A DNA stretch of 64,000 bases from an uncultured Flavobacterium sp. (GTDB taxonomy: Bacteria; Bacteroidota; Bacteroidia; Flavobacteriales; Flavobacteriaceae), in contig NZ_CAMLDD010000009.1 in the NCBI RefSeq assembly GCF_946478785.1, positions 124,001-188,000 of the forward strand, written 5' to 3'. A model generated the notes under the pieces. It had not been told where the DNA came from. It saw nothing but the letters and a program-made list of their open reading frames with translations, and did no database searches. This document shows positions 1 to 64,000 of the stretch, in pieces; the stretch's first letter is position 1; every line of letters begins with the position of its first letter. A program made the translations under genes and the position numbers.

Positions 1-75
1 AATTACCCAGGAATTGGGCTGCCAGATAAAATCACCCAACAAATGCGCTAACAATAGTTTTATAAATAAAATCAT
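1..75 (-). CDS. DUF3307 family membrane protein, N-terminal fragment
   Basis: Only the first 25 codons lie in the window; the gene continues past its left edge. The visible start reads MILFIKLLLAHLLGDF followed by IWQ. This is the hydrophobic opening helix with the His-x3-Asp pattern (AHLLGDF) that I associate with DUF3307 proteins. The ATG shares four bases (ATGA, 75 to 72) with the stop codon of the upstream satD gene, so the two are probably translationally coupled and transcribed together. The function of the family is unknown. The assignment rests on a short segment and on the usual pairing with SatD. Confidence 0.7.
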   Translation of the reverse strand, partial: MILFIKLLLAHLLGDFIWQPNSWVI

Positions 76-686
76 GAGGCTGAAAGTTGTTTTATTTGTA
101 TTCTAAAATAACGGTCTAAATGCATAACCAAATCAAACTCCGCACGCTTTTGTCTTCTGCTTACTGCAGCTTGGTTAATCCCTAATTTTTGCCCCAGTTC
201 TTCTTGGGATAAGGTTGGATTTTTGATGGCAACAGCAACAAATTCAGCTGATTGTGCTAGCCATTTGTCCATAAAGGTCAACGCCAGCTGAATCATCAAA
301 TTCATTTTTTCATCTGTAATTGCATCGCCTGTTCGCATGGCTAAAGTTACTTTTTGTTTTTTTAAAGTTTCAAAAAGTTCTCCTGAATTTATAAAAGCAC
401 TTCCATAACTTTCAGATATTTTCCCAGCATTATGCGTTTTGTCTCCAAAACCGATACTCATTCGTGCATCTAATTTTATTGCTCTCAAATGTGCTTTAAT
501 CAAAATAGCGGTTAATAAAGCTTCTTCAGGATTTTGTATTTCAATTTGAAATTCGTCACCTCTGTATACCTCCCATTGACTTGGTGTTTCCCCAAATGTA
601 GATAAGATTTTTTTCAAATCTTCAACCCAGTCTTTCGATTTTTGCTTTCTGGAATCAATTATATCCCCTGTAATTACGCTCGTCAT
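72..686 (-). CDS. SatD family protein with C-terminal helix-turn-helix
   Basis: 204 residues. The N-terminus has the ITGDIIDSR opening (residues 5-13) typical of SatD proteins. An RGDEF motif (42-46) and an MSIGFG motif (76-81) resemble the GGDEF and S-I-G signatures of nucleotide-cyclase folds; that resemblance is my inference. Residues about 158-183 (LSQEELGQKLGINQAAVSRR) form a clear helix-turn-helix, so the protein probably binds DNA. It precedes and overlaps the DUF3307 gene by ATGA. A TATATTTG -7 box lies four bases before the ATG. Three phased palindromes lie further upstream, which makes autoregulation the simplest hypothesis. The biochemical role of SatD proteins is not established, and no enzymatic activity is claimed here. 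Confidence 0.8.
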   Translation of the reverse strand: MTSVITGDIIDSRKQKSKDWVEDLKKILSTFGETPSQWEVYRGDEFQIEIQNPEEALLTAILIKAHLRAIKLDARMSIGFGDKTHNAGKISESYGSAFINSGELFETLKKQKVTLAMRTGDAITDEKMNLMIQLALTFMDKWLAQSAEFVAVAIKNPTLSQEELGQKLGINQAAVSRRQKRAEFDLVMHLDRYFRIQIKQLSAS

Positions 687-690
687 AATT

Positions 691-698
691 CAAATATA
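691..698 (-). promoter_or_regulatory. Putative satD -7 promoter element (TATATTTG)
   Basis: The minus strand reads TATATTTG, a perfect match to the Bacteroidota TAnnTTTG -7 element, only four bases before the satD ATG. If it is used, the mRNA would be leaderless or nearly so. A second TATATTTG occurs at 731-724 and could be an alternative -7 element with a longer leader. Confidence 0.5.
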
Positions 699-748
699 AT
701 TAAAATAAATAAATTTTATATTACAAATATATATAAAATATTTTAAAT

Positions 749-824
749 TATTACATTTTTTGGTAATATACGACTATATTACGTTTATCGGTAATATTGT
801 AATTTATTACGATATTGAGTAATA
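749..824. promoter_or_regulatory. Three phased palindromes TATTAC-N8-GTAATA (candidate operator array)
   Basis: Perfect 6+6 inverted repeats with 8-bp spacers occur at 749-768, 777-796 and 805-824. Their left ends are exactly 28 bp apart. The spacers differ in sequence (ATTTTTTG, GTTTATCG, GATATTGA), so this is not a simple tandem duplication. A lone TATTAC half-site follows the same orientation at 719-724. The array fills the divergent intergenic region between satD and the HMG-CoA lyase gene. It is what a cooperative dimeric regulator would bind. SatD itself, which has a helix-turn-helix, is the closest candidate (inference). Confidence 0.75.
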
Positions 825-898
825 CTTAAATTAATGAAATTTATAGTTTTTATTTCTTTAAAAAAGAAGCTAACTTAGCCTTCACAAAAGATTTAGCT

Positions 899-1765
899 TT
901 GAATAAAGAGATCAAGATTATCGAATGTCCCCGCGATGCCATGCAAGGTATCAAAACCTTTATTCCAACTAAAAATAAGGTTTCTTACATACAGGCTTTG
1001 CTTAGAGTGGGTTTTGATACAATAGATTTTGGAAGTTTTGTATCTCCTAAAGCGATTCCGCAGATGCAGGATACCGCTGAGGTTTTGGCTCAACTTGATT
1101 TGTCACAAACCACAAGCAAACTTTTATCCATTATAGCAAATACACAGGGGGCAGAAACAGCTTCGCAATATGAAGTAATTCGATATTTAGGATTTCCTTT
1201 TTCGATTTCTGAGAATTTCCAAATGCGAAATACACATAAAACCATTGCGCAGTCTTTAGTTACCCTTGAAGAGATTCTGGAAATCGCCGATAAAAAAAAC
1301 AAAGAAGTGGTTACCTATCTTTCTATGGGTTTCGGGAATCCGTATGGAGATCCATGGAATGTTGAAATCGTAGGTGAATGGACAGAAAAATTATCTGAAA
1401 TGGGGGTGAAAATCTTATCGCTTTCTGATACTGTTGGGAGCTCAACTCCCGAAGTGATTACCTATCTTTTCTCAAATTTAATTCCTAAATATCCTCAAAT
1501 AGAGTTTGGGGCGCACTTGCACACCACACCCAATAGCTGGTTCGAAAAAATTGATGCTGCACACAAAGCAGGCTGTACGCGTTTTGATGGTGCGATTCAG
1601 GGTTTTGGCGGCTGCCCAATGGCAACGGATAAATTAACCGGAAATATGCCTACAGAAAAACTAATCTCGTATTTTACAGCCAATAAAAAAACTACAGGTC
1701 TGAACTCTTTAAGTTTTGAAAGTGCTTATAATGAAGCCTCAAAATTATTTGGTAAATTCCACTAA
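899..1765 (+). CDS. Hydroxymethylglutaryl-CoA lyase
   Basis: 288 residues of the HMGL-like TIM barrel. It would cleave HMG-CoA to acetoacetate and acetyl-CoA in leucine degradation, in the cytoplasm. ECPRDAMQG (residues 9-17) carries the catalytic Arg-Asp pair. GAHLHTT holds the metal-binding His-x-His, and FGGCPMA near residue 240 carries the active-site Cys loop. The only in-frame start that keeps the Arg-Asp pair is TTG at 899; the first in-frame ATG (941) would delete it, and an in-frame stop lies at 827. The TTG also sits inside a TAGCTTTG sequence that resembles a -7 promoter, so the true start is unusually uncertain. Divergent from satD across the palindrome array. Confidence 0.88.
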   Translation: MNKEIKIIECPRDAMQGIKTFIPTKNKVSYIQALLRVGFDTIDFGSFVSPKAIPQMQDTAEVLAQLDLSQTTSKLLSIIANTQGAETASQYEVIRYLGFPFSISENFQMRNTHKTIAQSLVTLEEILEIADKKNKEVVTYLSMGFGNPYGDPWNVEIVGEWTEKLSEMGVKILSLSDTVGSSTPEVITYLFSNLIPKYPQIEFGAHLHTTPNSWFEKIDAAHKAGCTRFDGAIQGFGGCPMATDKLTGNMPTEKLISYFTANKKTTGLNSLSFESAYNEASKLFGKFH

Positions 1766-1848
1766 GATTTTTCGTATATTTACTATAACAGTCACAATAA
1801 TTGAGTGTTAAAGTGCGTTGTTTTCTAATAAGTTGAAAGCTTTTGGTT

Positions 1849-2403
1849 ATGAAATCATCAGGCATAAGTAAAATTATAGGAATTTTAGTTTTAATATTTT
1901 TGAGTTTCTCATGCTCAAGTGATTTGGATTTTGACCAAATTGATGACCTGAAATTAGAGCCGGTTGCCGTAGCTAATTTGACCTATTTCAATATTCCGGC
2001 AAATGATTTTGTGGATAATGGAAGCGAGTTAAACATTGCTTTTGATACTCAGGATTTTAATCCTTTCAGAAACTCGCTCATGCGGGAAGATTTAATGAAG
2101 ACCGAATTTAATTTCGAAATAACTAATACAATTAATAGGGCATATAAAATTGATTTAGTGCTAATCGATGCCCAAAACAATACCATTGAAACACTAAGTT
2201 TTAATGTTCAGGCTTATTCTGGCGGCACTAATGTTCTGAATTTTAAGGAAGTTTTCGAAAATCAGCGTTTGGCTAATCTTAAAAGAACTGCAAAAATAGG
2301 TTTTGTAATAACAATGGCAGCAGGTCCTCCGCTAAACGAAAATAGTTTAGGAAATCTAAAACTTCGTTCTGATGCAACGTTGTATTTTGTAATTGAAGAG
2401 TAA
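1849..2403 (+). CDS. Hypothetical lipoprotein
   Basis: 184 residues from ATG 1849; a TTG two codons earlier is less likely. The N-terminus is a short basic stretch and a hydrophobic run ending in a lipobox-like FSCSSD, so the product is probably a lipoprotein anchored at Cys after signal peptidase II cleavage. The rest is acidic, beta-rich sequence with no domain I recognise. Its stop is one base before the start of the DUF5723 gene, suggesting an operon and perhaps a shared outer-membrane role. Confidence 0.75.
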   Translation: MKSSGISKIIGILVLIFLSFSCSSDLDFDQIDDLKLEPVAVANLTYFNIPANDFVDNGSELNIAFDTQDFNPFRNSLMREDLMKTEFNFEITNTINRAYKIDLVLIDAQNNTIETLSFNVQAYSGGTNVLNFKEVFENQRLANLKRTAKIGFVITMAAGPPLNENSLGNLKLRSDATLYFVIEE

Positions 2404-2404
2404 A

Positions 2405-3802
2405 ATGAGAAGGGTATATCTAATCATATTAGTATTCAGTCAGATGATTTGTTTTTCGCAAAATAAACAAATTTTATACAATTTTACGTCGATTCCGCAA
2501 TCATTACTTGTAAATCCGGGTGCGGATGTTTCCTATAAATACTATTTTGGATTCCCGGTATTATCCGGTATTTCGGCTAATTTAGGTTCGAATAGTTTTT
2601 CAGCTTATGATTTGTTTGCTGATAACGGTGTAGATTTTAATGATAAAATACGTAATATTGTCAATAAATCAACTAACAAAGATAAAGTATACGCCAACCA
2701 ACAACTCGAATTGTTTTCAGGAGGATTCAGAGTTGGCGGTGAAAACAGTAAATCTTATATTTCTTTCGGGGCGTATCAGGAATTTGATTTTTTAATGTAT
2801 GTTCCGAAAGATATGGCAATCCTGGCTTTGGACGGAAATCGCGACCATATTGGAAAATCATTCGATTTGGGAGATATAAATTTACGTGCCGAAGTGCTTT
2901 CGGTTTTCCATGTTGGTTTTCATAAAAAAGTAAAGGAAAATTTGGTGCTGGGCGGGAGAGTCAAGTTGTATTCAAGCGGTGCCAATGCTTCTTCCGCTAA
3001 AAATTCCGGATTTATTTATACCACAAACGGAACTCCTGATACAAATGTTTACTACCAAATTATTTCGTCTAATTTAGAATTACAAACCTCCGGAATTGCT
3101 GCTTTTACAAAAGATGAATATGATGGAAATGTAGCAAATGACATCCTGCACAATACCTTTTTCAACGGTAGTCTGGGTTTGGGTTTTGATGCTGGAATTA
3201 CGTATTACTTTAAAAAAAATCTTCAGTTTACGGCAAGTGTTATAGATGTTGGTTTTATCAGGCATACCAAAGATATCGAAACCCTTACATACAAAGGCAG
3301 ATATGAATATGATGGTGTAAATCCAAGTTTCGATTTTACAGATGAGCCGGAAAATGTTTTAGATGAATTCGAAAAAGCCATTCCGCGAGATACACTATAT
3401 AATAAATATACAACCTGGAGGCCGATAAAGTTTAATACGTCTGGACAGTATTCATTTGGTGAATCCAGATTCGATGACGATTGTAGTTGTAAATCGCCAG
3501 GCGAACGACAGTATGTAAATGCCGTTGGAGCTCAATTTTTTGCCATGACAATGCCCAAAAATCCATTTATTGCTCTTACAGCATTTTATAAACGGAGGGT
3601 TTTAAAAAACTTAGAATTCAAAACAACTTATACGCTCGATTCTTTTTCCTACAAAAACATTGGTTTAGGAGTTTCAGGAACAATAGGAAAAGTAAATCTC
3701 TATTTCCTTGCAGACAATATATTGGAGTACAGTGACGTTACAAAAGCCAATAGCATGGCATTTCAACTGGGAGTCAATTTTATCTTTAAAGACACTGAAT
3801 AA
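2405..3802 (+). CDS. DUF5723 family outer-membrane beta-barrel-like protein
   Basis: 465 residues from ATG 2405, which directly follows the stop of the lipoprotein gene. A signal peptide (YLIILVFSQMICFSQ) is followed by NPGADVSYKYYFGFPVLSG, a pattern I recognise from DUF5723 proteins of Bacteroidota. Alternating aromatic and glycine-rich strands and the terminal QLGVNFIFKD suggest a membrane barrel. Function unknown. Pairing with the upstream lipoprotein suggests joint expression at the outer membrane. Confidence 0.75.
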   Translation: MRRVYLIILVFSQMICFSQNKQILYNFTSIPQSLLVNPGADVSYKYYFGFPVLSGISANLGSNSFSAYDLFADNGVDFNDKIRNIVNKSTNKDKVYANQQLELFSGGFRVGGENSKSYISFGAYQEFDFLMYVPKDMAILALDGNRDHIGKSFDLGDINLRAEVLSVFHVGFHKKVKENLVLGGRVKLYSSGANASSAKNSGFIYTTNGTPDTNVYYQIISSNLELQTSGIAAFTKDEYDGNVANDILHNTFFNGSLGLGFDAGITYYFKKNLQFTASVIDVGFIRHTKDIETLTYKGRYEYDGVNPSFDFTDEPENVLDEFEKAIPRDTLYNKYTTWRPIKFNTSGQYSFGESRFDDDCSCKSPGERQYVNAVGAQFFAMTMPKNPFIALTAFYKRRVLKNLEFKTTYTLDSFSYKNIGLGVSGTIGKVNLYFLADNILEYSDVTKANSMAFQLGVNFIFKDTE

Positions 3803-3915
3803 TTTTTTACCATATAAGTAATGTAAGTTCATATTTATATTTGTCTTCAAAGATTAGCCATACACTCAAAAAAGAAAACTAAAATTATCTTATATCACTT
3901 ATATGGTTAAAAAAT
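3803..3915. repeat. Inverted-repeat element, about 113 bp
   Basis: TTTTTTACCATATAAGT at 3803-3819 is matched by its reverse complement at 3897-3915 with a single-base indel. The arms enclose about 77 bp of AT-rich sequence with no ORF. The element begins at the stop codon of the DUF5723 gene and abuts the next repeat. It may act as a terminator-like stem or be a small non-autonomous repeat. Confidence 0.6.
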
Positions 3916-3917
3916 AA

Positions 3918-4070
3918 GAAGCTATTCCGGCTGTACATTGCAAGCACTCAGGCAAAAACACTTTTTTCCAAAGGCTTTAAAAGAGCTTCCGCTGGTCGCT
4001 TTTTAAATCCGGGAAAAAAAATGTGTTTTTGCCTCTCACGGCTTTTCATTTCCATCCGGGCTAGGGCTGT
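3918..4070 (+). repeat. Dispersed hairpin element, copy A
   Basis: Flanks GAAGCTATTCCGGCTGT on the left and TTTTCATTTCCATCCGGGCTA on the right match copy B (12395-12476) and, more loosely, copies C and D. The core is a long imperfect inverted repeat (3950-3969 against 4011-4033) unrelated in sequence to the cores of the other copies. The closing stem is CCGG/CCGG. With the preceding inverted repeat it fills most of the 373-bp gap before guaB. Confidence 0.7.
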
Positions 4071-4141
4071 AAGGTAACGATTTCGTTAAAGCTTCAAAAA
4101 AAATCTGAATAAGTTAATAGCCAAGTTTCCAATTTATTCAC

Positions 4142-4149
4142 TATATTTG
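4142..4149 (+). promoter_or_regulatory. guaB -7 promoter element (TATATTTG)
   Basis: TATATTTG matches TAnnTTTG perfectly and lies 26 bases before the guaB ATG, giving a leader of roughly 20 bases. No convincing -33 TTTG is visible. Confidence 0.6.
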
Positions 4150-4175
4150 CACGCAATTCAACTAGAAATTGCAAC

Positions 4176-5648
4176 ATGATAGCACACAACTCCAAGATTA
4201 TCGGCGAAGGTTTAACTTACGATGATGTATTATTAGTACCTAACTACTCGAATGTGCTTCCCCGCGAAGTGAGTATCAAATCAAAATTCTCAAGAAACAT
4301 AACACTAAACGTTCCAATTGTATCTGCTGCTATGGATACTGTTACCGAAAGCGCAATGGCAATCGCTATGGCACAAGAAGGCGGAATTGGTGTTTTACAT
4401 AAAAACATGACCATCGAGCAACAAGCTGCAAAAGTTCGAAAAGTAAAACGTGCAGAGTCAGGAATGATTATCGATCCGGTTACATTACCAATGAATTCAA
4501 CGATTGCAGACGCAAAAGCTGCCATGAAAGAATTCGGAATTGGCGGGATTCCAATCGTTGACGAAAACAGAATCCTAAAAGGAATTGTTACAAATCGTGA
4601 TTTGCGTTTCGAAAAAAACGGAGCAAGACCAATCGTTGAGGTAATGACAAGTGAAAATTTAGTAACTGTTTCAGAAGGAACTTCATTAGAACAGGCCGAA
4701 GTAGTTTTACAAGGTCACAAAATCGAAAAATTACCGGTTATCAACGCTAATAATGAATTAGTTGGTTTAATCACTTTTAGAGATATCACCAAACTGACTC
4801 AAAAACCAATTGCAAACAAAGATGTTTTTGGACGTTTGAGAGTAGCTGCAGCCATTGGAGTTACAGGTGATGCTGTAGAAAGAGCAGGTGCATTAGTTGC
4901 TGCTGGTGTTGATGCCATCATTATCGATACGGCTCATGGTCATACGGAAGGTGTTGTAAATACATTGAAAGAAGTAAAAAGTAAGTTCCCTCAAATAGAT
5001 GTTATCGTTGGAAACATTGCTACTCCCGAAGCTGCTAAATATTTGGTAGAAAATGGTGCCGATGGAGTAAAAGTAGGAATCGGACCTGGTTCTATCTGTA
5101 CAACCCGTATTGTTGCAGGTGTTGGTTTTCCTCAGTTTTCAGCTGTTCTTGAAGTGGCTGCGGCTATCAGAGGAACAGGAGTTCCGGTTATCGCTGATGG
5201 CGGAATTCGTTATACAGGTGATATTCCTAAAGCTATCGCTGCAGGTGCCGACTGTGTAATGTTGGGTTCATTATTGGCAGGAACAAAAGAATCCCCGGGT
5301 GAAACTATTATTTTTGAAGGTAGAAAATTCAAATCATACCGCGGAATGGGTTCAGTTGAAGCAATGCAGACAGGTTCTAAAGACCGTTATTTCCAGGATG
5401 TTGAAGATGATGTAAAGAAATTAGTTCCGGAAGGAATTGTGGGGCGTGTTCCTTACAAAGGAGAATTAAACGAGAGTATGCTCCAGTTCATTGGAGGTCT
5501 TCGCGCCGGAATGGGTTACTGTGGTTCTAAAGATATTCCTACTTTACAGGAATCAGGGCGTTTTGTTAGAATTACGTCAAGCGGAATTACAGAGAGCCAT
5601 CCACACAACGTTACAATTACAAAAGAAGCTCCAAATTATTCAAGATAA
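4176..5648 (+). CDS. guaB: Inosine-5'-monophosphate dehydrogenase
   Basis: 490 residues, the normal full length. Catalyses NAD-dependent oxidation of IMP to XMP, the committed step to GMP, in the cytoplasm. [16 protein letters not shown] opens the barrel. Two CBS domains occupy about residues 95-205 ([26 protein letters not shown]). [11 protein letters not shown] carries the catalytic Cys, and [18 protein letters not shown] the phosphate-binding loop. YRGMGS and the C-terminal ESHPHNV are also typical. Start at ATG 4176 behind its own -7 element, and a strong terminator follows, so it is probably monocistronic. No purine riboswitch is visible. Confidence 0.97.
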
Positions 5649-5670
5649 TTTTTTGGGTTTTAATATATCG

Positions 5671-5705
5671 AAAAAGGCGTAAGAGGTTGATTCTTGCGCC
5701 TTTTC
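5671..5705 (+). terminator. guaB intrinsic terminator
   Basis: AAAAGGCGTAAGA pairs with TCTTGCGCCTTTT across a short loop with one G-U wobble. A-rich and T-rich ends make it usable in both directions. Confidence 0.8.
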
Positions 5706-5800
5706 ATTTACTTTATTTTGTCATTCCTTAGGAATCTCTAAGCACAAAGATTAGATTACCTGATTCTAAGGGAATAACGGATTTGCCTTAAATTTCTTAA

Positions 5801-6685
5801 TTAAAGTTTAGCCGTCATTTTTTCTGTTTCTCTTAATTTTTGATTTTCCAAAATCTCCTGAATAAATGGTTTTACCTGAGTTTCTATTTCGCTTTCAGAA
5901 ATATTTAATGCTTTCGGGTCATTTACCAATTCTAGCCAAGGTTTTGGTCCATCAAAAGGAAAATTTCCAAAAACAACTACGGGTGTTCCTTTTACTTTTA
6001 CATTTTCCTTGTCTTTTAAAATCCATTCGTCAGCAAATTTGTAAAGGTATTTAGCGTCTTTTTCTAATAAACGCAGACAGGAGTGCGAAGCTGGATAGCC
6101 TGGTAATTCATATTCATGAAAACCAACTCCCAATTTGTTTTCAATATTGAAGTTCCACTCTAATTCCCACTCGTCATTAAAAGTACTGGTCGTTTTTTCA
6201 GCTTTCCAGTTGGTGAAAAATAATCCCGTAGGAGTAGGGTCTTTTTTTCTTCCCATATTTGTTGGACCTGTATAAACCAATTCACCGTTTTCATAAGCAG
6301 CAAATGTTTGTGTTGGATAGGAAAATATGATGATTTTAGAAACTTCTTCTAATGCTGAAACATGCAATGGAAATGGAAGGTAGTAAACTAAATCTCCTGT
6401 AAAATCTTCAGGAACAATAATTGAGTCCATTTTAGCAAGATTTACTTTGTCAGTCCTGTTTATAGCATAGGCAATACTAAGCTTTGTTGAATCGCTATTA
6501 ATTGAATCAAGCCATTGTTTTGTTTTTTCAAAATGAAAACCTACAGATTTAGGTTTTTTATATTCAATTGTTTTACGTGTTTTTGTTTCTTCACCAGTTC
6601 TTGTCTTTTTGCTTTCATTACAAGAAACCAGTAGAGTTAGAATTAATAAAAGTAGAATATTTGATGTGTAATATAACTTTCTCAT
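5801..6685 (-). CDS. L,D-transpeptidase (YkuD family) lipoprotein
   Basis: 294 residues. The lipobox LLVSC places the acylated Cys at residue 22. The YkuD catalytic domain spans about 115-215, with the His-x9-Ser-His-Ser-Cys-x-Arg signature as GFHEYELPGYPASHSCLRL; Cys203 is the nucleophile. Enzymes of this type form 3-3 crosslinks in peptidoglycan or attach proteins to it, so this copy would act in the periplasm from a membrane anchor. Which membrane holds it cannot be told from sequence. Convergent with guaB; upstream spacing suggests a separate transcript. Confidence 0.9.
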   Translation of the reverse strand: MRKLYYTSNILLLLILTLLVSCNESKKTRTGEETKTRKTIEYKKPKSVGFHFEKTKQWLDSINSDSTKLSIAYAINRTDKVNLAKMDSIIVPEDFTGDLVYYLPFPLHVSALEEVSKIIIFSYPTQTFAAYENGELVYTGPTNMGRKKDPTPTGLFFTNWKAEKTTSTFNDEWELEWNFNIENKLGVGFHEYELPGYPASHSCLRLLEKDAKYLYKFADEWILKDKENVKVKGTPVVVFGNFPFDGPKPWLELVNDPKALNISESEIETQVKPFIQEILENQKLRETEKMTAKL

Positions 6686-6816
6686 AAATTAGGTTTTTTA
6701 GTAGAGTAAAGTTATTTTTTTCCTTTTTAGATGAATTACAGAATTTTTGAAATAGTTTATTTTATTAACATTTAAATCATGATGCATTTTTTTAGGTAAT
6801 TCATTTTTTTGAGAAA

Positions 6817-7401
6817 TCAGAGCAATCCCTTTATTTTAGCATGCTGCAACAGCATAATAGTTTTGGCATCTGTAATTTCTCCGGATTCAATCATCGCATA
6901 AGCTTCATCAAAAGTGTATTCAAGAACTTCAATGTTTTCCTGTTCAGCATCTAATCCTCCACCTTCGTCAACTTTCATAGTCTCATCATATTCTCCAACA
7001 AATAAGTACAGGATTTCTGTTACAGATCCCGGTGACATGTAGGTTTCAATTACTTTTTGTACTTTCGTTAAACGATAACCTGTTTCTTCTTCTGTTTCGC
7101 GGATAATGGCTTGTTCAGCATTTTCTTCATCCAGAAGACCAGCGCAAACTTCAATCATCATTCCGGTCTTATTTCCATTAAGGAAAGTCGGTAATCGAAA
7201 TTGTCGTGTCAGAATAATTGTTTTTTTACCTGAATTATATAATAAAATGGCTGCACCATTTCCGCGGTCATAAATTTCACGGATATGAGTTTGTGGTGCT
7301 TCATTTTCTTTTTTATAGCTGTATGTTACCTTATTTAAAATATACCAATTGTCTGATAGTAACTTGATTTCCTTGATCTCAATTTCTGGATTTTTTCTCA
7401 T
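6817..7401 (-). CDS. NUDIX hydrolase, NudK / GDP-mannose pyrophosphatase-like
   Basis: 194 residues. The Nudix box spans about 88-110 (GLLDEENAEQAIIRETEEET, then GY), giving G-x5-E-x7-RE-x2-EE-x-G. An upstream FRLPTFLNG and downstream YMSPGSVTE match the ADP-ribose / GDP-mannose pyrophosphatase branch. The substrate is inferred from those motifs and could equally be ADP-ribose. It lies 52 bp downstream of purA, but the purA terminator stands between them. Confidence 0.85.
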   Translation of the reverse strand: MRKNPEIEIKEIKLLSDNWYILNKVTYSYKKENEAPQTHIREIYDRGNGAAILLYNSGKKTIILTRQFRLPTFLNGNKTGMMIEVCAGLLDEENAEQAIIRETEEETGYRLTKVQKVIETYMSPGSVTEILYLFVGEYDETMKVDEGGGLDAEQENIEVLEYTFDEAYAMIESGEITDAKTIMLLQHAKIKGLL

Positions 7402-7422
7402 AGTAAAAAATATAAAAAAAAA

Positions 7423-7443
7423 ACGCCCTGATTATCAGGGCGT
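7423..7443 (-). terminator. purA intrinsic terminator
   Basis: ACGCCCTGAT pairs perfectly with ATCAGGGCGT. On the minus strand it is followed by a run of ten T, a textbook rho-independent terminator for the leftward purA. Confidence 0.9.
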
Positions 7444-7453
7444 CTGGATATGT

Positions 7454-8725
7454 TTATTTTGTTATTGTTTGTTTTCTGTCTGGCCCAACTGATACAATCT
7501 TGATTGGTACCCCAACTTCTTCTTCAATAAACTCAATATATTGTTTAAGTTCGATTGGCAATTGCTCATAAGTTGTCAGTCCCGTTAAGTCAGCTTTCCA
7601 TCCTTTAAATTCCTTATAAACCGGAGTTACATTTTCCGGCTCGATGTTGTAAGGAAAGTGAGAGATATTTTGCCCTTTATAATTGTATTCCGTACAAACT
7701 TTTAAAGTCTCGAATCCAGAAAGAACATCGCCTTTCATCATCATTAACTGCGTTACTCCGTTTACCTGAACAGCGTATTTTAAAGCGACAAGATCTAACC
7801 ATCCACAACGTCTTTGTCTTCCTGTAACAGATCCGAATTCGTTTCCAACTCTTGCCATTGTAGCACCCACTTCGTCAAAAAGTTCCGTTGGAAAAGGTCC
7901 GCTGCCAACACGGGTAACGTAAGCTTTAAAAATTCCGTAAACTTCTTTGATTTTGTTAGGAGCAATTCCTAAACCAGTACAAGCTCCTGCAGCAGTAGTG
8001 TTTGATGAAGTAACGAAAGGATAAGTTCCAAAATCCACATCTAATAAAGATCCCTGAGCTCCTTCGCATAGAATAGACTTGCCTGCTTTTTGAGCCTGGT
8101 ACATATATTCTTCACTGTCAATAAAATCTAATTTTTTTAATTCTTCGATAGCTTCAAAAAACTCTTTTTCAAGTTCTTCTAAATTATATTGAATCGCAAC
8201 ATCATAAAAAGCAATCATGGCTTCATGTTTGTCTGCTAATGCTCTGTAACGCTCTTTGAAATCTTCTAATTCTACATCTCCAACACGCAATCCGTTTCTG
8301 CCGGTTTTGTCCATATAAGTTGGGCCAATTCCTTTTAAAGTAGAGCCAATTTTTGCTTTTCCTTTCGATGCTTCAGAAGCTGCATCAAGTAAACGATGGG
8401 TTGGTAAAATCAAATGTGCTTTTCTGGAAATAATCAGCTTGCTTTTGATGTCAAGTTTGAATTTCTCTAAACCTTCAATTTCTTTTTGAAAAACTACCGG
8501 ATCAATTACAACACCATTTCCGATGATATTAATAGAATTCTTATGAAAAATTCCGGAAGGAATGGTTCTTAGTACGTGCTTAATTCCGTCAAATTCTAAT
8601 GTATGTCCTGCGTTTGGTCCTCCTTGAAAACGTGCAATAATATCATAATTTGAGGTAAGAACGTCAACAATTTTACCTTTGCCTTCATCTCCCCATTGTA
8701 ATCCTAGTAATAAATCTACGGTCAT
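7454..8725 (-). CDS. purA: Adenylosuccinate synthetase
   Basis: 423 residues, full length. Condenses IMP with aspartate using GTP, the first committed step to AMP. The GTP-binding WGDEGKGK lies at residues 11-18, and GPNAGHT follows near residue 37. GIGPTYMDKTGR holds IMP-binding residues, and TTTGRQRR-like VTGRQRRCGW sits near residue 300. The competing branch enzyme guaB lies 1.8 kb away. Start at ATG 8725. The fur gene lies 93 bp upstream on the same strand, so co-transcription is possible. Confidence 0.97.
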   Translation of the reverse strand: MTVDLLLGLQWGDEGKGKIVDVLTSNYDIIARFQGGPNAGHTLEFDGIKHVLRTIPSGIFHKNSINIIGNGVVIDPVVFQKEIEGLEKFKLDIKSKLIISRKAHLILPTHRLLDAASEASKGKAKIGSTLKGIGPTYMDKTGRNGLRVGDVELEDFKERYRALADKHEAMIAFYDVAIQYNLEELEKEFFEAIEELKKLDFIDSEEYMYQAQKAGKSILCEGAQGSLLDVDFGTYPFVTSSNTTAAGACTGLGIAPNKIKEVYGIFKAYVTRVGSGPFPTELFDEVGATMARVGNEFGSVTGRQRRCGWLDLVALKYAVQVNGVTQLMMMKGDVLSGFETLKVCTEYNYKGQNISHFPYNIEPENVTPVYKEFKGWKADLTGLTTYEQLPIELKQYIEFIEEEVGVPIKIVSVGPDRKQTITK

Positions 8726-8818
8726 TCTGTTTTTAATTTGTGTTGAGGCAATCGAAGTTGCCCTACTGATTATGTAGTTAATTTTCTTTTTTTTGTCCTT
8801 TGGATAATGCCTTTCGGA

Positions 8819-9277
8819 TTATTCTTTTTGTTTTTTGTTTCCGTAGAAATAAAGTGAATGATTCGTAATTTCGATATCAAATATTTCTTCGATTGTTTTT
8901 TTGATGGTTTGAATTCTTGGGTCGCAAAATTCAATTACTTCACCAGAATCGGTCATGATAATATGATCATGATTTTTATCGAAATACGATTTTTCGTAGT
9001 AAGCCTGATTTTGGCCAAATTGATGTTTTCTAACCAAAGCGCAGTCTAGCAATAACTCAATCGTGTTGTATAAAGTTGCTCTGCTCACACGATAGTTTTT
9101 GTTTTTCATTTTGATATAAAGGTTTTCTATGTCAAAATGTTCTTCGCTATCGTAAATTTCCTGAAGTATAGCATAACGCTCAGGAGTTTTGCGATGCCCT
9201 TTTTGTTCAAGATACATTGTAAAAACATTTTTTACAATTTCTTGATTCTTAGTGTTGTCAGTTGAAATGAGTGTCAT
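8819..9277 (-). CDS. Fur family transcriptional regulator
   Basis: 152 residues from ATG 9277. A TTG three codons earlier lies inside the promoter -7 box and is rejected. A winged-helix domain ([33 protein letters not shown]) is followed by the HFDIENLY and [18 protein letters not shown] dimerisation and metal-site segments. The CxxC pair that binds structural zinc in many Fur proteins is absent (MTDSG in its place). Whether it senses iron, zinc or peroxide cannot be settled from sequence. Confidence 0.9.
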
Positions 9278-9283
9278 ATCCTG

Positions 9284-9291
9284 CAAAGATA
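9284..9291 (-). promoter_or_regulatory. fur -7 promoter element (TATCTTTG), apparently leaderless
   Basis: The minus strand reads TATCTTTG, then CAGGAT, then the ATG. With only six bases between the -7 element and the start codon, transcription should begin at or beside the ATG. Confidence 0.6.
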
Positions 9292-9462
9292 ATTTTTTAT
9301 TTTTAATGAATAAAAGTTTCGGGTTTAAAGTTTAACGTTCGAGTCTCGATTTGATTAGCAGTAATGTAATAAATACAGGCTTTTAAACCAATTGTTTTTA
9401 CGAAGTTCAATCAAACTTAATTAACATAATTGTTTTTATTTATGACAAAACTAACAAAATTT

Positions 9463-10005
9463 TTATTTCGTTTTTGACATGTACATATACCAGTTCCATT
9501 CCCAGGTTTTTCCTTTATCGTCTGACATTGCCTGACTCCAGGTCGGATTGTTTTCATCTCTGGCGTCCCATCGAAACACTTGTAAAACATTTTTGTCTTC
9601 AAAAATATCTTGGGAGAAAAAGTGACCTACCTTGTTTTCAAATGAGCCTACAACCGGTTTGTCTAAAACTCCTGTATTGGAATCTGCCCAATAAATACTC
9701 CACAATTTTGTCTTAGGATTAAATAATCGAACTGTCATTCCCTCAAAAGGTTCTCCGTCAAAAGTGGCCAGAAAATTATCAATATTTCCAATTCCGTTCA
9801 AAATCTTGTACATTTCCTGTGTTGAAGGAAATTCAAGCCATTCTGTACAATTGGCAAATCGTGTTTTTAGTTTTTTATTATTGATAACTGATTTTCCCTG
9901 AAAAAAATCGAAATCATCTTTTGAAGAAGATTCAGAAGCAACAATCAATAATGCACCATTTTCATCAAATTGTATTTTCGGAATTTCTAAAGAATCTGCG
10001 TTCAT
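9463..10005 (-). CDS. Conserved hypothetical protein, calycin-like
   Basis: 180 residues, no signal peptide. The FDFFQGKSVINNKKLKTR opening, the TEWLEF and EGMTVRLFNPKTKLWSIYWAD segments and the closing DDKGKTWEWNWYM match a widespread bacterial family of small beta-barrel proteins, similar to DUF1579 in style, that I know only as hypothetical. The regular beta pattern with Trp-rich strands suggests ligand binding. It lies 19 bp downstream of the (p)ppGpp gene and may share its transcript. Confidence 0.7.
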   Translation of the reverse strand: MNADSLEIPKIQFDENGALLIVASESSSKDDFDFFQGKSVINNKKLKTRFANCTEWLEFPSTQEMYKILNGIGNIDNFLATFDGEPFEGMTVRLFNPKTKLWSIYWADSNTGVLDKPVVGSFENKVGHFFSQDIFEDKNVLQVFRWDARDENNPTWSQAMSDDKGKTWEWNWYMYMSKTK

Positions 10006-10024
10006 AACTCAACTGTTTAAAAGA

Positions 10025-12244
10025 TTAGGTTCTGTATTCTCTGGTTACTTTATCAACACCGTCAATTTTTTTAATAGCATTGATCATTTTTTTCAGAATG
10101 GTATTGTTTTTTACAATTACAGCAATCTGGCCATGAAAAATTCCGGCATCTGTACTCAGGGAAATACTCTGGATATTTACGCTCATATTGTTCGAAATTA
10201 CTTTGGTAAGCTGATTGGTAAGCCCTAAAACATCCATTCCGGTAATGTTGATAATAGCTTTAAATTCTTCCTGTGACGAATCAATCCATTTGGCGCTCAT
10301 GATGCGGTAAGCGTAGTTCGATTGCATTCCAATTGCATTGGGACAATCTTTTTTGTGTACTTTTATTCCATCATTTATGGTAACAAATCCAAAAACATCA
10401 TCGCCAGGAATTGGGTTGCAGCATTGAGAAAGTTTATAATCAAGTTTGTCATGCTCGGTGCCAAAAACCAGCATGTCATAATTACTGCTGATTACAGGTT
10501 TATGAATATCCTCATCTGCAGTATCCTTACTTCGCTTGATTTTATTTTTAAAGAAATTGATAATAGAATTGCTCTTTTGAGCAGCGTAATCTTTTAACTG
10601 TTGATTTTCAATTGCGCCTATACCAACTCTGTAAAATAAATCTAAACTGGTTTTAAGCCTGAAAAAATTAACTAATTCGTTCGTAACCTGTTCATTGATG
10701 GTTATTTTTAAATGTTTCAGTTTTCTGGTAAGTAATTCTTTTCCTTCTTCTGCAATTTTTTTAGTGTTCTCGTTAAGAACGTTTTTGATTTTATTTTTTG
10801 CTCGTGAAGTGGTTACATATTCTAACCAGTTGACAGTAGGTTTTTGGTTGGCAGAGGTAATAACTTCGACCTGATCACCGCTTTTTAATTCGTGGTTTAG
10901 CGGTACAAGCCTTCCGTTCACACGGGTTCCTCTGGTTTTTATTCCAATTTCCGAGTGAATACTGAAAGCAAAATCCAGTGAAGTAGCACCTTTTGGTAAT
11001 GATTTTATTTCTCCTTTTGGTGTAAAAACAAAGATTTCCTGTGAATATAAGTTCATTTTAAAATCTTCCACAAAATCAACCGCATTGGTTTCAGAATTTT
11101 CCAAAGCCTCACGAAGCAAGTTAAGCCATATATCTAAACCACTTTCTTCTGATGCTCCGTTTTTGTATTTGTAATGGGCTGCATATCCTTTTTCTGCAAT
11201 TTCATCCATTCGCTCACTTCGAACCTGAATTTCAACCCAACGTCCTTTTGGTCCCATAACGGTTATGTGCAAAGCTTCGTAACCTGTAGATTTGGGTGAT
11301 GAAATCCAATCACGCAAACGACTTGGACTAGGCCTGTAATGATCTGTTACGATAGAATATATTTTCCAGGCAATGAACTTTTCATCATGAGAATCGCATT
11401 TATAGACAATTCGAAGCGCAAATTTGTCGTAAACCTCATCAAAACTTACATTTTGAGAGCGCATTTTACGACGAATCGAATAGATAGATTTAGGGCGGCC
11501 TTTTATGATATAATCAATATTTTCAGCATCCAGAGATTTTTTCAAAACATCCGAAATATCTTTGATGTAAGCATCCTGTTCTTCTTTTGTTTCCCTTATT
11601 TTGCTGACAATATCTTCGAATACTGCTGGTTCTGTGTATTTTAATCCTAAATCTTCTAGTTTGGTTTTTATGTTATAAAGCCCCAAACGATGGGCGAGGG
11701 GAGCATAAATGTACAAGGTTTCTGATGCGATCTTGGTCTGTTTGTATTCCACCATAGAATCCATAGTTTGCATATTGTGGAGACGATCGGCCAATTTGAT
11801 CAAAATAACGCGTACATCATCGTTCAGAGTCAGGATCATTTTTCTAAAGTTCTCTGCCTGCATCGAAGCATTAAGATCTTTTTGAACCATCGATATTTTG
11901 GTCAGTCCTTCGACTAATTGCGCTACTTTTGGATTGAACAGACGTTCAATATCTTCAACGGTTATAGGCGTATCTTCAACAACATCATGCAATAAGGCCG
12001 CAGCAATAGAGGTCGCTCCCAAACCAATTTCTGAGGCAACTATTTTCGCAACTGCAATAGGATGAAAGATATAGGCTTCTCCAGATTTACGTCTTTGTTC
12101 CTTATGGGCATCAACGGCAACATCAAAAGCCTTCCGAATAAGCTTTTTATCTGTAGGAGTTAAAGTTTGGTAACTGATTCTGAGTAATTCCTTGTATTCC
12201 TGGGCAATTGCTTTGTTTTCTTTTTCAATATCTATTTCTGTCAT
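10025..12244 (-). CDS. Bifunctional (p)ppGpp synthetase/hydrolase, RelA/SpoT family
   Basis: 739 residues from ATG 12244; a TTG five codons earlier is the longer alternative. It makes and degrades the stringent-response alarmone. An HD hydrolase domain has LLHDVVEDT near residues 85-92 intact, so hydrolysis is expected. The synthetase region includes KGRPKSIYSIRRKM, YDKFALRIVY and STGYEALHITV. TGS (about 395-455; VFTPKGEIKSLPKGATSLDF) and a C-terminal ACT domain (about 660-739) follow. Length and order are those of the Bacteroidota Rel enzyme, usually the single long RSH. The genome outside this window would decide between rel and spoT naming. Confidence 0.95.
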   Translation of the reverse strand: MTEIDIEKENKAIAQEYKELLRISYQTLTPTDKKLIRKAFDVAVDAHKEQRRKSGEAYIFHPIAVAKIVASEIGLGATSIAAALLHDVVEDTPITVEDIERLFNPKVAQLVEGLTKISMVQKDLNASMQAENFRKMILTLNDDVRVILIKLADRLHNMQTMDSMVEYKQTKIASETLYIYAPLAHRLGLYNIKTKLEDLGLKYTEPAVFEDIVSKIRETKEEQDAYIKDISDVLKKSLDAENIDYIIKGRPKSIYSIRRKMRSQNVSFDEVYDKFALRIVYKCDSHDEKFIAWKIYSIVTDHYRPSPSRLRDWISSPKSTGYEALHITVMGPKGRWVEIQVRSERMDEIAEKGYAAHYKYKNGASEESGLDIWLNLLREALENSETNAVDFVEDFKMNLYSQEIFVFTPKGEIKSLPKGATSLDFAFSIHSEIGIKTRGTRVNGRLVPLNHELKSGDQVEVITSANQKPTVNWLEYVTTSRAKNKIKNVLNENTKKIAEEGKELLTRKLKHLKITINEQVTNELVNFFRLKTSLDLFYRVGIGAIENQQLKDYAAQKSNSIINFFKNKIKRSKDTADEDIHKPVISSNYDMLVFGTEHDKLDYKLSQCCNPIPGDDVFGFVTINDGIKVHKKDCPNAIGMQSNYAYRIMSAKWIDSSQEEFKAIINITGMDVLGLTNQLTKVISNNMSVNIQSISLSTDAGIFHGQIAVIVKNNTILKKMINAIKKIDGVDKVTREYRT

Positions 12245-12394
12245 AAAGGCATAGTTCAAGTCCTAAAAATAAGCATTAGTTGGAATATACGCAAGGGAAT
12301 GGAGTTCTGTTTTTAGATTTAAAGATTGTTGAAATCTAACTTTATTTCTTTGTAATAAAAGCCAAATTATCTGCCGAAACCTTAAAGAAGTACA

Positions 12395-12476
12395 AGAAGC
12401 TATTCCCGCTATCCATTACAATCTTTTGTGGCGAACCCCGCCACAAAAGGATTTTCATTTCTATCGGGGCTAAGGC
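12395..12476 (+). repeat. Dispersed hairpin element, copy B
   Basis: AGAAGCTATTCCCGCTATCC at the left and TTTTCATTTCTATCGGGGCTA at the right match copy A. The core hairpin CTTTTGTGGCG / CGCCACAAAAG (12423-12433 / 12439-12449) is perfect, and the closing stem is CCCG/CGGG. It lies in the 278-bp gap between the (p)ppGpp gene and the 3' end of the RNA methyltransferase gene; nothing else was seen there. Confidence 0.75.
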
Positions 12477-12522
12477 ATTGGTTTTCATAAGTAGTAAAAT
12501 GCAATTTCACATTTTCACGAAC

Positions 12523-13311
12523 CTAAAAACCTCTTTGTCGTTTGGCTTCAAAAATCAAAATCGCGGCAGCAACAGACACATTCATACTGTCAATTTCGCC
12601 CTGCATCGGAATGATGATGTTTTGTGTTGCAGCGTCACGCCATTCCTGAGTAAGACCTGTCGCTTCTGTACCTACAACCAAAGCGGTTGGAGTAGTAAAA
12701 TCCTGTGTGTGATAAGAAGTAGAATTTTGTAAAGTGGCACAGTAAAAATCAATTTTTTTTTCTTTCAAAAAAGTGATAATTTCAACTGTTGTCCCGGTTG
12801 CGATCTGATTGGTAAACAAACAGCCAACACTTGAGCGAACAATATTTGGATTGTATAAATCACTTTTGGGATTTGCGATCAAAACGGCATCCAGATTTGC
12901 AGCATCTGCAGTACGTAAAAGGGCACCAATATTTCCGGGCTTCTCCGGAGCTTCGGCTACTAAAATTAATGGGTTTTCAGATAATTTTAAATCTGATAGT
13001 TGCAGTGATTTGGTTTTGGCTACAGCCAAAACACCTTCCGTTGTGTCTCGATACGCCAGTTTTTGATAGACTTCCTTGTTGATTTCTATAATTTGAAAGG
13101 GCGAATTAACCAGTTTTGAAATCTGAACTTCAGCAACCAATTCAGGTAAAAACAAGACAGTTTCTATTTCGTAACCGCCTTTTAATGCCAATGAAATTTC
13201 ACGTAATCCTTCAATCAAAAAAGTTCCGGTTTGTTTGCGTGCTTTTGATTTTTCCTGTAATAAGGCAAGTGATTTTATAAACGGATTTTGTACTGAAGAG
13301 ATTTGTTTCAT
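12523..13311 (-). CDS. SpoU/TrmH-type RNA methyltransferase
   Basis: 262 residues. An N-terminal substrate-binding region (about 1-95; QTGTFLIEGLREI) precedes a SPOUT knot. Its SAM signatures are PEKPGNIGALLRTADAA (motif 1, carrying the conserved Asn-x-Gly-x3-Arg), VVGTEATGL (motif 2) and IPMQGEIDSMNVSVAAAI (motif 3). It would 2'-O-methylate rRNA or tRNA; the exact target is not evident. Start ATG 13311 lies 30 bp from a TATCTTTG -7 box. Confidence 0.92.
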   Translation of the reverse strand: MKQISSVQNPFIKSLALLQEKSKARKQTGTFLIEGLREISLALKGGYEIETVLFLPELVAEVQISKLVNSPFQIIEINKEVYQKLAYRDTTEGVLAVAKTKSLQLSDLKLSENPLILVAEAPEKPGNIGALLRTADAANLDAVLIANPKSDLYNPNIVRSSVGCLFTNQIATGTTVEIITFLKEKKIDFYCATLQNSTSYHTQDFTTPTALVVGTEATGLTQEWRDAATQNIIIPMQGEIDSMNVSVAAAILIFEAKRQRGF

Positions 13312-13340
13312 TTTTTTAGAGGCTCAAAGTTGCAAAGGCT

Positions 13341-13348
13341 CAAAGATA
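13341..13348 (-). promoter_or_regulatory. Methyltransferase -7 element (TATCTTTG) inside a word-like repeat
   Basis: On the minus strand the upstream sequence is a chain of CTTTG words (CTGTATCTTTGAGCC, then TTTGCAACTTTGAGCC). The first contains a perfect TAnnTTTG 30 bp before the ATG. The promoter appears to be part of the low-complexity repeat itself. Confidence 0.5.
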
Positions 13349-13364
13349 CAGAGGTTTTTTTCTT

Positions 13365-13391
13365 CCTGCAAGGTTTTCGAAACCTTGTAGG
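13365..13391. repeat. Palindromic repeat
   Basis: CCTGCAAGGTTTTCGAAACC followed by TTGTAGG is an almost perfect palindrome (CCT[G/A]CAAGGTTT around TCG). It contains no coding sequence and resembles short interspersed palindromes. Confidence 0.6.
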
Positions 13392-13412
13392 TTTGCTAGC
13401 TTAAATAAAAAA

Positions 13413-13504
13413 GTTTGCCACGAATTACACGAATTTTCATGAATTATTTTTCAGCATAATATGAATAAAAATTAGTGAAAATTCGTGTAATTAGTGGCAA
13501 AAAC
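13413..13504. repeat. Large inverted repeat upstream of the methyltransferase
   Basis: Left arm 13413-13445 and right arm 13470-13504 are reverse complements over about 33 bp, with a few mismatches and a 2-bp indel (GCCACGAATTACACGAATTT on the left). The spacer is about 25 bp. Positioned between two leftward genes, it could act as a terminator for neither or both; the arms lack T-tracts. More likely it is a dispersed repeat. Confidence 0.65.
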
Positions 13505-13506
13505 TC

Positions 13507-14592
13507 TTACTTATCAAATACTTCCTTAGCTTCATTAGCAACAGGGTGATCCGCTGTAAAAGTATAGCCCAAAATTTTAGCAATTGTCTGAGCAAATTGT
13601 TTTTGATACAATTGTGTTTCTGTCTTCATTTCGCCTTTTGGTGCAATTTGCGGGCCTACTATCGCAAACCATATTTCTGATGAATCTTCAACTTTTCGAC
13701 CATGACTCGTCCATTCTGTCTTTTTTTTATCACCACGTCCATGGTCAACTGTAATCAGTAAAGTAGTTTTGTTTTTGTATTGTGGATCTTTTTGTACAAA
13801 CTCCCAAATTTGATTTAACCACGTATCGACCTGATTTGCTGCGTCAAGATACGACCTGTAACGACCTGAATCTGCCCATGCATCAGTTTCTCCATAAGCT
13901 ATGTAAAGTACCTTTGGCTTTTTGGTTTTAAGTTCGTTCATTGCTTCATAATGAGTAAAAACGTCCAGACATTCATCTTCATGAAATGGTTTATAAGAAT
14001 CATTTCGCATTTCATTTAATAATTTTTCAGTTGCTGTTGGATTACTTCCTCCAACTTGATCGAATGCTGAAATAACTGGGAAACCGCTCCTTTTTTCGTT
14101 TAAAATTCTATCAAATGCATTCCATGCACCAAAAGCAGCAACTTTTCCCTTTAACTTTGGCTGTTTATTCAAAAATTCCAAAACGTTAACATTTGGATTT
14201 TCTTTATAATCGTTTGAGTTAATTTTTGAGTCTGCGTTTCCAGTCATGATTTCACTATAGCCAGGATAGCTTACCGAATATGAATTAGAAACATTTACTT
14301 TATTATTGAAAATGCGATTACCATATATTTGCCCTTTTAAAGCTATATTAGTCCATAAAAAGGGCATTATTTTTTGTCGTGATTGCTTAAAATCTGAGCT
14401 TCCGTATTTTTTAAAGATATAATCACGGTCATCTTGATTAAAATCTTTATCATTGGCAATTTCTGTATCAAGTCCTTTGAAAACTTCCTGCCATCTAAAA
14501 CCATCTGTGGTTATGATAATAATGTTTTCAGTTTTTTGGGCAGTAGATGAAAGTGTCACTAAAATTAGTGCATTTAAAATTAATCTTTTCAT
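13507..14592 (-). CDS. Secreted alkaline-phosphatase/phosphodiesterase-superfamily protein
   Basis: 361 residues. A signal peptide (LILNALILVTLSSTAQ) is followed by IIIITTDGFRWQEVF, the first metal-binding Asp of the superfamily. YSVSYPGYSEIMTG supplies the nucleophile Ser/Thr region, YGETDAWADSGRY a second Asp set, and TVDHGRG the Asp-His pair. TSHGRK carries a further His. These are the metal-site landmarks of the alkaline phosphatase fold, so hydrolysis of a phosphate or sulfate ester in the periplasm is expected. The substrate is unknown. Monocistronic by spacing. Confidence 0.8.
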   Translation of the reverse strand: MKRLILNALILVTLSSTAQKTENIIIITTDGFRWQEVFKGLDTEIANDKDFNQDDRDYIFKKYGSSDFKQSRQKIMPFLWTNIALKGQIYGNRIFNNKVNVSNSYSVSYPGYSEIMTGNADSKINSNDYKENPNVNVLEFLNKQPKLKGKVAAFGAWNAFDRILNEKRSGFPVISAFDQVGGSNPTATEKLLNEMRNDSYKPFHEDECLDVFTHYEAMNELKTKKPKVLYIAYGETDAWADSGRYRSYLDAANQVDTWLNQIWEFVQKDPQYKNKTTLLITVDHGRGDKKKTEWTSHGRKVEDSSEIWFAIVGPQIAPKGEMKTETQLYQKQFAQTIAKILGYTFTADHPVANEAKEVFDK

Positions 14593-14728
14593 TATTATAT
14601 TTTAGAAGAATTTAAATTAAAACTTGCAATAGTTTAAGATGTAATCTAAACGTGCCTATATTTTATAACAATAAAAGTAATGTATTTCAATATTGTAATG
14701 ATTATTCAGAACTTACATAATTACCACT

Positions 14729-16060
14729 TTACAAAATCCCTCTCGACTTAATCTCCAGATATTTATTAATTGCATCCAAAGTAAGATTCTCAGGCTGAGT
14801 TAAAACAGAATGAATTCCATATTTCTTCAATTCATTCGCAATCAAACGTTTTTCAAACATGAATTTTTCGGCAATAACCTTATCATAAACTTCCTGAATG
14901 GTATCAGTTTTTTTATTGATGATTTCGTTGAGTTCTGTGTTTTGAAAGAAAACGACAACTAACAAATGACTTTTTGCAATTCCTTTTAAATACGGCATTT
15001 GGCGATTTAAACCATCCATGGTTTCAAAATTCGTATACAAAATAATCAAACTTCTCTGATTGATGTTCTTTTTGATATCGACATACAAACGACTGTAATC
15101 ACTTTCAAAAAAGTCTGTTTTGACGTTGTATAAAGTCTCCAGGATTTTTTGCATTTGTGAACCTCTTTTTTCGGCAAAAACTCTGTTTTCTACTTTTTTA
15201 GAGAAAGCAAAAATTCCTGCTTTGTCTTGTTTTTTCAGAATCACATTTGCCAGAACCAAAGTTGAGTTTATGGCATAATCCAACAAACTCAAACCATTAA
15301 AAGGCATTTGCATTACGCGGCCTTTGTCAATTGCCAGATAAACCGATTGTGATTTTTCGTCCTGAAACTGATTGACCATCAAAGCGTTTTTCTTTGCTGT
15401 AGCTTTCCAGTTTAGGGTTCTAAGATCATCACCCTGAACATATTCTTTAATTTGTTCAAATTCCATTGTATGCCCAATTCGTCGAATTTTCTTGATTCCG
15501 TATTGGTATAAATTATTCGAAAAAGCCAATAAATCATACTTTCTCAATTGAATATAGGAGGGATACGTAGGAACCATTTTATCTTTATCGAAAGTAAAAC
15601 GCCTTGAAATCAGTTTTAAAGGCGAAGAAACGTAAATATTTAGATTTCCAAAGTAATATTCTCCACGCTCTGTTGGACGCAAATCGTATCCAATTCTATC
15701 CTGTGCAGAAGCTTTAATGGTTCTCACGATCTTGAAATCACGTACCTGAAACTGAAACGGAATTTCATCAATAATTTTAATCGAAACGGGGAAAGTATAA
15801 TGGTTTTTAATTGAAATATTTATTGGATTTAAATCACCATTCGAAAGTTTTTCAGGCATTTCCCTTGAAGCTTCTATTCCGGTTCTTGAAATATATAAAA
15901 TCAAAATATCCAGTGCCATAAAAGTAACCAGTACTAAAACAACAAACCAGGCTCCGTTATATAAATTCGGAAAAATAAAAGCACAAATAAACAATCCTAT
16001 AATGCCCAAAAGCACATAGAAAAAGAAGTTATTGAGATATAGACTTTTTATGAATTTCAT
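14729..16060 (-). CDS. DUF58 domain protein
   Basis: 443 residues from ATG 16060; a TTG at 16075 is the longer reading. Two N-terminal transmembrane segments (about 8-50) are followed by a beta-rich region and the DUF58 core EYVQGDDLRTLNWKATAKK near residue 225, ahead of a von Willebrand-like region (QSVYLAIDKGRVM, SLIILYTNFET). Last gene of the MoxR cluster. DUF58/MoxR pairs are thought to act as membrane-associated chaperone systems, and the substrate here is unknown. Confidence 0.9.
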   Translation of the reverse strand: MKFIKSLYLNNFFFYVLLGIIGLFICAFIFPNLYNGAWFVVLVLVTFMALDILILYISRTGIEASREMPEKLSNGDLNPINISIKNHYTFPVSIKIIDEIPFQFQVRDFKIVRTIKASAQDRIGYDLRPTERGEYYFGNLNIYVSSPLKLISRRFTFDKDKMVPTYPSYIQLRKYDLLAFSNNLYQYGIKKIRRIGHTMEFEQIKEYVQGDDLRTLNWKATAKKNALMVNQFQDEKSQSVYLAIDKGRVMQMPFNGLSLLDYAINSTLVLANVILKKQDKAGIFAFSKKVENRVFAEKRGSQMQKILETLYNVKTDFFESDYSRLYVDIKKNINQRSLIILYTNFETMDGLNRQMPYLKGIAKSHLLVVVFFQNTELNEIINKKTDTIQEVYDKVIAEKFMFEKRLIANELKKYGIHSVLTQPENLTLDAINKYLEIKSRGIL

Positions 16061-16084
16061 TGATTTAAGTTTCAAGTTTTTGGT

Positions 16085-16130
16085 TGTTTCAGGTTTCAGG
16101 TTAACTCATAACCCATAACTCATAACTTTC
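16085..16130. repeat. Word-like low-complexity repeat
   Basis: TTTCAGGTTTCAGG and TCATAACCCATAACTCATAA form short imperfect direct repeats in the gap between the DUF58 and MoxR genes. They are of the same style as the CTTTG and AAAGTC word repeats elsewhere in the window. Confidence 0.45.
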
Positions 16131-16132
16131 AA

Positions 16133-17146
16133 CTATCTAGGAATCTCGACAGCTTCAATAATCTGTTTAATGATTTCAGAACTTGTAATTCCTTCCATTT
16201 CACGTTCCGGAGCCACAATTACACGATGTTGTAAAACAGGAACAGCAGCTTCTTTAATATCTTCAGGAGTTACAAAATCACGGCCGCGAATGGCTGCAAA
16301 GCCTTTGGATGCATTCAGAATTGCGATAGAGGCACGAGGCGAAGCTCCTAAATATAAAAAGGCGTTTTCTCTTGTGTTTACAACGATTCGGGCAATATAT
16401 TCCAATAAATTTTGTTCGACTCTGATTTGTTTAATCAAAGCCTGATACCCTTTTATTTCTTCTGCAGAAAGAATATTTTTAATGGCTTCTAATTTTCCGT
16501 GATCCTGCAATATATGTTCTCTTTGGATAATCAGGATTTCTTCTTCCAATTTTGGATAATCGATCGAAATTTTGAATAAAAAACGATCTAATTGTGCTTC
16601 AGGCAAACGATATGTTCCCTCCTGCTCAATTGGGTTTTGTGTAGCAATAACCAAAAACGGAGTTTCCAGCTGATAAACAGAACCATCAATTGTGATTTGG
16701 CGCTCTTCCATTACTTCAAAAAGTGCGGCTTGTGTTTTGGCAGGAGCACGGTTGATCTCATCAATTAAAATTAAATTAGAAAAAATGGGACCTTGTTTGA
16801 ATTCAAACTCTGAACTTTTTAAGTTGAAAATAGAAGTTCCTAAAATATCCGAAGGCATTAAATCCGGTGTAAACTGAATTCTGCTAAAACCAATATTAAG
16901 CGTTTTTGATACTAATTTGGCTGTGATAGTTTTGGCAACACCGGGAACACCTTCCAATAACACGTGTCCGTTAGACAAAATAGCAACCAGTAATTGGTCA
17001 ATCATTTTATGCTGACCCACAATTACCGTTTCAATTTCTTTTTTGATACTGTTTACGTGATCTAAAAGTGGCGTTAAATTAAGCCTTGTTTCAAAATTCA
17101 CATTTTCGTTAGTGATTTCAGTTTCTGTTATATTGATATTGTCCAT
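16133..17146 (-). CDS. MoxR family AAA+ ATPase
   Basis: 337 residues. Walker A is GVPGVAKT (about residue 66), and Walker B is ILIDEINRAPAKTQAALFEVM. Sensor 1 is ATQNPIEQEGTYRLPEAQLDRF, which also carries the arginine finger, and the sensor 2 region is GASPRASIAILN. MoxR ATPases remodel or activate partner proteins; the immediate partner gene downstream encodes a DUF58 protein. ATG 17146 is 38 bp after the DUF4350 gene on the same strand, consistent with a five-gene operon. Confidence 0.95.
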   Translation of the reverse strand: MDNINITETEITNENVNFETRLNLTPLLDHVNSIKKEIETVIVGQHKMIDQLLVAILSNGHVLLEGVPGVAKTITAKLVSKTLNIGFSRIQFTPDLMPSDILGTSIFNLKSSEFEFKQGPIFSNLILIDEINRAPAKTQAALFEVMEERQITIDGSVYQLETPFLVIATQNPIEQEGTYRLPEAQLDRFLFKISIDYPKLEEEILIIQREHILQDHGKLEAIKNILSAEEIKGYQALIKQIRVEQNLLEYIARIVVNTRENAFLYLGASPRASIAILNASKGFAAIRGRDFVTPEDIKEAAVPVLQHRVIVAPEREMEGITSSEIIKQIIEAVEIPR

Positions 17147-17184
17147 ATTGGTATGTTTTCTTTTTATGAATTTCAGTTAAAATA

Positions 17185-18393
17185 TTAATGTAAAACTTTC
17201 TCTATTGCATTATTAATTCTGATTAAATCTTCTTCCAGACTTCCGTGGTAACTTTTTCGGTGTTCGTTGATTAAAACTACAAGATCCCTAATATCGTTTT
17301 CATCTTTTCCTGATTTAAGATGCAATTTTTTGATAAATGCATCGTCCAGTTTTGAGGTGTCAATCAAATATTCATTTCGGATTTTTTCCAGAAAATAAAT
17401 AATTTTTTTATCAATGATATTGTCGTGGTCGCCTTCCTGATAATACAAATTTCCGATGGTTTTGGTAAAATCGACTGTTAAATTAGGCAAAGGTTTTAGT
17501 ATCGGTACAATTCTTTGCTTTCGCTTGGCGTTAAAAAGTATAAAAATCAATATTCCGATTAAAGATAAATATAATGCCCATTCTAATGGGGGCTGACTTA
17601 AAATATAACGTAACGGAGAACCTGAAATTGATTCACTGTTTTGCCCTTTCGTATACCAAAAAACATTTCCTTTTGGAATATATGAAAGTACACTTTGTGC
17701 ATATTGATAATGATCACCTTTTAATAAATGAAAGTTTGAAAAAGCAGCAGGCTGTGTGTGTAAATAAAAATAGCCATTTGCATACGGAACTTTTATAAAA
17801 TTAATCCGTTTTTGATTTTCCTTATTTCCCTGATACCCTAAAACAGTAGTTGTTAAAGTGTCAATTTTTGAAAAATAATAAGGACCCATTCCTTCAGTAA
17901 GATGAAATTTTTTTCGGCTTACATTTTTATTGGCCAGCCAAATTGAGGTGCTGTCAGAATATTCAAAATCAGTTCTGAAATCAATTTTCAAACTGTCTAA
18001 AAGTATTTGCGGAAAGGTTTTCATGCTTAAAAAAGCACTATTTCCATGCGAAACAAAGTAAAATAGTTCTTTCATCGACTGTTCATCAATCGAAGCAAAT
18101 TCTGTAATATTAAAAAAGGTACCTTTTATTTTATACGTCCCAACAACAGTATCAGGTACATATTTTGAATCCAGGAATTCATAAGGAGTCAAAGCAGAGA
18201 CTCTTTCAATCTTTTGCTTTTTTAAAATTCCGTCAACTTCTTTATCGAAAACATAGAGTCCAAGCGGAATTTTATCATTTACCGAATAAGTGGGTGTCCA
18301 GTCAATCTTTTTAGTAGTATCATAGCCTGCTAATAAAATTAAAGCAAAAATAAAAACCAGTATAGCGATATAAATTTTTACAGATTTACCCAT
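17185..18393 (-). CDS. DUF4350 domain membrane protein
   Basis: 402 residues. One N-terminal transmembrane helix (IYIAILVFIFALILLAG), a periplasmic DUF4350-like alpha/beta domain (about 30-265; includes FFYVSHGNSAFLS-like FYFVSHGNSAFLSM), and a second helix (ALYLSLIGILIFILF, about residue 275) before a cytoplasmic tail. Overlaps the upstream DUF4129 gene by eight bases, indicating translational coupling. Function unknown, but its place in MoxR/DUF58 clusters is conserved. Confidence 0.82.
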   Translation of the reverse strand: MGKSVKIYIAILVFIFALILLAGYDTTKKIDWTPTYSVNDKIPLGLYVFDKEVDGILKKQKIERVSALTPYEFLDSKYVPDTVVGTYKIKGTFFNITEFASIDEQSMKELFYFVSHGNSAFLSMKTFPQILLDSLKIDFRTDFEYSDSTSIWLANKNVSRKKFHLTEGMGPYYFSKIDTLTTTVLGYQGNKENQKRINFIKVPYANGYFYLHTQPAAFSNFHLLKGDHYQYAQSVLSYIPKGNVFWYTKGQNSESISGSPLRYILSQPPLEWALYLSLIGILIFILFNAKRKQRIVPILKPLPNLTVDFTKTIGNLYYQEGDHDNIIDKKIIYFLEKIRNEYLIDTSKLDDAFIKKLHLKSGKDENDIRDLVVLINEHRKSYHGSLEEDLIRINNAIEKVLH

Positions 18394-19156
18394 GGCTAAA
18401 GGTTTTTAGGGATTTTTTAAATTGGTTCTCGGCTTTTACGAAAGCTGTTTCATCAATCTCGAATTCGCCATACCAAATATAATTATAGAGGTACGACAAA
18501 TAAGTAAATTCTTCTTTATGAGCAGGGTTTTTAAGTTCAGATAAATAGTCGGAATTGGTTTTTTCAATATCCCATTCGATATAATGATTTCGAGCCATCA
18601 CCTTCAATAACCAAAGATAATAATATCGAATAGCAATTCTTTTTTCGCCGGACTGAATACTTTCCCTAATCAGTTTTTCGAAATCCAGAAGGTGAATGTT
18701 TTTCTCCATATCTGAATAATGAATCACTTTTTGTTTTGCTTCTTTACTAAAAATCCATTGGCCTTCTTTGTTGATCAGGGCTTTGACGATTAAATAAATA
18801 ACGAAAACAATAATCAGAACAGCCAATACTTTTAATAGAATAGCTACAAAGTTAAGTGAAGCCTGTGGGTCTTTAAAAGTGAACATTCTTCTAAAAAGAT
18901 CTGCAAGCCATTCTTTAAAATGATCCCAGGCATTTTTTTCAGGTGTTTTTTGTTCGTATACAAAATCATCGTCAGTATATTTTTTTTTGAAATTTTTCTG
19001 AAAGCTTTTGGTTTCAATAGTATCAGAATCGACATAGATATCGGCTTCGCTATATTTTACTGATGCAGATTTTGGTTCGGCTGTAGCCAAAGAATCCTGT
19101 GCATTCGAGATATTGCAGCAAAAAAGAAAATATAAAAGAAGTAAAATTCTATTCAT
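18386..19156 (-). CDS. DUF4129 domain membrane protein
   Basis: 256 residues. A signal peptide (ILLLLYFLFCCNISNAQ), an acidic periplasmic stretch, one transmembrane segment (about 104-126; LLKVLAVLIIVFVIYLIVKA), then a helical DUF4129 cytoplasmic domain (RIAIRYYYLWLLKVMARN, HKEEFTYLSYLYNYIWYGEF). It sits 17 bp downstream of the SpoIIM-like gene. Role unknown. Confidence 0.82.
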   Translation of the reverse strand: MNRILLLLYFLFCCNISNAQDSLATAEPKSASVKYSEADIYVDSDTIETKSFQKNFKKKYTDDDFVYEQKTPEKNAWDHFKEWLADLFRRMFTFKDPQASLNFVAILLKVLAVLIIVFVIYLIVKALINKEGQWIFSKEAKQKVIHYSDMEKNIHLLDFEKLIRESIQSGEKRIAIRYYYLWLLKVMARNHYIEWDIEKTNSDYLSELKNPAHKEEFTYLSYLYNYIWYGEFEIDETAFVKAENQFKKSLKTFSHG

Positions 19157-19173
19157 TATAGATTATGGTTAAT

Positions 19174-20148
19174 TCAATTTGGCTGATAGCTGTTGTGTTT
19201 TTTTTGAACAATAAAAGGATAAACCAAATAATAAAAAGAAATAACACCCAGAGTGAAAAGGATGATAAAGCTACTAAGCCAATTAGGCATATCAATTGAG
19301 TATCGGGTAATGAAACCTTCAAGAAATCCGGCACTGATTGTGAACGGAAAGGTACTCAGGAATATTTTGAAACTATTTTTAAAACCGATTTTAAAAGAAT
19401 TTACTCTCGAAAATGTTTTCGGAAACAATATTGAAGCTCCTAAAATAAATCCGGCAGCGGTTTCAATTACAATAGCAAAAATTTCCATAGAACCGTGAAT
19501 CCAGATTCCGCGAACACTTTTCCAAAATACATTTTGTTCGAAAAAGAAATATTGAAAAGCCCCAAGCATGATTCCGTTTTGAGAAGAAATGTAAAGCGTT
19601 CCCAAACCTCCAAATATGCCATAAATATAACATCTTGCCCCTACATACAAGTTGTTCATAGTGATGCCTACAAAACTTCCCCAATTGCTTCCTGTACCGT
19701 AAACGGCCATTGGATTGCCTTTTTTGATGTTTTCTAAAGTCATATTTACATAACCATCGCCCAAAATTAATCGGACAAAATCGGTATCAAATCTGGCAGA
19801 AATTACTCCCATTGCAACGGTTGCAAAAAACAAGACAAACGCATAAAGCAAATATCGACGGTATTCATAAACCAATAATGGGACTTCGGTTTTAAAAAAT
19901 TCCAGAAACCTGTTTTTTTCTGTCCGTTTGGTTTTATAAATCTTTTGATAAATCTGCGACGCAAGATGGTTTAAATAAATAACCGTTTTGCTTTTTGGGT
20001 AATATGTTTGCGCATATGCCAAGTCATTCATCATTTGAATGTACAAATTAGCCAACTCATCAGGATTTTTTTTAGCTTTACCAAAAATAGCCAGTTCGAA
20101 TTCCAGCCATTTTTCTTTATTTTGTTTTATGAATGCAACTTCTCTCAT
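19174..20148 (-). CDS. Stage II sporulation protein M-like membrane protein (SpoIIM family)
   Basis: 324 residues. MREVAFIKQNKEKWLEFE opens a cytoplasmic helical domain; about five hydrophobic segments follow (for example LLYAFVLFFATVAMGVISA near 107, and two between 265 and 315). NLYVGARCYIYGIFGGLGT and ESMEIFAI-like GSMEIFAIVIETAAGF are typical of the family. It is not evidence of sporulation; SpoIIM-like proteins are common in non-sporulating Bacteroidota next to MoxR and RDD genes. First gene of the leftward operon, divergent from the RDD gene with only 20 bp between starts. Confidence 0.9.
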   Translation of the reverse strand: MREVAFIKQNKEKWLEFELAIFGKAKKNPDELANLYIQMMNDLAYAQTYYPKSKTVIYLNHLASQIYQKIYKTKRTEKNRFLEFFKTEVPLLVYEYRRYLLYAFVLFFATVAMGVISARFDTDFVRLILGDGYVNMTLENIKKGNPMAVYGTGSNWGSFVGITMNNLYVGARCYIYGIFGGLGTLYISSQNGIMLGAFQYFFFEQNVFWKSVRGIWIHGSMEIFAIVIETAAGFILGASILFPKTFSRVNSFKIGFKNSFKIFLSTFPFTISAGFLEGFITRYSIDMPNWLSSFIILFTLGVISFYYLVYPFIVQKKHNSYQPN

Positions 20149-20168
20149 TGGAGGCTAAAATATAAAAT

Positions 20169-20915
20169 ATGTCAGAATTATCTATAACAACAACACAAAA
20201 TGTTAAAATAAATTTTAAAGCAGCTTCGGCAGGCGAGCGAATAGGCTCTTATTTTATCGATTTAGTTATTAAAATTGCTTATTGCTTAGTGGTTTACTGG
20301 ATATTTTTCTATTGGCTGAATTTAGATCGTTTATTTCAAAAACTAGATCAATGGTCTGTAATGACGATTATTTTAGTGTTTTATTTTCCGGTTATAATTT
20401 ACTCAATTACACTTGAAAGTATTTTTGAGGGACAAACAATTGGAAAGAAGCTGGTAAAAATAAAAGTCGTCAAGATTGATGGATATCAGGCCGGTTTTGG
20501 CGATTATTTAATGAGATGGTTTTTTCGGTTAATAGATATTACAATACTTAACGGAATCATAGCTCTGATCACAGTAGTTTCAAGCAAAAAAGGACAGCGA
20601 TTGGGCGATATGGCAGCAGGAACAGCAGTTATTACTTTAAAAAATAAAATTGATATCAGCCATACGATTTTAGAAGAAATAGGGGAAGCCTATGTGCCAA
20701 CTTATCCTTTAGTCATTAAATTATCAGATAACGATATGCGTATTATCAAAGAAACTTTTTTAAGGGCTGAGGCTAAAAACGATTATGAAATCATTTATAA
20801 ATTGGTTTCTAAAATTGAAAATGTTACAGGAATCAAAAATCAATCCATTGGAAATCCTGCAGATTTTATCCGTACGGTTTTAAAAGATTATAATTTTTAC
20901 ACACAGAATATGTAG
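20169..20915 (+). CDS. RDD family membrane protein
   Basis: 248 residues. The RDD domain occupies about 18-155 with GERIGSYFIDLVIKIAYC (the R-x3-D signature variant), EGQTIGKKLVKIKVV and the second arginine segment LMRWFFRLIDI, across three or four transmembrane helices; GQRLGDMAAGT ends it. The C-terminal 85 residues are cytoplasmic and helical. RDD proteins may be ion transporters, which is not established. Start 20 bp from the divergent SpoIIM gene. Confidence 0.9.
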   Translation: MSELSITTTQNVKINFKAASAGERIGSYFIDLVIKIAYCLVVYWIFFYWLNLDRLFQKLDQWSVMTIILVFYFPVIIYSITLESIFEGQTIGKKLVKIKVVKIDGYQAGFGDYLMRWFFRLIDITILNGIIALITVVSSKKGQRLGDMAAGTAVITLKNKIDISHTILEEIGEAYVPTYPLVIKLSDNDMRIIKETFLRAEAKNDYEIIYKLVSKIENVTGIKNQSIGNPADFIRTVLKDYNFYTQNM

Positions 20916-20942
20916 GTTTGAAAATTATTAAAAACTCTTAAA

Positions 20943-21368
20943 ATGGAAAAGTTTAAATCGAAAATTAGTATTAGTTTAGTCCTTTTTTTGGTAGTTGTTT
21001 TAGGAGGAGTTTTATTAAAATTGCTTTATGATGGGGTTTGGTCTGTATCTGCATTGATTTTTTTTCAAATTCTTTTTATTGCTCATATGTTTTGGACTAC
21101 ATTTTATAGTATAGAAAATGAAAAACTGCAGATAAAAAGTGGTTTTCTAATCAATTTTTCTATTGATATTCAGTAGATAAAAAAGATTTCCGAAACCAAC
21201 ACCCTTATGAGTGCGCCGGCAATTTCTTTTGACAGACTTGAAATTTTATACAATAAATTTGACACTGTTGTGATTTCACCAAAAGAAAAGGTGCGATTTA
21301 TAGAAGCAATTCAAAAAATAAACCCTCAGGTAGAAGTAAAATTAAAGAATAAAACCTTAGTAACTTAG
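20943..21368 (+). pseudogene. Bacterial PH-domain protein (bPH_4-like), interrupted by an in-frame amber codon
   Basis: The first 77 codons encode two transmembrane helices and the start of a PH domain (FYSIENEKLQIKSGFL, then FSIDIQ). TAG at 21174-21176 stops translation there. Reading in the same frame continues without another stop to TAG at 21366-21368 and yields IKKISETNTLMSAPAISFDR and VVISPKEKVRFIEAIQKINP, the second half of the same family. Homologues have a serine-type residue after IDIQ, so a single TCG-to-TAG change would explain it. Either a recent pseudogene or a sequencing error. Confidence 0.85.
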
Positions 21369-21396
21369 CATCTCAGCAACTTAGAATCTTAAAAAT

Positions 21397-21999
21397 ATGT
21401 TCCATCTTTTAGATATTATCGGTACAATGGCATTTGCAATGTCAGGCGCTTTAACAGCCATGCATAAAAAACTGGATCCGTTTGGTGTTTTTATAATTGC
21501 TTTTGTTACAGCAGTTGGAGGCGGAACCCTGCGTGATATTCTAATAGGCAGAACACCTGTTGGGTGGATGAGAGATTTGCAATATGTATATGTAATTATC
21601 TTAGGCTTTGGATTAGCAATACTCTTTCGAAAAAAGTTTGATAAATTACGAACGTCACTTTTTTTATTTGATACAATTGGGTTAGGAGTTTTTACATTGA
21701 TTGGTCTTGAAAAAGGAATTATGATTGGACTGCATCCTGTAATTTGCATTGCTCTTGGAACTATGACAGCTTGTTTTGGAGGCGTCATCCGTGATATTCT
21801 GTGTACTGAAATTCCAACTATTTTCAGGAGGGAAATTTATGCTACAATTTGTATTTTTGGAGGCGTGGTATTTTTTGCTTTAAGAAGTTTAGAATTAAAT
21901 GAAGATATTTTGTACTTAACTACTTCAATTGTTATAATTTCGGTGCGATTAATGGCAGTAAAATTCAAATGGTATTTGCCCGCCTTTGATCATAAATAA
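21397..21999 (+). CDS. TRIC-type cation channel family protein (UPF0126)
   Basis: 200 residues with six or seven hydrophobic helices and the paired repeats AFVTAVGGGTLRDILIGRTP and TACFGGVIRDILCTEIP. The glycine-rich GGGTLRD and GGVIRD motifs are diagnostic of this family of trimeric intracellular-cation-channel-like proteins. Probable inner-membrane cation channel. Preceded by a word-like repeat (CTTAGTAACTTAGCATCTC) that begins at the end of the broken PH gene. Confidence 0.92.
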   Translation: MFHLLDIIGTMAFAMSGALTAMHKKLDPFGVFIIAFVTAVGGGTLRDILIGRTPVGWMRDLQYVYVIILGFGLAILFRKKFDKLRTSLFLFDTIGLGVFTLIGLEKGIMIGLHPVICIALGTMTACFGGVIRDILCTEIPTIFRREIYATICIFGGVVFFALRSLELNEDILYLTTSIVIISVRLMAVKFKWYLPAFDHK

Positions 22000-22006
22000 A
22001 AGAACA

Positions 22007-22984
22007 TTGCATAAATATACCATAAAAAAATATACTGAAAACGATTCTAAAACCTGGAATGACTTTATTGGTCAGGCAAAAAATGCTACGTTTTTATTTC
22101 ATCGGGACTTTATTGAATATCATAAAGATCGTTTTGAAGATTATTCCCTAATGATTTTTGAAGGAGAAAAACTGGTTGCTGTTTTACCGGCTAATAAATC
22201 TGGAGAAATGCTTTATTCGCATCAGGGATTGACTTATGGGGGTCTGGTTTATAATGATAAAATTAAATTGGCATCAGTCATCCAGATTTTTAAAAGTATT
22301 TTATTCTTTTTGATTGGAAACGATATTCAAAAATTACAATTAAAATTAATTCCTTCTATTTATCATCAAAAACCTGCCGATGAACTTAATTATATCTTGT
22401 TTTTATTAGAAGCACAGTTAATCAAAAGAGATACTTTGGCTGTTATTGATTTGTCCAAATCCTATTCACTATCAAAAATCAGAAAAAGAGGAGTAAAAAC
22501 CGGAATAAATAATGGTTTGGTTATTAAGGAGGTAAATGATTTTGCTGATTTTTGGAACGAAATATTAATTCCAAATTTAGCACAGAAACATCAGGCTAAA
22601 CCAGTACATGATTTAGAAGAAATAACAAGATTGAAAGCGTTATTTCCGGAAAAAATCCATCAGTTTAATATCTATGAAAATGAAATTATTGTTGCAGGAA
22701 CTACTATTTTTGAAAGTTCAATGGTTGCTCATAGTCAATATATTTCAGGAAAAGAAGATAAAAACGAATTGGGAGGGCTAGATTTATTGTTTTATAAATT
22801 AATTTCAGAAGTGTTTAAAAAGAAGCGTTTCTTTGATTTTGGAATTTCCAATGAAAATCAAGGACGAAAGCTGAATGAAGGTTTATCTTATTGGAAAGAA
22901 AGCTTTGGTGCAAACACGATTGTTCATGATTTTTACGAAGTTGAAACTTCAAATTACAATATACTAGATACAGTTTTGCAATGA
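22007..22984 (+). CDS. FemAB/GNAT-like acyltransferase
   Basis: 325 residues from TTG 22007, which has AAAAGAA just upstream. TTG 21986, overlapping the previous gene, is the alternative; no ATG is available near the start. The double acetyltransferase-like fold shows [20 protein letters not shown] in the first half and [20 protein letters not shown] and [18 protein letters not shown] in the second, a pattern seen in proteins encoded beside sugar aminotransferases. It probably acylates a sugar amine made by the next gene (inference). Its stop overlaps the DegT start by ATGA. Confidence 0.8.
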
Positions 22985-24102
22985 TTAAATTTCTTGATTT
23001 AAAAAAAATAAATGAACCGTATGAAACTGCTTTTCAGGAAAAACTGAAATTGGTTTTGGAAAATGGCTGGTATATTTTGGGTAATGAAGTCACAAGATTT
23101 GAAAATAATTTTGCTAACTATTGCGGAACAAAATATTGCGTAGGAGTTGGGAATGGCTTTGATGCTTTGGTTTTGATTTTTAAAGGATACATTCAATTGG
23201 GGAAATTACAAAAAGGAGATGAAGTAATCGTTCCTGCCAATACTTATATTGCGAGTATTTTGTCCATTTTAGAAGCTGATTTGATTCCTGTTTTGGTTGA
23301 ACCAAAATTAGAAAGTTATAATATTGATCCAGATTTGATTTCAGAAAAAATTAACTCTAAAACAAAAGCTATTTTAGCGGTTCACCTGTATGGTCAATTA
23401 GCCGAAATGACTATTATTAATGAAATTGCGAATCAAAATAACTTATTAGTAATTGAAGATGCAGCTCAGACACATGGTGCAACTTTAGTTGAAAGTCAAA
23501 AGTCCAAAGTCGAAAGTAAAAAATCCGGTAACTTATCAAATGCTGCTGCTTTTAGTTTTTATCCAGGAAAAAATTTAGGAGCTTTGGGAGATGGGGGATC
23601 AGTTACTACCAATGATGATGAATTGGCAAAAACGATTCAATCGCTTAGAAATTATGGATCTGAAAAAAAATATCATAACGAATTTGTTGGAGTTAATTCA
23701 AGACTGGATGAATTACAATCGGCTTTCTTGAATGTGAAATTGCCTAATTTAGATTCAGAAAACAATAAACGAAGAGCGATTGCCAAGCGTTATTTGGCAG
23801 AAATAAAAAACGATAAAATAATCTTGCCTTTTTGGGATTTTTCAGAAAATCATGTGTTTCATTTGTTTGTCATGAGAGCTGAAAACAGAGATCATTTACA
23901 ACAGTATTTATTAGAAAACGGAATTCAGGCAATGATTCATTATCCAATTCCTCCACATAAGCAAAAAGCATTTTCAGACTGGAATAATTTGTCTTTTCCA
24001 ATTACTGAAAAAATACATAATGAAATTTTGAGTTTGCCAATTAGTCCTGTTTTGACAAATAATGATGTGAATTTCGTTATTGAGGTTTTAAATAGATATT
24101 GA
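22981..24102 (+). CDS. DegT/DnrJ/EryC1/StrS sugar aminotransferase, FdtB/QdtB-like
   Basis: 373 residues. PLP-dependent transamination of a keto-sugar nucleotide is expected. [15 protein letters not shown] opens the fold. [11 protein letters not shown] carries the PLP-contacting Asp, and [17 protein letters not shown] contains the Schiff-base Lys. Close motifs to dTDP-3-oxo-sugar aminotransferases fit with the FdtA gene at 35481. Between THGA and GNLSNAAAF lies an unusual [12 protein letters not shown] stretch encoded by AAAGTC-type word repeats (23491-23526). The start overlaps the upstream acyltransferase stop. Confidence 0.9.
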
Positions 24103-24120
24103 ATTAAATTTTATAAAAAA

Positions 24121-25440
24121 ATGCGAGAAATAAAATTATTTATTAAAAGATTTGTCCCTGAAAAAATCTGGATGTCTCTTATTAAGATATATAATTTTAT
24201 AGGACTAAGAGAATTATACACGCTGTACTTAATTAAAAGAGCTCCAAAAAGGCATCAAAAAGCACTTGAAATCGCTAGAAAAAAGGAAAACTTAAAAGTA
24301 GCTTTCTTTTTGAATCATGAATCGGTTTGGAAATATGAGGTGCTTTATGATTTAATGTTGCAGCATTCTCGATTTGAACCTAAAATTTTTGTTTGCCCGG
24401 TTGTAAATTTTGGTATGGAAAATATGCTGTTTGAAATGGATAAAGCTTTTGAGGCTTTTAAAAACAAAGGCTATGATCTTATCAAAACATACGATAAAGA
24501 AACAGAAAAGTACTTAGATATCAAAAAAACGTTTGCCCCGGATATTATATTTTTTACAAATCCATATAAAGGGTTACAAGATTCCAGGTATTACATAAAT
24601 CAGTTTTCAAATACTTTAACATGTTATGTACCTTATGGTATTCCGACTGTTAATAATAAGTCGGCTTACAATTTACATTTTCACAACCTGGTTTGGAAAA
24701 TTTTTACAGAAACGGAGATTCACCAGGAAATAGCATATAAAAACCAAATTAACAAGGGAATAAATAGAATTGTAACTGGTTATTCGGGATTCGACCTCCT
24801 ATTAATGAATAAAGACCAAAGGGACGTTTGGAAAAATAAAAATCCAGCCCTTAAAAAAATTATATGGTCACCACATCATTTAATGAACGAGTTAAGAAAA
24901 GTGTCTAATTTTCTAGAGTACTACGATTTTTTTTTAGAATTAGCCATAAAGTATAAGGATAAAATACAAATAGCATTCAACCCGCATCCTTTATTAAGGG
25001 TTAAATTAGAAAATGACCCGAATTGGGGCAAAGAAAGAACCGATAGTTATTTCAATAAATGGATAAACCTTGAGAGTGGTCAGTATGGAGATGGCTATTA
25101 TATCGATCTTTTTTTAACGTCAGATGCGCTCATTCATGATGGTGTTTCTTTTATGTCAGAATATCTTATTACAGGAAAACCTTCGCTTTTTATGGTTAGA
25201 AACGAATCAATTATGGACTATTGGAATGCTTTTGGAGAGGAAACATTGGCAGTGCATTATCAGTCCCGAAATCAACAACAAGTAATCGATTTTATTGAAA
25301 ATGTGGTGCTGAAGGAAAATGATCCGTTGAAAGAACAACGTAATGTCTTTGTGAAAAAAACACTTTTACCAAAGAACAGCTCAACAGCATCTGAAAACAT
25401 ATTAAATTATTTAGAGAGCCAAATTTTTAGTAATTCATGA
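24121..25440 (+). CDS. CDP-glycerol glycerophosphotransferase-like protein
   Basis: 439 residues, cytoplasmic GT-B-type fold. YVPYGIP and the C-terminal FLTSDALIHDGVSFMSEYLI with KPSLFM match the nucleotide-binding half of the CDP-glycerol:glycerophosphotransferase family, which in many Gram-negative glycan loci transfers other groups. An N-terminal region (KRHQKALEIARKKENLKVAF) lies before the catalytic domain. Within an operon: 18 bp from the aminotransferase. The donor is not predictable here. Confidence 0.8.
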   Translation: MREIKLFIKRFVPEKIWMSLIKIYNFIGLRELYTLYLIKRAPKRHQKALEIARKKENLKVAFFLNHESVWKYEVLYDLMLQHSRFEPKIFVCPVVNFGMENMLFEMDKAFEAFKNKGYDLIKTYDKETEKYLDIKKTFAPDIIFFTNPYKGLQDSRYYINQFSNTLTCYVPYGIPTVNNKSAYNLHFHNLVWKIFTETEIHQEIAYKNQINKGINRIVTGYSGFDLLLMNKDQRDVWKNKNPALKKIIWSPHHLMNELRKVSNFLEYYDFFLELAIKYKDKIQIAFNPHPLLRVKLENDPNWGKERTDSYFNKWINLESGQYGDGYYIDLFLTSDALIHDGVSFMSEYLITGKPSLFMVRNESIMDYWNAFGEETLAVHYQSRNQQQVIDFIENVVLKENDPLKEQRNVFVKKTLLPKNSSTASENILNYLESQIFSNS

Positions 25441-25480
25441 TCGCCCGTATACTTGTAAATACAACAAAATTTAATTTTAA

Positions 25481-26935
25481 ATGCAGCATACTTCACTAAA
25501 AGCAACCGCCACAAGAGGAATTATCTGGTCAGCAATTGATAAATTTGCTGTACAGTTTGGGCAATTTGCTGTAAGTATAATGCTTGCCCGGATTTTGGTG
25601 CCTGAGGATTTTGGTTTAATAGGAATGTTGGTCATTTTTTTAGCCATGTCACAAACCTTCATAGAAAGTGGATTGGGTACAGGCTTAATTCAGAGGCAAG
25701 AACGAAAAGATATTGATTTTTCTACTTTATTTGTATTCAATCTGGTGGTTAGCAGTTTTTTTTACGGGTTGTTGTTTTTTTCTGCTCCTTTAATAGCGTC
25801 TTTTTTCAAACAGCCACAATTAACAGACCTGACAAGAGTTTTAGGCTTAACTCTATTTTTTAATGCTTTTGCCATAGTGCAGCGAACGAAATTGACTATT
25901 GCGATTGATTTCAAATCTATAGCAAAAAGCAATGTAATTGGAATGATAGCAGGCGGATTGTGCGGTGTCATAGCTGCTGTAAACGGTTATGGAGTCTGGT
26001 CATTAGTTGTTCAAACGCTTATAGGGTCATTTGTTTCATCTTTGTCATTATGGCTTTTAAGTAAATGGAGTCCCTCAATTGCCTTTTCAAAGCAAGCCTT
26101 TAGGTCATTATTTGGTTATGGATCTAAATTGCTTATGGCAGGTTTATATGCTCAGATTCTTAATAATGTATATAATATTTGTGTAGGAAAATTTTATCCG
26201 GCCTCGGTATTGGGATTTTATACCAGGGCCAAAAGTTTTGCAGACATATCTGCCGGTACAATTGTCAGTGTTTTGCAACAGGCTACTTTTCCAGTTTTGG
26301 TAGCAGTACAGCATGATAAAGAGAAATTAGTTTCTGTATACAGCAGAATAATTAGAATGTCTGCTTTTTTAGTTATTCCCATTATGACACTTATTGCTGT
26401 ATTAGCAAAACCAATTGTTTTATTGTTATTAACAGAAAAATGGAATTCATTAATTCCCCTTTTGCAATGGATAGTTTTTTCACGTGTTTTTCTTCCAATG
26501 AGTGCCGTCAATCTGAATGTATTAAATGCAATAGGACGTTCTGATTTATTCTTAAAAGTAGATTTGTCAAAACTGCCTTTAACAATTATTGCTATGGTAA
26601 TTACTATTCCTTTGGGAGTAAAAGCAATGATAATCGGGAATGTATGTACAGCCGCCATTTTTTTTGTTATAAATGCCTATCTTCCTGGAAAATTTTATGG
26701 CTACGGTCCAATAAAACAATTAAAAGACATGTTGCCTTTTGTCTTAGCTGCATTAGGAATGGCAATTTCAGTAATTGCCATGTCTTATTTTATAAATAAT
26801 TTAATCCTCCAATTGTTCTTAGGAGCAGTATTGGGATTAACTACTTACATTACTATCTGCTGGTTATTAAAAATGGAAGAATTAAATGAGATTAAGAAAT
26901 TACTTTTAAATTATATGCAACAGTATTTTGCATAA
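25481..26935 (+). CDS. Polysaccharide flippase (Wzx/MATE-like, O-antigen transporter)
   Basis: 484 residues with about 12-14 transmembrane helices. GIIWSAIDKFAVQFGQFAVS and LVPEDFGLIGMLVIFLAMSQ at the N-terminus are the hallmark of the polysaccharide-transport branch. It would flip lipid-linked repeat units of the glycan made by the surrounding glycosyltransferases. Last of the contiguous 21397-26935 set, separated by 186 bp of AT-rich sequence from the fibre paralogues. Confidence 0.92.
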   Translation: MQHTSLKATATRGIIWSAIDKFAVQFGQFAVSIMLARILVPEDFGLIGMLVIFLAMSQTFIESGLGTGLIQRQERKDIDFSTLFVFNLVVSSFFYGLLFFSAPLIASFFKQPQLTDLTRVLGLTLFFNAFAIVQRTKLTIAIDFKSIAKSNVIGMIAGGLCGVIAAVNGYGVWSLVVQTLIGSFVSSLSLWLLSKWSPSIAFSKQAFRSLFGYGSKLLMAGLYAQILNNVYNICVGKFYPASVLGFYTRAKSFADISAGTIVSVLQQATFPVLVAVQHDKEKLVSVYSRIIRMSAFLVIPIMTLIAVLAKPIVLLLLTEKWNSLIPLLQWIVFSRVFLPMSAVNLNVLNAIGRSDLFLKVDLSKLPLTIIAMVITIPLGVKAMIIGNVCTAAIFFVINAYLPGKFYGYGPIKQLKDMLPFVLAALGMAISVIAMSYFINNLILQLFLGAVLGLTTYITICWLLKMEELNEIKKLLLNYMQQYFA

Positions 26936-27121
26936 CCTTCTGGTTGATTTAATAAGGATATTATAAAAAAATAGTCATTAATTTCTGATAAGTGTAGATT
27001 GTAGAACTTTCAGTGTTATTTTTAGAAAAACCTCATTTCTTATTTATTATATTGTTTTATTGAGAATAGTTTGTTTTTATTTATTAATATTGAGCGAAAA
27101 TTAATATAAATAAATTAACAA

Positions 27122-28090
27122 ATGAGAAAAACAATTACGTATCTTTTTGCCATCCTTTTAAGCACAACGCTAAATGCACAAATAAGTACTGGCGCGGGTG
27201 GGGCAGCAAGTGTATTACCTAATAGTACAACAACTAATACTAATGTGGGGATAGGAACAAATAGTCCAAAAGCTAAACTTGAAATTGAAGGCTTTCCAAC
27301 TATTAATACGACTTATAATTTTTTAGATTATAATGATAGTTATAATAAAAGTACGTTATTAAATATTGGAACTATAAGATCCACAAGCGGAGCCAGATTA
27401 TTAACTTTTTATGATGTTCCTCCTTCAAATATTCGTCCAAATGGTACCGCAATGTTTGCAATAGAAGATAGGAATGATGCCAACAGGTTTCGACACTCAT
27501 CCACAACAAATGGAGCAAGTAATTTCACACTTAGTGACAGAAAGCAAACAGCTGTTCTTAATATGTATGAGGATGGGACATATGCCTTTTTTGATTTCCC
27601 AAAACCGAGCACATATTTAACAATTGGAGGTATTGCAGTATGGCCAATTGCACATAACTTCTGGGTTAAAACGGGATCTGCAAAATTTGATCACGATGTG
27701 TTCATAGATACCCATTTATGTATTGGAACCTCAAACTTTACAGACAGATCAGATACTTACAGACTTTCCGTAAAAGGATAAATAAGGGCAGAAGAAATAA
27801 AAGTATACAACACCTGGGCTGATTATGTTTTTAATCCGGCTTATCAATTACCGAGTCTAAAAGAAGTAGAGAACTATATCGCTCAAAATGGTCATTTACC
27901 CAATGTACCTTCAGCGAAAGAAATCACCGAAAAAGGGTTGCCGCTTGGAGAAATGGCTAAAATTCAGCAGGAAAAAATTGAAGAACTTACACTTTATTTG
28001 ATTCAGCAGAATAAACAAATTGAAAAACAAAATCAAGAAATGCAGGAATTAAGAACTCAGGTTGAAGATTTATTGTCTTCTAAAAAATAA
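27122..28090 (+). pseudogene. Secreted fibre-like paralogue 1, interrupted by an in-frame ochre codon
   Basis: The N-terminus has a signal peptide (TYLFAILLSTTLNAQ) and the family's opening ISTGAGGAASVLPNS with NVGIGTNSPKAKLEI. TAA at 27779-27781 replaces the AAA found at this position in the other copies (GGA TAA ATA AGG against GGA AAA GTA AGG). The frame continues after the stop to 28090 and encodes the family's constant tail (NTWADYVFNPAYQL, NGHLPNVPSAKEI, LGEMAKIQQEKIEELTLYL). The central variable domain resembles that of paralogue 4. The truncated 219-residue product would lack the tail. Confidence 0.85.
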
Positions 28091-28144
28091 TCTTGGATTT
28101 TTAATATTTATTTCTACTCACATTATAAACAATAAATTCATACA

Positions 28145-29179
28145 ATGAAAAATAAAATTACAATAATATTTTTTTGGAGTTCTTTTTTTACAACAATTGT
28201 AAATGCACAAATCAGTACTGGTTCTGGAGGAGCTGCAAGTGTATTGCCAAATAGTTCGACAACAAATACTAATGTTGGTATTGGGACTACTGATCCTACA
28301 GCAAAACTTGAAGTTATAGGAAATGTGAAAGGTAGTGCAGGTATATTTTCAAAAAGTACTCCAAACGGATCTGTTTTTACAAATTCTACCGAGAGGAACA
28401 ATCAGAGTTTAGTATTATCTGCAGGAAGTCTTTTGCCAGGGTATCCAGTTCAAGATGAAGTAAGAATGCTAAGGTTTTATGATTTTCCTCAATCAAATAT
28501 AAATATAAAACCATTATTTTGGTTCAGCATTGAGGACAAAGTTGATTCTGCTAGATTTAGAGTTGCGGCGGAAACAGGAGGATATACACTTATGTCCATA
28601 CTAAACAAAAGCCAACAAGAGTTGGTTAGAGTATTTGAGGATGGTAATGACAATATTTATATGGATTTACCAAAACCAAACTCCAGAATAGTTATAGGAG
28701 GTTGGGGTGATTATTTGCCGGAGCATAAATTTGTAGTTAGAGGCAGTGCCAAAATAGAAGGAAACATTCTAACAGATGCAAATATTGGCATCGGAACTTC
28801 AAATTTCACAGACGGAGCAGATACCTACAGACTTTCAGTAAAAGGAAAAGTAAGGGCAGAAGAAGTAAAAGTATACAATACCTGGGCTGATTATGTTTTT
28901 AATCCGGCTTATCAATTACCGAGTCTAAAAGAAGTAGAGAACTATATCGCTCAAAATGGTCATTTACCCAATGTACCTTCAGCGAAAGAAATCACCGAAA
29001 AAGGGTTGCCGCTTGGAGAAATGGCTAAAATTCAGCAGGAAAAAATTGAAGAACTTACACTTTATTTGATTCAGCAGAATAAAGAACTTGAAGAACAAAA
29101 GCAGTATTTAATTCAGCAGAATAAAGAAATGGAAGAATTAAAAGCCCAGGTTAAAGTTTTATTGGCTTCTAAAAAATGA
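28145..29179 (+). CDS. Secreted fibre-like paralogue 2 (intact)
   Basis: 344 residues. A signal peptide ends at VNAQ, and a conserved head follows (ISTGSGGAASVLPNS, NVGIGTTDPTAKLEV). A variable beta-rich middle spans about residues 60-210. The conserved NIGIGTSNFTDGADTYRLSV leads into the tail (YNTWADYVFNP, YIAQNGHLPNVPSAKEI, GEMAKIQQEKIEELTLY) and a heptad-rich coiled coil to the end. The architecture recalls trimeric fibre or tail-spike proteins, but no phage genes are nearby. I know the HLPNVPSA...LGEM tail from many secreted flavobacterial proteins of unknown function. 203 bp of its tail are identical to paralogue 1. Confidence 0.8.
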   Translation: MKNKITIIFFWSSFFTTIVNAQISTGSGGAASVLPNSSTTNTNVGIGTTDPTAKLEVIGNVKGSAGIFSKSTPNGSVFTNSTERNNQSLVLSAGSLLPGYPVQDEVRMLRFYDFPQSNINIKPLFWFSIEDKVDSARFRVAAETGGYTLMSILNKSQQELVRVFEDGNDNIYMDLPKPNSRIVIGGWGDYLPEHKFVVRGSAKIEGNILTDANIGIGTSNFTDGADTYRLSVKGKVRAEEVKVYNTWADYVFNPAYQLPSLKEVENYIAQNGHLPNVPSAKEITEKGLPLGEMAKIQQEKIEELTLYLIQQNKELEEQKQYLIQQNKEMEELKAQVKVLLASKK

Positions 29180-29217
29180 TCTTAAAACGTATCTCTATAA
29201 AAATAATAATTCAAAAA

Positions 29218-30210
29218 ATGAAAAATAAAATTACTATACTACTTTTTGGAATACTCTTTTTAAACACAACCTTAAATGCACAAATTAGCACAGGTCCAGG
29301 AGGTGCTGCAAGCGTACTTCCAAATACACCAATTACGAATACAAATATAGGTATTGGGACTAATACTCCAACTGCACAACTTGATGTTGTGGGCACTATT
29401 AAGGGGATAGAGGGAGAATTTACAAGAACTCAACCCGATGGATCCGTTTATGTTAATTGGGCTGATGCACATTTAAAAACTAGGTCTTTAAATCTTGGTT
29501 CAATAAGAGATCCTAACGACAATGGTAGACTTTTTTGTTTTTATGATTTTCCGAAGTCAAATCTCACTTTGAAATCTGTTTTTTCTTTACAAATTGATGA
29601 TAGGAGCAATCACACGAGATTTAAAGTAAATGCCGAAACAGATGGAAGGGGAACATTTTGGTTGTTTGATAAAAATCAAACGGAATATTTTGCAATTTCT
29701 GAAGACGGAACTGGAAAGATGTATCAGCAAATGGGTAAGCCAGATTCTAAATTGTGTATAGGTGGTTATTCTAACTATGTTCCTGGTCTTCCTCATAAAT
29801 TGGTAGTGCAAAATGGAAGTGCATTAATAGAAGGAAATATCCTAACCGATGCAAATATCGGCATCGGAACCTCAAATTTCACAGACGGTTCAGATACTTA
29901 CAGACTTTCAGTAAAAGGAAAAGTAAGGGCAGAAGAAGTAAAAGTGTACAACACTTGGGCTGATTATGTTTTTGCAAACAACTACGATTTAAAACCACTT
30001 GCAAAAGTAGAGGAGTACATCGCTCAAAATAGGCATCTGCCTAATGTACCTTCAGCTAAAGAAATCACTGAAAAAGGGCTTGAATTGGGAGAAATGGCAA
30101 AAATCCAGCAGGAAAAAATCGAAGAGCTTACGTTGTATTTAATTCAACAGAATAAAGAAATTGAAGAACTAAAAACTCAGGTTAAAGCTTTAGTGGCTTC
30201 TAAAAAATGA
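29218..30210 (+). CDS. Secreted fibre-like paralogue 3 (intact)
   Basis: 330 residues from ATG 29218; a longer reading from 29176 overlaps the stop of paralogue 2 and adds no signal-peptide sense. Signal peptide KITILLFGILFLNTTLNAQ, then head ISTGPGGAASVLPN. The variable domain is of the same class as paralogue 2 (AQLDVVGTIKGIEGEFTRTQ), ending in GIGTSNFTDGSDTYRLSV. The tail is the most diverged of the four (FANNYDLKPLAKVEEYIAQN, then RHLPNVPSAKEI) and ends in a coiled coil. Probably co-transcribed with its neighbours. Confidence 0.8.
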   Translation: MKNKITILLFGILFLNTTLNAQISTGPGGAASVLPNTPITNTNIGIGTNTPTAQLDVVGTIKGIEGEFTRTQPDGSVYVNWADAHLKTRSLNLGSIRDPNDNGRLFCFYDFPKSNLTLKSVFSLQIDDRSNHTRFKVNAETDGRGTFWLFDKNQTEYFAISEDGTGKMYQQMGKPDSKLCIGGYSNYVPGLPHKLVVQNGSALIEGNILTDANIGIGTSNFTDGSDTYRLSVKGKVRAEEVKVYNTWADYVFANNYDLKPLAKVEEYIAQNRHLPNVPSAKEITEKGLELGEMAKIQQEKIEELTLYLIQQNKEIEELKTQVKALVASKK

Positions 30211-30256
30211 TTTTGACCATAAAAACTTATCCCTATAAAAATAATAAATTCAGACA

Positions 30257-31203
30257 ATGAAAATAAAATTACAATACTACTTTTTGGAATACTCTTTTTG
30301 AACACAACTGCAAATGCGCAAATCAGTTCAGGAGCTGGTGGAGGCATTTTACCAAATAATCCAACGTCAAATAACAACTTAGGAATTGGGGTAAATAATC
30401 CCAAAGCTAAACTTGAAATTGAAGGATTTCCAGCGATTAATACTAATTATACTTTTTTAAATAGTGGTGATAGTTTTGATAAAAGTATATTATTAAATAT
30501 TGGAACTCTAAGAGAAAATTCAACATCAACAAGTGGTGAGAGATTATTAACGTTTTATGATGTACCACCTTCTAATATTTATCCTAAGGCTCAAACGATG
30601 CTGGCTATAGAGGATCGTAATGATGCTAATAGATTAAGGCATACTACTAGAGCTAATGGAGATAGTTCTTTTAAGCTTAGTGATAGAGCACAAAAAGTTG
30701 TTTTTGAAGTGTATGAAAATGAAGAAGCAGGTATTTTAACCTTAAATAAACCAGATTCCTATTTTACGATTGGTGGTACACAAGCATGGCCAGTGCCTTA
30801 TAGACTTATGGTGAAAAATGGTGCTTCAAAATTTGAAGGGGCAGTATTTGTAGATACAAATCTGGGCATTGGAACCTCAAATTTCACAGACGGAGCAGAT
30901 ACGTACAGACTTTCGGTAAAAGGAAAAGTAAGGGCAGAAGAAGTAAAAGTCTACAATACTTGGGCTGATTATGTTTTTAGCCCCGCTTATGAATTGCCAA
31001 CTTTAAAAGAGGTTGAAAGTTACATCGCACAAAATGGTCATTTACCCAATGTACCTTCAGCCAAAGAAATCACCGAAAAAGGGTTACCGCTTGGAGAAAT
31101 GGCAAAAATTCAACAGGAAAAAATCGAAGAACTTACACTTTATATCATTGCTCAAAACAAAAGAATTGAGGCTTTAGAGCAAAAAATAAACGCTAAAAAA
31201 TAA
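30257..31203 (+). pseudogene. Secreted fibre-like paralogue 4, start codon frameshifted
   Basis: The ATG at 30257 is followed by AAAATAAAATTAC where paralogues 2 and 3 have AAAAATAAAATTAC. The loss of one A puts the ATG out of frame with the signal peptide (its frame ends after 14 codons). The signal-peptide frame (ILLFGILFLNTTANAQ) is open but has no ATG; TTG 30298 would start only after the hydrophobic core, giving a 301-residue unsecreted product. The rest is intact: variable domain like paralogue 1 (KAKLEIEGFPAINTNYTFLN), then the constant tail. Pseudogene, phase-off state or sequencing error. Confidence 0.75.
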
Positions 31204-31224
31204 TTATAAGTTTAAAATAAAATT

Positions 31225-33003
31225 ATGAGAAAAATATATTTAATCATTACACTGTTATTCTCTGTAATGATGCCAATTATTGCGCAAAATCCCAATAACC
31301 ATTGGCAATTGGGCGCGACTGATATTAATTTTACAACTAATCCGCCAACAGTTGCTGTTTCAGGAAATGCAAATCAATATGGTAAGGCATCCATTAGTGA
31401 CGATAGTGGTAACTTATTATTCTATACTGATGGAAAAACAGTATGGAATAAAAACCACAATGTCATGACAAATGGAGCGAATATAGGGTATTCAGGAGTA
31501 CAAAATACGATTATAGTACCAAATTTAGCGAATCCGAATCAGTTTTATATTTTTAGAAGTGAACAAGCCTTATATCTTTGTCTATATAGTTTGCCAACTT
31601 ACTATTTATACTCAATAGTCGAATTTAACAGTTTAAATCCACATGGTGTAGTTCTTCCCTTTAATTCCAGTCTTTTGGGAAATGTGGAAAATCAATATTC
31701 TAAAACTTTGTCAGGTTCGTCAGGAACAGTTGAAAATGCCTTTAGCTTCGGTGCTTTAACGTCTACAAAAAATAATAATGATACTGCATTTTGGGTCATA
31801 GTACAAAGCCAAAACAAGCTATTAAGTTATAAAATAGATTCATTAGGATTAAATACAACACCAGTTGAATCTACTTTTACAAATGCTCAAATTTATAGTC
31901 CCGGAACCGAAAATTCGCAAGTCATCAGTGGTCTTGAAGAAGCTAAATTTAAAATGGCTCCTAATAATTCATTCTTGATTGGATTAGAATATAGCAAAGC
32001 AAATAATCAATATGACCCTGATAGCAATTTTTTAAATTTCAGAAATTTTTTCTATAAAATTAATTTTAATTCAACAACCGGTGTTTTTTCAGGTTATGAA
32101 AGTTTTAGTCCAGGTATAGTTGTCAATAATTTTGAGATATCGGCTCAGTCTAACAATTTGTACTTTGTTAGAAATAAGTTTCCTTTTCCCGGACCCTCAT
32201 ATATCACTAATGCTGTTGATGGAGAAATTTGTGTAAAGGATTTGACTAACAGCTCAAATTCTATAAGAATATTAAATGAATTTGGAAGTACAACAGCAAC
32301 CTCAAAATTTAGTTATTTGCAAAGGGATAAGTATAATAATTTACTTATATCTTCTACTCATTCAAATTCAAACAGAAATTTACATTTACACCAAATAGAA
32401 AATCAAAATTCATATTCAGGTGCTTCAGTTTCATTAAATTCAATTTCCCTGAATGGGAATTCAATTTCAGGACTTCCTGAACTCGTTCCTTCCTTAATAC
32501 TTCCATGTGTTGATAATCTTCTTGTAATTTCGAATGTAACATCGGGAATGGATAAAAAGCAGGCATCAAATACCATTATTGCATCAAATATTATCAATAA
32601 TGGTACAAGTGCGATTTATCATGCAGGAACTTCAGTAACTTTAACTACAGGGTTCAATGCTAAATCGGGTTCCGCTTTTAAAGCTTATATAGCAGGCTGC
32701 ACAAACACTTTTACACAGAAGAGAATATCTTCAAATGAAGAAGTTATAATATCTGAGCATCCTGAAAATCGCTTAAAGCTCTATCCTAATCCTAATGACG
32801 GAATGTTCACAATTGATTTTGGATTTGATAACAAAAAAGAAATTTCGATAGGTATTTATGATATTATGGGTAAACAAATCTATCATTCAGTTGCTAAGAA
32901 CTCTACTGTTGATGTTAGTTTGCCAAATATCCCTTCAGGAGTATATATTATAAAACTTATAGGAAATGGTTATAGTGATACTGTCAGGTTTGTAAAAGAA
33001 TAA
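31225..33003 (+). CDS. Secreted protein with T9SS type A sorting domain
   Basis: 592 residues. A signal peptide (IYLIITLLFSVMMPIIAQ) precedes a beta-propeller-like region (HWQLGATDINF, KASISDDSGNLLFYTDGKT, VWNKNHNVM). A small module near 455-490 (GTSVTLTTGFNAKSGSAFKA, then YIAGC) is common before sorting tails. The C-terminal LKLYPNPNDGMFTIDFG...GIYDIMGKQIY...PSGVYIIKL is a classic type A sorting signal, so the protein is exported by the type IX secretion system and attached or released at the cell surface. Same strand and 21 bp after paralogue 4. Confidence 0.92.
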   Translation: MRKIYLIITLLFSVMMPIIAQNPNNHWQLGATDINFTTNPPTVAVSGNANQYGKASISDDSGNLLFYTDGKTVWNKNHNVMTNGANIGYSGVQNTIIVPNLANPNQFYIFRSEQALYLCLYSLPTYYLYSIVEFNSLNPHGVVLPFNSSLLGNVENQYSKTLSGSSGTVENAFSFGALTSTKNNNDTAFWVIVQSQNKLLSYKIDSLGLNTTPVESTFTNAQIYSPGTENSQVISGLEEAKFKMAPNNSFLIGLEYSKANNQYDPDSNFLNFRNFFYKINFNSTTGVFSGYESFSPGIVVNNFEISAQSNNLYFVRNKFPFPGPSYITNAVDGEICVKDLTNSSNSIRILNEFGSTTATSKFSYLQRDKYNNLLISSTHSNSNRNLHLHQIENQNSYSGASVSLNSISLNGNSISGLPELVPSLILPCVDNLLVISNVTSGMDKKQASNTIIASNIINNGTSAIYHAGTSVTLTTGFNAKSGSAFKAYIAGCTNTFTQKRISSNEEVIISEHPENRLKLYPNPNDGMFTIDFGFDNKKEISIGIYDIMGKQIYHSVAKNSTVDVSLPNIPSGVYIIKLIGNGYSDTVRFVKE

Positions 33004-33043
33004 ATTTATCTGAAGATTTTAATTTTAGACTTATCAGCTAAAA

Positions 33044-33091
33044 AAAAAAGAAATTAGAGCAGGGATTAATTCCTGCTCTAATTTCTTTTTT
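33044..33091. terminator. Bidirectional intrinsic terminator
   Basis: A perfect 20-bp stem (AAAAAAGAAATTAGAGCAGG with its complement) around an eight-base loop, flanked by A and T runs, lies between the convergent T9SS gene and glycosyltransferase gene. It can terminate transcription from both sides. Confidence 0.9.
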
Positions 33092-33124
33092 GCATTTATA
33101 TTTGATTTTTATTATACATTAAAA

Positions 33125-34264
33125 CTAGTCGTTTTCCCAGGTTTCCAAATATTGTTGAGCAATCATTATATAATTATGCTCTCTTTCAACAAATGCCCGG
33201 GCTCTTTTTCCAATGGCTGCTATCTCATCGGGATTTTCAATTAAAAAAGATAATTGATTAACCAGATAATTTACATCCGGAACAGCGTTTATGCAAACAT
33301 TTTCAGTTAAACGATAGTATTCTGTAAACTTAGTTTCAGCTCCGGTAAAAACTACTTTTCCTTTTGCCATGGCCTCCAGGGCATTATAACCCTGGTCGTA
33401 AGTAAAAACCTGGTCTAAAAGGATGTGTGATTTGTTGTATGAATTTATATATTCTGCATAAGGAACGTCTTCAGATCTGATTATTTCAACTTTATCCTGA
33501 TACTTAAGTTCTATTTTTGCTAAAGCATCTTCAAAAAAAATAATTCCTTTTTGGTAATAAGAATATCGGTTTATACCTAAAAAAATAATTGTTTTATCTT
33601 GGGAAATCGGCTCCTGAAAAACTAATTTTTCACAATTTATTGGGTATGGAATCAGTTTTTTAAATTTAGCATGCGATTTATTTGCTTCTATGTAATCTAA
33701 ATCGGTAACGATTATTCCTTTACAATTTTTTAAAACAAAATCATGTATCTTTTTATAATTTGCAGTTAAGTATTCCGGGATGTATTCATAATATTTGTGC
33801 AGGTTAGGATTTTGCAAATAAGGCTGAATTAAAGATTTTTTATCTTTATTGGATAAATCATATTGTAGCGTTAGATAATCTACTCCACAAGATAATATAA
33901 AAACCTTTTTATTATTAAGGAAGATTTTTTTTATAAGATAAAGCTCAAATTTTTTTGTAGTTTTTATGGGGCGTTCATTAATAAACTGAACAACATCATA
34001 ATTTTTAAAATTATTCATTAAAAATAGAAATCGTAACCCATGTTCCAGATTTGCTATATCAAGTTTTGATAATTTAAAAATAACCTGTCTGATATAATTA
34101 ATTACTTTTAATCTGCACAGTCTATAATCAATAGAATAATCTACAGGGAAATTTCTGAAGCCATTAGAATAAGAAACAATTTTAACACTATGACCATGTT
34201 TTAACAATCCTTCTTTTAAAGAATTATGTAAACGGCTATATTCTCCAACGAGTAAAATTTTCAT
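33125..34264 (-). CDS. Glycosyltransferase, GT-B fold (GT4-like)
   Basis: 379 residues. N-terminal ILLVGEYSRLHNSLKEGLLK and GHSVKIVSY open the acceptor-side Rossmann domain. The donor-side half has IIFLGINRYSYYQKGI and GYNALEAMAKGKVVFTGAE, the E-x7-E-like nucleotide-sugar site. Donor and acceptor unknown. Its leftward orientation opposes its neighbours, with a terminator on its 3' side and 108 bp of divergent spacer on its 5' side. Confidence 0.85.
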   Translation of the reverse strand: MKILLVGEYSRLHNSLKEGLLKHGHSVKIVSYSNGFRNFPVDYSIDYRLCRLKVINYIRQVIFKLSKLDIANLEHGLRFLFLMNNFKNYDVVQFINERPIKTTKKFELYLIKKIFLNNKKVFILSCGVDYLTLQYDLSNKDKKSLIQPYLQNPNLHKYYEYIPEYLTANYKKIHDFVLKNCKGIIVTDLDYIEANKSHAKFKKLIPYPINCEKLVFQEPISQDKTIIFLGINRYSYYQKGIIFFEDALAKIELKYQDKVEIIRSEDVPYAEYINSYNKSHILLDQVFTYDQGYNALEAMAKGKVVFTGAETKFTEYYRLTENVCINAVPDVNYLVNQLSFLIENPDEIAAIGKRARAFVEREHNYIMIAQQYLETWEND

Positions 34265-34372
34265 GTGCTTAAAAAAGATTTGTGAGTTTTACAGGATTGG
34301 ATTTGCAGAGGACAGGTTTACAAGTAATTAATTATTGTATTTTCGTTGTAAATTTAGGTATTCAAAAATAAT

Positions 34373-35479
34373 ATGCAAGCCAAAAAATATAAAATTGCTT
34401 TAATAGGCTATCGATTAAATATTGGAGGACTGGAAAAAGTAATGTCATCTTTATCTCTTTTTTTTGATAAAGCTGATATAGATGTTCATAATATTATTTT
34501 TGTTGATGATATCCACTATCCTTATTCCGGAACTTTGATAAACATTGGAAGGATGAAGTCAGAGCATAAAACCGTTTTTGGTAAACTAAAATTGCTTTTG
34601 TTTTTTAATGCATACATAAAAAAGAATCAATTTGATTTTATTATAGATTTCAGATATCGTGTAAAACCTTTACAAGAGTATATTTTGTCAAAATTTATAT
34701 TTAATCCAAAAACAATTTATACAGTTCATAATTCACATTTACAGACCTATTTGCCAAATTCAAGATTCCTGACAAGACAAATTTGTAACAGGAAATATAG
34801 TGTCGTTTGTGTTTCAAAAGGTATTCAGGACTTGGTAGATAAAAAATTTCAGCTTCAAAACAGTATTTTAATTTATAACCCTGTCGATCTGGATAAAATT
34901 AAAATTTTGGCTAACGAAAGTATTCCATTAAAAGAATCTTATATTATAGCAGCGGGGAGATTCGACGTTAATAATGTCAAGCAATTTGACGAACTGATAA
35001 TTGCCTATTCTAACTCAATTTTGCCTAATAGAAATATTTCACTTGTTATATTAGGTGACGGAATACTTAAAGATTTTTATAAAATCACAACTATTAGAAA
35101 TGGTATGCAGGACAAGGTTTATTTTGAAGGATTTCAGAGTAATCCTTATAAATATTTTAAGAATGCATTATTTTTAGTTTTGTGTAGCAAATATGAAGGT
35201 TTTGGAATGACCTTAATAGAGTCGCTGGGATGTCAGACGCCAGTAGTTTCATTTGATTGTGTTTCAGGGCCAAATGAAATTATTATCCACAAAGAAAATG
35301 GTTTGCTGGTGCAAAATCAAAATTTTGAAAAACTTACTGAGGCAATGAATTTGTTAATTGAAGACACAATTTTGTATCGTCATTGTAAAACTAATTCCTT
35401 AAAAAGTGTAGAGCGGTTTTCAATTGAAAAAATAGGGAAACAGTGGCTGGATTTAATGGGAATTAATATATATTCGTAA
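34373..35479 (+). CDS. Glycosyltransferase family 4 protein
   Basis: 368 residues. LIGYRLNIGGLEKVMSSL near the N-terminus is the GT4 glycine-rich loop. VHNSHLQTYLPNSRF, IAAGRFDVNNVKQFD and YEGFGMTLIESLGCQTPVVS (E-x7-E) complete the donor site. Adds a sugar to the lipid-linked glycan at the cytoplasmic face. The start ATG lies one base upstream-coupled to nothing, while its stop is one base from the FdtA start, so the two are co-translated. Confidence 0.92.
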   Translation: MQAKKYKIALIGYRLNIGGLEKVMSSLSLFFDKADIDVHNIIFVDDIHYPYSGTLINIGRMKSEHKTVFGKLKLLLFFNAYIKKNQFDFIIDFRYRVKPLQEYILSKFIFNPKTIYTVHNSHLQTYLPNSRFLTRQICNRKYSVVCVSKGIQDLVDKKFQLQNSILIYNPVDLDKIKILANESIPLKESYIIAAGRFDVNNVKQFDELIIAYSNSILPNRNISLVILGDGILKDFYKITTIRNGMQDKVYFEGFQSNPYKYFKNALFLVLCSKYEGFGMTLIESLGCQTPVVSFDCVSGPNEIIIHKENGLLVQNQNFEKLTEAMNLLIEDTILYRHCKTNSLKSVERFSIEKIGKQWLDLMGINIYS

Positions 35480-35480
35480 A

Positions 35481-35888
35481 ATGAATATCCAAATTATATC
35501 AATCCCTAAAATCGAAGAACGTCGCGGAAATCTTTCTGTAATAGAAAATGATACGGTTCCTTTTGATATTAAAAGGGTTTATTATTTATACGATGTGCCA
35601 AGCGGAGCTGAACGTGGAGGCCATGCACATAAAGATCTTCAGCAGTTTTTAGTGGCTTTAAGCGGCAGTTTTGATGTGGTTTTGAATGATGGTAAAGAAC
35701 AACAGATAATTACTTTAAATAAACCTTACGAAGGTTTGCTGATTAATTCGGGCATTTGGAGGGAACTCCAAAACTTTTCTTCAGGTTCAGTTTGTCTGGT
35801 GGTGGCTTCAGAAGTTTATATTGAAGACGATTATATCAGGGATTTTGAGGAATTTAAAGCTTTAAAAAAAGCTAGCGATACACACTAA
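35481..35888 (+). CDS. fdtA: dTDP-4-oxo-6-deoxyhexose 3,4-ketoisomerase, FdtA/QdtA family cupin
   Basis: 135 residues, typical of the WxcM-like small cupins. ISIPKIEERRGNLSVIEND opens the fold, and VYYLYDVPSGAERGGHAHKD contains the catalytic His cluster of FdtA; KPYEGLLINSGIWRELQNF and SEVYIEDDYIRDF complete the barrel. It converts a dTDP-4-oxo-6-deoxyhexose to the 3-oxo sugar that a DegT aminotransferase then uses. That enzyme is encoded at 22981, over 11 kb away. The last 17 bases overlap the convergent glycosyltransferase gene. Confidence 0.9.
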   Translation: MNIQIISIPKIEERRGNLSVIENDTVPFDIKRVYYLYDVPSGAERGGHAHKDLQQFLVALSGSFDVVLNDGKEQQIITLNKPYEGLLINSGIWRELQNFSSGSVCLVVASEVYIEDDYIRDFEEFKALKKASDTH

Positions 35889-36807
35889 ACGTGATTCCTT
35901 TTCTGTACAATCTTTTTTTAATTTTTAACAGCGGAATTTGTATCCATCTTGGTAAATGGAAAATCATCCAGTTTTTAAGTGTGATGTTTTTTTTGGAAAT
36001 GGCATTATAATATTGATCTGCTGCCGTCCTGTTACCGCTAATTTTAAATTTTAACGCATAATCCATACGGTTAACATCTAAGAAGGCTTTTAATGTTGGA
36101 TGATTCACTTCTTCTTTTTCAAATACAGAAAAATCAATCAGTTTTTTATCCCGTATATTTTTCTTAGAAAGACTGCTATTGTCCATAGCATTATATTCAA
36201 CTGTAATATTTCCGGTGATGGCAACAGGAAAAAGAATGGCAATCCTGACCCATAAATCCAGATCCTGACCACTTGTGATAGAAGTATTGAAAAAGCCTGT
36301 TTTGTCAAAAACTGCTTTTGGTACAATGACAGCTGAGGTTAACGCAATCCGGCTTACCAGGCTGGAATAAAAAAAATCGGGTATAATTCCGGAAAAATTT
36401 TCACGAATACTCAAAAATGAGTTTGTAATAAACTTTTTTTCTGAAACCTTAGAGATGTATCTCGAAGCATAAAGCCCTGCCTGAGGGCAATCTTTAATCA
36501 ATTTCTCTAGTGTTTCAAGATGATTAGGAAACCAATAATCATCTGCGTCCAAAAAAGCAATATAATCAGAATTAGCTTTTTCAATTCCAAGATTTCTCGC
36601 TACTGATGCACCTTGATTTTTTTGGTTTAAAAGCTGTATACGGCTGTCGTTAATTTCTAGTACCTTAATCTCGCTATTGTCTGTAGAACCATCGTTTATT
36701 ATAATAATTTCATAATCTTTAAAGGTTTGATTGAGAACGCTTTTTAAAGCACTTTCAATATAAGCGACTTTGTTGTATAGCGGAATAACAATAGAGAAAA
36801 ATGCCAT
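35872..36807 (-). CDS. Glycosyltransferase family 2 protein
   Basis: 311 residues. The GT-A fold opens with FSIVIPLYNKVAYIESALKS and carries IIINDGSTDNS, GASVARNLGIEKA and the DXD-type FLDADDYWFPNHLE. GQDLDLWVRIA near residue 185 is the acceptor-side ED-like motif. Processive or single addition cannot be decided. It overlaps the fdtA 3' end by 17 bases on the opposite strand and is six bases from the next leftward gene. Confidence 0.92.
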   Translation of the reverse strand: MAFFSIVIPLYNKVAYIESALKSVLNQTFKDYEIIIINDGSTDNSEIKVLEINDSRIQLLNQKNQGASVARNLGIEKANSDYIAFLDADDYWFPNHLETLEKLIKDCPQAGLYASRYISKVSEKKFITNSFLSIRENFSGIIPDFFYSSLVSRIALTSAVIVPKAVFDKTGFFNTSITSGQDLDLWVRIAILFPVAITGNITVEYNAMDNSSLSKKNIRDKKLIDFSVFEKEEVNHPTLKAFLDVNRMDYALKFKISGNRTAADQYYNAISKKNITLKNWMIFHLPRWIQIPLLKIKKRLYRKGITFSVYR

Positions 36808-36813
36808 GATAGA

Positions 36814-37701
36814 TTATTTTTTTAAAGTACAATAATAACCCAATTTATAGATGTCGAATAGAATTAATGAAGGATTTTCAGAAAGTAAATTAGATTTAAT
36901 ACTGGATTCCAATTTTTTAAAAATAGAAGAAGTAAATTTTACAAGCATGAATTTCCGTAATAAATTAAAAGTAGAGGCAATTTTGCTGTCATCAGGATTA
37001 ATAATTTCGGAATCAATAATAAATACTAAATTTTCTAAAGCTATTTTAGTTTTTTCAATGAAAAGAAGCGAAGTTTCTAAATCCAAATGAAAAGTAGGGT
37101 TTTCTACATGGCAGACATGAATGTTTTTTTTTTCTAAAGCAGTGAGAAAACATAAATCCTCATAACCATATTTGGTTATAGAATCATCAAACGGATTCTT
37201 AATAAAAAGTTCTTTTTGAATTAATAAATTAGAGGTCAATGCATGACTATTTGTTTTTTCTTTTCTTACTTTTAAAGAAAGGGACTCTCTTTTATTTCCA
37301 TAAATCCAACGAAGAAGTTTTTCTTTTTCCGGTTTTTCTTTCTTGTATTTTATACCTCCAAATACTACGATATGTTCTGTTTTTTTTACACTTAGGATGT
37401 ACGTTTTTACAAAATTATTTTGGGTAGGGAACATATCGCAATCTAAAAATAGTAAAGAGGAATATCTGGCTTTCGATGCTAAATAATTTCTATTTTGCCC
37501 TCTTCCTAAATTTCTTTCATTAGAAGAAAAAAAACAATATTTTAAAGTATTTATTTTATTGTTTTCTATTAAAAATTCATTAGAACAATCATCCTGAACC
37601 AAAATTTCATAATCAATTCCTAAACAATCAGCCTGCTCCTTAAGTTCCACAACAAGCGGAAAAACATTATAATTATAAGTAGGAATAAGTATAGAAAGCA
37701 T
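36814..37701 (-). CDS. Glycosyltransferase family 2-like protein
   Basis: 295 residues from ATG 37701, which follows AAAAAAGAACAATT and directly starts MLSILIPTYNYN. Starts at 37764 (ATG) and 37782 (TTG) would add residues that overlap a plus-strand -7 promoter. EILVQDDCSNE, NLGRGQNRNYLASKA and FLDCDMFP show the GT-A nucleotide and DXD-type sites, and KYGYEDLCFL the catalytic-base region. Two-gene leftward unit with the preceding GT2. Confidence 0.85.
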   Translation of the reverse strand: MLSILIPTYNYNVFPLVVELKEQADCLGIDYEILVQDDCSNEFLIENNKINTLKYCFFSSNERNLGRGQNRNYLASKARYSSLLFLDCDMFPTQNNFVKTYILSVKKTEHIVVFGGIKYKKEKPEKEKLLRWIYGNKRESLSLKVRKEKTNSHALTSNLLIQKELFIKNPFDDSITKYGYEDLCFLTALEKKNIHVCHVENPTFHLDLETSLLFIEKTKIALENLVFIIDSEIINPDDSKIASTFNLLRKFMLVKFTSSIFKKLESSIKSNLLSENPSLILFDIYKLGYYCTLKK

Positions 37702-37739
37702 TAATTGTTCTTTTTTAGATATATTTGTAAAGGGAATAT

Positions 37740-37747
37740 TTTTTATT
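37740..37747 (+). promoter_or_regulatory. -7 element (TATATTTG) for the methyltransferase
   Basis: Perfect TAnnTTTG 58 bp before the methyltransferase ATG, in the divergent gap. A -33 TTTG at the usual distance is not clear. Confidence 0.5.
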
Positions 37748-37805
37748 AAATAGTTCCTAAACATAATCAAATTTGATTTCAAATTTCTGAAAAAAATAAA
37801 TTAAA

Positions 37806-38642
37806 ATGAATTTAAGGTCTGTTTATTATTCCCTTTCACCAAAATCAAGATTTTTAGTTAGAAAATTATATTATTATCCGGTTGACATTCTTGATAATAT
37901 TAAAGGAAGAAAAAATAAATATGTCCCTAATAAAGGAGATATTTTTATAGGGTCTGGCGATTTCGTAGCACAAGGGAAACACCATCTTGAAATCTTAAAA
38001 AAGTATGCAGGATTAAATGAAGACAATGCTGTTTTAGATATTGGCTGTGGAATAGGAAGAGCGGCTGTTGCCTTGACTCAATATTTGTCTGAACAAGGCA
38101 AATATGAAGGATTTGATGTCGTTGAAAAAGGAATAGTATGGTGTAAAAAGCATATTTCAAAAGACTTTCCTAATTTTAATTTTCAATATATTCCTTTAAA
38201 TAATGATTTGTATCATTTCACAGATCAAAAAGCGGAGGAATTTGTTTTTCCCTATGAAAGCAATTCTTTTGACACCATTTTTTTGTTTTCAGTTTTTACA
38301 CATATGCAGCCTTTAGAAGTTCAGAATTATTTTAATGAAATTCAAAGAGTTTTAAAGCCGGGCGGAAAATGCCTCGCTACTTTTTTCTTATATGATAATA
38401 AAATTGAGGAGAGGATTTCAAAAAATAACGGAACCTATAGTTTTGCTTATGAAAGAGAAAATTTCAGATTGATGAATGAAAAAGTGCCTTCTGCCAATAT
38501 TGCTTTTAATGAAACTTATATAAATGAAATGATTGACGTCAGTCGTTTAAAATTAAAAAACAAGATATATGGAACCTGGGCAAACAGAGCAAATAATGAT
38601 TTGTTTGACTTTCAGGATATTTTGGTTTTCGAAAAAGAATAG
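37806..38642 (+). CDS. Class I SAM-dependent methyltransferase
   Basis: 278 residues. AVLDIGCGIGRAAVALTQYL (about 75-95) is motif I, and YEGFDVVEKGIVWCKKH motif II. NSFDTIFLFSVFTHMQPLEV and QRVLKPGGKCLATFFLYD give the later strands. In a glycan locus it may methylate a sugar or a terminal residue, but the sequence does not show the acceptor. Ends six bases from the convergent ftsE gene. Confidence 0.9.
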   Translation: MNLRSVYYSLSPKSRFLVRKLYYYPVDILDNIKGRKNKYVPNKGDIFIGSGDFVAQGKHHLEILKKYAGLNEDNAVLDIGCGIGRAAVALTQYLSEQGKYEGFDVVEKGIVWCKKHISKDFPNFNFQYIPLNNDLYHFTDQKAEEFVFPYESNSFDTIFLFSVFTHMQPLEVQNYFNEIQRVLKPGGKCLATFFLYDNKIEERISKNNGTYSFAYERENFRLMNEKVPSANIAFNETYINEMIDVSRLKLKNKIYGTWANRANNDLFDFQDILVFEKE

Positions 38643-38648
38643 TGTATT

Positions 38649-39332
38649 TTAAACAGATCTTTGTACCACCTCAAAAATTCTCTCATCCTCGCACTTCAAT
38701 GTCTTAGATGGAAATTTCATCAATAAAGCATAATCGTGAGTCGCCATGATTATGGTTTTTCCGTTGGCATTGATTTTTTTCAATACTTCCAAAACTTCAG
38801 AGCTTGTCTGCGGGTCAAGGTTTCCCGTTGGCTCATCGGCTAGGATAAATTCAGGATCGTTCAATAATGCCCTTGCAATGGCAACACGCTGCTGTTCACC
38901 GCCTGAAAGCTGATGTGGCATTTTGTTCATGTATTCCTTCATGCCTACTTTGTCCAGAACTTCATCGATTTTGTTTTGCATGGCTTCTTTTTCTACCCAG
39001 CCGGTTGCTTTAAGAACAAATAACATGTTGTCTTTTACAGTCCTGTCCGGTAGCAATTTGAAATCCTGAAATACAATTCCGATTTTACGTCTTAGATATG
39101 GAATCTGATTTTCTTTCAAAGCAGCCAAATCAAATTCGACAATATGTCCTTCACCTTCAGAAAAAGGCAGGTCACCATACAGCGTTTTCATGAAACTACT
39201 TTTCCCGGATCCTGTTTTTCCAATAATATAGATAAATTCACCATGCTGAACTTCTAAATTAATATGGGATAAAATTTTTCTTCCTTCCTGATATATAGTG
39301 ACATCCTTAAGAGATAGTACGGTTTCTGACAT
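38649..39332 (-). CDS. ftsE: Cell-division ATP-binding protein FtsE
   Basis: 227 residues. Walker [20 protein letters not shown]-loop [16 protein letters not shown], signature [17 protein letters not shown], Walker [13 protein letters not shown] and H-loop MATHDY. The order and the [11 protein letters not shown] segment are specific to FtsE over other MacB-like ATPases. It partners the membrane protein FtsX in controlling peptidoglycan hydrolases at division; ftsX is not in this window. Confidence 0.92.
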
Positions 39333-39436
39333 AATAAAATTGATTTGAATGTAAAAGTAATAAGTTAACGCTTGGATTCAAAATAAAATTTAATGATTTC
39401 TTAGAAATTCTATTTGGAAAATTTGGTTATTGTTTT

Positions 39437-39533
39437 GGGCATTACCCGCAAAAAAAGCGGGGCAGGCTGTCCGCTGTATCTTTTGCCGGCTAAAGAAGCC
39501 GGCAAAAGGATGCCGCTTCCATCCTTAATGCAG
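39437..39533 (+). repeat. Dispersed hairpin element, copy C
   Basis: GCATTA (39439-39444) pairs with TAATGC at the far end (39526-39531) and encloses two hairpins: CCCGC/GCGGG (39445-39461) and CTTTTGCCGGC/GCCGGCAAAAG (39480-39508). The internal flanks GGCTGTCCGCTGTATC and GGATGCCGCTTCCATC match copy D. AGG/CCT replaces the closing stem seen in the others. It lies in the 430-bp gap between ftsE and the TPR gene. The rest of that gap is AT-rich with only the promoter below recognised. Confidence 0.7.
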
Positions 39534-39734
39534 TCTTCGTAAACCATCATGTTTCGTTTTGTAAGAAATTAAAAATTAATAGTAGCAGACAATATATTTA
39601 GCGATTTAATTTCTTATATTTAATAAGTTTGAGAACCAATATTTTGAGGTTTTACAAGCTGTGAAATTATAACAGTTAAAATATTTGTTTATAATAAATA
39701 CAATAAACGTTTCGTTATAAACGGTATAAAATGA

Positions 39735-39742
39735 TACATTTG
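39735..39742 (+). promoter_or_regulatory. TPR-gene -7 element (TACATTTG)
   Basis: Perfect TAnnTTTG 21 bp before the ATG at 39763, giving a leader of about 15 bases. Confidence 0.55.
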
Positions 39743-39762
39743 AATACTAAATACAATTAAAA

Positions 39763-42700
39763 ATGCGTAAACTTTTCTGGTTCTTTTTAATACCATTCGT
39801 TCTTTTTTCGGCTATGGTTTCGGCACAAAAATCAGCTATCTATACCTACGACTTAAAGGATTTTGACAAAGCACTGGCTTTATATAATGACAAACAATAC
39901 GCCTCGGCAAAACATATCTTTGAATATGTGAAAGACCAGGCTGTTACAGAAGAAGTTAAATCTGATTGTGCCTATTATATTGCCAATTGTGCCATTAGGA
40001 CCAATCAGGCAAATGCAGATGAACTGATGGAAAAATTCGTTGAAGAATATCCAACAAGTACCAAGCAAAATCAGGCATATATTGAGGTGGCACACTTTTT
40101 CTTCGAGCAGGGAAATTATCCAAAAGCATTGCAATGGTTTGACAGGGTCGACGAAAGTTATATGAGCAGATCAGATTTGGATAAGTTCAATTTCCAAAAA
40201 GGATACAGTTATTTTAATGCCAAAAAGAAAAAAGAGGCGACAGCTTATTTTAACAAAGTCGTGAATTCTCCGGAGTTTGGTTCTCAAGCCAAATATTATT
40301 TGGGGTTTATGGCCTATGAAGGCGATGACTATAAAGAAGCTACCAAATATTTTGACGATGTTTCCGGCGAAGAAAAATACAAAGAGAAGCTTTCCTATTT
40401 CCAGGCTGATATGAATTTTAAATTAGGTAATTTTCAAAAAGCAATCGATTTGGGGCAGGCAGCCATGAGCAAATCAAATGCGCTTGAAAAATCAGAATTG
40501 AACAAAATCATCGGAGAAAGCTATTTCAACCTAAAACAATACGGCAAAGCGATTCCTTTTCTGGAGCAATATTCAGGTAAAAAAGGAAAGTGGAATAATA
40601 CCGATTTCTACCAATTAGGTTATGCTTATTATCAGCAAAAAGAATATGAAAAAGCCATTTCTCAATTCAATAAAATTATTGAAGGAAAAGATTTTGTGGC
40701 ACAAAATGCCTATTACCATTTAGGTTTGGCGTATCTGAATACAGGAAGAAAACAAGAAGCTTTAAACGCTTTTAAAAATGCTTCTGAAATGGTTTTTAAT
40801 GCTCAAATTCAGGAAGATGCCGCTTTAAATTATGCCAAGTTGAGTTATGAAATAGGAAACGCATATCAGACCATTCCCGGAGTTTTACTTGATTTCTTAA
40901 AGAAATATCCAAATAATGCAAGCAGGTCAGAAATAGAAAAACTATTGGTTGACTCTTATATCTCTTCTAAAAACTATAAAGAAGCCTTGGTTTTATTAGA
41001 GAAAAACAGAACGCCGGAAAATAAATTGGCCTATCAAAAAGTGCTTTTTTACAGAGGTGTAGAATTATACAATGAATCTAATTATCGGGAAGCACTAAAA
41101 ATGTTTAGTAGTGCTGCTAAGGAACAAAAAGATCCTGACTTTACTGCCCGTGCAACCTTTTGGAAAGCAGAATCTGAATATGTAACAGATGATTTTCAAA
41201 ATGCATTGTTAAGCTATAAGCAGTTTGCAGGTTTAGCCGGGGCAAAAACAACTGAGGAATATAAAAACATCAATTATAATATTGGCTACACTTATTTTAA
41301 ACTAAAAGAATATGATCAGGCTGCCAATTCATTTCAGGCTCAAATTGATAATTCAAAAGGTGATAAAGTTCGTTTAAACGATTCCTATTTACGTTTGGCG
41401 GATTGCCGATTTGTAACTTCAAAATACAGCCAGGCGATGGAAGCTTACTCCAAAGTAATGGATGCTAAAGGTGTGGATGCTGATTATGCACAGTTTCAAA
41501 AAGCGCTTTCTTATGGATTTATGTCGAGAAACGATAAAAAAATCGATGAGTTGAAAAATTTCCTTCTGATGTACAAAAAATCAGAATATCGTGATGATGT
41601 ATTGTTCGAATTGGCAAATACCTATGTTGCAGACAAAAAGAACGACCTGGCGATTAAAACATATGATCAGTTGATTTCTGAATATAAAAATGGATCATTT
41701 ACTTCAAAATCAATTTTAAGACAAGGCTTAATTTATTACAATTCAGATCGAAGCGAACTTGCTTTAGTGAAATTCAAAAAAGTAACAGCAGAATTTCCAA
41801 GAACACCAGAAGCTTTAGAAGCCGTTTCTACAGCGAGATTAATTTATGTAGATTCAGGAAAAGTTGATGAATATGCAGCGTGGGTACGTACCCTTGATTT
41901 TGTTTCGGTTACAGATGTTGATTTGGATAATGATACTTATGAAGGTGCTTTTAGGCAATACAGCCAAAATAACAGCAAGCAGGCAATTGTTGGCTTTACA
42001 GGATATGTAAGCAAATTTCCTTCTGGAATGCACTCGTTGCAGGCTAACTTTTATTTGGCACAATTACTTTATGCAGAGGGTTCAGAAACTAAATCAATAG
42101 CAAATTACCAATATGTGATTGATCAGCCAAGAAGCGAATTTACAGAACAGTCATTAACAAGATTGTCACAAATTTACTTAAAAACCAAAGATTGTGATAA
42201 GTCAATCCCAGTTCTTCAACGTTTGGAAAACGAAGCAGATTATCCTCAAAACAAAAGTTTTGCCCAGGCAAACTTGATGAAATGTTATTATGACAAAAAG
42301 GATTATAACAATTCAGTTCTTTATGCCGATAAAATTCTTCAGAGTGCAAAAGCGGATTCGAATGTCAAATCAGATGCACAAATTATTGTAGCACGTGCCG
42401 CAATGCAAACCGGTGACGAAGAAAAAGCTAAGGCAGCTTACGCTAAACTGGCAGCAACATCAAAGGGTGAATTAGCCGTTGAAGCCTTATATTATGATGC
42501 CTATTTTAAAACTAAAGAAGGCAAATTTGATGCATCGAATGTGTCAGTTCAAAAACTGGCAAAAAACTATTCCGGTTACAAATATTACGGAGCCAAAAGT
42601 TTGGTTTTGATGGCTAAAAACTTCTATGGATTAAAAGACAGCTATCAGGCAACTTATATTTTAGATAACGTAATAAATAATTTTACAGATTATCCTGATG

Positions 42701-42777
42701 TCGTTGAAGAAGCGAAAAGAGAATTAAGTGCAATCAAATTAGAAGAATCTAAGACGAACTCGTCAATTACTAAATAA
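39763..42777 (+). CDS. Large secreted TPR protein
   Basis: 1004 residues. A signal peptide (LFWFFLIPFVLFSAMVSAQ) precedes about 20 tetratricopeptide repeats that run almost to the end, for example YYLGFMAYEGDDYKEATKYF, YQLGYAYYQQKEYEKAISQF and FELANTYVADKKNDLAIKTY. These repeats form a superhelical scaffold. Homologues sit beside TonB-receptor-like genes in Bacteroidota, and one lies 1.1 kb downstream. A periplasmic assembly or peptidoglycan-binding role is likely but not shown. Tol-Pal YbgF-type single repeats are present without the Pal partner. Confidence 0.88.
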   Translation: MRKLFWFFLIPFVLFSAMVSAQKSAIYTYDLKDFDKALALYNDKQYASAKHIFEYVKDQAVTEEVKSDCAYYIANCAIRTNQANADELMEKFVEEYPTSTKQNQAYIEVAHFFFEQGNYPKALQWFDRVDESYMSRSDLDKFNFQKGYSYFNAKKKKEATAYFNKVVNSPEFGSQAKYYLGFMAYEGDDYKEATKYFDDVSGEEKYKEKLSYFQADMNFKLGNFQKAIDLGQAAMSKSNALEKSELNKIIGESYFNLKQYGKAIPFLEQYSGKKGKWNNTDFYQLGYAYYQQKEYEKAISQFNKIIEGKDFVAQNAYYHLGLAYLNTGRKQEALNAFKNASEMVFNAQIQEDAALNYAKLSYEIGNAYQTIPGVLLDFLKKYPNNASRSEIEKLLVDSYISSKNYKEALVLLEKNRTPENKLAYQKVLFYRGVELYNESNYREALKMFSSAAKEQKDPDFTARATFWKAESEYVTDDFQNALLSYKQFAGLAGAKTTEEYKNINYNIGYTYFKLKEYDQAANSFQAQIDNSKGDKVRLNDSYLRLADCRFVTSKYSQAMEAYSKVMDAKGVDADYAQFQKALSYGFMSRNDKKIDELKNFLLMYKKSEYRDDVLFELANTYVADKKNDLAIKTYDQLISEYKNGSFTSKSILRQGLIYYNSDRSELALVKFKKVTAEFPRTPEALEAVSTARLIYVDSGKVDEYAAWVRTLDFVSVTDVDLDNDTYEGAFRQYSQNNSKQAIVGFTGYVSKFPSGMHSLQANFYLAQLLYAEGSETKSIANYQYVIDQPRSEFTEQSLTRLSQIYLKTKDCDKSIPVLQRLENEADYPQNKSFAQANLMKCYYDKKDYNNSVLYADKILQSAKADSNVKSDAQIIVARAAMQTGDEEKAKAAYAKLAATSKGELAVEALYYDAYFKTKEGKFDASNVSVQKLAKNYSGYKYYGAKSLVLMAKNFYGLKDSYQATYILDNVINNFTDYPDVVEEAKRELSAIKLEESKTNSSITK

Positions 42778-42795
42778 GAAAATTAAGTATAGAGC

Positions 42796-42854
42796 AAAGA
42801 AAATAGAAAATAGATTGGAGAGAAAAATTCGAAGTCTATTTTCTATGTTCTTTA
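42796..42854. repeat. Hairpin leader element 1 before phzF
   Basis: A 19-bp stem with one mismatch (AAAGAAAATAGAAAATAGA at 42796-42814 against 42836-42854) with a 21-base loop. Its right arm, AGTCTATTTTCTATG, resembles that of element 2 before the downstream gene. It ends 24 bp before the phzF ATG. Confidence 0.65.
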
Positions 42855-42878
42855 TTCTTGATTCTAAAAAAGAAAAAA

Positions 42879-43742
42879 ATGAGTTTACCTTTTTATATAG
42901 TTGATGTTTTTACAGATAAAAAATATGCCGGGAATCAACTAGCCGTTTTTTTAGATGCCGGAAATTTGAGTTCAGATGAAATGCAAAAGATTGCACGCGA
43001 AATTAATTTTGCAGAGAGCACTTTTGTTACCAAGCTGGAGAAAGAAAATAATAAAGCAGAAATTAAAATATTTACACCTTCTCAGGAAATGCAGTTTGCG
43101 GGTCATCCTATAATTGGAACTTCATGGGTTTTGATGAATAAAATATTTGATAATTCGCCTGAAAATATAAAATTAAATGTTCCTATTGGACCAATTGCTA
43201 TTCATCAATCTGAGGATTTGATTTGGTTAAAAGCTGCACAGCCGAAATTCTGGGATGTTTTTTCAAAAGAAGACTTTACATTGTTCAGTAATCTAAAAAA
43301 TAGTGATTTTGAAAATCAATTTCCAATTCAGGAAGTAACAACCGGAAGTGCCTTTGTTATGGTTGGGTTAAGCAGTAAAAGAGCATTGGAAAATTTGGTC
43401 TTAGACAAAGATAAAACAGATGAATGGCTGAAAAAGCATTGTAAAACAGCTCACCAAGGCCTGTATTTTTATTACTTAGAAGGTTCAAAATTATATAGCA
43501 GAATGTTGTGTATTGAACACAATCAGTTAGTTGAAGATGCAGCTACAGGAAGCGCGAGTACATGTTTACAGGCGTATCTTTTAAAAAATCATAAACCTGA
43601 ATTAGAATTAATCAATTATCAGGGAGATTATATAAACCGTCCTTCGCAAATTCATTTTAAAGGAAAATTAACCGAAAACGAATTTGATATTAAAATAGGA
43701 GGAAATGCCCAGTTTATTGCCAAAGGTGAGTGGGAGATTTAA
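42879..43742 (+). CDS. PhzF family isomerase-like protein
   Basis: 287 residues from ATG 42879; an upstream TTG at 42858 falls between the hairpin and the ATG. FYIVDVFTDKKYAGNQLAVF opens the first half. NFAESTFVTKL holds the catalytic Glu of the diaminopimelate-epimerase-like fold, and EDAATGSASTCLQAYL the conserved loop of the second half. PhzF relatives isomerise small acids; the substrate here is unknown and no phenazine genes are present. Lies between a TPR gene and an outer-membrane receptor-like gene, each preceded by a similar hairpin. Confidence 0.9.
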   Translation: MSLPFYIVDVFTDKKYAGNQLAVFLDAGNLSSDEMQKIAREINFAESTFVTKLEKENNKAEIKIFTPSQEMQFAGHPIIGTSWVLMNKIFDNSPENIKLNVPIGPIAIHQSEDLIWLKAAQPKFWDVFSKEDFTLFSNLKNSDFENQFPIQEVTTGSAFVMVGLSSKRALENLVLDKDKTDEWLKKHCKTAHQGLYFYYLEGSKLYSRMLCIEHNQLVEDAATGSASTCLQAYLLKNHKPELELINYQGDYINRPSQIHFKGKLTENEFDIKIGGNAQFIAKGEWEI

Positions 43743-43771
43743 TTTTAGAGAATAGAATAAAGATTTATAAT

Positions 43772-43853
43772 AAGAATATAGAGAATAGAATAAAGAAAAA
43801 AGATTGTTGGACGAGTAGATAGATTTAGTATAAAGTCTATTCTCTATATTCTT
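43772..43853. repeat. Hairpin leader element 2 before the receptor-like gene
   Basis: A perfect 18-bp stem (AAGAATATAGAGAATAGA, 43772-43789, against 43836-43853) with a 46-base loop. The right arm is nearly the same as that of element 1 (TCTATTCTCTAT against TCTATTTTCTAT), and the element ends 27 bp before the next ATG. Confidence 0.65.
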
Positions 43854-43880
43854 TTCTCTTTGTTCTCAAAAAAATAAAAT

Positions 43881-45626
43881 ATGAAAATTAATTTCCAGAA
43901 TAAAACTATCATTTTGATTTTGCTGTTTGTTTTTCAGCTTTCGTTTTCACAAGAAACCATTGGTACTGAAACTGTAAATGTGGTAAAACCTTATTCGCCA
44001 ACTATATCAGATGCTTATAAAGTGAAAGAAACCCCATCGCTTGACGACTCAGGAAATCAGGCCAAGGAAACCATAAAGTATAGTATTTTGTCAGTTCCGG
44101 TAGCTTCGACTTTTACACCTTCAAAAGGTAATGCGGTAGGAGTAGACAAAACAAGACCTGAACGTCTGTTTAATAATTATGCAACTTTGGGGGTTGGGAA
44201 TTACAGCACGCTGAATGCAGAATTGTTCGTTAATCAGGATTTGGGGAATGACGATTATGTATCAGGTATGTTTCGTCACCATTCATCACAGGGCGGAATT
44301 AAGGATGTTCTTTTAAATGATGAGTTTTATGATACAGGATTAAACATTGGATATGGAGCAAACTATAATGACATGTCATGGAATATTGAGTTAGGTTATC
44401 AGAATCAAATTTATAATTGGTACGGTTTACCTGCAGACTTTGGTTCGGCTTTACTTCCTGATGCGCGTTTTGATTTGATAAATAAAATTAACCCTAATCA
44501 TTCTTATAATACTATTTCTTTGGGAGGAAACATGGAGTTTAATGAAAGCGTTTTTAGTAAAATTGCAACCAGGTTCACGCATTTTTCAGATAATTTTTCT
44601 TCTTCGGAAAATCGTTTTTACCTTAAACCGACTTTTAAAGTTGATGTAATGGATCAGTCAATTAATACAAATGTGATTATTGACCACGTGAGCGGAAGTT
44701 TCGAAAACAACTACTTTAAGACGAACACAGATCCTCTAAAATATAGTTTAACCAATTTTGGAATCGAACCAAGTTTTGTTGTTACTGAAAACGAATGGAC
44801 CTTAGAATTAGGAGCAGGATTATATTATGCATTGGATTCTGAAAATAATGGAAATAGGTTTTATATCTATCCAAAAGTAAACGCCTCCTATAAATTGGTT
44901 GGGGATTTAATGATTTTTTACACGGGAGTAAACGGAAGTTTAAATCAGAATTCATATGCTGATTTTGTGACTGAAAATCCGTTTTTGTCGCCAACTTTAG
45001 ACATGAGACCGTCAAGTACTCAATATAATGCCTTTGCTGGTTTGAAAGGTAAATTAGCAAACAATGTAAGCTATAATTTGACGGGTTCTTATTTGAATGA
45101 GAAAAACAAGGCCTTGTTTAAAAGCAATGATTATACAGAAGATTTTTCAAATGAAAATTACGCTTACGGAAACTCTTTTGGAGTTGTTTACGAAGACATC
45201 AGGACGCTTCGCTTTTATGCAGAATTAAAAGCTGATTTCTCTGAAAAAGTAACTTTTGGAATCAACGGAACCTTCAATAGTTATAAGGCTGACGCACCTG
45301 CAGAAGCATGGAATTTGCCAACAATAAAATTAAGTTCTAATCTGGATGTAAATATCACCAGAAAATGGTACGCAGGCTTAAACATTTTTTATGTGGGGGA
45401 ACGTAAAGATATGCAGGCTAATTTATTTTCTGCAACAGCTCCAGCCGAAGTTACATTAAAGAGTTATTTTGATGCCAATGCGCATTTGGGATATAAATTC
45501 AGTGAGCGCTTAACTTTCTTCTTGAAACTAAACAATATCGGAAATCAGGCTTACGAAAAATGGCTGAATTATCCTGTGCAAGGGTTTCAGGTTTTAGGAG
45601 GAGCAAATTATAAATTCGATTTCTAA
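43881..45626 (+). CDS. TonB-dependent-receptor-like outer-membrane barrel
   Basis: 581 residues. A signal peptide (KTIILILLFVFQLSFSQ) precedes ETVNVVKPYSPTISDAYK and then about 22 predicted alternating strands, ending in GFQVLGGANYKFDF, an outer-membrane C-terminal Phe. The length allows a barrel but only a vestigial plug; no full plug domain is visible in the first 100 residues. It is 140 bp after phzF and ends before a terminator. The 1004-residue TPR protein is a plausible partner. Confidence 0.78.
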   Translation: MKINFQNKTIILILLFVFQLSFSQETIGTETVNVVKPYSPTISDAYKVKETPSLDDSGNQAKETIKYSILSVPVASTFTPSKGNAVGVDKTRPERLFNNYATLGVGNYSTLNAELFVNQDLGNDDYVSGMFRHHSSQGGIKDVLLNDEFYDTGLNIGYGANYNDMSWNIELGYQNQIYNWYGLPADFGSALLPDARFDLINKINPNHSYNTISLGGNMEFNESVFSKIATRFTHFSDNFSSSENRFYLKPTFKVDVMDQSINTNVIIDHVSGSFENNYFKTNTDPLKYSLTNFGIEPSFVVTENEWTLELGAGLYYALDSENNGNRFYIYPKVNASYKLVGDLMIFYTGVNGSLNQNSYADFVTENPFLSPTLDMRPSSTQYNAFAGLKGKLANNVSYNLTGSYLNEKNKALFKSNDYTEDFSNENYAYGNSFGVVYEDIRTLRFYAELKADFSEKVTFGINGTFNSYKADAPAEAWNLPTIKLSSNLDVNITRKWYAGLNIFYVGERKDMQANLFSATAPAEVTLKSYFDANAHLGYKFSERLTFFLKLNNIGNQAYEKWLNYPVQGFQVLGGANYKFDF

Positions 45627-45644
45627 GATTTTAATGGTGATTAT

Positions 45645-45682
45645 AAAAAAATAGCTTCCAAATCAGGAAGCTATTTTTTTTT
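45645..45682. terminator. Bidirectional intrinsic terminator
   Basis: AAAAAAATAGCTTCC pairs with GGAAGCTATTTTTTT around a six-base loop between the convergent receptor-like and DUF2911 genes. Confidence 0.9.
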
Positions 45683-45697
45683 GAAGTTAAGACTTTT

Positions 45698-46243
45698 TTA
45701 TTCTGTAAATGGAACAGCAACTCTAACTTTATCCCATCCGATATTCAAAGTAACTCCTTTGTCAGCTTTAGTGAAAACCATTGAAAAAGCTTCAAGTGAA
45801 TCAGTTCCTTCAGTAACCGGAACGCTCAATCTCGCAACATCATTCGATTCTTTATAACTATAAGAACCCCATGCATTCAAATCTTTGCTAAGAATTACAG
45901 TACAGGCATCTTTTTGAGGCAAAAGATATAAAGTGTAAGATCCTGCTTTAATTTTTTTATCGCCTAATTTCATGTCTTTATAAAATGTAATTTCAGCAGC
46001 TTCATTAGCTCCGGTTCTCCAAACTTTTCCTTCTGGGATTAATGAACTTAGCTCTCTGCCCTTTAATTGGGGACGGCTGTAGATAATACGAACAAGTTTA
46101 GCAGGGTCTTTGTAATCATTAGGGTAAGACGCCATATCCATAGGACTTTTATCCAAATCAGGGAATTTTTGAGCATTGGCATTTGATGATAAAAGCATGG
46201 TAATTCCAAATGCAACTGAGGCAATAAATGTAGATGTTTTCAT
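45698..46243 (-). CDS. DUF2911 family protein, secreted
   Basis: 181 residues. A signal peptide (TFIASVAFGITMLLSSNANAQ) precedes DLDKSPMDMASYP and the DUF2911 core (VRIIYSRPQLKGRELSS, GKVWRTGANEAAEITFYKD, AGSYTLYLLP), which has the compact beta fold of the family. Periplasmic, function unknown. Confidence 0.9.
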   Translation of the reverse strand: MKTSTFIASVAFGITMLLSSNANAQKFPDLDKSPMDMASYPNDYKDPAKLVRIIYSRPQLKGRELSSLIPEGKVWRTGANEAAEITFYKDMKLGDKKIKAGSYTLYLLPQKDACTVILSKDLNAWGSYSYKESNDVARLSVPVTEGTDSLEAFSMVFTKADKGVTLNIGWDKVRVAVPFTE

Positions 46244-46434
46244 AGAAATTGATTAAATTAATTAATTTGTTAAAATTATAGATTGTTTATTTAAAATTAA
46301 AAAACATCGTGTTAATTTTTTCACAGAGAAGAAAATCAATATGATTTAAAATGCAATAAATAAATGCGACTTGCTTTGCGGCAGCCAAAAACCTTTGCAT
46401 CTTTGTAACTTAGAAACTCAGTACTTTTAAAAAA

Positions 46435-46884
46435 ATGACTTTCAAACAAAAAATACATTCTCATTATCTGCAAATGGTTCATGACCGCATTGATGTCTTC
46501 AGGGATATGATTTTGGCTTTGACCGAAGATTCTAAAAACGATGCTAAAGGCTCTGCCGGCGATAAACACGAAACTGCATTGTCAATGATGCATATCGAAC
46601 AGGAAAAACTTACCAATAAATTAAAAGAAGCAATAACCCAAAAAGCCGTTTTAGACAAAATTGATTCGTCAAAAATAACAGAAAACATTATTTCAGGAAG
46701 TCTGGTAAAAGCAAATGGTATATATTTATATTTGAGTGTGGCACTTCCTAAAATAACTATTGATGGTGTGAACGTAATTGCACTTTCTCCGCAATCTCCT
46801 TTGGGAACTCATTTAATGGGCAATAAAGTTGGGTTCACTTTTGAGATTAATAAGACGCATTATATTATTGAAAGTGTCTTGTAA
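46435..46884 (+). CDS. GreA/GreB C-terminal-domain-like protein
   Basis: 149 residues. An N-terminal helical hairpin (about 1-75) carries DAKGSAGDKHETALSMMHI, similar to the coiled-coil of Gre factors; the C-terminal FKBP-like half has ALSPQSPLGTHLMGNKVGFT, close to the SPLGKALLGKKVGD motif of GreA. Flavobacterial relatives are often labelled 3-oxoacyl-ACP synthase, but no thiolase features exist here. It may bind RNA polymerase or be a nucleoside-diphosphate-kinase-regulator-type relative. The upstream gap has CTTTGCATCTTTG word repeats. Confidence 0.7.
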   Translation: MTFKQKIHSHYLQMVHDRIDVFRDMILALTEDSKNDAKGSAGDKHETALSMMHIEQEKLTNKLKEAITQKAVLDKIDSSKITENIISGSLVKANGIYLYLSVALPKITIDGVNVIALSPQSPLGTHLMGNKVGFTFEINKTHYIIESVL

Positions 46885-46889
46885 ATGTT

Positions 46890-47150
46890 GTTTCACGCAG
46901 ATTTTGCAGATTTGAGAAGATTAAAAAAAAGATTATTCCCAATCTTGTCAGACTGAGCGGAGTAGAAGTCTCTCAAAGATTGGCAGGTTTATAATTTCTG
47001 TTCTATGGAATTTATGATCTTGTTTGTTTTACGTTTCAACGGATTAAATGTTGCTAAAAATAATCCCTTCCCCTGGAATTTCACATAAAGAGCCTTAGGC
47101 TCGAAACATATTGTAGGGACGGATTTTAATCCGTTCTTTGAGGAGTTTTT
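46890..47150. repeat. Cluster of short palindromic repeats
   Basis: The 516-bp gap before asnB holds a nested hairpin at 46939-46983 (CCAATCTT...AAGATTGG enclosing AGACT...AGTCT), a GAGCCTTAGGCTC palindrome at 47090-47102 and ACGGATTTTAATCCGT at 47119-47134. These resemble short interspersed repeats. No ORF, tRNA or riboswitch was recognised in the remainder (47150-47400), which is AT-rich and presumably carries the asnB promoter. Confidence 0.55.
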
Positions 47151-47400
47151 ATCATTTTTAATATTGTAAAGTATAATTCAAAAATCTTTTTAAAGCTTTC
47201 TGTTTTACGGTTTATTTGTGTTCAAAATTAAAATTTTCAAGTTTAAGGCTTTTTTTTATATTAAATTTTTACATTTAGCATGCAAATTGATTATTTTGAT
47301 TAATATTTGTAATTGATATTGCTATTTATGTTTTTCAATTGTAATCAATACCCCATCTTTGCCCTATCAAAATAAAATTTAAAAATAAAAATATAGAATT

Positions 47401-49077
47401 ATGTGTGGAATCGTATGTGCCTTTGACCTAAAACAAAAAGCCGAAACATTAAGACCTCAGGTATTAGAAATGTCTAAAATCATTCGTCACCGCGGACCGG
47501 ACTGGAGCGGTATTTACAGTAATGAAAAAGCAATTCTTTCTCATGAGCGTTTGGCCATTGTTGATCCTGCTTCAGGAAAACAGCCTTTATTTACTGAAGA
47601 TAAAAAATTGGTTTTGGCTGCAAACGGTGAAATCTACAACCACAGAGAATTGCGTAAACAATTTGAAGGAAAATATAACTTTCAAACTGAAAGTGACTGT
47701 GAAGTGATCTTAGCGTTGTACAAAGAAAAAGGACCTCACTTTGTAGACGAAATGAATGGAATCTTCGGATTTGCTATTTATGATGTTGAAAAAGATGAGT
47801 ACTTTATCGCTCGTGACCACATGGGAATTATTCCATTATACATCGGTTGGGATCAGGACGGAACTTTTTACGTAGCTTCAGAATTGAAAGCTTTAGAAGG
47901 ATATTGTACAAAAATCCAATTGTTTCCTCCGGGACATTATATGACAAGCAAAGACGGTGAATTTGTACAATGGTACAAAAGAGACTGGACAGAATATGAT
48001 GCAGTAAAAGATAACGAAACAAGTATTCCTGCTATTAAAGAAGCTTTAGAAGCAGCAGTTCACAGACAATTAATGAGTGACGTTCCTTACGGAGTATTAC
48101 TTTCCGGAGGTTTGGATTCGTCTATTACTTCGGCTGTAGCCAAAAAATATGCGCAAAAACGTATTGAGTCAGATGATACTACAGATGCCTGGTATCCACA
48201 ATTACACTCTTTTTCAGTTGGACTTGAAGGTTCTCCTGATTTAGCAGCGGCGCAAGTTGTAGCAAAGCACATCGGAACTATTCACCACGAAATTAAATTC
48301 ACTATTCAGGAAGGCTTAGATGCGGTTCGTGATGTAATTTACAACCTTGAAACTTATGATGTAACAACGGTGAGAGCGTCAACTCCAATGTGGTTAATGG
48401 CGAGAGTTATCAAATCAATGGGAATCAAAATGGTTCTTTCCGGTGAAGGCGCGGATGAGTTGTTTGGAGGATATTTATACTTCCACAAAGCACCAAACGC
48501 AAGAGAATTCCACGAAGAAAACGTTCGTAAATTAGGTAAATTACACATGTATGATTGTTTACGTGCGAACAAAAGTTTAGCAGCGTGGGGAATTGAAGGA
48601 CGTGTACCATTCTTAGATAAAGAATTTATGGATGTTGCGATGCGCATCAACCCACAGGATAAAATGATCAACAAAGAACACCCAATGGAAAAATGGGTAG
48701 TTCGTAAAGCTTTTGAAGATATGTTGCCTGAAAGCGTAGCATGGAGACAAAAAGAACAATTTTCTGATGGAGTAGGATACAGCTGGATTGATACATTGAA
48801 AGAAGTAGTTGCTGAGGCGGTTTCAGATGAACAATTAGCAAATGCGAAATATAAATTCCCATTACAAACACCAACTTCAAAAGAAGAGTATTACTATCGT
48901 TCTATTTTTGCAGAACATTTTCCAAGTGATGCAGCAGCATTATGTGTACCTCAGGAAGCGAGTGTGGCTTGTAGTACAAAAATTGCTTTGGAGTGGGATG
49001 AAGCTTTCAAAAACATGAACGACCCATCAGGAAGAGCGGTTGCGAGTGTGCATGATGATGCATACCAAAAAGCATAA
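47401..49077 (+). CDS. asnB: Asparagine synthetase B, glutamine-hydrolysing
   Basis: 558 residues. MCGIVCAFDLKQKAETLRPQ gives the N-terminal nucleophile Cys2, with IIRHRGPDWSG, AANGEIYNHRELR and TESDCEVILALY of the class II glutaminase. The synthetase domain has the PP-loop GVLLSGGLDSSITSAVA, and YDVTTVRASTPMWLMARVIK followed by GEGADELFGGYLY. Makes asparagine from aspartate and ATP using glutamine nitrogen. Intact and of normal length. A tandem paralogue follows 214 bp downstream. Confidence 0.97.
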   Translation: MCGIVCAFDLKQKAETLRPQVLEMSKIIRHRGPDWSGIYSNEKAILSHERLAIVDPASGKQPLFTEDKKLVLAANGEIYNHRELRKQFEGKYNFQTESDCEVILALYKEKGPHFVDEMNGIFGFAIYDVEKDEYFIARDHMGIIPLYIGWDQDGTFYVASELKALEGYCTKIQLFPPGHYMTSKDGEFVQWYKRDWTEYDAVKDNETSIPAIKEALEAAVHRQLMSDVPYGVLLSGGLDSSITSAVAKKYAQKRIESDDTTDAWYPQLHSFSVGLEGSPDLAAAQVVAKHIGTIHHEIKFTIQEGLDAVRDVIYNLETYDVTTVRASTPMWLMARVIKSMGIKMVLSGEGADELFGGYLYFHKAPNAREFHEENVRKLGKLHMYDCLRANKSLAAWGIEGRVPFLDKEFMDVAMRINPQDKMINKEHPMEKWVVRKAFEDMLPESVAWRQKEQFSDGVGYSWIDTLKEVVAEAVSDEQLANAKYKFPLQTPTSKEEYYYRSIFAEHFPSDAAALCVPQEASVACSTKIALEWDEAFKNMNDPSGRAVASVHDDAYQKA

Positions 49078-49104
49078 AAAGTTTATTTTGAGCTTATATT
49101 TACA

Positions 49105-49133
49105 GAAAAACGTTCTCTTTGAGAGCGTTTTTC
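49105..49133 (+). terminator. asnB intrinsic terminator
   Basis: AAAAACGTTCTC pairs with GAGAGCGTTTTT across a three-base loop with one wobble pair; T-rich 3' side. It separates the two synthetase genes. Confidence 0.8.
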
Positions 49134-49210
49134 TTGGTTTATAAAACTGTTTAAATCATTTTATTTTGTGAGTTTAATAGTTTGTAAGTTAAATGTTTAT
49201 TTGAATTTTT

Positions 49211-49218
49211 TATATTTG
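49211..49218 (+). promoter_or_regulatory. -7 element (TATATTTG) for the second asparagine synthetase gene
   Basis: Perfect TAnnTTTG 73 bp before the ATG. It is followed by the palindrome CTTTCGCCGAAAG in the predicted leader, so the paralogue seems to have its own promoter. Confidence 0.5.
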
Positions 49219-49291
49219 GCTTTCGCCGAAAGAAGAAAAATTTAGTAATTGAAGGTGAAAAGGAATAAAATATATAATAAAACAGAATAGC

Positions 49292-50908
49292 ATGGGTGGG
49301 ATATTAGCCGTTATTGGTAAAGGAAAAGACCCGCAACTCGTAAAAGAACTTTCTAAAAGAATGTCGCATCGGGGTGCAGATGATAGTGATTTGCATATTA
49401 TGGAAAATGGCAGCATTTTAGCCAGTGAACGTATGTCTATTATAGATTTACATTTAGGCAAGCAGCCAATTCAGGGTTCTAAAAATGCATGGATGGTTCA
49501 TAATGGAGAAATTTATAATCATCAGGAATTAAGAGAAGGAATTTTAAAACATCATACATTTAAAACAAAATCTGATTCGGAAGTAATAGTGCATCTATAT
49601 GAAGAATTTGGTTATGATTTTTGTAATTTACTGGATGGGGATTTTGCCTTTATAGTTGTCGATGGAGATGATTATATTGCAGGGAGAGATCCAATAGGAG
49701 TAAAGCCTTTGTATTATGGATTAGACGAAAGGGGAAGAATTTATTTCTCTTCAGAAATGAAATCAATTGCTGATCAGTGCAAGTCTTTCTCGACTTTTCC
49801 TCCCGGACATTATTACACAGCAAAAACAGGTTTTGTGAAATATTATGAACCTGAGTATGAAGAATATGAAAATGCAAATCAACCGCTTGATTTAGATTTG
49901 ATAAGAGAGTCGCTAATTGAGGCCACCCGTAAGCGCTTAATGAGTGATGTGCCGGTTGGGGTTTTGCTTTCAGGAGGTTTGGATTCATCACTGACTTCGG
50001 CAATTGCATCCCGATTACTCGCAGGAAGTAAAGAGAAATTGCGTTCGTTTTCTATTGGTTTAGATGCCAATTCGCCTGATAATGTTGCAGCAAGAAAAGC
50101 AGCAGAATTTTTAGGGACAGAACATCATGAAATTTATTTTACGGTTGAAGAAGGTGTTGAAATTTTAGAGAAATTAATTTATCACATCGAAACGTATGAT
50201 ATTATTTCAGTGCGTTCTGGAGTGCCAATGTATTTGTTGGCTAAGGCTGTAAAAGAAAAAGGAATAAAAGTTATTCTTTCTGGTGAAGGTGCTGATGAAG
50301 TTTTTGGAGGTCATTTGTATTTTAGAAACGCACCGTCTTCTGAGGAATTTCAAAAAGAAACAATTGAAAGGGTCCAGAAATTGTTTACTGCAGACATATT
50401 AAGAGCAGATAAATCAACAATGGCACATAGTTTAGAGGCAAGGGTCCCGTTTTTGGATAAGGATTTTCTAGATGTCGCAATCCGAATTAAAACAGAAGAA
50501 AAACAGCCAAAAACATATGAGGCTGTTGAAAAATATATTTTAAGAAAAGCCTTTGATACGCCGGAAAATCCTTACTTGCCATCCGAAATTTTATGGAGAC
50601 AAAAAGAGCAATTTTCAGATGGTGTTGGTTATAACTGGGTTGATGGATTAATTGAATATTGTGCTTCTCAGGTTTCAGACGAGCAATTGGCAGGAGCTGC
50701 AGTAGAGTTCCCGTACAATTCGCCAACTACGAAAGAAGCTTATTTGTACCGATCCATTTTTCATAAATATTATCCACAAGTTAGTGCTGCTCAGACTGTC
50801 AGAAAATGGATTCCAAAATGGCAGGATAATCCTGATCCAAGCGGAAGAGCAAATGCAGCACATCTGAAAGCAGATACTGAAATTTCGAAACAAGGGATTG
50901 CGGTATAA
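49292..50908 (+). CDS. Asparagine synthetase B paralogue lacking the glutaminase Cys
   Basis: 538 residues, closely similar in layout to the upstream AsnB. The N-terminus reads MGGILAVIGKGKDPQ: codon 2 is GGT (Gly) where the active enzyme has TGT (Cys). Other glutaminase residues remain (MSHRGADDSD, HNGEIYNHQELR, KSDSEVIVHLY). The PP-loop GVLLSGGLDSSLTSAIA and GEGADEVFGGHLYF are intact. Cys2 is essential for glutamine hydrolysis in class II amidotransferases, so this copy could only use free ammonia, borrow it, or do something else. An alternative start does not restore Cys. Either a specialised paralogue or early decay. Confidence 0.9.
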   Translation: MGGILAVIGKGKDPQLVKELSKRMSHRGADDSDLHIMENGSILASERMSIIDLHLGKQPIQGSKNAWMVHNGEIYNHQELREGILKHHTFKTKSDSEVIVHLYEEFGYDFCNLLDGDFAFIVVDGDDYIAGRDPIGVKPLYYGLDERGRIYFSSEMKSIADQCKSFSTFPPGHYYTAKTGFVKYYEPEYEEYENANQPLDLDLIRESLIEATRKRLMSDVPVGVLLSGGLDSSLTSAIASRLLAGSKEKLRSFSIGLDANSPDNVAARKAAEFLGTEHHEIYFTVEEGVEILEKLIYHIETYDIISVRSGVPMYLLAKAVKEKGIKVILSGEGADEVFGGHLYFRNAPSSEEFQKETIERVQKLFTADILRADKSTMAHSLEARVPFLDKDFLDVAIRIKTEEKQPKTYEAVEKYILRKAFDTPENPYLPSEILWRQKEQFSDGVGYNWVDGLIEYCASQVSDEQLAGAAVEFPYNSPTTKEAYLYRSIFHKYYPQVSAAQTVRKWIPKWQDNPDPSGRANAAHLKADTEISKQGIAV

Positions 50909-50967
50909 GAGTTTAAAATTCAAAAAAGAATAAATCCAAAATTTCAATATTGGAGTGAAATAATAAG

Positions 50968-51008
50968 ATCCGAAACTACATCCATAAATGTAGTTTCGGA
51001 TTTTTTTT
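50968..51008. terminator. Intrinsic terminator after the second asparagine synthetase
   Basis: A perfect 14-bp stem (ATCCGAAACTACAT with its complement) around a six-base loop, then a T-run. The rest of the 323-bp gap holds only the gyrB promoter below. Confidence 0.9.
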
Positions 51009-51185
51009 ATTTAAGTAATGATTAGAATCTTTAAAAGCTGGAATTTGGAATTTTAAAATTGAAATTTGTTTTTTATGAGGTTAATTTTTAGAATTTGGAA
51101 TTTATTTTTTACAATTTTTAATAATTGTGTTGATAACTTAGATGCTTTAAATGGTATTTTAGGGTATATATAAATTGCGTTTTTA

Positions 51186-51193
51186 TATATTTG
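51186..51193 (+). promoter_or_regulatory. gyrB -7 element (TATATTTG)
   Basis: Perfect TAnnTTTG 39 bp before the gyrB ATG. Confidence 0.6.
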
Positions 51194-51201
51194 CGTGTTA
51201 G

Positions 51202-53172
<1,971 letters not shown>

Positions 53173-53186
53173 TAAAATTTAGTTGT

Positions 53187-53231
53187 AAATTCGTTTAATT
53201 GTTTAAATTTACTAAACGATTAAACGAATTT
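53187..53231. repeat. Long hairpin after gyrB
   Basis: A 19-bp stem with one wobble (AAATTCGTTTAATTGTTTA against its complement) around a seven-base loop, built from TTTAAT/CGTTTA words. It may terminate gyrB, but no T-run follows; equally a word-like repeat. Confidence 0.6.
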
Positions 53232-53279
53232 TGATAATAAGATAGACGAATTAAATTAATAACCAATAAAGTATAAAAT

Positions 53280-54215
53280 ATGAAAGTTACCATTGTAGGA
53301 GCAGGAAATGTTGGAGCCACTTGTGCGGATGTTATTTCTTATAGAGGAATTGCAAGCGAAGTTGTATTGTTGGATATTAAAGAAGGTTTTGCGGAAGGGA
53401 AAGCTTTGGATATTATGCAATGTGCTACAAATACAGGTTTTAATACCAAAGTATCTGGCGTAACCAATGATTATTCTAAAACTGCCGGAAGTGATGTAGT
53501 TGTTATTACATCCGGAATTCCAAGAAAACCGGGAATGACCCGTGAAGAATTAATTGGTATTAATGCAGGGATTGTAAAAACAGTTGCTGAGAATGTATTA
53601 AAACATTCCCCTGATACCATCATAGTTGTGGTTTCTAATCCTATGGATACGATGACTTATTTAGCTTTAAAATCAACGGGATTGCCTAAAAATAGAATAA
53701 TTGGAATGGGTGGTGCACTTGATAGTTCCCGTTTTAGAACCTATTTGTCTTTAGCTTTAGATAAACCTGCAAATGATATTTCCGCAATGGTAATTGGAGG
53801 TCATGGTGACACCACTATGATTCCGTTAACTCGTTTGGCCTCTTATAATGGTATACCTGTAACAGAATTTCTTTCAGAAGAAGTATTGCAAAAAGTAGCA
53901 GCTAATACTATGGTTGGAGGAGCTACGCTTACAGGGCTTTTAGGAACATCGGCCTGGTATGCGCCAGGTGCTTCGGTTGCTTTTTTGGTGGACAGTATTT
54001 TGAATGACCAAAAGAAAATGATTGCCTGTTCTGTTTTTGTGGAAGGAGAATACGGGCAAAATGATATATGTATTGGAGTGCCATGCATAATTGGTAAAAA
54101 CGGAGTTGAAGAGATTTTAGACATTCAGTTAAATGACAAGGAAAGGGAGCTTTTTGCTAAAAGTGCAGATGCAGTCAGAAGCATGAATGATGCCTTAAAA
54201 TCGATTTTAGTATAA
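53280..54215 (+). CDS. mdh: Malate dehydrogenase
   Basis: 311 residues. The NAD loop GAGNVGATCADVIS and the Asp in VVLLDIKEGFAEGKA mark an NAD-dependent enzyme. TREELIGINAGIVK, VSNPMDTMTYLAL, and the catalytic GGHGDTTMIP follow. The Arg triplet in the substrate loop (SGIPRKPGMTREEL) specifies malate over lactate. Interconverts malate and oxaloacetate in the TCA cycle. Confidence 0.95.
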   Translation: MKVTIVGAGNVGATCADVISYRGIASEVVLLDIKEGFAEGKALDIMQCATNTGFNTKVSGVTNDYSKTAGSDVVVITSGIPRKPGMTREELIGINAGIVKTVAENVLKHSPDTIIVVVSNPMDTMTYLALKSTGLPKNRIIGMGGALDSSRFRTYLSLALDKPANDISAMVIGGHGDTTMIPLTRLASYNGIPVTEFLSEEVLQKVAANTMVGGATLTGLLGTSAWYAPGASVAFLVDSILNDQKKMIACSVFVEGEYGQNDICIGVPCIIGKNGVEEILDIQLNDKERELFAKSADAVRSMNDALKSILV

Positions 54216-54230
54216 AGATTTTTGAGTAAA

Positions 54231-54263
54231 AAGAAAGAGGCTGCACTTTTGCAGTCTTTTTTT
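54231..54263 (+). terminator. mdh intrinsic terminator
   Basis: AAGAGGCTGCA pairs with TGCAGTCTTTT across CTTT with a G-U wobble, followed by eight T. Confidence 0.8.
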
Positions 54264-54307
54264 TGAGATTAATTAATAAATAAATTGGTTAATCTTTTCG
54301 AGAATTA

Positions 54308-54315
54308 TATATTTG
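54308..54315 (+). promoter_or_regulatory. secDF -7 element (TATATTTG), -33 TTG at 54285
   Basis: Perfect TAnnTTTG with a TTG 20 bp upstream, implying a leader near 120 bases, longer than its neighbours'. Confidence 0.55.
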
Positions 54316-54440
54316 CTCGGTTTAAAAAAAATGTGGTAATTCGTGATTTCGTTTTTTAGTTTTTAAAAATCATGTCAGGGCTTATTTTATGGGACTTTAA
54401 AACAAATAAACAAATAAAACATAATTAATTTTTAGTAATA

Positions 54441-57410
54441 ATGCAGAATAAAGGACTTATTAAATTTTTCGCAATTCTATTTGCATTGGTAAGTATTTAC
54501 CAACTTTCTTTCACTTTTGTGGCTAACAACGTCAAAAGTGAGGCTAAAGCTTTTGCAGGAAACAATCCTGATAAAGAATTAAAATATTTAGATTCTATTG
54601 GTAAAGAAAAAGTATTGAATCTTGGTTTTACTGACTTTACTTATAATGAAGTAAAAAACAAACAATTAAATAAAGGTCTTGACTTAGAAGGGGGAATCAA
54701 CGTAATTCTTCAAATTTCTATTAAGGATGTTTTAAAAGGATTGGCCAACAATTCTAAAAACCCTGTATTTAATAAATCATTAGCTGATGCAAGTGCAAAT
54801 TTAGAAGGAAATAAAACTTACCTAAATAAGTTTTTTGAAGCTTTTGAAGCAAATTCAAACGGAACTGTAAAATTAGCTTCACCAGATATTTTTGCAAACA
54901 GAAGTTTACAGGGAGAAGGAGGTATCGATTTTCAAATGTCTGATGCGGAAGCTCAAAAAGTAATTAAGAGAAAAGTTGATGAATCTGTTGAAAGTGCTTT
55001 TAAAGTACTTAGAGAGCGTATCGATAAATTTGGAGTTACGCAGCCTAATGTTCAAAAGTTAGGTGAAACAGGAAGGATCTTAGTAGAACTTCCGGGAGCA
55101 AAAGATGTTGATAGAATTAAAAAATTATTAGGAGGGAAAGCCCAATTAGAGTTTTGGGAAACTTATAAAATTGAAGAAATTGGAAACTTTTTGGTAGCTT
55201 CTAACGAGGCTTTAAAAAAGACTGAAATCAAAAAAACAGAAACTAAAGCTGTGGTTAAGGATTCATTGAATGCTTTATTGACTGATGCTAAGGATTCACT
55301 TGACACTAAAAAAGGAAATAATCCATTATTTGATAAAATGATTGGTCAGGGTGGTGGACCGGTTTTAGGTTATTTTGCACCAAAAGATACTGCAGTTGTT
55401 AACGAGTATTTTAAAAGACCTGAAATCAGAGTTTTATTAGGCGCAGACCAGCACAATGCAAAATTTGTATGGAGTAAACCAACTACTACAAAAGATGCCA
55501 AAGGAAAAGATATTGAGGCTGTTGAACTATATGCTTTAAAAGGAAACAGAGATAATGCCCCTGCTATGAGCGGAGGTGTTGTTACTGATGCAAAAGATAC
55601 TTTTGACCAATTAGGAAAACCAGCTGTTTCTATGCAAATGAACAGCCAGGGAGCTAAAATCTGGGAAGAATTGACAGGAAGAGCTTTTTCTCAAAAAAGT
55701 TATATTGCCATTGTTTTGGATAACGTAGTTTATTCTGCACCAGGAGTAACAAGTGGTCCAATTGCAGGAGGAAGATCTGAAATTACAGGTTCTTTTGATG
55801 TGGCTGAAACTAAAGATTTAGCAAACGTATTAAATGCAGGTAAATTACCCGCATCTGCAGATATTATTCAATCAACTGTTGTAGGGCCATCTTTAGGTCA
55901 GGCTGCAATTGATGCAGGAACAATTTCATCTATCTTAGGATTTTTATTAGTTTGTGGATGGATGGTATTCTATTATGGTAAAGCAGGTTGGTATGCTAAT
56001 CTTGCATTATTGTTGAATTTGCTTTTCCTTTTCGGAATTATGGCAAGTTTTGGTTTTGTATTAACATTGCCGGGTATTGCAGGTATTGTTCTTACATTGG
56101 GTACTGCAGTAGATGCGAATATTATTATATTTGAAAGGGCAAAAGAAGAATTACGTGATGGTAAATCATTGTCTGAAGCTGTTGCTTCGTCTTACGGTTG
56201 GCACGGTGCAATGCGTTCTATTATTGACGCAAACGTTACTCACGTTTTAACCGGAGCAATCCTTTTTATATTTGGAACAGGACCAATTAAAGGTTTTGCC
56301 TTAACATTACTTATTGGTATTGTAACTTCATTGTTTACATCAATTTTTATTGCCAGAATTTTTATTGACAGAAATATTGCAGGAAAAGGAGATTTGACAT
56401 TCTCTACAAGCATTACTAAAAATTGGTTTACTAACTTCAACTTTGACTTTATTAAAATCAAAAAATTCACTTATATCTTCTCATCAATTGTAGTTGTGGT
56501 AAGTTTAATTTCTATATTCTTCGTTAACGGATTAGATGAAGGGGTTGATTTTGTGGGAGGAAGAACTTTCCAGGTTAAATTTGAAAAGCCTGTAGATCCT
56601 ACAGTTGTTTCTGATGAATTATCAACGGCATTTGGAACTCCGGTTGAAGCTAAAATTTTAGGAGATGATGATCAGTTGAAAATCACGACAAAATACAAAA
56701 TAAAGGAAGATGGAGTAGCTGTTGACGAGGAAGTGAATCAAAAATTGTATAATGCATTGTCAAAATATTTCACTAATATTTCATATGAAAAATTTACAAA
56801 TACTTTTGACGGTAAAAAAGTTGGGGTTTTACAAGCTTCTAAAGTTGGAGCTTCTATTTCTGAGGACATTAAAACAAATTCATATTGGGCTGTACTTGGT
56901 GCTTTGGCAGTTATTTTCTTATACTTAATGATATCTTTCCGTAAATGGCAGTATTCATTAGGAGCTATTTTAGCTGTAGCGCATGATGTAATTTTTGTAT
57001 TAGGAATTTACTCATTATGTTATAAATTTATGCCTTTCCACATGGAAATGGATCAGCATTTTATCGCTGCAATTCTTACCGTTATTGGCTACTCTATGAA
57101 TGATACTGTAATTGTTTTTGACAGGGTTAGAGAGTTTATCATTGGAAACCGTAAAGGAAGTTTTGAAGATATTGTAAATGCGTCTGTTAATACAACATTG
57201 TCAAGAACCTTAAATACTTCTTTAACAATGATTATTGTATTGTTAACGATGTTCATTTTTGGTGGGGAATCAATTAGAGGATTTATCTTTGCTATGTTGA
57301 TTGGTATTGTTGTTGGAACATATTCTTCATTGTTTATTGCTACACCAGTATTGGTTGACACTATTTCAAGTGATGATAAACATAAAATAGAGGATACGCA
57401 TAATGCATAA
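54441..57410 (+). CDS. secDF: Protein translocase subunit SecDF (fused)
   Basis: 989 residues, a fusion of SecD (about 1-650) and SecF (about 670-989), the usual Bacteroidota arrangement. SecD parts: GLDLEGGINVILQI, RIDKFGVTQPNVQKLGETGR, ILVELPGAKDVDRIKKLLG and LPGIAGIVLTLGTAVDANII. SecF parts: DEGVDFVGGRTFQVKF, ILTVIGYSMNDTVIVFDRVRE and TLSRTLNTSLTMIIVLLTM. About 12 transmembrane helices and large periplasmic P1 domains. Uses the proton gradient to pull secreted proteins out of SecYEG. An insert near 250-360 is typical of the phylum. Confidence 0.96.
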   Translation: MQNKGLIKFFAILFALVSIYQLSFTFVANNVKSEAKAFAGNNPDKELKYLDSIGKEKVLNLGFTDFTYNEVKNKQLNKGLDLEGGINVILQISIKDVLKGLANNSKNPVFNKSLADASANLEGNKTYLNKFFEAFEANSNGTVKLASPDIFANRSLQGEGGIDFQMSDAEAQKVIKRKVDESVESAFKVLRERIDKFGVTQPNVQKLGETGRILVELPGAKDVDRIKKLLGGKAQLEFWETYKIEEIGNFLVASNEALKKTEIKKTETKAVVKDSLNALLTDAKDSLDTKKGNNPLFDKMIGQGGGPVLGYFAPKDTAVVNEYFKRPEIRVLLGADQHNAKFVWSKPTTTKDAKGKDIEAVELYALKGNRDNAPAMSGGVVTDAKDTFDQLGKPAVSMQMNSQGAKIWEELTGRAFSQKSYIAIVLDNVVYSAPGVTSGPIAGGRSEITGSFDVAETKDLANVLNAGKLPASADIIQSTVVGPSLGQAAIDAGTISSILGFLLVCGWMVFYYGKAGWYANLALLLNLLFLFGIMASFGFVLTLPGIAGIVLTLGTAVDANIIIFERAKEELRDGKSLSEAVASSYGWHGAMRSIIDANVTHVLTGAILFIFGTGPIKGFALTLLIGIVTSLFTSIFIARIFIDRNIAGKGDLTFSTSITKNWFTNFNFDFIKIKKFTYIFSSIVVVVSLISIFFVNGLDEGVDFVGGRTFQVKFEKPVDPTVVSDELSTAFGTPVEAKILGDDDQLKITTKYKIKEDGVAVDEEVNQKLYNALSKYFTNISYEKFTNTFDGKKVGVLQASKVGASISEDIKTNSYWAVLGALAVIFLYLMISFRKWQYSLGAILAVAHDVIFVLGIYSLCYKFMPFHMEMDQHFIAAILTVIGYSMNDTVIVFDRVREFIIGNRKGSFEDIVNASVNTTLSRTLNTSLTMIIVLLTMFIFGGESIRGFIFAMLIGIVVGTYSSLFIATPVLVDTISSDDKHKIEDTHNA

Positions 57411-57429
57411 TTTTAAAAATTAATTATAG

Positions 57430-57462
57430 AAAAAGATCCAATGAAAGTTGGATCTTTTTTTT
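57430..57462 (+). terminator. secDF intrinsic terminator
   Basis: AAAAAGATCCAA pairs with TTGGATCTTTTT around a six-base loop, followed by T. Confidence 0.88.
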
Positions 57463-57635
57463 GTCTTCATTTATGGAAGAAATTATTATTTAAAAATTAA
57501 GAACAATAATCCTTTTTTTTTGCACGGATAGTTATCCTTTTTTATGTACATCTGAGGTTGCTGTTTATTTTTAAAAAAAACTCTTTTATAAGTTTTTGAT
57601 ATTAAATCATCACTTTTGGAAAAGAGGTTTCTAAT

Positions 57636-57712
57636 TTAGCCTCGATGGCAGTGGTATCCTTTTTCTGGTTTTTTATCCAGAAAAAGATATAACGGACAGC
57701 GAGACTGAAGTT
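57636..57712 (-). repeat. Dispersed hairpin element, copy D
   Basis: On the minus strand it reads CTCGCTGTCCGTTATATC, then a CTTTTTCTGG/CCAGAAAAAG hairpin (arms at 57659-57668 and 57677-57686), then GGATACCACTGCCATCGAGGC. The internal flanks match copy C; the closing stem is CTCG/CGAG. Together with the secDF and lgt terminators it accounts for most of the structure in the 439-bp gap 57411-57849. The rest is AT-rich with nothing recognised. Confidence 0.7.
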
Positions 57713-57792
57713 CTTGTGAAAATAAATTTCTGCTCCTGAAAATAAAGAGATTTATATGTTTAGATTATGGAGATATGACTTGGTTTTATAGC

Positions 57793-57836
57793 AAAAAAAA
57801 TGTCCAACACTATAAAAAGTATTGGACATTTTTTTA
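57793..57836. terminator. lgt intrinsic terminator
   Basis: AAAAAAATGTCCAA pairs with TTGGACATTTTTTT around a 14-base loop. On the minus strand it follows lgt; its symmetry also allows use in the other direction. Confidence 0.88.
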
Positions 57837-57849
57837 TTAAATTTATTTT

Positions 57850-58782
57850 TTAAGATGCTGCTAAAGGATTTCTCTGTGCTCTAATAATAAAGAAAAGCCC
57901 AATTATTATAAACGGAATACTTAACCACTGACCTGTAGAGAAGTATCCTAATTCGTTTTCGAATCCTCCCTGGCTTTCTTTTACGAATTCTACTATAAAG
58001 CGTACCACAAATAAAAGAACTAAAAACAATCCAAATAAATAACCTGATTTAAGTCTTGCATTTGTTTTCCAATACAGGAAAAATAAGATTGCGAATACGA
58101 AAATGTAGCAAAATGCCTCATATAGTTGTGTTGGATGTTTTGCAGGTACCTGAGCTAACAGATCAGCAAATTTAGGATCAGTTGCTATGGCTGTATATGC
58201 TTCTTTTGGATTACCAATTTTAGTTGCATTAACAGCTTCATTTTTGCTGAACTGGTCATGTAAAAAACGAATTCCAAATGCAGATGTTGTTTCGTTTCCG
58301 ATGATTTCAGAATTCATAAAGTTTCCTAAACGAACAAATATAGCACCACTCGCAACCGGAATAACTACACGGTCAAGAATCCACAACAACGAACGTTTTA
58401 AGATCTTTTTACTGTAGTAATACATAGCAATAATAATTGCAATGGCAGCACCATGGCTTGCTAAGCCCTGAAAGCCAGTAAACTCTAATTTTGGTTCGAA
58501 TCTAAAAGGAAGGAAGATTTCAAGTAAATGGTTTCTAAAATACTCCCAGTCGTAAAATAATACATGACCTAAACGTGCTCCAATTAAAGTTGCTAAAACG
58601 GTCCAGACGAATAAAGAATCTAGCTTGTCAATTGATTCGTTTTCGCGCTCGAAAATCTTTTTCATTAGGAACCACCCTAATAAAAAGGCAATTACGAACA
58701 TTAAACTGTAGTAGCGAATCATAAAAAATCCTAAATCGATTCCTTCTGAAGGATTCCAAACGATGTTTAAAGCGTGTGTCAT
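57850..58782 (-). CDS. lgt: Prolipoprotein diacylglyceryl transferase
   Basis: 310 residues with about seven transmembrane helices. GARLGHVLFYDWEYF, GFQGLASHGAAIAIIIAM (the conserved His-Gly segment) and ASGAIFVRLGNFMNSEIIGN with HPTQLYEAFCYIFV carry the signature residues for moving diacylglycerol from phosphatidylglycerol to the lipobox Cys. It would serve the lipoproteins in this window. End of the leftward folE-to-lgt run. Confidence 0.95.
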   Translation of the reverse strand: MTHALNIVWNPSEGIDLGFFMIRYYSLMFVIAFLLGWFLMKKIFERENESIDKLDSLFVWTVLATLIGARLGHVLFYDWEYFRNHLLEIFLPFRFEPKLEFTGFQGLASHGAAIAIIIAMYYYSKKILKRSLLWILDRVVIPVASGAIFVRLGNFMNSEIIGNETTSAFGIRFLHDQFSKNEAVNATKIGNPKEAYTAIATDPKFADLLAQVPAKHPTQLYEAFCYIFVFAILFFLYWKTNARLKSGYLFGLFLVLLFVVRFIVEFVKESQGGFENELGYFSTGQWLSIPFIIIGLFFIIRAQRNPLAAS

Positions 58783-58849
58783 GTAGTATTATGTTTTTAG
58801 ATGTGTTGTAAAAATAAATATTTAAAACAGAGTAAATCTTTATTAAAAG

Positions 58850-59089
58850 TTAATGTTTTTGTGAACATTTCTTTTCAGGAACAGGATCATAACCGGTTTT
58901 TCCCCAGGGATGACAGCTCAAAATTCGTTTTAATCCCAGGTATCCGCCATAAAATAATCCATGTTTTTGTAAGGCTTCGATCATATAGCTGGAACATGTT
59001 GGTTCGAAACGGCATGACGATGGTGTAAATGGTGAAATGGCGTTTTGATAAAAGCGTACTAATAAAACAAATGGCGTGATGACTTTCAT
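58850..59089 (-). CDS. yidD: Membrane protein insertion efficiency factor YidD
   Basis: 79 residues. An amphipathic N-terminus ([20 protein letters not shown]) precedes the three-Cys motif [20 protein letters not shown] and [17 protein letters not shown]. The family length and signature are complete. Helps YidC/Sec insertion of membrane proteins. 22 bp downstream of cysS. Confidence 0.95.
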
Positions 59090-59111
59090 GATTTATTAGA
59101 ATATGGATTGA

Positions 59112-60590
59112 TTATATCGAAAAGCTAGTGCCTTCTTTTCCGTCTTTCAATTGAATGCCTAAGGCAATCAGTTGATCTCGAATCTGATCAGAAAGGGCGA
59201 AATTTTTATCTGCTCTGGCCTGATTTCTCATTCCGATAAGCATATTTACAACGCCTTCTAATTTATCAGTATTGCTGTCTGTGGCTTTCTCATCGTTTAA
59301 GCCTAAAACGTCAAAAACAAAAGCATTAACAGCGGTTGTAAATATTTTTAGATCTTCGGCTGAAATAGTTTTTTTTCCTTCTTTCAATAAATTGATGTAA
59401 CGAACGGCTTCAAATAAATGCGCAATTACAATAGGTGTATTAAAATCGTCGTTCATAGCGTCGTAGCACAACTGTTTCCATGCTGCAATATCTATAGAGC
59501 TTGATGTACTTGTTGAAATAGCTGGCAGCGAATCAACAGCTTCCATCAATCTTTTATATCCTTTTTCGGCAGCAACAATCGCATCATCAGAAAAATCCAA
59601 AACGCTTCTGTAATGTGCCTGTAACATAAAAAATCGTGTTACAGATGCAGAGAAAGGTTTACTTAAGATATTGTTGTCTCCGCTTAAAATCTCGCCTGGC
59701 AAAATATTATTTCCGGTAGATTTTGCCATTTTCTTGCCATTTAAAGTCAGCATATTGGCATGCATCCAGTAATTTACAGGAGACTGACCTGTACAAGCTT
59801 CATTTTGTGCAATTTCACATTCGTGATGTGGGAATTTTAAATCCATTCCACCTCCGTGAATGTCAAAATGATTTCCAAGATATTTGGTACTCATAGCAGT
59901 ACACTCCAAATGCCAACCCGGAAAACCATCACTCCATGGCGAAGGCCATCTCATAATATGTTCCGGTTCTGCTTTTTTCCAAAGTGCAAAATCCTGTGGG
60001 TTTCTTTTGTCTGACTGACCATCAAGATCACGTGTGTTGGCTAACATATCTTCGATATTTCGGCCACTAAGAACTCCGTAATTATTAGTCTCATTATATT
60101 TTACGACATCAAAATAAACAGATCCGTTTGCTTCATAACCGATTCCAGTATCAATGATTTTTTTGATGATTTCAATCTGTTCAATGATGTGTCCGGTAGC
60201 AGTTGGTTCAATACTTGGCGGTAAAAAGTTGAAAGCTTTTAGTATTTCATGAAAATCGACAGTATAACGCTGTACAACCTCCATAGGTTCTAACTGCTCT
60301 AAACGTGCTTTTTTGGCGATTTTATCTTCACCTTCATCAACATCGTCTACAATATGACCAACGTCAGTGATATTACGTACATAACGAACCTTATAATCAA
60401 GATGCAAAAAATACCTGAAAATAACGTCAAAAGACATAAAAGTTCTCACATTTCCTAAGTGAACATTGCTGTAAACAGTAGGTCCGCAAACATACATTCC
60501 AACATTTCCTTCATGAATTGGATTGAAATTTTCTTTTTCACCTGACAGCGAATTGTATATTTTTAGAGACTGTGTTGTATATAATGGCAT
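59112..60590 (-). CDS. cysS: Cysteine-tRNA ligase
   Basis: 492 residues. HIGH-type motif in [20 protein letters not shown] (here HLGN); zinc ligands include the Cys in GMYVCGPTV and [10 protein letters not shown] and the His in [13 protein letters not shown]. The KMSKS motif is [11 protein letters not shown]. The C-terminal DALR-like helical domain is present. Charges tRNA-Cys with cysteine. No ORF-disrupting changes. Confidence 0.96.
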
Positions 60591-60596
60591 ATTGTT

Positions 60597-60640
60597 TTTT
60601 TCTGTTTGTTGTTTTTGGTTTGTTGTTTTTAGTTCTGAGT
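60597..60640. repeat. Low-complexity repeat flanking the four-helix-bundle gene (downstream side)
   Basis: TTTGTTGTTTTTGGTTTGTT with TGTTTTTAGTT forms short direct repeats. Its complement resembles the upstream block at 61041-61076, so the gene is bracketed by inverted low-complexity repeats. Confidence 0.5.
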
Positions 60641-60650
60641 GAGCAAGATA

Positions 60651-61040
60651 TTATTTGAATTTGAGCCCTTTAATTTCACAATTGTTTAAGTAATTCATCA
60701 TCGCTCCGATTTTGTTTTTTTTTAATTCAACTATTTCATTTAATTTTATATGCTGTTCTTCAGAAATTAGCTTTTTATCAAAAGCTCTATAAGATTGTGA
60801 TTTTACTTCTCCTGCTGAACCTTTTGCAATACTCAAAAATTGAATGAATTCTCTATTACCATTTCGTTCAAAACCTTCAGCAATATTATCCATAATAGGG
60901 CCTGAGCTTCTGTCAATTTGATCTTTTGAGGAGTAGTTTGTCTTTAAACTTGTATTTTGTATGAGAAATTCAATTTGTTGGCAAATTGTTCTTGCCATTC
61001 TCCAAATTTCTAAGTCTTCAAATTTTTCTATTTTCGCCAT
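60651..61040 (-). CDS. Four-helix-bundle protein (S23/23S-IVS type)
   Basis: 129 residues, four amphipathic helices. FEDLEIWRMARTICQQIEFL, SSKDQIDRSSGPIMDNIAEG and GNREFIQFLSIAKGSAGEVK are the hallmark of S23-type proteins, first met in 23S rRNA intervening sequences and also as the Avd-like accessory fold. Here it is chromosomal, between folE and cysS. Function unknown; RNA binding is possible. Flanking repeats suggest it was inserted as a unit. Confidence 0.88.
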   Translation of the reverse strand: MAKIEKFEDLEIWRMARTICQQIEFLIQNTSLKTNYSSKDQIDRSSGPIMDNIAEGFERNGNREFIQFLSIAKGSAGEVKSQSYRAFDKKLISEEQHIKLNEIVELKKNKIGAMMNYLNNCEIKGLKFK

Positions 61041-61076
61041 AACAACAAAAAACTATTAACAACAAACAATAAACTT
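61041..61076. repeat. Low-complexity repeat flanking the four-helix-bundle gene (upstream side)
   Basis: AACAACAAAAAACTATTAAC with AACAAACAATAAAC consists of AACAACAAA-type words, roughly the complement of the block at 60597-60640. Confidence 0.5.
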
Positions 61077-61748
61077 TTAAAACTGAGTATCCAATTTAAT
61101 ATAATCCAAGAACTCTCTTTTAGTTTGAGGATTTTTAAATTTTCCGCCAAATTCAGAGGTTACCGTACTGCTTTCGATATCTTTAATTCCTCTTGAATTT
61201 ACACAAAGATGCTTGGCGTCAATAACGCAGGCTACATCTTCAGTTCTTAAAGCTTTTTGTAATTCCTGGACAATTTGCATCGTCAAACGTTCCTGAACCT
61301 GAGGCCTTTTGGCATAGTATTCCACAATGCGGTTCATTTTAGATAAACCAATAACTCTCCCGCTGGAAATATAAGCTACGTGAGCTCTGCCAATAATTGG
61401 CAATAGATGGTGTTCGCAGGTAGAATATACGGTAATATTTTTTTCTACTAACATTTCACCGTATTTGTAATTATTGTCAAACGTTGAAGCTTTTGGTTGT
61501 TTTGAAGGGTTTAAACCGCCAAAAATCTCCTTCACAAACATTTTTGCTACTCTGTTTGGAGTACCTTTTATGCTGTCATCAGTCAAATCCATTCCTAAAG
61601 TTTGCAGGATGTTTTCGACATCTTTTTTTATTTTTTCTATTTTTTCATCATCAGATAGGTCAAAAGCATCCTGTCTTACAGGGTTTTTCGCATTGCTGCT
61701 AAAATGATTGTCTCCTATTTCGTCTAAAAAATCTTCGTTGTTTATCAT
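61077..61748 (-). CDS. folE: GTP cyclohydrolase I
   Basis: 223 residues. Zinc and catalytic motifs: STCEHHLLPIIGRAHVAYIS, VIGLSKMNRIVEYYAKRPQV and EDVACVIDAKHLCVNSRGI, with the Cys-His-Cys zinc set intact. Converts GTP to dihydroneopterin triphosphate for folate and pterin synthesis. First gene of the leftward run; 36 bp of word repeats separate it from the four-helix-bundle gene. Confidence 0.95.
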   Translation of the reverse strand: MINNEDFLDEIGDNHFSSNAKNPVRQDAFDLSDDEKIEKIKKDVENILQTLGMDLTDDSIKGTPNRVAKMFVKEIFGGLNPSKQPKASTFDNNYKYGEMLVEKNITVYSTCEHHLLPIIGRAHVAYISSGRVIGLSKMNRIVEYYAKRPQVQERLTMQIVQELQKALRTEDVACVIDAKHLCVNSRGIKDIESSTVTSEFGGKFKNPQTKREFLDYIKLDTQF

Positions 61749-61882
61749 TAAAAACTACTATTAGTATGGGTATATTCTTTTAAGGCGGTAAAGATAATTA
61801 ATAAAAAGGAAACCTTTTCTATCGTTTTTATTAGTTTTAAGATTAATTTAAATTAAAAATAAACAACAGTGGCATTAAAAAA

Positions 61883-61920
61883 TCAAAAGACAATAATTGA
61901 AGTAATTATTGTCTTTTTGA
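61883..61920. terminator. Aminotransferase intrinsic terminator
   Basis: TCAAAAGACAATAATT pairs with AATTATTGTCTTTTTGA around a short loop; T-rich on both strands. It lies after the leftward aminotransferase gene. Confidence 0.85.
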
Positions 61921-61941
61921 TGGTTGTATTTTTAGAAATGG

Positions 61942-63138
61942 CTATTTTTTATTATAAACCAAAAGCGCTTCTTTTAAAATGTTTACAGCAGTAATTAAAT
62001 CTTTTTTGTTTAGAACATACGCGATCCTTACCTGATTCAATCCCATGCCTGGAGTTGAATAGAATCCTGCTGCAGGAGCAACCATTACGGTTTCGCCATT
62101 AAGATCATAGCTTTCCAGAAGCCACTGTGCAAAATCTTCAGAATTTTCTATTGGCAATTGTGCAATGCAGTAAAAGGCTCCTTTTGGTTTAGTTACGATT
62201 ACACCTTCAATTTTGTTCAGTTCAGTAATCAGAGTGTCACGACGGCTTTTATATTCCCCAATTACTTCGTCAAAATAACTCTGAGGAGTGTCAATAGCAG
62301 CCTCACAAGCTATTTGCTCAATAGTTGGCGGACTTAAACGAGCCTGTGCAAATTTCATTACGGTTGACAAAACTTGTTTGTTTTTCGTGACCAGACATCC
62401 AATTCTTGCGCCACACATACTGTAACGTTTTGAAACTGAATCGACCATAATTACATTCTGCTGAACATCATCTAAATTCATTACAGAAAAATGTTCCTCA
62501 TCTCCATCATATAAAAATTCACGATATACTTCATCAGCAATTAAATATAAATCGTGTTTTTTGATTAAATGTGCTAATTGTTTGATTTCAAATTCAGAAT
62601 ATAAATAACCGGTTGGATTTCCGGGATTACAAATTAAAATGGCTTTGGTTCTTGGCGTAATCAATTTTTCTACATCTTCAATACCTGGCAAGGCAAATCC
62701 GCTCTCGATTGTAGAGATTACAGGAACAACTGTTGCACTTGTCGATGATGCAAATGCATGATAATTAGCATAAAAAGGCTCAGGGATAATGATTTCATCT
62801 CCCGGATCTGTAATTGTGGCTAATGCAAACAATAAAGCTTCAGAACCACCAGTAGTTACAATGATGTCTTCTGAATTAACATTTACATTTTGACGTTGGT
62901 AAAATTTTGCTAATTTCTTTCTATAACTTTCATATCCGGCTGACGGACTGTATTCTATAATATCTAAATCAATATTTTTTACCGCCTCCATGGCCACTTC
63001 GGGTGTCTTGATATCCGGTTGACCAATGTTTAAATGATACACTTTTTTTCCTTTTTGTTTTGCAAGATCTGCATAAGGAGCTAATTTGCGTATCGGTGAT
63101 TCGGGCATGTTTCTGCCTTTGTTTGAAATTGTTGGCAT
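61942..63138 (-). CDS. Aspartate aminotransferase-type PLP enzyme (class I/II)
   Basis: 398 residues from ATG 63138. An upstream extension to 63261 would run through the promoter and abut the divergent gene, so it is rejected. Fold-type I motifs: VYHLNIGQPDIKTPE, VTTGGSEALLFALAT, ICNPGNPTGYLYSE, LIADEVYREFLYDG and SVSKRYSMCGARIGC with the PLP-bound Lys in SVSKRYS. Probably aspartate:2-oxoglutarate transaminase in the cytoplasm; kynurenine-type specificity cannot be excluded. Confidence 0.92.
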   Translation of the reverse strand: MPTISNKGRNMPESPIRKLAPYADLAKQKGKKVYHLNIGQPDIKTPEVAMEAVKNIDLDIIEYSPSAGYESYRKKLAKFYQRQNVNVNSEDIIVTTGGSEALLFALATITDPGDEIIIPEPFYANYHAFASSTSATVVPVISTIESGFALPGIEDVEKLITPRTKAILICNPGNPTGYLYSEFEIKQLAHLIKKHDLYLIADEVYREFLYDGDEEHFSVMNLDDVQQNVIMVDSVSKRYSMCGARIGCLVTKNKQVLSTVMKFAQARLSPPTIEQIACEAAIDTPQSYFDEVIGEYKSRRDTLITELNKIEGVIVTKPKGAFYCIAQLPIENSEDFAQWLLESYDLNGETVMVAPAAGFYSTPGMGLNQVRIAYVLNKKDLITAVNILKEALLVYNKK

Positions 63139-63260
63139 GTGTTTAATTATTGAAGTGCAAATTTGCATTTTTTTTTCGAATTTAACGTAAACAATAGAAG
63201 GAGTTATGAAAATGTAACAATAATCAATTTTTTTACTAATTTTATAATAAAATATTATCA

Positions 63261-64000
63261 ATGAAAAAGTATATCATGTTGTTTTTTGGTCTTTTAGCAT
63301 CTTTTATACTAAATGCTCAGGATGACTTTTTAATTGAAAAGAATAAAAAGAAAGTGGTAATACCTTTTAAGCTAATTAACAACTTAGTTTTTATTCCAAT
63401 AAAGGTTAACGGTATTGAACTGAATTTTTTACTGGATTCTGGTGTTGATGAAACCATTTTATTCAGCATGGAAGACAAAAAAGAAGTAAGTTTTAATAAT
63501 GTACAAAAAATCAAACTTCGGGGATTAGGAAGTGAAGAGGAAATAGAAGGCTTAAAATCAACAAATAATGTTTTGGAAACGCACGGTTTAAAATCTGTAA
63601 ATCATTTGGTTTATATTATTTTAGATCAGGGATTTAACTTGTCTTCTCATATAGGAATTCCGGTAAACGGGATTATCGGCTATAAATTTTTTAAAAATAA
63701 CATTGTAGAGATTAATTATCAGAAGAAAAAAGTTTTTGTACACCAAAATAATGAAATCGTTAGAAATAATTTCGATAAAAAATTTAAAAAAATACCTATT
63801 TCCATCGAAAGATCAAAACCTTATGTCATAGCAGCAGCCATAGTTGACAGTGAAAGTATTCCTGCAAAATTACTTATTGATATTGGAAATAGTGATTCAT
63901 TTTGGGTTTTTGAAAATGACAAAATTAAATTGCCGGAGAAAAATTTTGCTGATTTTTTAGGAAAAGGATTTAGCGGGGATATTGAAGGGCACAGGGCAAA
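63261..64000 (+). CDS. Secreted aspartyl protease (retropepsin-like), N-terminal part
   Basis: The first 246 codons are in the window and continue past its right edge. A signal peptide (YIMLFFGLLASFILNAQ) precedes two pepsin-like halves: FLLDSGVDETILF has the catalytic DSG, and LLIDIGNSDSFWVF has a DIG where family members often show DTG. NGIIGYKFFKNNIVEINYQK links them. A PDZ domain is usual further on but lies outside. Periplasmic, substrate unknown. Divergent from the aminotransferase gene. Confidence 0.85.
   Translation, partial: MKKYIMLFFGLLASFILNAQDDFLIEKNKKKVVIPFKLINNLVFIPIKVNGIELNFLLDSGVDETILFSMEDKKEVSFNNVQKIKLRGLGSEEEIEGLKSTNNVLETHGLKSVNHLVYIILDQGFNLSSHIGIPVNGIIGYKFFKNNIVEINYQKKKVFVHQNNEIVRNNFDKKFKKIPISIERSKPYVIAAAIVDSESIPAKLLIDIGNSDSFWVFENDKIKLPEKNFADFLGKGFSGDIEGHRA

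Follow-up and report, generated by a model that had tools for sequence, protein, structure and literature searches.

A tandem palindrome array upstream of satD and its covariation with the predicted recognition helix of SatD, a probable autoregulatory DNA-binding protein

The satD locus and its palindrome array

The stretch of DNA analyzed here, referred to throughout as the window, comprises 64,000 nt from an uncultured Flavobacterium sp. (assembly GCF_946478785.1, contig NZ_CAMLDD010000009.1, positions 124,001–188,000 of the forward strand). Near its left end, satD lies on the reverse strand (72–686) and encodes a palm (cyclase-like) domain (residues 1–120) together with two predicted helices of a helix-turn-helix (HTH) motif (residues 161–168 and 172–181). 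The satD stop codon is overlapped (ATGA) by the start of a DUF3307 membrane-protein gene on the same strand (1–75), which is clipped by the window edge and takes its family name from the gene at 5612–6325 of a related locus, L001. An HMG-CoA-lyase-like gene (899–1765, forward strand) is the divergent neighbor of satD and lies outside the conserved unit.

Ahead of satD stand three palindromes of the form TATTAC-N8-GTAATA. Counting from the lyase side, these are operator 1 (TATTACGATATTGAGTAATA, 805–824), which is the most distant from satD, operator 2 (TATTACGTTTATCGGTAATA, 777–796), and operator 3 (TATTACATTTTTTGGTAATA, 749–768). All three match the motif exactly and follow one another with a period of exactly 28 bp, and the same 28-bp array is found in Flavobacterium relatives. 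The initial annotation of this DNA had described three perfect palindromes at this spacing, and exact matching bears this out, as they are the only zero-mismatch copies in the 64-kb window. When up to two mismatches are allowed, the window contains nine matches against 5.9 expected. The score of the array exceeds that of all 40 of the window's own shuffles. A fourth, satD-proximal operator (719–740) is recognizable by comparison with relatives, with only its half-site TATTAC (719–724) intact. This half-site had also been noted at the outset, and it is indeed present, though it lies 30 bp rather than 28 bp from the next copy. Many relatives have a full operator at this place, and the spacer of the fourth operator in the window has two extra bases compared with theirs; the half-site is therefore best described as a worn copy that has gained two bases.

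With arms of 6 bp, the gap within each palindrome and the linker between palindromes are both 8 bp long, and half-sites of alternating polarity follow at 14-bp intervals. Three periods amount to 84 bp, which by simple arithmetic is eight turns at 10.5 bp per turn, a length that would fit a protein coat wrapped around the DNA better than one-sided binding. On the satD strand, the spacers in the window read TCAATATC, CGATAAAC, and CAAAAAAT. They had been called completely different, which is not accurate, as an A at operator positions 9 and 12 is common to all three. Across 63 Flavobacterium-type arrays, copies of the same array agree in 0.89 of pairs at spacer position 9, in 0.70 at positions 10 and 12, and in 0.27–0.56 at the remaining spacer and linker positions, while agreement at the arm positions is 0.79–1.00 of copy pairs, a figure that is somewhat inflated because the arms were picked by agreement. 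The spacers of these arrays (for example, 755–762 in the window) lean towards A on the satD strand, and inside them the dyad agreement is only 0.17–0.37, so the palindromes are polar inside.

Conservation of the array across relatives

Relatives were sought around G001, the genome that contains L001, whose family was taken to be Flavobacteriaceae. With the Pfam SatD profile (PF16264), SatD turns up in 55 of 199 family genomes and 65 of 296 phylum genomes, with relatives passing the cut-off of the profile in 40 of the 199 family genomes; the window protein as query finds it in 58 of 196 genomes of the order, and a 34-row alignment (A1) in 238 of 397 genomes of the family and 50 of 395 of the class, shares that are not comparable between queries because PF16264 overlooks many SatD proteins, that of G001 included. 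The dataset consisted of 309 entries (308 loci and the window), or 279 after removal of 30 duplicates. Three loci (L149, L152, and L164) yielded no SatD open reading frame.

A scan of contigs gave 61 Flavobacterium satD loci, one of which (L035) has a flank too short for the array scan. In 59 of the 60 scannable loci, 28 bp is the best period and none of 60 dinucleotide shuffles reaches the score, the exception being L053. The motif seen in the window is thus there ahead of satD in nearly all close relatives, as the initial annotation would lead one to expect.

We also scanned the full dataset without reference to the motif, looking for three copies with 6-bp arms at any period of 20–40 bp and any gap of 2–12 bp. 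This motif-blind scan chose a period of 28 bp in 230 of 278 loci and 29 bp in 32. All 40 of a locus's own dinucleotide shuffles were beaten in 247 of the 278 loci (216 at 28 bp, 30 at 29 bp, and one at 27 bp), while control segments taken 700–900 bp upstream beat their own shuffles in just 1 of 174 cases. Among core SatD loci, defined by an HMM score of at least 100, a significant 28- or 29-bp array is present in 222 of 249, and the 27 without a significant array include L053 (KR helix) and L175 (NQ helix). Both of these are Flavobacterium-type SatD genes. Remote PF16264 proteins, 29 loci in all with L082 and L110 counted among them, have significant arrays in 25 cases, 21 of which are at 29 bp. 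The remote SatD loci of the phylum (L137–L166) carry very different arms (TTAAACC.., GTTTCA.., TTGCA..), mostly with a 29-bp period. Three or four copies were counted in 206 of the 222 core arrays (139 and 67, respectively), by a caller that looks for three copies and under-counts shorter arrays.

In Flavobacterium loci, the array persists where the DNA past it on the lyase side has been swapped for other sequence. Among the loci compared, the geometry of the array is fixed and its tie is to satD, not to the lyase. In loci L018, L021, L024, L027, L030, L045, L047, and L058, a palindromic REP/MITE-like repeat (core ACTGCAGTGCGTCT) has inserted near the array, past its lyase-side end, and the array is still in place.

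SatD combines a predicted palm domain with an HTH

The SatD family (PF16264) is named after the sat operon of Streptococcus mutans. The window protein scores 27.5 bits against the Pfam profile, for which the cut-off is 29, and aligns to it over nearly its full length (residues 5–186 to profile positions 4–199 of 211); relatives that are 40–49% identical to the window protein pass the cut-off. A confident structure model shows a palm fold of the GGDEF/cyclase-like kind in the N-terminus. Residues D8 and D44 are invariant in all 34 sequences of A1 and are placed as in palms, and we take them to be the two metal-binding acidic positions of this fold. An HTH had been proposed for SatD from the window alone, and the proposal holds up: the profile HTH_24 matches with 22.1 bits against a cut-off of 21.9, and the model contains the two helices (residues 161–168 and 172–181). 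A sequence search of the PDB with SatD returned only MetJ, with an E-value of about 0.7, which we took as a chance match. Going by the modeled fold, the function of the palm is presumably to sense (or make) a nucleotide, which in turn would govern DNA binding.

Arm sequences covary with the predicted recognition helix

The arms of the palindromes differ by lineage, with TATTAC, TGTTAC, TATTAG/TATAAG, TATTCC, TATCTG/CGG/CGT, TATCAC/CAT, and TATATG as the main types. These types go together with the identity of residue 177 (window SatD numbering), which is the X in the ..VS-X.. stretch of the predicted recognition helix. Arginine at this position is found with TATTAC, or with TGTTAC when residues 171–172 are KR; glutamine with TATTAG or TATAAG in two helix backgrounds, QSAVSQR and QGNISQG; lysine mostly with TATTCC; glutamate with TATCTG, TATCGG, or TATCGT; glycine or aspartate mostly with TATCGT; asparagine, methionine, serine, and some threonines with TATCAC/TATCAT; and tyrosine and the other threonines with TATATG. 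Alanine occurs in four loci that have mixed arms. TGTTAC occupies most half-sites of seven loci (L046, L048, L049, L050, L051, L054, and L061), and exactly these seven, along with L053, have KR instead of NQ at residues 171–172, with NQ present in the 54 other Flavobacterium loci, window included. Registers were called with a preference for an outer T-(A/G)-T and without use of the protein sequence, so the apparent conservation of the outer bases is inflated.

The association was quantified with partial Mantel correlations in which N-domain distance was controlled, using 134 loci with N-terminal domains less than 80% identical, thinned from the 222 significant core loci. Arm bases 4–6 correlate with residue 177 at r = 0.616. 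The next columns are residue 173 (r = 0.253) and residue 191 (r = 0.217), the median over columns 1–150 is 0.034, and the maximum r reached for residue 177 in 200 permutations is 0.058. The best column for arm base 2 is residue 172 (r = 0.97), at a base that seldom varies and for which few loci are informative, and this residue probably reads that base. For arm base 6, residues 173 and 177 are the best columns, at 0.38 each. Arm distance itself correlates with N-domain distance at r = 0.28.

A second test used 99 path-disjoint pairs from the N-domain tree (199 loci after thinning) and 176 columns. The 21 pairs that differ at residue 177 have a median arm distance of 0.56, compared with 0.06 for the 78 pairs that agree (p = 6.8e-11), and residue 177 ranks first of the 176 columns, followed by residues 107 (5e-8) and 171 (3e-7). 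The pairs with different residues at 177 are also further apart in general (median N-domain distance 0.32 vs 0.21), a difference that the pair test leaves in place. Individual path-disjoint pairs illustrate the swaps: K/M goes with TATTCC/TATCAC in both L254/L289 and L266/L263, E/K with TATCTG/TATTCC in L325/L316, and G/R with TATCGT/TATTCC in L238/L183. When changes are counted branch by branch under parsimony, 17 joint changes are found against 7.3 expected with uniform placement and 11.5 with length-weighted placement (highest of 2000 draws, 20), and residue 177 is outranked by residue 174; the support for the link between residue 177 and the arms from the branches is moderate.

Residue 177 also has predictive value. 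When the arms were predicted from relatives with less than 50% N-domain identity (118 loci), residue 177 gave 0.55 of the bases right, compared with 0.29 for either a random or a nearest N-domain choice; below 60% identity (123 loci), the values are 0.62 from residue 177 and 0.54 from the nearest N-domain. As prediction is above the controls yet imperfect, the residue-to-base code is genuine, though incomplete. Exceptions include R at 177 with ATC-like arms in L119 and with TCC in L183, and K at 177 with CAC in L246, CGA in L250, and TAC in L301. These five loci and others depart from a one-residue rule, and the code is context-dependent.

The covariation is a feature of the aligned loci themselves, and it is from this that we infer binding. 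In the best explanation of these data, residue 177 would be the main reader of arm bases 4–6, and because it stands ahead of all scored columns for these bases, SatD very probably binds its own operator array. SatD had been put forward in the initial annotation as the first candidate to occupy the palindromes, and the covariation between its recognition helix and the arms gives strong sequence-based support to that choice.

Candidate promoter and neighboring genes

The -7 box of Bacteroidota promoters is given as TAnnTTTG in the available portions of two studies (PMC6847099, PMC9723704), the first of which places it at -12 to -5 (PMC6847099). On the satD strand of the window, TATATTTG at 724–731, within the fourth operator, matches this consensus and is a candidate -7 box of the satD promoter that would leave a leader of about 33 nt. 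A second TATATTTG, which also matches the consensus, lies near the satD ATG on the same strand (691–698). This second copy, 2–7 nt ahead of the ATG, is shared by almost all Flavobacterium loci; used as a -7 box, it would place the mRNA start at or inside the ATG, making the transcript leaderless or impossible.

Within 150 bp, TAnnTTTG is present in 159 of the 222 loci and absent from 63, at a frequency of 1.21 per locus on the satD strand, 0.07 on the opposite strand, and 0.15 in shuffles. Of 134 boxes placed in the frame of the array, 89 start at operator position 19, with TA forming the end of the operator and TTTG falling in the linker, and 22 start inside the operator spacer. The TATATTTG box falls inside the proximal operator in many Flavobacterium loci. 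The presence of these boxes on the satD strand, and mostly in one phase of the array, points to autoregulation, most likely repression, of satD-DUF3307.

Downstream, satD is followed by a co-directional DUF3307 gene in 168 of 169 core loci and in 19 of 28 remote loci; the count covers the 197 entries whose downstream sequence extends for 450 bp or more. Upstream, among significant arrays of period 28 at loci with the flank present, the lyase gene is found next to 62 of 62 Flavobacterium-type arrays vs 0 of 66 arrays of other types. Regulation of the lyase as a conserved function was rejected on this count. The array had at first been read as an element shared by satD and the lyase, and the lyase half of that reading is left unsupported, both by its absence next to the other array types and by the location of the -7 boxes on the satD strand.

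Proposed mechanism and alternatives

We consider it highly probable that SatD is an autoregulatory DNA-binding protein that lines up over the satD promoter at 28-bp intervals, one dimer per palindrome, and most likely represses satD-DUF3307. In this mechanism, a SatD dimer would bind each 20-bp palindrome, and dimers, usually three or four, would sit side by side every 28 bp across the promoter, where the assembled array would repress the satD-DUF3307 operon. The N-terminal nucleotide-cyclase-like palm would serve as the sensing or catalytic part, with a nucleotide setting DNA binding. Repression rather than activation, cooperativity between dimers, and the existence of a ligand are suggested by the position of the array and by the fold of the protein. 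Cooperative, nucleosome-like coverage, proposed in the initial annotation, may apply to these arrays, whose observed features are a regular spacing and usually three or four copies.

As the covariation speaks for contact and not for its sign, SatD might instead bind the array to activate its own promoter, or act there as a switch with both repressing and activating roles; where the -7 box falls within the satD-proximal operator or next to it, the remaining operators do sit upstream of the box. We regard this as unlikely, since the proximal operator itself holds the TATATTTG box in many Flavobacterium loci, and the 89 of 134 in-frame boxes that share the last two bases of an operator favor steric repression. 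It is also conceivable that the array mainly serves some purpose other than satD transcription, as a coat or a nucleation site (filament, centromere-like, or nucleosome-like), and the very regular lattice, in which gap and linker are both 8 bp, half-sites come at 14-bp steps, and 84 bp make eight turns, would fit such a role. However, the arrays are short (206 of 222 were counted at three or four copies), they contain satD-strand -7 boxes mostly in one phase, and in ten genomes exact sites are about as infrequent outside the satD array as control matches, making this explanation very improbable. That another regulator occupies the array, with residue 177 covarying through shared ancestry only, is hardly credible: SatD and its array are inherited together (r = 0.28 between arm and N-domain distance) and the branch test is only moderate, but residue 177 remains far above every other scored column when N-domain distance is controlled, ranks first in the path-disjoint pairs, and as Q goes with TATTAG/TATAAG arms in both the QSAVSQR and QGNISQG backgrounds.

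Autoregulatory repression by SatD, the reading we prefer, can be extended further. It is possible, if rather doubtful, that SatD is the first of a class of one-component regulators combining a nucleotide-cyclase-like catalytic palm with an HTH, the latter coating an operator lattice of fixed pitch, so that when the nucleotide is made or sensed the protein would release its own promoter and its DUF3307 membrane partner would be turned on.

Relation to known systems

MetJ, at its met boxes, and TrpR are autoregulatory repressors that act on head-to-tail palindromes over their own promoters, and MetJ is a ribbon-helix-helix protein that recognizes 8-bp boxes. The satD array is similar in that tandem palindromes, to which SatD would bind, cover its own promoter, and autoregulation from tandem operators is in itself of an already known kind. 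Unlike MetJ, SatD is predicted to use an HTH, and its sites are 20-bp palindromes at 28-bp intervals whose arms switch between lineages at constant geometry. Among known HTH types, those of sigma region 4 and of LuxR-type proteins may be close to that of SatD. The palm fold is that of GGDEF domains, class III adenylyl cyclases, and GTP cyclohydrolase III, whereas in SatD the modeled palm comes together with an HTH and is linked to an operator array. The combination of a palm-HTH regulator, a fixed lattice throughout the family, and a recognition code that switches is new to us.

In the available portions of two studies, SatD figures solely as a gene for acid tolerance or as an essential accessory gene (PMC10326533, PMC11323703), and it goes unmentioned in the available main text of a flavobacterial transcriptome study (PMC9723704). 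Our search of the openly licensed literature found no account of DNA binding by SatD, on tandem palindromes or otherwise. If SatD is viewed as a cyclase-like transcription factor, its operator is mapped, a candidate promoter and a partner gene are at hand, and a code relates its residues to the bases of its sites, which opens this uncharacterized family to immediate testing. The same lattice is kept across very distant relatives while the letters switch freely, which amounts to a natural recognition-code experiment, and the more than 200 natural protein/site pairs offer material for studying how specificity shifts at fixed geometry.

Occurrence of the motif elsewhere in the genomes

In ten whole Flavobacterium genomes, the exact motif TATTAC-N8-GTAATA occurs 51 times, 35 of them in the satD array. 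The 16 matches outside the array compare with 12 for a reversed-pattern control, so the genome-wide count suggested in the initial annotation finds the motif not spread beyond about the control level. A wider regulon reached through exact sites was rejected on the same numbers. In a second set of genomes, five with K at residue 177 have exact TATTCC sites in their satD arrays (1, 1, 1, 3, and 3 copies), and five others contain 0 or 1 such site. In the seven genomes of this second set that are not of the Flavobacterium type, exact TATTAC sites occur 0–2 times and without clustering. One site, TATTACTAGGTTTTGTAATA, recurs in three genomes (G002, G003, and G004), and lies within the start of a 147-residue open reading frame at L071 in G002 and at L066 in G003.
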